IMG/VR virus record: IMGVR_UViG_3300027816_000369
Span: 1-26,022 of that record
Source of the DNA: a virus
Length of the DNA stretch: 26,022 nucleotides
Reading direction: 5' to 3' (one strand)
Position numbers and translations under genes: made by a program. The stretch's first letter is position 1. Every line of letters starts with the position of its first letter. The notes under the pieces were generated by a model. It made no database searches and was not told the DNA's origin. It saw only the letters and a program-made list of their open reading frames with translations. Positions 1 through 26,022 of this stretch are shown in pieces.

Positions 1-134
1 GAATACAATTGTTTAACGTGGTGACCAACTCTGGCCTTGAAATCATAGGTGTTGCAGGTGCGACTGGGGCGTCCGGGTCTGGAACAACGGGCGGGGCTGG
101 TGGTAACGGTGGATCATGCGTAGCAAATTTGTGA
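1..134 (+). CDS. C-terminal end of a glycine-rich virion protein (probable tail fibre), partial
   Basis: The frame starting at base 3 stays open from the window edge to a TGA at 132-134, giving the last 43 residues of a protein that begins outside the window. The visible tail passes from an ordinary beta-type stretch (FNVVTNSGLEIIGVAG) into a glycine-, alanine-, serine- and threonine-rich end with loosely collagen-like GXY triplets. Such glycine-rich ends are common in phage fibre and spike proteins, and the next gene is a small protein of the kind often found after a fibre gene. The fibre role is therefore inferred from composition and position. The stop codon overlaps the GAGGT ribosome site of the next gene, so the two are probably co-transcribed and translated together. 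Confidence 0.6.
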   Translation, partial: IQLFNVVTNSGLEIIGVAGATGASGSGTTGGAGGNGGSCVANL

Positions 135-141
135 GGTCGAC

Positions 142-534
142 ATGATTAGAAACGTATTAAATTATCTTGGTCAAAAAATAGGCGAACTTGAACTTCCAGA
201 CGATACCCCGGAAGAAGTTTGGCAGGAAAAGCTTTCTGTTTACACGAGGCCGCCAATTGTACCGACTCCACGAGAAATGGTTGCCGGGAAGCTTGAGGAG
301 TATCAGAAAAAATCTGACGAGCTAATTAAATACCTACTAGCCGACAATACACTTGAAGGTATGACGACGGAGCAATCCGATCAGATGTTTGACGAGTTTA
401 CTGACGTTCTGATACGTCTTAAAAACGGCGCTTTTCCTACGGCGATTTATCGCTTGTCTCAGAAAACTCCGAGTGGTTTTGCCACTCAAGAGAGAATTGA
501 CCAGTGGATTGTTAAGATAAAAGAGTATCTATAG
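142..534 (+). CDS. Small hypothetical protein downstream of a fibre gene
   Basis: This is a 130-residue soluble, acidic, mainly helical protein that I do not recognise as a named family. Start: ATG with GAGGT at 133-137 ending 4 bases upstream, overlapping the stop of the preceding gene. The N-terminal part (LGQKIGELELPDDTPEEVWQ) looks like a short beta hairpin followed by a helix. The centre (about 45-105) is charged and helical, and the last 25 residues form another helix. Fibre genes are often followed by a small attachment or assembly protein, and position makes that the first guess, but no motif confirms it. There is no signal peptide or membrane segment. The gene is followed by the 538-566 promoter and palindrome, so it may be the last gene of its transcript. 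Confidence 0.75.
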   Translation: MIRNVLNYLGQKIGELELPDDTPEEVWQEKLSVYTRPPIVPTPREMVAGKLEEYQKKSDELIKYLLADNTLEGMTTEQSDQMFDEFTDVLIRLKNGAFPTAIYRLSQKTPSGFATQERIDQWIVKIKEYL

Positions 535-537
535 AAG

Positions 538-566
538 TTGACATTTTCCACAAGAAATGTCAAATT
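538..566 (+). promoter_or_regulatory. Putative promoter with overlapping palindrome
   Basis: A perfect -35 hexamer TTGACA (538-543) is followed after 17 bases by CAAATT (561-566), preceded by TGT as in an extended -10. The -35 box is half of a perfect 9-base inverted repeat, TTGACATTT (538-546) and AAATGTCAA (555-563), with an 8-base centre. This could be an operator covering the promoter or an RNA hairpin ending the upstream transcript. There is no T run, so an intrinsic terminator is unlikely. The -10 box is poor, so activity is uncertain. Confidence 0.45.
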
Positions 567-602
567 GCATTCAGTGTAATTAAATAAAGGAGTAAAGTAC
601 AT

Positions 603-986
603 ATGCCTAATGGTTGGTCAGCAAAAAATGTGGCTCTTGCAAACAAGAGCATATCGGGCGTGGTAACTAACGAGCCCGTCACTCAGGAGTTTCCAAACTC
701 TGCAGGTGGCGCACTCAACGGCGTTATCAAACTCAAGGTGAGTGCAGTAACTCAGGTAGGTACAATTACCCCTAAGTTGCAAACAGCTAATGGTAATGAC
801 TGGGTGGATGTAAAGTCCGGAACAGCAATTACTGCAGCCGGTATTCAGTATATCCGTTGGAATATTGAAGTATCTGGCGATCAAGCAGTATTGCCCTTGC
901 TTAACAAATGTCGAGTTGTTGTAACGACAACCAATGCCGGCGATGCAGTACGTGTAGATCTCTGCGAAGTTCTCGAAGAGTTGTAA
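603..986 (+). CDS. Small beta-rich virion protein (possible head decoration or fibre protein)
   Basis: A 127-residue protein composed almost entirely of alternating hydrophobic and polar stretches typical of a beta sandwich, with no membrane segment. The C-terminal half (IQYIRWNIEVSGDQAVLPLL, about residues 80-99, then VVVTTTNAGDAVRVDLCEVL) resembles small structural proteins that I remember from several phage head modules; this is from memory, not a search. Start: ATG preceded by AAAGGAG at 586-592 with a 10-base gap. It lies 3 bases upstream of the terminase gene, where many phages carry the small terminase subunit. Nothing here looks like the helical DNA-binding domain of that subunit, and no other small-subunit candidate is visible in the window. 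A decoration or head-fibre role is an inference. Confidence 0.7.
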   Translation: MPNGWSAKNVALANKSISGVVTNEPVTQEFPNSAGGALNGVIKLKVSAVTQVGTITPKLQTANGNDWVDVKSGTAITAAGIQYIRWNIEVSGDQAVLPLLNKCRVVVTTTNAGDAVRVDLCEVLEEL

Positions 987-989
987 GAT

Positions 990-3476
990 ATGTCACAGGA
1001 CAAGCTACTAGCTCTAGCACTAGAGCGCCTTGAGGCTATTCAGCGCAAGGAAGCTTTCGATCCTGCACATTTAGATTCCAGACCTACTGCTGCACAACAA
1101 GAATTCTTCAATGAATTCGGTGTATATAAGCAGTATTATTTAAGGGCCGGCAACCAGTGTTTAGCTAAAGGCACCTTAGTGGCTACGCCTACAGGCCCAG
1201 TGGAAATTGAAAAAATTAAACCGGGAGATATTGTTTACTCAGAACACGGTCAACCTATTTCTGTATTAAAGACTTTTTCTAACGGAGTTAAATCTGTGCA
1301 AGAACTAGTTTACAGAAATGTTAGGTGGGCATCTGCTACAGATAATCATGTATTTCAAGTAATTACACCTTATGGCCATTTAGTAGAAAAAGCTGTTAAA
1401 GATTTTGGAAGAGACGATAAGGTGGTTCGAGTCCAAGTAAAGGCCCCTTTAGGTAAAATTAGTTTTCCTCAAGCATATGCATTGGCTGCCATGCTGGGAG
1501 ACGGATGTTCCAGACAAACCCACAAATATCTTCAAATTAGCTCAGGCACACCCGAAGTTCCAAATAAAGTAGCCTCTATTTGCGAAAGCACCGCACGTAA
1601 ATTACATGAAAGTAATTATACTTGGTCAGTAGGATATGTAGATATTCCCTATTATGCAGAATGGTGTAAAGGCAAATATGCTCATGAAAAAATAGTAGAT
1701 TTAGAAGTTCTTAAAAAGTGGGATAGGAATTCCCTATTAGAATTTGTAGCGGGGCTAATTGATACAGACGGCACTGTGTATTCCGCAAAAGATCATGTTA
1801 CCTTATCTTTAAACATGCAGGCAAAGTCTGTTGTAGACGCATTTGCCTATGCCGTATTAGCCTTATGGCAAATACCATTAAATAGATCCCTAGATTCTAG
1901 AAAAAAATATAAGAATGGACCAGTCCATATTGCGTATACTAGAAATATTCACTTTATTAAGGAAATTCTAGATGAGTTAAATCCCTATCTTGCATCCCCA
2001 CAAAAGAAGTGGAAAGAAGAGTATAGCAGTATTGGCGGGAAAAGAAGTAGCAGCAGTAATGTGGCTATTGGTCCTTCCGGAATTACTCGAGAAGTAGAGA
2101 CTTATGATATCCATGTAGACTCTTCAACCAATTTATATTTGCTAGCCAATGGATTAGTTACTCATAATAGCGGTAAATCTCAAACAGCTGCCCGCATGCT
2201 TACTCAAATTCTTTTAGAAGATCACGAGTTAGTTAAAAAGAGACGGGCCGAATCAGGCCAGCAGGGATGGGGCAGTGAGCCACTACTTGCAATCGTCGCA
2301 GGTCGTACCGGAAAGCAGCTGGAAGATTCGCTTCTTCCGAAGATTCGTAGCTACCTAGAACCGGGAACCTACAAAGAAGTTCGTATGGGTAACGCCATAC
2401 AACGTCTAGAACTAGACAATGGAAACAGAATAGTGTTCCAGTCCCTAGAAAATCCCAATACTGCCCGTGAGAGGCTGCAATCCTACGTTGCCCATGTCAC
2501 ATGGGTAGACGAATTGCCCCCCACGCTGGACCTTATTAGAGAGGTTCTGGTTCGTACTCAGGCCCGGAATGGTTACTCCATATTCTCATTTACCCCACTT
2601 ACCGTAAACGTAGGCATTCAGAGATTTGTAGATGCAATCGAGCCTCCGGAGGGTAGGGTTTACCGATTTAAAATGCTAGATAACCCTCTCTACTCCGACC
2701 CACAGCGTCGTGAGGAGCTGATTCGTCGTTACGCCCACCTTCCCCAGTACCAGAGAGATGCTATTTTCGAGGGCGACTGGATGACGGCTGAGGATCAGGT
2801 GTACCATTTCGACTATGAGACAATGGTAGGTATGCCGGAAGGCTATAGTCCCATGTGGCGTCACGTAGAAGCAGTAGATCCAGCTATAAGTTCAGCTACT
2901 GGCCTTACAATCTGGGCCGAAAATCCAGATACCTCCAAATGGTATTGCATCCTATCCGAGTATATCAAGGGCATTCAGGTGCCTACCGACATTGTTAAGG
3001 CTGTTCAGTACTATACATCTAAGGTGAACATAGTTCGACGTATTTCTGATTATGCCCCGTGGTATGTCAACACAGCTGCCTCTATGGGCGTGACCTATAT
3101 GACGGTAGACTCCAAAAATGCTAGCCGTAAGGAAGAATTAATTAAGAATCTACAAGAATCCCTCGGTAAGAATATGATAATTACTCCAAATTGTCAGGGA
3201 CTTATAGACGAATTGCAGAACTGTAGATGGTCTGACCGTGGGGAGGGAAAGATAGTAAATTCAAGTACTTATCACCTATTAGACTCTGCACAATATGCAC
3301 GGGATACTCTACCCCCTGCAGAAAAAAAGCTGCAATCCTTTACAGTTAATCAGTGGTATGCTACACTTCTACAGGCTAACGAGAAGCGAAAGCAGCTCGA
3401 AGAAAAGGCTGCGGAAAAACAAGCGAAACCCCGGGGAAGACCCACTAGAATTAAACGAGGTGTCATGTGGCGATAG
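990..3476 (+). CDS. terL: Terminase large subunit precursor interrupted by an intein
   Basis: The DNA-packaging motor that cuts concatemers and pumps DNA into the head by ATP hydrolysis. The 828-residue product consists of a 56-residue N-terminal extein, a 337-residue intein (57-393) and a 435-residue C-terminal extein, giving a 491-residue terminase after splicing. Joining Q56 to S394 restores the Walker A motif GNQSGKS. Walker B is VTWVDE (D507, E508), and FSFTP (532-536) is a likely coupling motif. The RNase H-like nuclease has acidic residues at VEAVDP (D630), ISDYAP (D687) and HLLDSAQYA (D765). The C terminus is basic (RGRPTRIKRG). The start has only a weak ribosome site and lies 3 bases after the previous stop, so translation is probably coupled. 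Its end overlaps the small gene at 3467. Without splicing the ATP site is destroyed. Confidence 0.96.
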   Translation: MSQDKLLALALERLEAIQRKEAFDPAHLDSRPTAAQQEFFNEFGVYKQYYLRAGNQCLAKGTLVATPTGPVEIEKIKPGDIVYSEHGQPISVLKTFSNGVKSVQELVYRNVRWASATDNHVFQVITPYGHLVEKAVKDFGRDDKVVRVQVKAPLGKISFPQAYALAAMLGDGCSRQTHKYLQISSGTPEVPNKVASICESTARKLHESNYTWSVGYVDIPYYAEWCKGKYAHEKIVDLEVLKKWDRNSLLEFVAGLIDTDGTVYSAKDHVTLSLNMQAKSVVDAFAYAVLALWQIPLNRSLDSRKKYKNGPVHIAYTRNIHFIKEILDELNPYLASPQKKWKEEYSSIGGKRSSSSNVAIGPSGITREVETYDIHVDSSTNLYLLANGLVTHNSGKSQTAARMLTQILLEDHELVKKRRAESGQQGWGSEPLLAIVAGRTGKQLEDSLLPKIRSYLEPGTYKEVRMGNAIQRLELDNGNRIVFQSLENPNTARERLQSYVAHVTWVDELPPTLDLIREVLVRTQARNGYSIFSFTPLTVNVGIQRFVDAIEPPEGRVYRFKMLDNPLYSDPQRREELIRRYAHLPQYQRDAIFEGDWMTAEDQVYHFDYETMVGMPEGYSPMWRHVEAVDPAISSATGLTIWAENPDTSKWYCILSEYIKGIQVPTDIVKAVQYYTSKVNIVRRISDYAPWYVNTAASMGVTYMTVDSKNASRKEELIKNLQESLGKNMIITPNCQGLIDELQNCRWSDRGEGKIVNSSTYHLLDSAQYARDTLPPAEKKLQSFTVNQWYATLLQANEKRKQLEEKAAEKQAKPRGRPTRIKRGVMWR
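1158..2168 (+). mobile_element. Intein with LAGLIDADG homing endonuclease in the terminase Walker A motif
   Basis: 337 in-frame residues with all the marks of a class 1 intein. Residue 1 is Cys (TGT at 1158). Block A is CLAKGTLVATPTG, and the KPGDIVYS segment (21-28) follows. Block B has T-x-x-H (TDNH, 61-64). The C terminus ends in VTHN, with penultimate His and terminal Asn, followed by Ser as the +1 extein residue. Two LAGLIDADG helices are present, YALAAMLGDG (107-116) and FVAGLIDTDG (196-205), with acidic residues D115 and D204 in the places expected for catalysis, so the endonuclease looks intact. Codons look richer in A and T (TTA, AAA, ATT) than in the flanking terminase, consistent with horizontal arrival. 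Inteins are known to favour P-loop ATPases; homing would target intein-free terL alleles. Splicing itself is inferred. Confidence 0.96.
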
Positions 3477-3601
3477 TATGGTTGTACATTCTTACAATAC
3501 TTCTGCCCGTTCACTTTCTTATCGCTAAACGAGCCATAGACGAGCGCAAGAGAACTAAGAAAATTCTTGTCTCAATATGGAAATACTCTACTAGGAGGTA
3601 G
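3467..3601 (+). CDS. Small single-pass membrane protein, 44 residues
   Basis: A short gene whose stop TAG (3599-3601) lies one base before the next ATG. It starts with GTG inside the last codons of terL, in a different frame, with GAGGT at 3457-3461 ending 5 bases upstream. The product begins MAIVWLYILTILLPVHFLIA (first 20 residues), a clear hydrophobic membrane helix, followed by a strongly basic tail (KRAIDERKRTKK, then KILVSIWKYSTRR). The layout suggests one membrane span with a positive cytoplasmic tail. It fills almost the whole gap between terL and the next gene, and the AGGAGG inside its last codons serves the next gene, so the frame is maintained on both sides. I do not recognise it. 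A single-span holin or accessory lysis protein is possible but unproven. Confidence 0.68.
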   Translation: MAIVWLYILTILLPVHFLIAKRAIDERKRTKKILVSIWKYSTRR

Positions 3602-3602
3602 T

Positions 3603-3881
3603 ATGCAGTTGAAAATTCTTCTAGCCACGGAACCACCTTCCAAGGAAAAAACAAAAGACTGTGCATGCAAGGACGACTTGCCTAGCATTGAAGACGATGT
3701 TCGTGAGGCTTTGGAATTAATTGATTCCGGCCACGATTCTTATATAGAGTGGAAGATGATTAATAAGCTTGCTCGGGAATTGAGAAATCGTAAAGATCCT
3801 CGTAGTAAGAACTTAATGAGTATGATTGATCCAGTGCTGCAAAAGTATGGCATGCACGGGGTTGAGGAAAAGGGAGAATAA
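3603..3881 (+). CDS. Small hypothetical protein between terminase and portal
   Basis: A 92-residue acidic helical protein, counted from the ATG at 3603. An AGGAGGT at 3593-3599 lies just upstream, with a short 3-base gap. An in-frame TTG at 3567 would add 12 residues but has no ribosome site and would overlap the small membrane gene, so I prefer 3603. The N-terminal part contains KDCACKD, two cysteines close together. The rest (SIEDDVREALELIDSG, then EWKMINKLARELRNRKD) is predicted as three amphipathic helices. I do not recognise the family. It stops 3 bases before the portal start and so is probably part of the packaging operon; a small head-assembly factor would fit the place. There is no membrane or signal segment. 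Confidence 0.75.
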   Translation: MQLKILLATEPPSKEKTKDCACKDDLPSIEDDVREALELIDSGHDSYIEWKMINKLARELRNRKDPRSKNLMSMIDPVLQKYGMHGVEEKGE

Positions 3882-3884
3882 CCA

Positions 3885-5888
3885 GTGGCTCTCAAAATTA
3901 GTATTTGGAATAATGACAAGGCTAGGGCAGAAATCCTAAAGCGTTTTAGCAATGCTACTAGGGATCGCTCAGTTCACGAAGCTGTCTGGCGTCAGAATGA
4001 GAGAACAGTATATTCCTCTCTAGGAACTCGTAATTCCCTATCAACTAATATGACTCTGGACTTCCCTCTTACTGAAGTCCTATCCAATATTGACCAATCA
4101 AATGCAGATGTATCGACAAGTTATGTAATGAAGAACTTACGCTTCATTCATGCACAGATGTCTTCTAATCCACCAATGATTGCGGTCCGGCCTCAGACTT
4201 CCGATCAGGACGATCAGAGAAAAGCTGACGCTGCAGATCGTATCGTCAAGTGGGCACTACGTAAATATCAGTTGCAGGAAAAATTCGATCAGGTCAATCT
4301 AATGACTCTTGTGTATGGTACAGGGCTCATTAAGACTGTCTGGGATTCCTCGAAAGGCGACATCATCGAGGCAGACATGGAGACCGGAGAGCTTACTCTC
4401 GAGGGCGACATAGATATTACTATTCCTTCCACATGGAATATCTTTATAGATCCAGATGCTCGCAGCTGGGACGACGTTAAATGGGTAATTGAGCGTATCT
4501 ATATTGACTACGAAGAAGCTGTGTCTAGATGGCCTGAGAAACGGGATGAACTAGATCAGGCTCGTGTGCAGGAAAAGACACCTACTTCTACCGGACAGCA
4601 AACCGAACTTCGTGACATGCACTACAACTCCGTAGAGCTATTGGAATATTGGGAAACTGGATTGCCCACTAACGGATATCTAGGTCGATACTGTATTACC
4701 ACAGTCTCTGGCGAAATCATTGAGTCCCCACGCCCAAGTCCCTTCCGATTTAAGAGACAAGGTGCGGCTTCGAAAATAGAAGCATCTGATCTTCCCGACG
4801 AAGTTAAGATGAGACGCATTGAGAAACTACCAGAACAGGCAAATCTTCCATATCATTTTATTACGGACCTCGATGTGCCTAATACTTTGTGGGGCAAGTC
4901 GGCAGTTGAATATGCTATGACTTTGCAGAACAACCTGAATCGTCTCGATGCCAACAGGCTAGATAATATTCAGGCACACGGCGCAGCTCGTATGATCCTA
5001 CCGGAATCGGCAGAAATTTCTGATGACGCATTAGGTAACAGTCCGTGGGATGTAATTAAGATTACAGGCAACCAGCCTCCTTATTTTATGTCGGCACCAC
5101 AATTGCTTCCAGAACTGTCTAGCGAAAGAAACAACTACATTCAGGGAATCAATGATGTCATGGGCGTCAATGAGTCCATGTTCGGTCAGCAATCTCGTGA
5201 GCAATCCGGCGCATCTATGCAGTATGCTACCAACCAAGGTAACATGATTCGTCACCGTCTATTTAATAAATACGTAGCGTGTGTGGAATCGGTATATAAG
5301 GCGCTGTTAAACCTAGCACGTAAGCACTGGTCTATCAGTCGAACCATTCACGTCCTCGGCAAAGAACAAGCCCTAGAAGCTACCGATGTCAAGGGTATGG
5401 ATATTGATGGCGGCTTCGATGTTGTAGGCGAATATGGTACTACCTTGTCCCTAGACCCCATTACCCGCCAACAACAAATTATTACACTGCAACCTCTGTT
5501 CGAAAAAGCCGGAGTAGACAGCCGGGTACTTCTTAAGAAACTGAGGCTCAATGATCTCGAAGGTATCTTCGATGCATTCGAATTGGCAGGACACAGACAG
5601 AAAGAAATCTTCGATGAGATGATTGCTACAAATATTTATATCCCACCCGAAGAGCAAATGGATCACGAGAACATGATTGCATGGTCTCTTAGATATTTTA
5701 TGACTCAGGAGTTTACTGCACTGTCTGCAGAAGTTAAAGCACTACTCAAGCAACATAACAAGGACCGAGCCGCATTGGCTGTTAAGGAAAAGGGCGGACA
5801 GGCGGCAGGCCCAATGGAAGCTCCGGGAACAGAACCGCAACCTCCGGGAGGAGCAATGCCTCCCGCACCACCACTACCACAGGGGTAA
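3885..5888 (+). CDS. Portal protein
   Basis: The 667-residue portal forms the dodecameric ring at the packaging vertex. It is the DNA channel and the docking site for terminase and, later, the tail adaptor. The assignment rests on the run from residue 84 to about 155 (NLRFIHAQMSSNPPMIAVRP, a charged helix, then LMTLVYGTGLIKTVWD), which is typical of podoviral portals, and on the conserved region around IQGINDVMGVNESMFGQQS. It is also supported by the place directly after terminase and before scaffold and capsid. The C-terminal 30 or so residues are rich in Pro, Gly and Ala and probably disordered. Start: GTG with GGGAG at 3872-3876, 8 bases upstream. Length is within the normal portal range, and no frame damage is seen. 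Confidence 0.93.
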   Translation: MALKISIWNNDKARAEILKRFSNATRDRSVHEAVWRQNERTVYSSLGTRNSLSTNMTLDFPLTEVLSNIDQSNADVSTSYVMKNLRFIHAQMSSNPPMIAVRPQTSDQDDQRKADAADRIVKWALRKYQLQEKFDQVNLMTLVYGTGLIKTVWDSSKGDIIEADMETGELTLEGDIDITIPSTWNIFIDPDARSWDDVKWVIERIYIDYEEAVSRWPEKRDELDQARVQEKTPTSTGQQTELRDMHYNSVELLEYWETGLPTNGYLGRYCITTVSGEIIESPRPSPFRFKRQGAASKIEASDLPDEVKMRRIEKLPEQANLPYHFITDLDVPNTLWGKSAVEYAMTLQNNLNRLDANRLDNIQAHGAARMILPESAEISDDALGNSPWDVIKITGNQPPYFMSAPQLLPELSSERNNYIQGINDVMGVNESMFGQQSREQSGASMQYATNQGNMIRHRLFNKYVACVESVYKALLNLARKHWSISRTIHVLGKEQALEATDVKGMDIDGGFDVVGEYGTTLSLDPITRQQQIITLQPLFEKAGVDSRVLLKKLRLNDLEGIFDAFELAGHRQKEIFDEMIATNIYIPPEEQMDHENMIAWSLRYFMTQEFTALSAEVKALLKQHNKDRAALAVKEKGGQAAGPMEAPGTEPQPPGGAMPPAPPLPQG

Positions 5889-5892
5889 ACAC

Positions 5893-6093
5893 ATGGATAC
5901 TTATGAAGAAAAATTAAAAAAACTTCGTCAGAGCTACAATAAGAAGCTTGGTATTGATGATAAGAAACAAATGGAAGACAGTAATAAATCTGTATTTGAG
6001 CGGCTGCGTGAGATGTTTGGATACACTGCTCCGCCTCCTGCTAAAAAGAAAAAGTCCGGAGACTCCGGAACTGCAGATAATGATATCTCGTGA
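5893..6093 (+). CDS. Small basic hypothetical protein after portal
   Basis: A 66-residue, strongly charged protein. Residues 1-42 form one or two amphipathic helices (EEKLKKLRQSYNKKLG, then FERLREMFG). The rest is a disordered-looking Pro/Lys/Ser/Gly tail (APPPAKKKKSGDSG). Start: ATG 4 bases after the portal stop, with AGGGG at 5881-5885, 7 bases upstream. Its last 14 bases overlap the start of the peptidase gene at 6080 in another frame, so the two are likely translated in a coupled way. I do not recognise the family. Small basic proteins at this place in the operon may act in head assembly, but nothing in the sequence fixes a role. Confidence 0.7.
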   Translation: MDTYEEKLKKLRQSYNKKLGIDDKKQMEDSNKSVFERLREMFGYTAPPPAKKKKSGDSGTADNDIS

Positions 6094-6460
6094 CGAAATT
6101 CTAATGGGCCGAGACAAGCAGTATCCTCTAGACGGTACTCTGCAGGTCAATCTAGAAAAGCTACTACGTGCAGTAAACAAGTTTCGTGCCGTTTGGGGCA
6201 AACCAATGAAGGTAACTTCGGGCTACCGTCCGGCAGCCATTAATGCTACAGTTAAGGGCGCAGCTACTAAATCAAATCATACTGTTTGTTTAGCGGTTGA
6301 TTTCGCAGACAGTGACGGAAAGTTGGCGGAATACTGTCTTAAGAACTTGAAATTATTAGAAGAATTTGGTATATGGCTAGAAGATCCAGCATTTACAAAG
6401 GGTTGGGTACACATGCAAGTTGTACCCCCACGTTCGGGCAGCAGGGTATTTAAGCCTTGA
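6080..6460 (+). CDS. M15-family zinc peptidase, probable endolysin
   Basis: Predicted to cut peptide bridges in peptidoglycan, most likely for host lysis. The frame is open from 5948, but I choose the ATG at 6080 (126 residues). The upstream part codes for nothing domain-like and runs through the previous gene, while this start overlaps that gene's end by 14 bases, with CGGA 10 bases upstream. The domain fills the whole protein: VTSGYR (45-50), the zinc signature H67-x6-D74 in SNHTVCLAVDFAD, and the third ligand H111 in GWVHMQV. This matches the short, single-domain M15 peptidases of phages. There is no signal peptide, so a holin would be needed for export; the nearest candidates are the small membrane gene at 3467 and the holin-like gene at 17559. 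A virion-associated peptidase is an alternative. Confidence 0.85.
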   Translation: MISRDEILMGRDKQYPLDGTLQVNLEKLLRAVNKFRAVWGKPMKVTSGYRPAAINATVKGAATKSNHTVCLAVDFADSDGKLAEYCLKNLKLLEEFGIWLEDPAFTKGWVHMQVVPPRSGSRVFKP

Positions 6461-6608
6461 CTTTTTATTAAACATAGTGTATAACTTGTTGACAGTGGCC
6501 CTAAGTATTAGTATTCTGTATATAAGTTTCCGGATTATCCGGGGACATAATATCCAACAGCCTATCCCCATCCAACTGCGACGGGACGGCAGGAGAAAAG
6601 TACAATGA
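6420..6608 (+). CDS. Doubtful small membrane-type reading frame after the peptidase gene
   Basis: The frame between the peptidase and scaffold genes stays open and ends with TGA at 6606-6608, overlapping the scaffold start as ATGA. Its product has a good membrane helix (FLLNIVYNLLTVALSISILY) followed by a basic tail (RRDGRRKVQ), a layout also seen in the 3467 gene. A holin or spanin-like protein after an endolysin would make sense. Against it: no start codon has a ribosome site (TTG 6420 and GTG 6477 are the options), and the region holds two strong promoters and a hairpin, which would explain it as non-coding. I list it only because the frame and stop overlap are suggestive. Confidence 0.22.
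   Translation: MYPHVRAAGYLSLDFLLNIVYNLLTVALSISILYISFRIIRGHNIQQPIPIQLRRDGRRKVQ
6457..6485 (+). promoter_or_regulatory. Sigma70-type promoter upstream of scaffold and capsid genes (upstream copy)
   Basis: TTGACT (6457-6462), 17 bases, then TATAAC (6480-6485): five of six matches in each box with ideal spacing. The -35 box overlaps the stop codon of the peptidase gene. It points into the scaffold and capsid genes. Confidence 0.7.
6489..6517 (+). promoter_or_regulatory. Sigma70-type promoter upstream of scaffold and capsid genes (downstream copy)
   Basis: A perfect TTGACA (6489-6494), 17 bases, then TATTCT (6512-6517). It lies 32 bases downstream of the first promoter, so the pair is in tandem on nearly the same helix face. 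The expected start is near 6524, immediately before the hairpin at 6530-6542. A tandem pair suits the high output needed for scaffold and capsid protein. Confidence 0.65.
6530..6542 (+). promoter_or_regulatory. Hairpin at the 5' end of the scaffold-capsid transcript
   Basis: CCGGA, TTA loop, TCCGG: a perfect 5-base stem a few bases after the start expected from the downstream promoter. Its place suggests a 5'-terminal stem that protects the message or affects ribosome loading; there is no T run, so it is not a terminator. Confidence 0.4.
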
Positions 6609-7729
6609 GTACAGGTAATTCGGGCGCTCAACAAGGTAACAAATTTGCAGAAGCCTTCGGGGATACGCAATTAGTTGCCGACTTCGGACCACTAAGCAGT
6701 GCATCAGAGGATGACGATACTGTAGTTCGGTCTGAAGAATCTACGCAAGACGGAATCCAATTAGAAGGAGAAAGTGAAGACACCCTTCAGGACTCCAAGG
6801 AGACAGTTGAATCCAGTAAGGCTACTGGAAAAACTGAAGCCACTCCGGGGACATCTGGTGAGAAGGAAGTAATCACTGTAACGGACGAGACGGGACGTAA
6901 GCGTAAAGTAGAAATCGATTACTCCAACCGAGAGCAGATCAAGAAGATGGCTGCGGCGGCTGCGGGTATGAGAAAGTTCCAAGCAGAGCGGGATCGTGAA
7001 ATCTCTTCTCGTAAGGAACTGGAAGCCAAGCTAAAGGAACGTGAATCAGACTGGGGCCGTTTGGAAGAAGCATTCTCCAAAGGTCACGAACATTTGATTG
7101 ACACCCTAAGCGGGCGGCAGGGAGCATGGCAGGAGCTGGTCAATAAGGAAATTGAGCGGCGTGAATTCCTGAAAAATGCAAGCCCAGATGAACTCCAAGC
7201 TATGAGGGCCCAGGAGCAAGCTGATCTGACACGCAAGGAACTTGACAAGATCCGTAAGGAGAATGAAGAGTTTAAAGCGAAGATTCAGCAGGAAAGAGAA
7301 GAAACCGAACTTCGTTCGATGGAATCTCGAGTACATCCAGTTTTCGAGAAATATCGTTTTGCAGATCGACTAGGCAACGCACAGGATGAGCACCTATTCG
7401 ATGAGATGCTATGGAATAGCTCTCTCAAAAGATTGGAACAATATGAGGAAAGAGGATTGGATCTCTCTCCGGAACTGATCGAGCGTGAATTTAAGAATGT
7501 CGCTACCGCACTACGTAATCGTATCGGGGCGCAGGCTCAAAAGAAAGCAGGTCAGGTAGTTGCACAGAAGAAGCAAGAAGCTATCGAGAATGTGCAGTCC
7601 AAGGTCAAGTCTAGTTCAGCCTCAAGCAGCGATGCAGAGAAACTGAAACAGGCTATTCAGTCGGGTGACACCGGCAGTATATTCAAAAATTGGTCCACTT
7701 TTAGTAAAGTACTAAGTGGCAAAAAATAA
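6605..7729 (+). CDS. Capsid scaffolding protein
   Basis: The 374-residue protein has the composition and place of a scaffold, the internal core on which the procapsid assembles and which then leaves. Residues 1-90 are acidic and disordered-looking (rich in Glu, Asp, Ser, Thr). About 110-260 is a long charged coiled coil (for example FQAERDREISSRKELEAKL, then LTRKELDKIRKENEEF). The C-terminal third is basic and helical with a Ser-rich linker, the kind of end that contacts capsid protein in known scaffolds. Start: ATG with AGGAG at 6591-6595, 9 bases upstream. It directly precedes the major capsid gene and is served by the tandem promoters at 6457-6517. Sequence identity among scaffolds is low, so the call rests on composition and order. 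Confidence 0.85.
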   Translation: MSTGNSGAQQGNKFAEAFGDTQLVADFGPLSSASEDDDTVVRSEESTQDGIQLEGESEDTLQDSKETVESSKATGKTEATPGTSGEKEVITVTDETGRKRKVEIDYSNREQIKKMAAAAAGMRKFQAERDREISSRKELEAKLKERESDWGRLEEAFSKGHEHLIDTLSGRQGAWQELVNKEIERREFLKNASPDELQAMRAQEQADLTRKELDKIRKENEEFKAKIQQEREETELRSMESRVHPVFEKYRFADRLGNAQDEHLFDEMLWNSSLKRLEQYEERGLDLSPELIEREFKNVATALRNRIGAQAQKKAGQVVAQKKQEAIENVQSKVKSSSASSSDAEKLKQAIQSGDTGSIFKNWSTFSKVLSGKK

Positions 7730-7750
7730 TCTAGAAAGGATTAAATAACA

Positions 7751-9103
7751 ATGGCTTTTAGTAATATTGACGTACCAGCACTCGGTAATTTGCTCCAGAT
7801 CAAATTCTCTGATGGTATCAGAAATCAGATCTCGAAAGATTTCCGTGACTGGGAAATGGTTCTCAAGGCAAAGGTATCCAACTCGGCAGCTCGTGAACTC
7901 CGCTTCATGCTCTTGACCGCATTTGGTGTTGACGCAATCAACTATGCTAACCCCGGCACAATCGACAGCACATTCCCATCTGCTGATCGTTCCAGCCTAC
8001 AAGAGTACACAGCTAAGTTTAAAGAACTTCGTGCTACTATCGAAGTACAGTACGACTTGTTCGAACGTGCTATCCAGTCTCCAGAGAAGTATGGTGAGCC
8101 GATTAAAGTAGAAATGGACAGCAAACTGTCTGCTTCGAAACGTCGTCTCGCTGCAGACTTCCATGCTGACGGTACTGGTGTTCTCGGTACAGTTGCAAGC
8201 TCTACTCTTGCAAGCGTTGTAACTCTCGATGCATCTGATTCTGCTCGTGGCCACGTCGGTCTTTTCGAGTATGGCCAAAAAGTTGTAGCTAGAACTGCTG
8301 CAGGTGGCGCATCTGCTGCAACTGCTGCTACTGGTACACTATCTCACTTTGTAGTTGTTCAGAAAGACCGTGAGAATCAAATTCTTACTCTTCAAGCTGT
8401 AAACACTGCAGGTGCAAACACCGCATTGTCTGCTGCTCCAGCAGCTGGCGAAGTCTTGTACCGCAAGGCACAAGCTGATTCCTCTGATATCCCTAACTTG
8501 ACTTCTATTTCCGACTACGGAACTGTATCTCAAGTTATGGCTGGTTTGCCTTCTCTTGTTGCTGCTGACGGTCGTACGATCCACGGCATGCAAATGAGCG
8601 GTGCAATCGCTGGTTCCGAACTTGATGCAGGTGGAAACCCAATCGACGTTCGCCACATTCAGAGAGCAATGAGCCAAGTTAAAGTTAAAGTTGGTCAGGA
8701 TCAGTACAGCTGGAAAATGATGGTACAAGCTCCTGAGACTCTCGACTCCTTGATCGAAAGCCGTGAAACTGATCGTCGCTTTATGTCTATGGAAGACGGC
8801 GCTCGTGGTACGAAGAAGTTCGTATACCAGCACCAGAATGATTCCCTCGAGTGCTATACTTCCGAGTATTGCCAACCTAAGAGAATCTACATCCTTCCTG
8901 AAAGCAAAGCTGGTCAGAAGGTTCTCGAGTTCCACGGATCTGACTTCAAAACAGTCAAGGCTCCGGGCGGCGGCGACTTCCACTTGAAGCCAAGTGCTTC
9001 CGGTTTCGTTGCTACTGTTGTAAGCTATATGCAAGCAATCGGCGTAGTTATCTGTAAACATCCGGCGTCAGTTGCGATTATCCGAAACTTTTCAAATAGT
9101 TAA
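7751..9103 (+). CDS. Major capsid protein
   Basis: The 450-residue shell protein, probably of the HK97 fold. Evidence: its place right after the scaffold; a length normal for the family; a helical N-terminal part (to about 135) with SAARELRFMLLTAFG and a FDLF-like helix (QYDLFERAIQSP); a Gly/Ala/Thr-rich middle; and a beta-rich C-terminal part (KRIYILPESKAG, GDFHLKPSASGF). Codon use looks strongly biased toward a narrow set (GCT, GTT, CTC, CGT), as expected for the most abundant virion protein. Start: ATG with AAAGGA at 7735-7740, 10 bases upstream. The stop is followed by a homing endonuclease gene inserted between this gene and the next virion gene. The 240-residue open frame on the opposite strand is a shadow. 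Confidence 0.93.
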   Translation: MAFSNIDVPALGNLLQIKFSDGIRNQISKDFRDWEMVLKAKVSNSAARELRFMLLTAFGVDAINYANPGTIDSTFPSADRSSLQEYTAKFKELRATIEVQYDLFERAIQSPEKYGEPIKVEMDSKLSASKRRLAADFHADGTGVLGTVASSTLASVVTLDASDSARGHVGLFEYGQKVVARTAAGGASAATAATGTLSHFVVVQKDRENQILTLQAVNTAGANTALSAAPAAGEVLYRKAQADSSDIPNLTSISDYGTVSQVMAGLPSLVAADGRTIHGMQMSGAIAGSELDAGGNPIDVRHIQRAMSQVKVKVGQDQYSWKMMVQAPETLDSLIESRETDRRFMSMEDGARGTKKFVYQHQNDSLECYTSEYCQPKRIYILPESKAGQKVLEFHGSDFKTVKAPGGGDFHLKPSASGFVATVVSYMQAIGVVICKHPASVAIIRNFSNS

Positions 9104-9109
9104 GGATAA

Positions 9110-9125
9110 TGCTAGACAACTAGCA
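9110..9125 (+). repeat. Short inverted repeat between capsid and endonuclease genes
   Basis: TGCTAG, ACAA, CTAGCA: a perfect 6-base inverted repeat 7 bases after the capsid stop. It could be a weak hairpin that lowers read-through from the very active capsid gene, or a sequence left at the insertion border. No T run follows. Confidence 0.4.
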
Positions 9126-9165
9126 GAGATCATGTTAGGCTGGTTCATAGATAGGAGATACGGTA

Positions 9166-9765
9166 ATGCAGTATATTATTTATGGACTAGTCGATCCGGA
9201 AACAGACGAACTTAGGTATATTGGAAAATCTATAACAGGAATGAATAGGCCCAAAAAACATTTTTATCCTTCGACCTTAAAGTCGGAGCGAACATATAAA
9301 AATAAATGGGTAAATTCAGTTTTGAAAAGATGTGGAAAGTTGCCCAAAGTAGCAATTCTGGCTGAAGGAACGGATGAAGTTAGTTTAAATAAATTAGAAA
9401 TTGAGTTTATTGCTCATGCTCGAAGTTTAGGAATAAGGCTAACAAATATCCAAAATGGTGGAGATGGGTTTACTTCTGAGCTAGCAAAACTGGCACGACA
9501 GAAAACCGATCGAAGTGCTTGGGTAAAGGGCGGAAAGGCCGCAGCTGCAAATGGAACATGTGCTCGAAACAACTTGAAACTCAGGAGACCAATAGTTGCT
9601 ACCCATGTAAAAAGTGGAGAACAGCGTTGGTACTTAAGTGCAAGTCATGCAGCAGCAGATGGTCTAGGAAGCAGGTCGGCAATTTCAAATGCCCTTCGTC
9701 CAAATTGGAGATGTAAGCACAATAAAGGCTGGACATTCCAATATGCAAGTAATCTCCCCGCCTAA
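9166..9765 (+). CDS. GIY-YIG homing endonuclease, free-standing
   Basis: A 199-residue selfish nuclease that would cut related phage DNA lacking it and so spread its own gene. The N-terminal GIY-YIG domain shows IYGL (5-8) and RYIGKS (17-22), a basic helix after it (MNRPKKHF, with R28 a candidate catalytic Arg), and LNKLEIEFI with glutamates at 78 and 80. The segment TNIQNGGDG (93-101) is typical of these enzymes. A linker (WVKGGKAAAANG) leads to a C-terminal DNA-binding module (141-195: RPIVATHVKSGEQRWYLSAS, then an AISNAL helix and GWTFQYA) resembling the NUMOD1 repeats of homing nucleases. Start: ATG with AGGAG at 9153-9157. A/T-rich codons contrast with the capsid gene upstream, indicating recent arrival. 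The frame is complete, so it may be active. Confidence 0.92.
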   Translation: MQYIIYGLVDPETDELRYIGKSITGMNRPKKHFYPSTLKSERTYKNKWVNSVLKRCGKLPKVAILAEGTDEVSLNKLEIEFIAHARSLGIRLTNIQNGGDGFTSELAKLARQKTDRSAWVKGGKAAAANGTCARNNLKLRRPIVATHVKSGEQRWYLSASHAAADGLGSRSAISNALRPNWRCKHNKGWTFQYASNLPA

Positions 9766-9804
9766 TTTACTGTTCGCCCCTATTCCCGTAGGGGCAGGTA
9801 AATT
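9764..9804 (+). promoter_or_regulatory. Two-part hairpin after the endonuclease gene
   Basis: AATTTAC (9764-9770) pairs with GTAAATT (9798-9804), and within it GCCCCTA (9776-9782) pairs with TAGGGGC (9789-9795) around a 6-base loop; a 5/2-base internal loop separates the two stems. All 14 pairs are perfect. The outer stem begins inside the endonuclease stop codon. It is not followed by T residues, so it is more likely a stabilising or processing structure than an intrinsic terminator. Confidence 0.55.
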
Positions 9805-9813
9805 CGAATAGGG

Positions 9814-9892
9814 CTCCCGACACCTTGGGAGAGGCAAGTCTACGACGTAATAGCCTGAGTGTAGAGTGGTGTGACAGCTGGGAGAGACCAGC
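9814..9892 (+). promoter_or_regulatory. Further RNA stems in the structured intergenic stretch
   Basis: After the two-part hairpin come CTCCC/GGGAG (9814-9818 with 9827-9831), TCTAC/GTAGA (9839-9843 with 9861-9865) and GCTGG/CCAGC (9877-9881 with 9888-9892, loop GAGAGA). Together with 9764-9804 they make most of this 188-base gap foldable. The role is unknown; a 5' untranslated leader or a decayed intron-like RNA are possibilities. Confidence 0.35.
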
Positions 9893-9929
9893 ACCAATTA
9901 GTGTGGGCCAATCACCCCTGAAACAAAGA

Positions 9930-9938
9930 TGATAAAAT
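9930..9938 (+). promoter_or_regulatory. Weak extended -10 element upstream of small virion gene
   Basis: TGATAAAAT contains TG, one base, then TAAAAT (9933-9938, five of six matches), which is the form of an extended -10 promoter. No -35 box is seen at a usual distance. It sits 16 bases before the start of the next gene. Confidence 0.25.
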
Positions 9939-9953
9939 CGAAAGGAAATTAAA

Positions 9954-10280
9954 ATGAGTTCACCAAAACTAAGGACAGAAGCTGCTGCCGCTGGTAGTTA
10001 CCCAGAAAAACGCTTCAATCAGAGAGAAAGAAAATTACTTCAATCTGTAAGCAATGCAGTACGTGCAGGCAAGTTTACTACTGCCGCCGGTAATGCAACA
10101 CAGACTATTTCAGTTCCGGGTGCAACCGCTGCTGACGTAGCTATTGTTACATTGCAGACTGCAGGAGCAACCCCCCGCACTGTAGTTAGAGCGGCAGCGG
10201 GTACAAACAGCATTACAGTAGTAATGAGTGGCGACCCATCTACAGATCACATTCTCTGCTGGTCCCTAATTCAAGCATAA
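9954..10280 (+). CDS. Small virion protein (possible capsid decoration or head fibre)
   Basis: A 108-residue protein with a short basic helical N-terminal part (KRFNQRERKLLQSVSNAVRA) and then a beta-rich, Ala/Thr/Val-rich domain of about 75 residues (TQTISVPGATAADVAIVTLQ, then a second similar hairpin). The high Ala/Thr/Gly content and lack of membrane or signal segments suit a small virion surface protein. It would directly follow the capsid gene if the endonuclease were absent, a common place for decoration proteins. I do not recognise a named family. Start: ATG with AAAGGA at 9941-9946, 7 bases upstream. A strong GC hairpin follows in the gap before the next fibre gene. Confidence 0.7.
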   Translation: MSSPKLRTEAAAAGSYPEKRFNQRERKLLQSVSNAVRAGKFTTAAGNATQTISVPGATAADVAIVTLQTAGATPRTVVRAAAGTNSITVVMSGDPSTDHILCWSLIQA

Positions 10281-10297
10281 TCTAATCCACCCGATGG

Positions 10298-10318
10298 CCT
10301 GCCCCTAGTTGGGGCAGG
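10298..10318 (+). promoter_or_regulatory. Strong GC hairpin before the first tail fibre gene
   Basis: CCTGCCCC (10298-10305), loop TAGTT, GGGGCAGG (10311-10318): a perfect 8-base stem, the most stable in the window. It lacks a T run. GGGGCAGGTA here also occurs in the hairpin at 9791-9800, so the two may share an origin or a ligand. Downstream, CTCC close to the GGAG ribosome site (10338-10341) could mask it. Confidence 0.5.
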
Positions 10319-10347
10319 TACAGGGCCTCCTCCCTCCGGAGAACGAA

Positions 10348-12531
10348 ATGGCTACGACTCTTACTCAGAATCTAAAGCTGCGAGTTGATTCCAATCTCAC
10401 AGCTAATGCAAAATATAATTTACAAAGAATCGATCTACTTGGAGCCACATTCCTAGTAGATTCTACTAATACCCTAAACATCAGGTCCCAATCAGATATC
10501 CTCATCGACCCCAATTCCCCAGACTTGGGCGGGTCGGGGCAGGGATCTGTCACTATTGGCGACCCCGACAGAAAAGTATCATCTCTTACTGTACATGCCG
10601 ACGAGCTACTTCTCGACGGCGCTTTCAATTTATTAGATCAGGCCACTACCGGCACAGGTAAGCTCGGCTTATTATATAATTCCACAACAAATGGAGCAGT
10701 AGATCCGTCGGACCACACTCTTACTCTAGACGTGGAAGGGGCCGACAGAAGCCTAGTACTGGGGGGTGATCTCCAATTATTAGGTGGAAATTTAGTACTA
10801 AACGTCTCCGGCCCCTCAAATTTATTATTGCCTACTTCGGGTACTTTGTCAACAGTAGATGGCGTAGAGACCCTAACAAATAAAACAATTGATGCCGAAC
10901 AGAATACCCTGTCTAATATCTCCAATGCCGAAGTTAAGGCAGGGGCAGGTATTGAATATTCCAAGTTAGACCTGACGGGCGGTATTGTAGATGCGGATGT
11001 ATCAGCTTCGGCGGCTATTAGTTATAGCAAATTGGATCTTGCGAGTAGCGTTAAAGATAGCGATATTGACCCTAGTGCTCCGATTACTTATGGTAATTTG
11101 GATCTTTCAGATTCTATTACAAATGCAGATGTAAGTCCCACAGCAGCTATTGCGTACAGTAAACTTGAACTTACAGATGGTATTATAAATACAGACATCT
11201 CGTCAACTGCTGCTATTGCTGGAACTAAAGTTGTTCCACAATTCGGTGCTCAGAATATTAGAACCTCTACTGTGTTGGAGTTTGACAATGGCACACACCT
11301 TACGACGCTTGCGCCAGCATCGAGCGGTCAAACGCAAAGTATCATACTCCGCCTGCCTAGTGATAACGGGGCTGCAAATGCCATCCTTTCTACAGACGGG
11401 GCGGGTAACCTCAGCTGGTCGTCCGCAGGTTCCGGCTCAGTTACCGAAGTGGGTCTTAGTACGCCATCAGAATTTATTCCGGGGCCGTCGGTTACGACAT
11501 CCGGCACCCTCTCATTTACAAAAGCTAATCAAGCAAGTAACCAAGTCTATGCGGGCCCAGCAACGGGAGCAGCAGCGCAACCTACGTTCCGTGCTCTTGT
11601 ACTTGCAGATCTTCCGACCCTCTTTCCAGCCGACGTACAGCTGGGAGATGTTCCAAATGTGGACGCTACAAACCCCGCAAACATAGTACAAACTTCCAGC
11701 TTCCGATTCGTAACAGATACAGAGAAGTCTACGTGGAACGGTAAGCAGGATGCACTCGGCTTTACGCCGGAGAATGCAGCTAATAGGGGAATAGCTAATG
11801 GTTATGCTCCACTAAATGCTTCTGCCAAGATAGACAATACGTACCTAGATACTAATATAATGAACTACCACGGTACGTGGGACGCCGATACCAATACCCC
11901 ACCCCTAGCGGATGGGATGGTTGGGGCAGATCCCGGCGACATATATGTAGTTTCCGTTGCCGGAACTCAAGATTTGGGCTCTGGTCCAATAGAATTTAAC
12001 ATCGGCGATTGGGTTATATATAACCAATCCAATGTATGGGAACACGTAGACAATACTTCTGCAGTAACTTCAGTTAATGGAGCTCAGGGGGCTGTAACTG
12101 TCAATGCAATCAACGAGTTGACCGGGGATGTAACTGCCGGTCCAGCTTCCGGATCAGAATCTAAGGCCGCTACAATTGCAGCTGGGGCTATCACGGACAG
12201 CAAGATATCGGCATCTGCAGCTATTGCAGTATCAAAATTAGCAGCAGGAACAAATGGTTACGTCCTCCAAACAGTAGCTGGTGTTCCACAGTGGACTACA
12301 CCTCCGGCATCTGTATCTTCCTATAAAACTACATGGTTAGCTGCAGACGGTGCCTTAAAACTAGTTAATCACGGCCTAGGCACAAGAGATGTAATTGTTC
12401 AAGTATTCGATAACATAACCGGAGAAACTATTGAAATAGATAGTGCAGTTCGTTCCGGATTAAGTTTAGTAACCCTAACCGCAAGTCAGGCCCCAGCAAC
12501 GGCTTGGAGAGTATTGATTTTAGCTCTCTAA
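10348..12531 (+). CDS. Long tail fibre protein with 22-residue repeats
   Basis: A 727-residue fibre. I start it at ATG 10348, which has GGAG 6 bases upstream; the longer frame from TTG 10309 lies in the hairpin and lacks a ribosome site. Content in order: an N-terminal virion-attachment region; beta-rich Gly/Asn/Thr segments; a module LPTSGTLSTVDGVETLTNKT that is also present in the next fibre; five 22-residue repeats (residues about 192-301); a Thr/Gly-rich shaft; and a C-terminal domain (TRDVIVQVFDNITGETIEID, then LTASQAPATAWRVLIL) of a type seen at the ends of many phage fibres. No enzyme motif is seen. The neighbouring fibres suggest a fibre complex. The last codons contain the -35 box of the promoter for the next gene. 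Confidence 0.88.
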   Translation: MATTLTQNLKLRVDSNLTANAKYNLQRIDLLGATFLVDSTNTLNIRSQSDILIDPNSPDLGGSGQGSVTIGDPDRKVSSLTVHADELLLDGAFNLLDQATTGTGKLGLLYNSTTNGAVDPSDHTLTLDVEGADRSLVLGGDLQLLGGNLVLNVSGPSNLLLPTSGTLSTVDGVETLTNKTIDAEQNTLSNISNAEVKAGAGIEYSKLDLTGGIVDADVSASAAISYSKLDLASSVKDSDIDPSAPITYGNLDLSDSITNADVSPTAAIAYSKLELTDGIINTDISSTAAIAGTKVVPQFGAQNIRTSTVLEFDNGTHLTTLAPASSGQTQSIILRLPSDNGAANAILSTDGAGNLSWSSAGSGSVTEVGLSTPSEFIPGPSVTTSGTLSFTKANQASNQVYAGPATGAAAQPTFRALVLADLPTLFPADVQLGDVPNVDATNPANIVQTSSFRFVTDTEKSTWNGKQDALGFTPENAANRGIANGYAPLNASAKIDNTYLDTNIMNYHGTWDADTNTPPLADGMVGADPGDIYVVSVAGTQDLGSGPIEFNIGDWVIYNQSNVWEHVDNTSAVTSVNGAQGAVTVNAINELTGDVTAGPASGSESKAATIAAGAITDSKISASAAIAVSKLAAGTNGYVLQTVAGVPQWTTPPASVSSYKTTWLAADGALKLVNHGLGTRDVIVQVFDNITGETIEIDSAVRSGLSLVTLTASQAPATAWRVLILAL
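10921..11250 (+). repeat. Five tandem 22-residue (66-base) repeats in the tail fibre
   Basis: Five consecutive units of the form (S/T)NADVSxxAAIxYSKLDLxxxI are seen in translation, starting at 10921, 10987, 11053, 11119 and 11185. The units have diverged at DNA level but keep their exact length, so the period is under selection; they most likely build a repetitive trimeric shaft. A related half-unit (TDSKISASAAIAVSKL) recurs near the C terminus. Confidence 0.8.
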
Positions 12532-12542
12532 TAGAATATAAT
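12514..12542 (+). promoter_or_regulatory. Sigma70-type promoter for the second tail fibre gene
   Basis: TTGATT (12514-12519), 17 bases, then a perfect TATAAT (12537-12542). It overlaps the end of the preceding fibre gene and points to the GTG at 12597. It could raise expression of the fibre-tip genes separately from the upstream operon. Confidence 0.68.
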
Positions 12543-12543
12543 A

Positions 12544-12559
12544 CCCGGAGCATGCCGGG
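12544..12559 (+). promoter_or_regulatory. Hairpin at the expected transcript start
   Basis: CCCGG, loop AGCATG, CCGGG directly after the TATAAT box, around the expected start. No T run follows. A second short pairing, GTGC with GCAC, lies just downstream before the AAGGAG ribosome site (12585-12590). Confidence 0.4.
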
Positions 12560-12596
12560 ACCACCGTGCAACCCAATGCACACGAAGGAGTAACAA

Positions 12597-14741
12597 GTGA
12601 AAATTTTTGGTAGTATACAAGAGTTAGTAGAGTTAGTTTACCGCAAGGGATCTAACACTGTTACTCTGAAGCCGAATGCATCTCAGGCAGCGAACGTAAC
12701 TGTGTCTCTTCCTGTTCTTACTACAGATGATACAATAGTAACAGAAGCAAAAGCACAAGCACTAAGTAATAAGACCAGTATTGGAGTAGGCAGTTTAACT
12801 TTATCTAGTGCAAATATTTCTTCTGCCGGAGATTTAGGACTTACCGCAGTAAGCGGCACGGTTAAGATATATTCCCCAGTATACCTATTTGGTGGAAATT
12901 CTTTAACTTTATGGGATTTTGATAATAGTAACTCTATTGCTATTTCTGTCCCGGGCACTGTTACTGCAAATAGAACCCCACAAATTCCAGATGCTTCTGG
13001 AGATTTTGTACTTACTACAGCTACTCAGACCCTTACTAATAAGACAATCAGTGGTTCCAGCAACACTCTGACTAATCTTCCAGCTGCCTCTATTACAGGC
13101 ATTCTGCCTGCAGCCAATGGCGGTACAGGTGTAAACTCTTCCGCTACCTTTCCAAGTACAGGCACAGTAGCTGTACTCACAGACATTTCTGCATCTCAAT
13201 TGAGCGGAATTGTACCGGGCTCCAAGGGCGGTACGGGAATTAATAACGGCGGTACCCTTACTTACGGTACCAACAATATCACACTTTCTACAAGCGGCGT
13301 TACCTCTCTCACGCTTCCAACTAGCGGCACACTTGCTACCCTAGCTGGTTCGGAAACTCTCCTTAATAAACTCATCTCCAGTACGGGAGCAATTACCGGA
13401 GCCCTTACTCTTCCATCCGGTACACAGGCAGAGCGCCCAAGCCCAGTAGCAGGTATGATTAGGTACAACACAAGCTCCAGTTCTTTTGAGGGCTATGCCA
13501 ATGGTGTATGGTCCGGTATTGGCGGTGGCGGAACTACAGATCTAATTACACAAGTTGCTCACGGATTTGTTGTAGGCGACGTTCTTTATTTGAACGGCTC
13601 TACCTACGCTAAGGCCAATGCAACCGCAGCGGCAACCGCAGAAGTTGTAGGTGTAGTTAGCCGAGTAATAGGTGTAGATCAATTTGAACTTACATTGTCC
13701 GGAGAAATCTCGGGACTTACTTCAGCTAACTTTACAGAAGCCGCACTGCCTGCTGTAGGCGAGGCAATCTTCCTCAGTACCACAGCTGGTAAGATGACAA
13801 TCACCGAGCCCACCACTATCGGTCAAGTATCGGTACCCGTAGGTGTTAGGTCGGTAGGCGCAGACACTATGTATGTTGCACCGAAGAGAGGTGCAGTAGT
13901 TGGCGGAACTAATGCCCGTGCTCAGGTATCCCTGACTTCGGGAGCTACTACTAACGTACAGAACTTGGCTGGCTACGATGCAGGCGAGATTACCGGATGG
14001 GTATTTATCTCCAGTGCAGCTCCTGTAAGATTTTATTTATCTGCTAAATTTGCTAAGTCTGGATCAGGTGGAGATTATAACCTAAGTTACTCTACTACCG
14101 GCGACACACCTCCAACTGGTTTTTTGGTTGATATCACGACTACAGGAATAATTCGGGTAACATTGCCAGCAAGCTCAGGCAGCACAAGCGTGATCAATTA
14201 TGCTCTCAATGCACCTGCTATTGGCGCAAGTTTCCCGCTAACTGTAAATGCTGACACTATTTTGAGTGGTACTGTTGCGGCGGCTAGACTTCCATCGCCA
14301 ACAGTTTATGCTGACGCAGAAGCCACTAGAATGGGATTAAAGTCATATCTTCACGGCACTGCTTATAATGGTGGAGTATCTCCTACAATTACGCTAACTG
14401 GTGGTGGTGGTAGTTTAACTAGCGTTATAAGATCAAGCTTTATTCCTTATCAACTTCAAGATGGAAGGTGGAGGTTAAAAGCAAATTTTAATGTTCAGTT
14501 AAGCGGATTAACTAGAGTTAGCGTTGATTTTTCTATTAATGGAATAACTATTAAAAACACTAGTCTAATGTTTCAACCAATTATTGGTTATCAATTTGAT
14601 GTGCCATCTGCAACTGTTGGTTACTGCTATGCAAGTCCAAATTCATCAGCGTTAGTTTTAAATCATTCATCCGCTGCAACAACTGTTTACGGAGTAAGCG
14701 GAGACATTGAACTAGAATCCAAGCCAACTTGGGCATATTAA
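12597..14741 (+). CDS. Tail fibre protein with exchangeable C-terminal tip
   Basis: A 714-residue fibre, starting at GTG with AAGGAG (12585-12590) 6 bases upstream. In order: an N-terminal attachment segment (FGSIQELVELVYRKGSNTV); modules with LTNKTISGSSNTLTNLPAAS and two ILPAANGGTG-like units typical of phage fibres; LPTSGTLATLAGSETL, shared with the previous fibre; a Gly/Ser/Thr-rich beta region (about 300-560); and a C-terminal domain (about 565-714) of different character, with aromatic and basic residues (FIPYQLQDGRWRLKANFNVQ). From about 14290 the DNA looks richer in A and T and uses other codons, which suggests that the tip was exchanged by recombination. The tip is the likely receptor contact. 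No chaperone domain or enzyme motif is visible. Confidence 0.87.
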   Translation: MKIFGSIQELVELVYRKGSNTVTLKPNASQAANVTVSLPVLTTDDTIVTEAKAQALSNKTSIGVGSLTLSSANISSAGDLGLTAVSGTVKIYSPVYLFGGNSLTLWDFDNSNSIAISVPGTVTANRTPQIPDASGDFVLTTATQTLTNKTISGSSNTLTNLPAASITGILPAANGGTGVNSSATFPSTGTVAVLTDISASQLSGIVPGSKGGTGINNGGTLTYGTNNITLSTSGVTSLTLPTSGTLATLAGSETLLNKLISSTGAITGALTLPSGTQAERPSPVAGMIRYNTSSSSFEGYANGVWSGIGGGGTTDLITQVAHGFVVGDVLYLNGSTYAKANATAAATAEVVGVVSRVIGVDQFELTLSGEISGLTSANFTEAALPAVGEAIFLSTTAGKMTITEPTTIGQVSVPVGVRSVGADTMYVAPKRGAVVGGTNARAQVSLTSGATTNVQNLAGYDAGEITGWVFISSAAPVRFYLSAKFAKSGSGGDYNLSYSTTGDTPPTGFLVDITTTGIIRVTLPASSGSTSVINYALNAPAIGASFPLTVNADTILSGTVAAARLPSPTVYADAEATRMGLKSYLHGTAYNGGVSPTITLTGGGGSLTSVIRSSFIPYQLQDGRWRLKANFNVQLSGLTRVSVDFSINGITIKNTSLMFQPIIGYQFDVPSATVGYCYASPNSSALVLNHSSAATTVYGVSGDIELESKPTWAY

Positions 14742-14757
14742 TTAGGGAGACTTTATA

Positions 14758-16122
14758 ATGTCATCATCAGCATTTACCCCAACAACTACACAAGTGACTA
14801 CTGAGGTGCCAGTAAATGTGCCGGTGGTTACGGCTTGGACTGCTTATACTCCGGCGACAATAACTGGCTACACAACTAGTTCATCTTTGTATGAATGGAG
14901 ACGTTTAGGGGATACCATTCAAGTAAGAGGTCGATTTTTAACAGCCAGCACATCGGCAACGGCAGCGTCGTTTACACTTCCATCTGGATTGACGGCAAGA
15001 AGTGTCACAGTCCAGACAAATGGATTATGGACTAGAGCTACCACTGCATCTTCTCAAATAAAAACAGGTCATTTATATTCTACAAACGGATCAAATGTTA
15101 TCAATTTTTCATCTGGTAATTTTTCTACATCAGACAACCCACAGAGTACATTTAACGGTAGCGGATGGGGTGGAGCCGGTGAGGTTATAGTTTTTGATGT
15201 TTGGGCTGTAATAAATGAATGGGCCGGCTCCGGTACCACAACTCTAGCAGATAGAGCGTTGGAGGAGTATTACGCAACATCAGGAACGTGGGACGCAAAT
15301 AGTTCTACGACAGTTACAGGGCCAGATGGTGCGGCTATGGGTGGTGCTTTAACTCTTGGCAGAACAAAAACAATAACATTATTAAGTAACTTATTGCCAA
15401 CTGATAAGCTTTTCCTTGAGATTCGATTTGGTTCATCAACATCTGCTCCGTGGATTGATGCATCTAATAGTGGTTATCAATACACAAGGCAGGGGGCGGC
15501 TGAGTTTGGAGCATCAATCACAACAATAAGCGGCAACACTGTAAATATCTATTTTGCTCCAAAAGCATTAAGTTCAAACACAACATTTGCAAACCCAACT
15601 GGAGCACAAGACTGGAACTCAACTTGGTCATGGCGTCTCCGCAAAGTATCTTCCGGCGCCCAAGTAGGCTACCCAATATCAACCCGGAACATTGTGGGTG
15701 ACACATCTGGTACTGCTGTTCCGACTGGGATGTTGGGGGAGATTGTGTCTCAATCTAGATTATCTGCAAGCCCACTGTCTTTAACAAGTGCAACAGCCGC
15801 AAACGTCACGGCAACAGCTTTAACAATACAAGCAGGAACGTGGGATTTGAACGGATTTATTGGATTGTCTGGATCGGCTACATCATTGACATTAGTTGCT
15901 GCATCAATAGGAACAACCAGTGCCACCTTAGCTTCACCAGATGATTCAAGAATACAAGATGGATCAAGCAGAAACTTATCATCAAGCAATTATCAGGCAT
16001 CGTTGCCTACAATTAGAGTGTCAGTATCTTCACCAACAACCTATTATCTTGTAGGTTATGCAATATTTTCAGGTGGTACTGCAAACGTTTACGGAAAAAT
16101 ACAAGCCACACGAATCGCCTAA
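14758..16122 (+). CDS. Tail fibre or receptor-binding protein, two-domain
   Basis: A 454-residue beta-rich protein, full of Ser, Thr, Gly and Asn, with no membrane segment. Residues about 20-160 form one domain (WTAYTPATITGYTTSSSLYE, then RGRFLTASTS and IVFDVWAVINEW), of a kind seen at the ends of fibres in many phages. A middle beta region follows, and residues 318-454 form a C-terminal domain beginning GTAVPTGMLGE and ending QATRIA that is paralogous to most of the next protein. Start: ATG with AGGGAG at 14744-14749. Codon use (many TCA, ACA, GCA, GGA) differs from the packaging genes, pointing to horizontal exchange. Role inferred: adhesin at the fibre tip or a separate short fibre. Confidence 0.78.
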   Translation: MSSSAFTPTTTQVTTEVPVNVPVVTAWTAYTPATITGYTTSSSLYEWRRLGDTIQVRGRFLTASTSATAASFTLPSGLTARSVTVQTNGLWTRATTASSQIKTGHLYSTNGSNVINFSSGNFSTSDNPQSTFNGSGWGGAGEVIVFDVWAVINEWAGSGTTTLADRALEEYYATSGTWDANSSTTVTGPDGAAMGGALTLGRTKTITLLSNLLPTDKLFLEIRFGSSTSAPWIDASNSGYQYTRQGAAEFGASITTISGNTVNIYFAPKALSSNTTFANPTGAQDWNSTWSWRLRKVSSGAQVGYPISTRNIVGDTSGTAVPTGMLGEIVSQSRLSASPLSLTSATAANVTATALTIQAGTWDLNGFIGLSGSATSLTLVAASIGTTSATLASPDDSRIQDGSSRNLSSSNYQASLPTIRVSVSSPTTYYLVGYAIFSGGTANVYGKIQATRIA

Positions 16123-16130
16123 TTTACATA

Positions 16131-16144
16131 ATCCCTTGCGGGAT
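16131..16144 (+). promoter_or_regulatory. Small hairpin between receptor-binding-type genes
   Basis: ATCCC, loop TTGC, GGGAT: a perfect 5-base stem just after the stop of the two-domain protein, directly before the GGGAGG ribosome site of the 16-codon frame. Confidence 0.4.
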
Positions 16145-16155
16145 GGGAGGAATAT

Positions 16156-16206
16156 ATGACACACATTCGTAGGTGTCAAATGACACATAGGAGATACAGC
16201 ATATGA
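16156..16206 (+). CDS. Possible 16-codon leader peptide
   Basis: ATG at 16156 has a strong ribosome site, GGGAGG at 16145-16150, 5 bases upstream, and opens a 16-residue frame rich in Arg and His (MTHIRRCQMTHRRYSI). Its TGA at 16204-16206 overlaps the ATG of the next gene as ATGA. The arrangement is that of a translated leader coupled to the following gene. It could instead be a start region left behind by a small duplication, because ATGACACA occurs three times (16156, 16180, 16203). Confidence 0.35.
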   Translation: MTHIRRCQMTHRRYSI

Positions 16207-16664
16207 CACAGAAAGCACAATTACAATCAGCGGGTGACGGTACAGCCGTACCAACTGGATATGTTGGAGAATATAAAGAAGCTTTAGGTAATTATACTGC
16301 TGTAGGTAATAATGTTTTTACTGCAACTGGAAATTCTGGTGTTGCATTGACATCGGGAGTTTGGGATATACAAGGATTTTATACAATTAATGCCGCATCA
16401 GGAACGTCGGTTACTAAATACTTAGGCGTTTTAAGCACAAGTTCACTTAATGATGAAATTGGCGTGGATTACACAAGGGCAGCGGCTACTAATCAATTTT
16501 CAAGCAAAATAGGTAATGGAAGTGATTCTGATAGGGTTTCAACTCCTATCTATAGGGTAGTAGTTCCAAGCGGATCAACAATAACTTATTGGCCAAAAAT
16601 TCGAGTTGAGCATAATGGAACCGTAAATGCTACAGCGTCTATTTTTGCAAGAAGAATCGCATAA
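16203..16664 (+). CDS. Small receptor-binding-type beta protein
   Basis: A 153-residue protein that is almost wholly one domain, from GTAVPTGYVGE (residue 13) to ARRIA at the end. It is a paralogue of the C-terminal domain of the preceding protein: both start GTAVPTG, both have an (A/S)G(T/V)WD(L/I)xGF strand in the same place, and both end in R-I-A. Known phage fibre tips carry similar domains, so cell-surface binding is likely. Start: ATG with AGGAG at 16189-16193, 9 bases upstream. The codon style is that of its upstream neighbour. It might assemble with the larger protein as an alternative or extra tip. Confidence 0.75.
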   Translation: MTQKAQLQSAGDGTAVPTGYVGEYKEALGNYTAVGNNVFTATGNSGVALTSGVWDIQGFYTINAASGTSVTKYLGVLSTSSLNDEIGVDYTRAAATNQFSSKIGNGSDSDRVSTPIYRVVVPSGSTITYWPKIRVEHNGTVNATASIFARRIA

Positions 16665-16669
16665 ATATA

Positions 16670-17509
16670 ATGACCCAATTAGAAGTCTACAAGCAGAAAG
16701 CCGCACATCCGGATTACTTCCGTAACTCCGGGGACGGCCTACTGTGGTCCTCGCTACAGGCAGTGGCTACGGGAAAAGACTTTGCTGTAGAAGATTTCAT
16801 TCGGGAAGACGGACAGATATTCCGCAACCCCGACATGGCGCAGGGCAGACTTCTCGGACCTCGTGAATCTACAATTAGTAGGGATATGTTCATGGGATTA
16901 TTCTGCTACTGCCTACACTTCAGCCGACTAGACATCCTAGAAGGTGTCAAGTCTTACGGCTGGAAGCATGGTTGGAAAATGGGCCGAGAAAATCGTGTAG
17001 TAGAATTTGCTATTCCCTATATCAAATGGAAACTGCGTATTAAGGATAACAGGACATGGTTTACACCCGGCCTTATTCTACTACTATATGCCCTTATAGC
17101 TCATCTTCGGGGAAGACCTAGATTAGCTAGGTTCCTAGTTAATATATGGCAGCCAATTGGCTCCACACCGGGATACCCATCCCACCTATCCATGTTACAT
17201 ATTTATCTCAACAGACGTATTCGTGGTGAGATTGTATCATGGGAACATAAGGTTCTACGAAGGATATTAAAACACTCGCCCAGAAATGCATTAGCCCTAG
17301 CCCTAGCGGGCTGGCATGACGATGCACGGGCCGAGCTAGCATCGCAATGGCCTGCCGACAGGCTGCCCACTAGACACGATTGGACAGAAGAATGGCGTAC
17401 TCAGAGGGCCGATAACGATGTCGGTATTGTCTGGGGAGAGCCGGGTAATATTAAGCCGCATTCGGGCGGAGACTTGCTTTTTGTAGAGCACGTACTAGCC
17501 TTGGGATAA
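16670..17509 (+). CDS. Protein of an unnamed phage family with conserved GDGLLW and SRDM motifs
   Basis: A 279-residue protein, probably mostly helical. I recognise the pattern but no function: SGDGLLWSSLQA (20-31), ESTISRDMFMGLFCYCLHFS (66-85), YGWKHGWKMG (95-104), GYPSHLSMLHIYLN (167-180) and HSGGDLLFVEHVLAL (264-278). Comparable sets of motifs occur in uncharacterised proteins near phage tail genes, as far as I recall. The alternating helices with conserved aromatic and acidic residues could form an alpha/alpha barrel like that of some glycan-active enzymes, but no catalytic motif is proven. A hydrophobic stretch (FTPGLILLLYALIAHL, about 132-147) is more likely a buried helix than a membrane span. 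Codon use returns to that of the packaging genes. There is no clear ribosome site; the start lies 5 bases after the previous stop. Confidence 0.65.
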   Translation: MTQLEVYKQKAAHPDYFRNSGDGLLWSSLQAVATGKDFAVEDFIREDGQIFRNPDMAQGRLLGPRESTISRDMFMGLFCYCLHFSRLDILEGVKSYGWKHGWKMGRENRVVEFAIPYIKWKLRIKDNRTWFTPGLILLLYALIAHLRGRPRLARFLVNIWQPIGSTPGYPSHLSMLHIYLNRRIRGEIVSWEHKVLRRILKHSPRNALALALAGWHDDARAELASQWPADRLPTRHDWTEEWRTQRADNDVGIVWGEPGNIKPHSGGDLLFVEHVLALG

Positions 17510-17520
17510 CCAAGTTATCC

Positions 17521-17537
17521 ACATACATATCGTATGT
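17521..17537 (+). repeat. Short inverted repeat before the holin-like gene
   Basis: ACATAC, loop ATATC, GTATGT: a perfect 6-base A/T-rich inverted repeat 22 bases before the holin-like start. It could be a weak hairpin or an operator; nothing else supports either. Confidence 0.3.
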
Positions 17538-17558
17538 AGGTATATAGTCGAGGGACAC

Positions 17559-17807
17559 ATGGATGGCCGTTTAGACAGAATTGAAGAAAAGCTGGATAAG
17601 CTAGTAGAAGTACAGACACAAATTCAAGTGGATGTAGCGGAACATATTCGTCGGACGGCTATTGCAGAAAGTAATATTGATAAACTTTCCGAAGCCTTAC
17701 AACCAATTAGAACTCACGTTATTACGGTTCAGACTGTTATAACAGCTTCGGCGTGGGTTATAGGAATTGTTGCAGCAATTGCAACAGTTTACAGTGCTAT
17801 AAAATAA
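17559..17807 (+). CDS. Holin-like protein with coiled coil and C-terminal membrane helix
   Basis: An 82-residue protein whose first 50 residues form a charged coiled coil (MDGRLDRIEEKLDKLVEVQT, then HIRRTAIAESNIDKL). It ends in one membrane helix (VITASAWVIGIVAAIATVYS, about 59-78) followed only by AIK. This layout is that of small phage proteins related to XhlA and other holin partners, which with endolysin cause lysis. Start: ATG with GAGGG at 17550-17554, a short 4-base gap. No endolysin gene is adjacent; the M15 peptidase is 11 kb upstream. A membrane anchor for virion assembly or superinfection exclusion is the main alternative. The topology would leave the coiled coil in the cytoplasm. 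Confidence 0.65.
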   Translation: MDGRLDRIEEKLDKLVEVQTQIQVDVAEHIRRTAIAESNIDKLSEALQPIRTHVITVQTVITASAWVIGIVAAIATVYSAIK

Positions 17808-17810
17808 TTA

Positions 17811-17839
17811 TTTACAAGCTGCCCCAGATGGGGTAGAAT
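17811..17839 (+). promoter_or_regulatory. Sigma70-type promoter with an inverted repeat in its spacer
   Basis: TTTACA (17811-17816), 17 bases, TAGAAT (17834-17839): five of six matches in each box. CCCC (17822-17825) and GGGG (17830-17833) form an inverted repeat within the spacer, which may be an operator. The expected start near 17846 leaves a leader of only about 20 bases before the acidic-protein gene. Confidence 0.6.
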
Positions 17840-17865
17840 ATACACGACTGTAGGAGGTCACTAAT

Positions 17866-18150
17866 ATGCTAAATAAATTGAAGAAAATGAAGATGCCTGC
17901 TTCTAAAAAAGCAGCTCCTGAGGAGCTAGATTTAGCTGCCGGAGAAGAAATGGCAGAAGAAGAGGGAGAAGAAATGCCTCTCGAGTTGCCAGAACTCGAA
18001 GCCGAGGAAGGTGAAGAACTCGCCGAAGAAGGCGCAGAGATGGAAGCTGAAGGCGAGGAAATGGAGCCACTAGATCTGTCCGCTCTTTCCGACGACGAGC
18101 TTATGGCCGAACTTAAGAAGCGTGGCCTAATGAGTAAAATGAAGGCGTAA
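17866..18150 (+). CDS. Very acidic glutamate-rich protein
   Basis: A 94-residue protein in three parts. There is a basic N terminus (MLNKLKKMKMPASKK, 1-15), then about 50 residues dominated by Glu with short repeats of GEE and AEE (for example EEGEELAEEGAEMEAEGEEM), and a C-terminal helix LSDDELMAELKKRGLMSKMK. No family recognised. The middle is probably disordered or a single charged helix. It follows its own strong promoter and an AGGAGGT ribosome site (17852-17858, 7 bases upstream), so it is probably made in quantity. It directly precedes the head-tail adaptor. Possibilities are an assembly factor, a DNA mimic that blocks a host nucleic-acid-binding protein, or a charged partner of the small basic proteins at 19235-19756. 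None is proven. Confidence 0.7.
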   Translation: MLNKLKKMKMPASKKAAPEELDLAAGEEMAEEEGEEMPLELPELEAEEGEELAEEGAEMEAEGEEMEPLDLSALSDDELMAELKKRGLMSKMKA

Positions 18151-18168
18151 GTCCAATCGGAGGCAGTC

Positions 18169-19155
18169 ATGCCACGACTAAATTATACTGTTGAAAACCT
18201 TGTAGAAGAAATAAGGCAACAGCTCGATGAGATGAATAGGGACTCTGTTTCCACAGAAGCAGACATACTTCCTACTCTCAATCGTGGCTGGGACTTTGCT
18301 GCCGATATTCTCAGCCGCAAATATCCGGAGCCACTGCTGCAGTATTCTACACTGGATCTGCAAGCTGGTGTATTCGAATATGACATTCCCGAAGATGTCT
18401 TCGAGGATCGTATTCTCAAGTTGGAGACAACTGTGCCGGTGGGTACAGGTCGTGCCAACTATATAGAAATCCAACGGATTAGCTACCGAGATATTACCAA
18501 TTACGAATCCGCAGCTATTAGCTCATTCCCCCTATACTACTGCATTATCGGAAGAAAGATTCGAATCGTACCGCAGCCATCTGGCTCCTACGATGCCCGC
18601 ATGTGGTATATACGTAATCCGGAGAAACTTGTCTTGCCGCAAGGCCGAGTAACTCTTATTAATTCTGCAAGTAATTATATTATTGTAGACGAAGCAGATG
18701 GAAACCTTACAACCCAGTCCGATCAATTGGCCTCCTATGTAAATGTGATTGATGGGCAGACTGGTGAAATTAAGGGATCACTTCAGATACAATCTATTGT
18801 AGACAATAAGATTACCTTTAGGGCCTCTCCGGCACGTACTAATGTTTTTAATAGAGAAATTGGCAATACTCTACAAGATATACAGATTCAGCCAGATGAC
18901 TACATCTGTGCCATTGACGGCATTTGTGTGCCATACTTCGGCCGTCCTACAAGTAACTTTCTAATTCAGTACGCTGTATCTGAGATTACTCGTAAGCTTG
19001 GTGGACAGGCAGAAACTGAGGAAGCTATCCTTAAGAAGTTCGAACAGCAGGTTGAAAGAAGCTGGGTAGGTCGTCAGCAGGAACTTCGTGTCAAGAAAAA
19101 GTCAAATGTCTGGGGAACCAATACTCGCCGCTACTGGTGGTATTGGAGCCGTTAG
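18169..19155 (+). CDS. Head-tail adaptor (tail tubular protein A-like)
   Basis: A 328-residue protein expected to bind below the portal and carry the tail nozzle. The N-terminal part (1-60) is helical with VENLVEEIRQQLDEMNRDSV and ILPTLNRGWDFAADILSRKY, as in T7 gp11-like and P22 gp4-like adaptors. The middle (about 60-230) is beta-rich with PEPLLQYSTLDLQAGVFEYD and SGSYDARMWYIRNP. The C-terminal part returns to helix (SNFLIQYAVSEITRKLGG, EEAILKKFEQQVERSWVGR). It ends with an aromatic and basic tail (RRYWWYWSR) that could plug the channel or contact the portal. Start: ATG with GGAGG (18159-18163), 5 bases upstream. The assignment also rests on the order adaptor, then nozzle. Its last 12 bases are duplicated 65 bases downstream. 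Confidence 0.8.
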   Translation: MPRLNYTVENLVEEIRQQLDEMNRDSVSTEADILPTLNRGWDFAADILSRKYPEPLLQYSTLDLQAGVFEYDIPEDVFEDRILKLETTVPVGTGRANYIEIQRISYRDITNYESAAISSFPLYYCIIGRKIRIVPQPSGSYDARMWYIRNPEKLVLPQGRVTLINSASNYIIVDEADGNLTTQSDQLASYVNVIDGQTGEIKGSLQIQSIVDNKITFRASPARTNVFNREIGNTLQDIQIQPDDYICAIDGICVPYFGRPTSNFLIQYAVSEITRKLGGQAETEEAILKKFEQQVERSWVGRQQELRVKKKSNVWGTNTRRYWWYWSR

Positions 19156-19220
19156 GCGAGAATGCCCGGTACTCAGGTATTGGTCGAGGTAACGAGACCT
19201 GTGCTAACTGGAGCCGTTAG
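19144..19220 (+). repeat. 12-base direct repeat flanking a short gap
   Basis: TGGAGCCGTTAG is the end of the adaptor gene (19144-19155) and recurs exactly at 19209-19220, leaving 53 bases between copies. The spacer begins with a partly similar copy of the adaptor's last codons (TACTCAGGTATTGG against TACTGGTGGTATTGG). This looks like a small duplication or the scar of a removed element. Confidence 0.5.
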
Positions 19221-19234
19221 AAGGGAAACATACT

Positions 19235-19369
19235 ATGCCTTTAGCTAAAGGATCTAGCGATAAGACTGTATCGAAGAACATTCGCAAGCTGCGAGAAGAA
19301 GGATATCCACAAAAACAATCTGTAGCTATTGCTCTCGAAAAAGCAGGTAAGTCTAGAAAAAAGGACTAA
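19235..19369 (+). CDS. Small basic protein resembling the DUF6496 family
   Basis: A 44-residue, highly basic protein ([20 protein letters not shown], then [20 protein letters not shown] and RKKD). The pattern KGSSxKTxSKNI, a short helix, and PQKQxVAIAL is one I remember from many phage and bacterial miniproteins grouped as DUF6496; the name is from memory. Their role is unknown. Start: ATG with AAGGGA at 19221-19226, 8 bases upstream. It is the first of three small basic genes in a row. The compact basic helix could bind nucleic acid or an acidic partner such as the product of the 17866 gene, which is only a guess. Confidence 0.75.
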
Positions 19370-19375
19370 CGTATT

Positions 19376-19501
19376 ATGGCGGCTATACAGAAAATGAGAG
19401 ATAAGATGCCCTGCTGGAAAGACTACGAAATGGTCGGAATGAAAGAGGGCAAAGGCGGAAAGAAGGTACCTAACTGTGTGCCTAAGAAGAAAAAAGGATA
19501 A
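19376..19501 (+). CDS. Small two-cysteine basic protein (VPNCVP motif)
   Basis: A 41-residue protein with MPCWKDYEMVGMKEGKGGKK (residues 11-30) and VPNCVPKKKKG, with cysteines at 13 and 34. The pattern C-W-x-x-Y-x-M-x-G-x-K, a Lys/Gly run, and VPNCVP recurs in phage miniproteins as far as I recall; no function is known to me. It is very basic. The cysteines could form a disulfide or half of a metal site. Start: ATG with AAGGA at 19360-19364, 11 bases upstream. Its stop is directly followed, without a gap, by the ATG of the next small gene. Confidence 0.7.
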   Translation: MAAIQKMRDKMPCWKDYEMVGMKEGKGGKKVPNCVPKKKKG

Positions 19502-19756
19502 ATGCCCATGGCTGTTGTTGGTAAAATGAAAGACAGAATGCCGTGTAACAAACCTCGTCGGGATGTAAAGGGCGGTAAGAAGTCTGTAGTTAAGGCATGT
19601 GAGGACGGAGAAGAGAAGATCATTCGCTTCGGAGACGCCAACATGACTATTAAAAAGGATAAGCCAGCACGTCGCAAGTCTTTCAGGGCCCGTCACAAAT
19701 GTGACCAAAAGAAATCTAAACTCTCGGCAGGATATTGGTCCTGTAAGGCATGGTAA
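19502..19756 (+). CDS. Small basic protein with four cysteines (IIRFGD and RARHKCD motifs)
   Basis: An 84-residue basic protein. Visible motifs: MPCNKPRRDVKGGKKSVVKA (13-32, so the first part resembles its upstream neighbour), KIIRFGDANM (39-48), RRKSFRARHKCD (57-68) and GYWSCKAW at the end. Cysteines lie at 15, 33, 67 and 81 with H65, enough for one zinc site. The IIRFGD, F-x-A-R-H and YW-x-x-K-x-W pattern recalls the DUF5872 group of phage and giant-virus proteins; this is from memory and not certain. Start: ATG directly after the preceding stop, with AAGG about 5 bases upstream; a second ATG at 19508 is possible. Nothing shows what it does. A nucleic-acid-binding or virion-packaged role is conceivable. 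Confidence 0.72.
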   Translation: MPMAVVGKMKDRMPCNKPRRDVKGGKKSVVKACEDGEEKIIRFGDANMTIKKDKPARRKSFRARHKCDQKKSKLSAGYWSCKAW

Positions 19757-19759
19757 TAT

Positions 19760-20182
19760 ATGTCATTAGATAGACTTGCAATCGGCCTTCGAGCACTGCA
19801 GATGTATGGACAACATGCCCATAACAATTGTACAGGCAAGTCTTTTGTTCCAGATCACGACTTATTTGCAGCTTCCTACGAGGCGGCGGCGACAGACTAC
19901 GATGCCGTGGTTGAGCGTATAATAGGCACTACCGATAGACCTGTAGATACCCTTGCTATTATTCCCGAAGCCCTTAAGCTTGCATCTCAATGTAGCCGTG
20001 AGGCGGGAGACTGCAATGTAGAGTTTCTTCGTGGTGTACTAAAACTGGAACTAGCTATTTGTATATACATAGATAAGACCTGTGCCGCAGGTGAACTGCC
20101 CGAAGGTACAAAACAATTGATTGGCGATATAGCCGACCGCTCTATGTCAAGGCAATATAAGCTACGCCAAAGACTCAAGTAA
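19760..20182 (+). CDS. Dps/miniferritin-like four-helix protein
   Basis: A 140-residue helical protein. Residues 11-53 (LRALQMYGQHAHNNCTGKSF, then H33, D48, E52) fit the Dps ferroxidase pattern: H21-x4-G26-x2-F29-x3-H33-x14-D48-x3-E52-R53. That is exactly the spacing of H51, H63, D78 and E82 in E. coli Dps. The residue matching D67 is A37, so one ligand is missing. Dps proteins form 12-subunit shells that oxidise and store iron and protect DNA. This protein is shorter than bacterial Dps (about 165 residues) and lacks a basic N-terminal arm, but ends basic (RQYKLRQRLK). It stops 9 bases before the nozzle gene. Start: ATG 3 bases after the previous stop, with a weak ribosome site. Role in the phage is unknown: iron handling, DNA protection or a purely structural bundle. 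Confidence 0.6.
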   Translation: MSLDRLAIGLRALQMYGQHAHNNCTGKSFVPDHDLFAASYEAAATDYDAVVERIIGTTDRPVDTLAIIPEALKLASQCSREAGDCNVEFLRGVLKLELAICIYIDKTCAAGELPEGTKQLIGDIADRSMSRQYKLRQRLK

Positions 20183-20191
20183 GGGGTCCTC

Positions 20192-23100
20192 ATGGCAATT
20201 CAATATACAATCGTCCCAGAAGTAGACTTTAGTAGAGGCATTGATGCTCGCTCTACTGAAAATCAAATTGGTGAAGGCTTTGTTCGAGACCTACTAAATG
20301 CAGACGTAATTCAGAAAAGCGTCCGCAAACGAACAGGCTACGAATCTTATGCTGGAAATATTCCAGTTCGAGCTACCCGCCTCGATTACGACTACAACGT
20401 AGATCCCACTAAGCGGATGATGTGCCTAACTTTAGATAGCGTTGTCTCCCTTAATACTACCGTTTCTTTAGAATCAGTAAGAAGTTCTCCACTTATTGTA
20501 TACGGCCGCTCGTCTAACCAGACTACTGGGCCTATTACAAATGCAGGAGACTCCGCTCATTATTACAATAGATTTACTATTCCTATTCGCAAAGAGCTAT
20601 TTGCCCCGAGCGGGACATTAAACATTTCCGGCACAGAACATGGTCTGGGAAGTACTAACTTTTTTTGTAATGTAGTAGAATCCACTTCTTTAACTGACAA
20701 GTCATTTACTGACGTATATACAAATGCGCTACGTATTGATAAGATGACTTACGATGTAAATATTGATTATACTGTTTTTCAGAATAAGAATGCAATTGTA
20801 TATTACTTAGATCGAGCCGTTTCAGCTGGAGACGTATATACAACTACGTGGGCTCATCCGGGTGGAATTAGTTCCCTGCCTATCCCCACGTCTACTCACA
20901 ACCTTACAAACTATAATTTTGTATATAAAATATATCAGGACACAAATCCCGGAAATTCTACCGGAGAGTGGCTTGAAGTTGTTGAAGATGAGTTTACTAT
21001 TGACAATAATGGTAATGTATTAATTACTATGACAGCGGCTTCCCCCACTACATACCATATTATACTCTCTGCCGCCGCTACAACCAATGTAGTCGAGGGA
21101 CAAATATCTTCCGCCGAAGACGAAAAGACCGTATCTATACCAAACCTAGTCCGTCCTTGGATGTTCTATAATATATATATTAGAAAAAATGCTACAGAAT
21201 ATGAGCGTGTTGAAGCTAACGCCATAGATTATGACAATGATACAAACTCCTTAATTCTAACTTTTGATACATATAGTGCTCAATCTTATAAAATACACTA
21301 CGAATATGGCGATATTAGAAGTAACGTATTGTGTGTATACGATACTGCTGTAGCTGTAGACAGTACGGATACTTCTCCTCAGATCACTATTTGGGGACTA
21401 GATCACAATGAAATATATACAGATAAGTCAGTTCGAGAAGGCTGGGCTACACATATAGATACTTACCGACGTAGCGGGGAGCAGCGAGTTATTTGCGGTT
21501 TGGGCGGCAATTTATTTGCAGCCAGAGAGTATTCCGAAGCCGGCAGTCAATATCTCTATCCGACATTGTATCCCTCCTTGTACTCTCGTACATCTGCTGC
21601 TCTTTCGGTTGGACCTGTGTTTTATGACACTGGAGACAATCCACAGAGAACTAGAGGATATATAACTACAAGTATTGGCGGTACGGGACAAGTTTACGTT
21701 ACTGCTGTCCAATATGATCCGGCAAATACGTGGACTAAATATACTCTAGATGTACCGGATATGAACATTGTGGGTACACTATCTACAATTATAAGTAATA
21801 CCGCCGGATTAGAAGACTGGCTAACAGTAAGCAACATGTCCTACAAAAGACATGAGGGTACTTTCCGAATTAGACAAGTTACTCCCGGAGTAGAGAAGTT
21901 AGAAATTTGGGTAGAGAATTCAAACAATTCGTCCGATTGGGATGATCTAGCTGTTGGCGGATATGCGGGAATTTACACCGACCGAATTACATGGACAACA
22001 GACGCTTCTTATGTTCCCCAAGATACTTTACTTCTATCTGGGTCTGAATTGGGCCAAGTATATTCTAGCGATGACGGCATTACTGTTTGCGGTCCATTTA
22101 ATCAAAAATTAGAACTTGCTATCGGTGTTCTTGTTACAGGTCGCCGCACCTCCTCTGTTATTCCATTACGTGAATCTTTGCCTTCCTTAGCAGACTCTGT
22201 TGCTAATCTTGTTCGTGGCGATATGCTCAGTTATACTGGCATAGACCGGAGCCTTAGAGTACTATCTATAAATGCGGGGACAGATTTATCTGCTTCTATT
22301 TCCGGAGATGGTACAACCGCAACCTGTACTGTATCCGATACCACTTATTTATCTGCTGGACAGAAGATTGTAATAATTGGAGCTAGTGATTATTCAGGCG
22401 TTCAGACTATTACCAATGTAATTTCATCTACCCAGTTTACATTTGAAAGTACTTCCACTAAGCTGGGGGTTACTGCAATTCTATCGGGGAAGACCATTGA
22501 AATCGATGAGGAGCTGATGTGGCAGGATACGGTGGGAGATCAGGCGGGCTTTCAAGTAGCTCGTAGATGGGTTCCCATTGAAGCTCCTGATGATTCATAC
22601 AACTTAACTCCATCTACATATGTTAGATATTTCGATTCGGCTCAATACTCGGCCCAGCCGTTTATTAGATCTACAATGGTTGCCGATAACCTATATCTGA
22701 CTAATGGTTCGGATGAGGTAATGAAGTTTGATGGGGAGAGCATATACCGGGCCGGGCTTCCGGCATGGCAGCCGGGATTATTTGTTACCCGAGATACCAG
22801 CGTCGGTATTCCTAAAATTGTAGTGAACCTTAGATCAATGGCATATAAGGCAAAACCGGGTTCAGGTACATTAGAATTGACCAAGGTTGAAGAGGCGGGG
22901 TTGTTGCCTCCGGGAAGCACTGTAGAAATAACTGGAGATACCACTAAGATATATACAGTGCAAGATTATGTAGACAAGGCTAACCAAGCTTTTGTTCATT
23001 TTAGTCAATCCTTAAATCCTGCAATTCCAAATATTGGGACCATTTCTGAAGTAGGATACTATCGATACTATATTAGGCTCAATGCTATAGATGCTAATAA

Positions 23101-25372
23101 TAACAGAATAGCTTCGGCGATGACTTCTTCGGAAGATCTAACGGTACGTATGTCGCAGGATGCAGCAATTAATTTAAAAATGGTTGGTCTGCCAGCTCTA
23201 GACAATTACGACTATGACCGTATCGAAATTGAGATATATAGAACCCGCCTACTTACAGGCACTGTTCCACCTGTATTTTATAAAGTAACTACATTAGGTA
23301 GCGAGCATATAAACTTTAATAATGGCGATGGATATATAGAATATACAGACACTGCCTCTGATGATAATATTGCTTTAAGAAACAATTTAGACCCTCTAGT
23401 TACTCAAGCGGGAGCAGAGCTTGGTATTGGCTGGAGTGATCCTTTACGAGCCAAGTATATTACTACAACAGCAAATAGACTTGTCCTTGCAAATGTCAGT
23501 GATTATCCAGAATTTGATATTCAAATAGACGGAGCTTCTACTGCATTAGATGCTTCCAAATTTGTGGGTAATACCTTTCTATTCCGTAAGAATTTTGCAG
23601 ATTCTGCGTCTTCTTCTAATATGGTAGACCGAGTTAACTTTAAATGGGTTCAAGCATCTAGTTCTATAGCCGTTACTAATTTAGTCGGAGTTGCTAATAC
23701 CTCTTTTACTGTAACGGTAAATAATACGGCGGCAATTGGTGACTGGGTATATTTGTATTACTCTCAAGTACTAAACACTGGGCAACCTTTAAAGTATTCT
23801 GGATGGTGGCAAGTATTCAGTAGAACTTCAACGACCATTACATTTACATATAAAAATGCCAGTGCGGGAACTCCTGCAGTATATCCAAATCGAGCAGCAT
23901 TTGCTGACTCTGGAATAGTGCCAGTAGTTTTAGGTACTGATGGAAACTTGGGGCAGGATAATGGAGATAGCGGGAGCCCTGTAACTAATGATACCTTCGA
24001 TGCGACCCGCCGTCTTGCGCTTGCCTTAAACTCGGTAATGAGAATGACTGATATTACCATTCCGGCAATGGCAAAATTCCGCCCATGGTTGATTGCTCGA
24101 AGCGGCAACGATGTTAGTAGGGCCGGACGAATCTTAGTTCGAGCGCCACAACAATCCGATATTCTTCCTTCAATACAGGCTACTTTCACTGCTTATGATC
24201 TATATGTAAATTCTTTGCCAGTAGAAACTGGGGATAATACTCCGGCATCGGAGCGTGTTTACCCCAGCCGTGTACTTATTAGCTATGAAAATAATCCAGA
24301 ATTATTTGACAGCCCTACGGTTATTCTAGACTCGGACTCCCTATCGGCCATAGATATTAACCCGGCTGATGGTCAGGAAATCACAGGCGTAATTCCGTTC
24401 TTCGGAGAAACCGCATTTACTGCAGCTCAACAAGCGGGCATCCTTGTAGTATTCAAGACTAATTCTATTTACCTAGTCGATATCAATCAGAAAGTATCTG
24501 GAAGTAATTTAGTAGTGCAGCGTCTGGAAACTCAAGGGCTTGGGTGTACCGCCCCCTACAGTATTTCTGTTACTAAGAATGGCATAATGTTTGCTAACAA
24601 TTCCGGTATATATTGTTTACGTAGAAATCAAGCTATTGAATATATTGGCAAATTTATGGAACGTAATTGGACTAGCAAAGTTGACAGGGATGCACTGCAG
24701 ATAGCACAAGGTCATCACTATAGTGTGGGTCGAATGTATAAGCTGTCTGTTCCAATTGCCGATACACAAAATGAGACTACCGGATATATCGAACCTTCCC
24801 AAGTCTATGTATATAACCATACACAGGAAGACGAGGAGCAGCATTTAGGTGCGTGGAGTCGTTATGATAACCATACCGCAATAGGATGGGCTAATCTCGC
24901 TTCTGACGCATTCTGGGCATCTACTGGTGGGAGCATATATAAACTTCGCTCTACTGGCTCAGGGACCGATTTCCGGGATTCCAATGAGGCAATTACATTT
25001 AGGCTGGATACTCGTCCCAACGACTACGGGAACTCCGGTATCCGTAAAATATTGGACAAAGTGGTAGCAAGCTATCGAGCCGGTACTAAAACAGCCAGCA
25101 ATACTATGCTCTTTGCCGTAGACCTAGAACAGGAATACTTTGCAACTACCCCATTTAGGGTGGCAGGAACTGCAGAAAATCTTAACGGTCTCGATGACTT
25201 AGTACAAAAAGATGTTGTAACACTACGCCATTCCTTAGACCGACGTAAGGGCGTATACTTCTCTATTCGTATAGAAAACAGCAACTTAGATCAGAACGTA
25301 GAAGTAGCAGGTCTGGATTACCGTGTCGGTGCATTGGATACTAAGGGTATTAAGTCGGCCTCCAAGACTTAG
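20192..25372 (+). CDS. Very large tail nozzle protein (tail tubular protein B-like)
   Basis: A 1726-residue beta-rich virion protein. The N terminus (VDFSRGIDARSTENQIGEGF, then LLNADVIQKSVRKRTGYESY) carries the signature of podoviral nozzle proteins such as T7 gp12, which begin with a GG-x-S/D...VNG/NAD...KRPG-like pattern. Repeated beta-strand blocks follow, suggesting beta-propeller and Ig-like inserts (for example around 700-760, SISGDGTTATCTVSDTTYLS). A C-terminal region from about 1410 (NNSGIYCLRRNQAIEYIGKF, LGAWSRYDNHTAIGWANLAS) resembles the last propeller blades. T7 gp12 has about 800 residues, so this one is twice the usual length. It follows the adaptor after four small genes. Start: ATG with AAGGGG at 20181-20186, 5 bases upstream. 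A multi-domain hub or fibre-bearing role is the alternative. Confidence 0.75.
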   Translation: MAIQYTIVPEVDFSRGIDARSTENQIGEGFVRDLLNADVIQKSVRKRTGYESYAGNIPVRATRLDYDYNVDPTKRMMCLTLDSVVSLNTTVSLESVRSSPLIVYGRSSNQTTGPITNAGDSAHYYNRFTIPIRKELFAPSGTLNISGTEHGLGSTNFFCNVVESTSLTDKSFTDVYTNALRIDKMTYDVNIDYTVFQNKNAIVYYLDRAVSAGDVYTTTWAHPGGISSLPIPTSTHNLTNYNFVYKIYQDTNPGNSTGEWLEVVEDEFTIDNNGNVLITMTAASPTTYHIILSAAATTNVVEGQISSAEDEKTVSIPNLVRPWMFYNIYIRKNATEYERVEANAIDYDNDTNSLILTFDTYSAQSYKIHYEYGDIRSNVLCVYDTAVAVDSTDTSPQITIWGLDHNEIYTDKSVREGWATHIDTYRRSGEQRVICGLGGNLFAAREYSEAGSQYLYPTLYPSLYSRTSAALSVGPVFYDTGDNPQRTRGYITTSIGGTGQVYVTAVQYDPANTWTKYTLDVPDMNIVGTLSTIISNTAGLEDWLTVSNMSYKRHEGTFRIRQVTPGVEKLEIWVENSNNSSDWDDLAVGGYAGIYTDRITWTTDASYVPQDTLLLSGSELGQVYSSDDGITVCGPFNQKLELAIGVLVTGRRTSSVIPLRESLPSLADSVANLVRGDMLSYTGIDRSLRVLSINAGTDLSASISGDGTTATCTVSDTTYLSAGQKIVIIGASDYSGVQTITNVISSTQFTFESTSTKLGVTAILSGKTIEIDEELMWQDTVGDQAGFQVARRWVPIEAPDDSYNLTPSTYVRYFDSAQYSAQPFIRSTMVADNLYLTNGSDEVMKFDGESIYRAGLPAWQPGLFVTRDTSVGIPKIVVNLRSMAYKAKPGSGTLELTKVEEAGLLPPGSTVEITGDTTKIYTVQDYVDKANQAFVHFSQSLNPAIPNIGTISEVGYYRYYIRLNAIDANNNRIASAMTSSEDLTVRMSQDAAINLKMVGLPALDNYDYDRIEIEIYRTRLLTGTVPPVFYKVTTLGSEHINFNNGDGYIEYTDTASDDNIALRNNLDPLVTQAGAELGIGWSDPLRAKYITTTANRLVLANVSDYPEFDIQIDGASTALDASKFVGNTFLFRKNFADSASSSNMVDRVNFKWVQASSSIAVTNLVGVANTSFTVTVNNTAAIGDWVYLYYSQVLNTGQPLKYSGWWQVFSRTSTTITFTYKNASAGTPAVYPNRAAFADSGIVPVVLGTDGNLGQDNGDSGSPVTNDTFDATRRLALALNSVMRMTDITIPAMAKFRPWLIARSGNDVSRAGRILVRAPQQSDILPSIQATFTAYDLYVNSLPVETGDNTPASERVYPSRVLISYENNPELFDSPTVILDSDSLSAIDINPADGQEITGVIPFFGETAFTAAQQAGILVVFKTNSIYLVDINQKVSGSNLVVQRLETQGLGCTAPYSISVTKNGIMFANNSGIYCLRRNQAIEYIGKFMERNWTSKVDRDALQIAQGHHYSVGRMYKLSVPIADTQNETTGYIEPSQVYVYNHTQEDEEQHLGAWSRYDNHTAIGWANLASDAFWASTGGSIYKLRSTGSGTDFRDSNEAITFRLDTRPNDYGNSGIRKILDKVVASYRAGTKTASNTMLFAVDLEQEYFATTPFRVAGTAENLNGLDDLVQKDVVTLRHSLDRRKGVYFSIRIENSNLDQNVEVAGLDYRVGALDTKGIKSASKT

Positions 25373-25375
25373 GGC

Positions 25376-25403
25376 TTGACAGAATCATAAAACCCGATAC
25401 AAT
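25376..25403 (+). promoter_or_regulatory. Strong sigma70-type promoter 1 after the nozzle gene
   Basis: A perfect TTGACA (25376-25381), 16 bases, TACAAT (25398-25403, five of six). It starts 3 bases after the nozzle stop. The expected start near 25410 lies inside the hairpin at 25405-25417. Confidence 0.75.
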
Positions 25404-25404
25404 T

Positions 25405-25417
25405 GGCTTACTAAGCC
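25405..25417 (+). promoter_or_regulatory. Hairpin at the transcript start of promoter 1
   Basis: GGCTT, loop ACT, AAGCC: a perfect 5-base stem starting 1 base after the -10 box. It repeats the promoter-then-hairpin arrangement seen at 6489-6542 and 12514-12559. Confidence 0.4.
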
Positions 25418-25439
25418 ATTCAAAGGGTGAAGCATATTA

Positions 25440-25485
25440 GTTACTAATAGTAACAATATGTAACATATAGGGGCCGGGCTGTTAC
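25440..25485 (+). promoter_or_regulatory. Phased GTTAC/GTAAC repeats between two promoters
   Basis: GTTAC at 25440, GTAAC at 25450 and 25460, and GTTAC again at 25481. The first three lie exactly 10 bases apart, one turn of DNA, and the first two form an inverted repeat with a 5-base centre. Position between two promoters suggests binding sites for a regulator. Confidence 0.4.
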
Positions 25486-25504
25486 TTAATTGACATAAGG
25501 CCCC
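25470..25504 (+). repeat. GGGGCC/GGCCCC inverted repeat around promoter 2 -35 box
   Basis: GGGGCC (25470-25475) and GGCCCC (25499-25504) form a 6-base inverted repeat with a 23-base centre containing the -35 box of promoter 2. In RNA from promoter 1 it could fold; in DNA it could be an operator. Confidence 0.35.
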
Positions 25505-25519
25505 GATAAGTGGTACAAT
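25490..25519 (+). promoter_or_regulatory. Strong sigma70-type promoter 2 before the last gene
   Basis: A perfect TTGACA (25490-25495), 18 bases, TACAAT (25514-25519). The spacing is one base over ideal. The expected start near 25526 leaves about 50 bases of leader before the ATG at 25575. Confidence 0.72.
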
Positions 25520-25574
25520 TCACAGGATATGGGCCGGACCTACTTAACGGTCTTCCCCGGAGAAACGCTAGTAA

Positions 25575-26022
25575 ATGGCTACCTTGCAACAGACATTAAG
25601 AGGCTTACCTAAAGCAGACGACCAGCTTACTCGTGGGCCGGGCGGTGTTCTGCAACGTACGCCTACCTTACAGCAAGCAACTAAACAAACTGGAGTAGCA
25701 GTTGGACCTACAACACCACTAGCTGCACAGCTTATGGGCGCAGGACCACAGGCTGCAAAAATGGCTGGCACCCCACAACAAATGCAAGCCACATTAGATA
25801 CAGCACTTCGCACCAAGCAATACGGACGTGAGGCTACTGAACAAGAAGCCGCTGCTATGCAGAAGTCTGCAGACATGCAGAAGCTTGGTGGCCTCGGAGA
25901 TCGAGTCTCCGACATGGTTACGGCAGAGTTTAAAAAGACAGCCGGAACTGCTGGACAAGTGGACTTCAATGCAGAATTAGATATAATTAAAAAAGATCCG
26001 AATAGTCAAGAGGCTATGGACG
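25575..26022 (+). CDS. N-terminal part of a large virion protein, runs off the window
   Basis: ATG at 25575 opens a frame that stays open for 149 codons to the window edge. A GGAG at 25559-25562 lies upstream with a long 12-base gap. The visible part starts MATLQQTLRGLPKADDQLTR and is rich in Gln, Ala, Thr and Met without any membrane or signal segment; from about residue 70 it is helical and charged (for example TALRTKQYGREATEQEAAAM). Such Ala/Gln-rich helical starts, after the nozzle gene in podoviruses, belong to internal virion proteins that are ejected into the cell, so this is my first guess. It is served by the two promoters at 25376-25519. The open frame on the opposite strand (25568-25969) is a shadow. 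Confidence 0.72.
   Translation, partial: MATLQQTLRGLPKADDQLTRGPGGVLQRTPTLQQATKQTGVAVGPTTPLAAQLMGAGPQAAKMAGTPQQMQATLDTALRTKQYGREATEQEAAAMQKSADMQKLGGLGDRVSDMVTAEFKKTAGTAGQVDFNAELDIIKKDPNSQEAMD

Follow-up and report, generated by a model that had tools for sequence, protein, structure and literature searches.

What does a phage gain from a Dps-like protein in which one ferroxidase ligand is replaced, and is the protein a miniferritin at all? The question is raised by a short gene lying among the virion genes of the window (the whole stretch of viral DNA analysed here, 26,022 nucleotides), which an earlier note had read, from the DNA alone, as a protein with the ferroxidase spacing of E. coli Dps but with Ala in place of D67. 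The open reading frame runs from an ATG to a TAA and specifies a product of 140 residues:

19760..20182, + strand: Dps-like miniferritin gene (ORF, PHROG 3636, clade profile, AlphaFold2, VIA-align)
19820..19822, + strand: codon of H21, at the E. coli H51 place (alignment)
19856..19858, + strand: codon of H33, at the E. coli H63 place (alignment)
19868..19870, + strand: codon of A37, at the E. coli D67 place, which holds Ala or Gly in 6/6 members of the branch described below (alignment)
19901..19903, + strand: codon of D48, at the E. coli D78 place (alignment)
19913..19915, + strand: codon of E52, at the E. coli E82 place (alignment)

The ligand register of E. coli Dps

The reference used for the alignment was E. 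coli Dps, the sequence of which is identical to that of PDB 1dps chain A. H21, H33, D48 and E52 register without a gap with H51, H63, D78 and E82, as do G26, F29 and R53 with their counterparts, and A37 falls at the place of D67; both parts of the initial description are thus borne out. The H-x11-H-x14-D-x3-E spacing turned up in 34 of 200,000 shuffles of the window protein and the spacing of all seven residues in none of 200,000. The four-residue spacing is displayed by 11 of the 2,343 unique ORFs of at least 60 aa in the collected loci, all 11 being Dps-like by profile or alignment.

Family membership and predicted fold

The window gene is almost certainly a true, though distant, member of the Dps family. 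With the single sequence, PHROG 3636 ('DNA binding protein') matched at E=2.9e-5 and a PDB search placed 5lbh first (7.5e-4), followed mostly by Dps chains; the Dps models of NCBIfam were reached at E values of 0.003–0.02, far below cut-off, and a Pfam search with the window protein alone gave no match, Ferritin model PF00210 included. As these Pfam and NCBIfam results are too weak alone, membership was settled by profiles. PF00210 matches six of nine aligned homologues at E<=1 (best 9.4e-23). A two-sequence profile matched 44 PDB sequences, nearly all Dps, and the profile of the six-member branch retrieved almost exclusively Dps chains, with E values down to 4e-10 for the best of them, NpDps4 (residues 9–137).

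AlphaFold2 models of the monomer, built from nine alignment rows (pLDDT 95.9, pTM 0.91) or from the six branch rows only (pLDDT 94.4, pTM 0.89), display identical helices: A (2–23), B (29–58), BC (64–75), C (84–109) and D (115–139). Both are Dps-like four-helix bundles with a BC helix, a short helix in the BC loop being typical of Dps. VIA-align superposes 135 of the 140 residues on Microbacterium Dps 2yjj (Z 19.2, rmsd 1.7 Å), with Z scores of 18.0 for mini-bacterioferritin and 17.3 for NpDps4; Foldseek E-values are only about 1e-3, and the best 50 matches are Dps proteins. Since mini-bacterioferritin also scores high, the fold by itself is not decisive, and it is the sequence profile together with the ligand pattern that speaks for Dps.

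A branch of Dps proteins found in phages

Homologues were gathered by scans with Dps queries and via the neighbouring 84-aa gene. Their identity to the window protein is 70% for L005, 43% for L025 and its identical copies, 45% for L095, about 42–44% for L099 and 32% for L101. H21, F29, H33, D48, E52, R53, D32, Y40 and G56 are invariant in 6/6 branch members, so that the four ligand residues are kept down to 32% identity; the ligand places H21, H33, D48 and E52 are also invariant in 17 phage Dps-like proteins. Neither of the two outcomes named in the earlier note as refuting its reading, a predicted structure other than a four-helix bundle or homologues without H21, H33, D48 and E52, was thus observed. 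The D67 place is occupied by A, A, G, G, G and A in the six members, which implies that the loss of D67 is not peculiar to the window phage. On this point the earlier note has to be amended: its miniferritin reading stands as regards the Dps fold, the single changed canonical ligand place and the virion gene block, but the change is branch-wide. Note that the D67 place is also Gly in two further phage Dps proteins, those of L012 and Synechococcus phage S-SRM01, and Gln in that of L030; phage Dps has thus lost D67 repeatedly. The window branch is the only one in the compared set without the Trp of HWN, which is missing from all its members.

In the tree, the six members are monophyletic (support 100/99) and separate from cultured-phage Dps; the neighbour of the branch is NpDps4 (support 90/86), in what is a small, thinly sampled tree with a partial NpDps4 sequence. 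No close relative of the branch was found among 50,697 phage records, and no cellular or prophage relative in a scan of genome contigs; judged by these sequences, the branch appears in phages only. Substitutions between the window and L005 genes (nonsynonymous 0.22 per site; synonymous 3.2, near saturation) show, on sequence grounds, purifying selection on the Dps gene, with no exact ratio being given because the synonymous sites are close to saturation.

A ligand-poor metal centre and its proposed role

With A37, the window protein departs from the canonical carboxylate centre, which has Asp or Glu at 67. The His-type ferroxidase centre, defined by His at 78 and represented by NpDps4 and TeDpsA (PMC6675082), was rejected as well, D48 occupying that place. 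NpDps4 from Nostoc punctiforme (PDB 5hjf/5hjh/5i4j) is nonetheless instructive: its Asn67 binds no metal, yet Fe2+ is oxidised with O2, His63 being a direct ligand and the use of H2O2 not being observed (PMC6675082). The absence of D67 is therefore compatible with activity. NpDps4 resembles the phage branch in being its best profile match, in its non-acidic residue 67 and in its HEFFNESY stretch, similar to HAFFGELY of L025. It differs in that it is a cellular cyanobacterial protein and that its centre carries further changes, with His78 and His164 as extra ligands (PMC6675082), whereas position 78 is still Asp in the phage branch.

We propose, with about even confidence and chiefly from sequence comparison, that the gene encodes an accessory miniferritin of the Dps type, made late, whose ligand-poor centre serves to oxidise iron and retain it. 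Judging from the gene order, the protein would be made late in infection from the virion operon, and its subunits would assemble into a Dps-type dodecamer. Fe2+ would be bound at each dimer interface by H21 of one subunit and D48, E52 and H33 of the other, site B being presumably weaker for want of the D67 ligand; at a centre so modified, iron would be oxidised, perhaps, as in NpDps4, by O2 rather than H2O2, and then stored. Storage would in turn lessen Fenton damage to phage DNA during head filling. The protein would act in the infected cell, probably as an accessory factor dispensable for some phages of the group.

Gene setting and the possibility of a virion-borne Dps

The neighbours of the Dps gene in the window are the following:

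18169..19155, + strand: SU10-type adaptor protein gene (Pfam SU10_adaptor, E=1.2e-11; PHROG 2941)
19235..19369, + strand: small basic protein of 44 aa; in L095 and L098 the gene immediately preceding Dps encodes a close relative (ORF)
19376..19501, + strand: 41-aa small basic protein (ORF)
19502..19756, + strand: 84-aa basic protein of the phrog_7595 family, very widespread in environmental phages (PHROG)
20192..25372, + strand: 1726-aa presumed tail nozzle, a conserved neighbour (position only)

The gene lies 3 bases after the stop of the 84-aa gene and 9 bases before the ATG of the 1726-aa gene. The three small basic proteins mentioned in the earlier note do precede it, and its placing in a virion gene block, with the 1726-aa gene next, is correct; the name 'nozzle' is given only by position after the SU10-type adaptor, as the 1726-aa protein has no Pfam or PHROG family match, and searches for nozzle and portal in phage records gave no match. 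The portal gene of the window phage is of the P22/SU10 type. A promoter scan found sites no commoner than in shuffles, and none on the + strand directly before the Dps gene. A single scan gave at least 589 relatives of the 84-aa protein, spread over many phage contexts that are unrelated to one another.

L005, L025 and L095 have the same succession of adaptor, basic gene(s), Dps and giant gene, which makes four lineages with the window included. L015 and L016 display the same neighbours without the Dps gene, which marks this gene as accessory. Among the other loci, L030 and the L023–L027 copies are biased for position, having been reached first via the virion-side 84-aa gene; the position-unbiased loci, found with Dps queries only, are L011, L012, L095, L099, L101, L112, L114, L115, L116 and L125. 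In these, the Dps gene lies (i) between the head-tail connector and the protease/major head protein in L011; (ii) between the small and large terminase in L012, upstream of the large terminase and portal in L115 and L116, and beside the terminase in L099, where it is divergent; (iii) after a virion structural gene in L125 and among tail genes in L101; (iv) beside fibre-like genes on the opposite strand in L114, L112 offering no clear setting. Cultured phages examined have Dps with nrdD, thioredoxin, dCTP deaminase or tRNAs, or, in S-SRM01, near a porin gene. In this small and unevenly sampled comparison, uncultured-phage Dps is thus often found in packaging, head or tail blocks, as opposed to the nucleotide-metabolism or tRNA setting of cultured phages. 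Two loci call for a remark: the Dps gene of L114 (5953-6423), of the HWN form, sits on a 578-kb viral contig, and L023, a contig of 6 kb, carries the same Dps ORF twice in inverted orientation (2004-2426 and 3570-3992), which probably reflects a palindrome made in assembly.

The virion-gene setting could indicate a part of the particle instead of an enzyme acting in the cell. A Dps-like protein enclosed in the virion or fixed to it, as head cargo or in the neck, would carry iron or guard DNA in the particle and on entry, a role that we regard as unlikely. It would account for the gene lying, in the window, L005, L025 and L095, with the adaptor-side genes on one flank and the presumed nozzle gene on the other, and it agrees with the head, packaging and tail settings of Dps in L011, L012, L125, L101, L115 and L116 and with the Dps-like folds that BFVD lists in proteins named prohead protease. 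Gene order, however, is not incorporation; no targeting signal was identified, and the near relatives L015 and L016 argue that a particle can form without Dps. In SU10, a different Dps (gp67) was detected by mass spectrometry of a phage sample (6 peptides, 35.8% coverage; PMC4281155). That sample had been precipitated with PEG but not purified on CsCl, and DNA polymerase and thioredoxin were present in it too (PMC4281155), so that the peptides indicate that the protein is made, not that particles contain it. A literature search for a virion-borne Dps found no paper, gp67 of SU10 being the only proteomic hint.

The wider proposition that this phage miniferritin branch, and possibly phage Dps domains broadly, have been recruited into the virion as head cargo or in the neck is likewise doubtful. 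If true, such particles would bring along, beside their DNA, a cage that oxidises iron. That Dps genes of environmental phages are associated with blocks for packaging, head and tail makes miniferritin action at or in the particle a testable case, one with a bearing on how phages protect their DNA from iron-driven damage. Four BFVD entries, A0A6J7WPK9, A0A6J7XDU5, A0A6J7WIS1 and A0A6J5LAB8, have Dps-like folds within larger uncultured-phage proteins, which are named prohead protease or ParB/sulfiredoxin; it is possible that they are domain fusions linking Dps to head assembly.

Less likely readings: loss of iron chemistry, DNA coating, chance resemblance

Seen from the metal centre, the absence of both D67 and the HWN Trp might instead point to a decayed or changed site. 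The Dps fold would then have outlived its iron chemistry, the helical bundle being repurposed as a part for structure or assembly, or as a scaffold whose metal site is dead. Both losses extend across the whole branch (with Ala or Gly for D67) and the late-gene setting would suit such a repurposing, but the other four ligands are invariant at 32–70% identity, although much of the protein varies, a constancy that makes little sense unless metal is bound, and NpDps4 functions without an acidic residue at 67. We therefore hold this explanation to be rather improbable.

The protein might also act mainly by coating or compacting DNA, with iron chemistry secondary. Dps of some other organisms binds DNA, and the end of the C-terminal helix is basic, with Y133, K134 and R138 invariant. 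However, helix A begins at residue 2 in the AlphaFold2 models, leaving no flexible basic N-terminal tail, and the computed pI of the window protein is 5.9. For want of the tail, an E. coli-like mode of DNA binding is unlikely and was rejected as the main role, and DNA coating in general seems quite improbable. As for a chance motif in a protein that is not a miniferritin, for which the missing Pfam match of the single sequence and the modest Foldseek E-values could be invoked, it was rejected as barely credible in view of the profile match to NpDps4, the whole-chain fold match, the ligands invariant in independent homologues and a spacing specific to Dps-like ORFs.

Comparison with known Dps proteins

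The window protein shares with E. coli Dps (1dps) the H51, H63, D78, E82, G, F and R places and a four-helix bundle with a BC helix, but lacks D67, the HWN Trp and the N-terminal DNA-binding tail, and is only 19% identical to it. Cultured-phage Dps proteins of phrog_3636 (GAP52, SU10, 7-11, Privateer and Lactobacillus phages) belong to the same PHROG and have the five invariant residues in common with it; those included in the alignment retain Trp next to the first His and, in nearly all cases, D67 (Gly in S-SRM01). Relatives of the GAP52 protein occur in 134 phage records. Dps and Mn-catalase are also described in gut phages of the 'Gratiaviridae' and 'Flandersviridae', where phage Dps is proposed to lower oxidative damage in the host (PMC8008677); compared by description, the part of that source considered here notes no ligand change or virion-operon position. 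Phage Dps is already known; the window branch stands apart by its ligand set and by its position in a late operon.

Other features of the window

The large terminase gene (990-3476) contains an intein: residues 57-393 of its product match Hint, intein splicing and LAGLIDADG models, and from about residue 392 onwards the product matches terminase again. After the 450-aa gene, a 199-aa ORF (9166-9765) starts with IIYGLVDPETDELRYIGKS, which by sequence resembles a GIY-YIG homing endonuclease. Finally, positions 5948-6460, between the portal gene and the 374-aa gene, give a Peptidase M15 match (E=8.8e-12) and may encode an endolysin.
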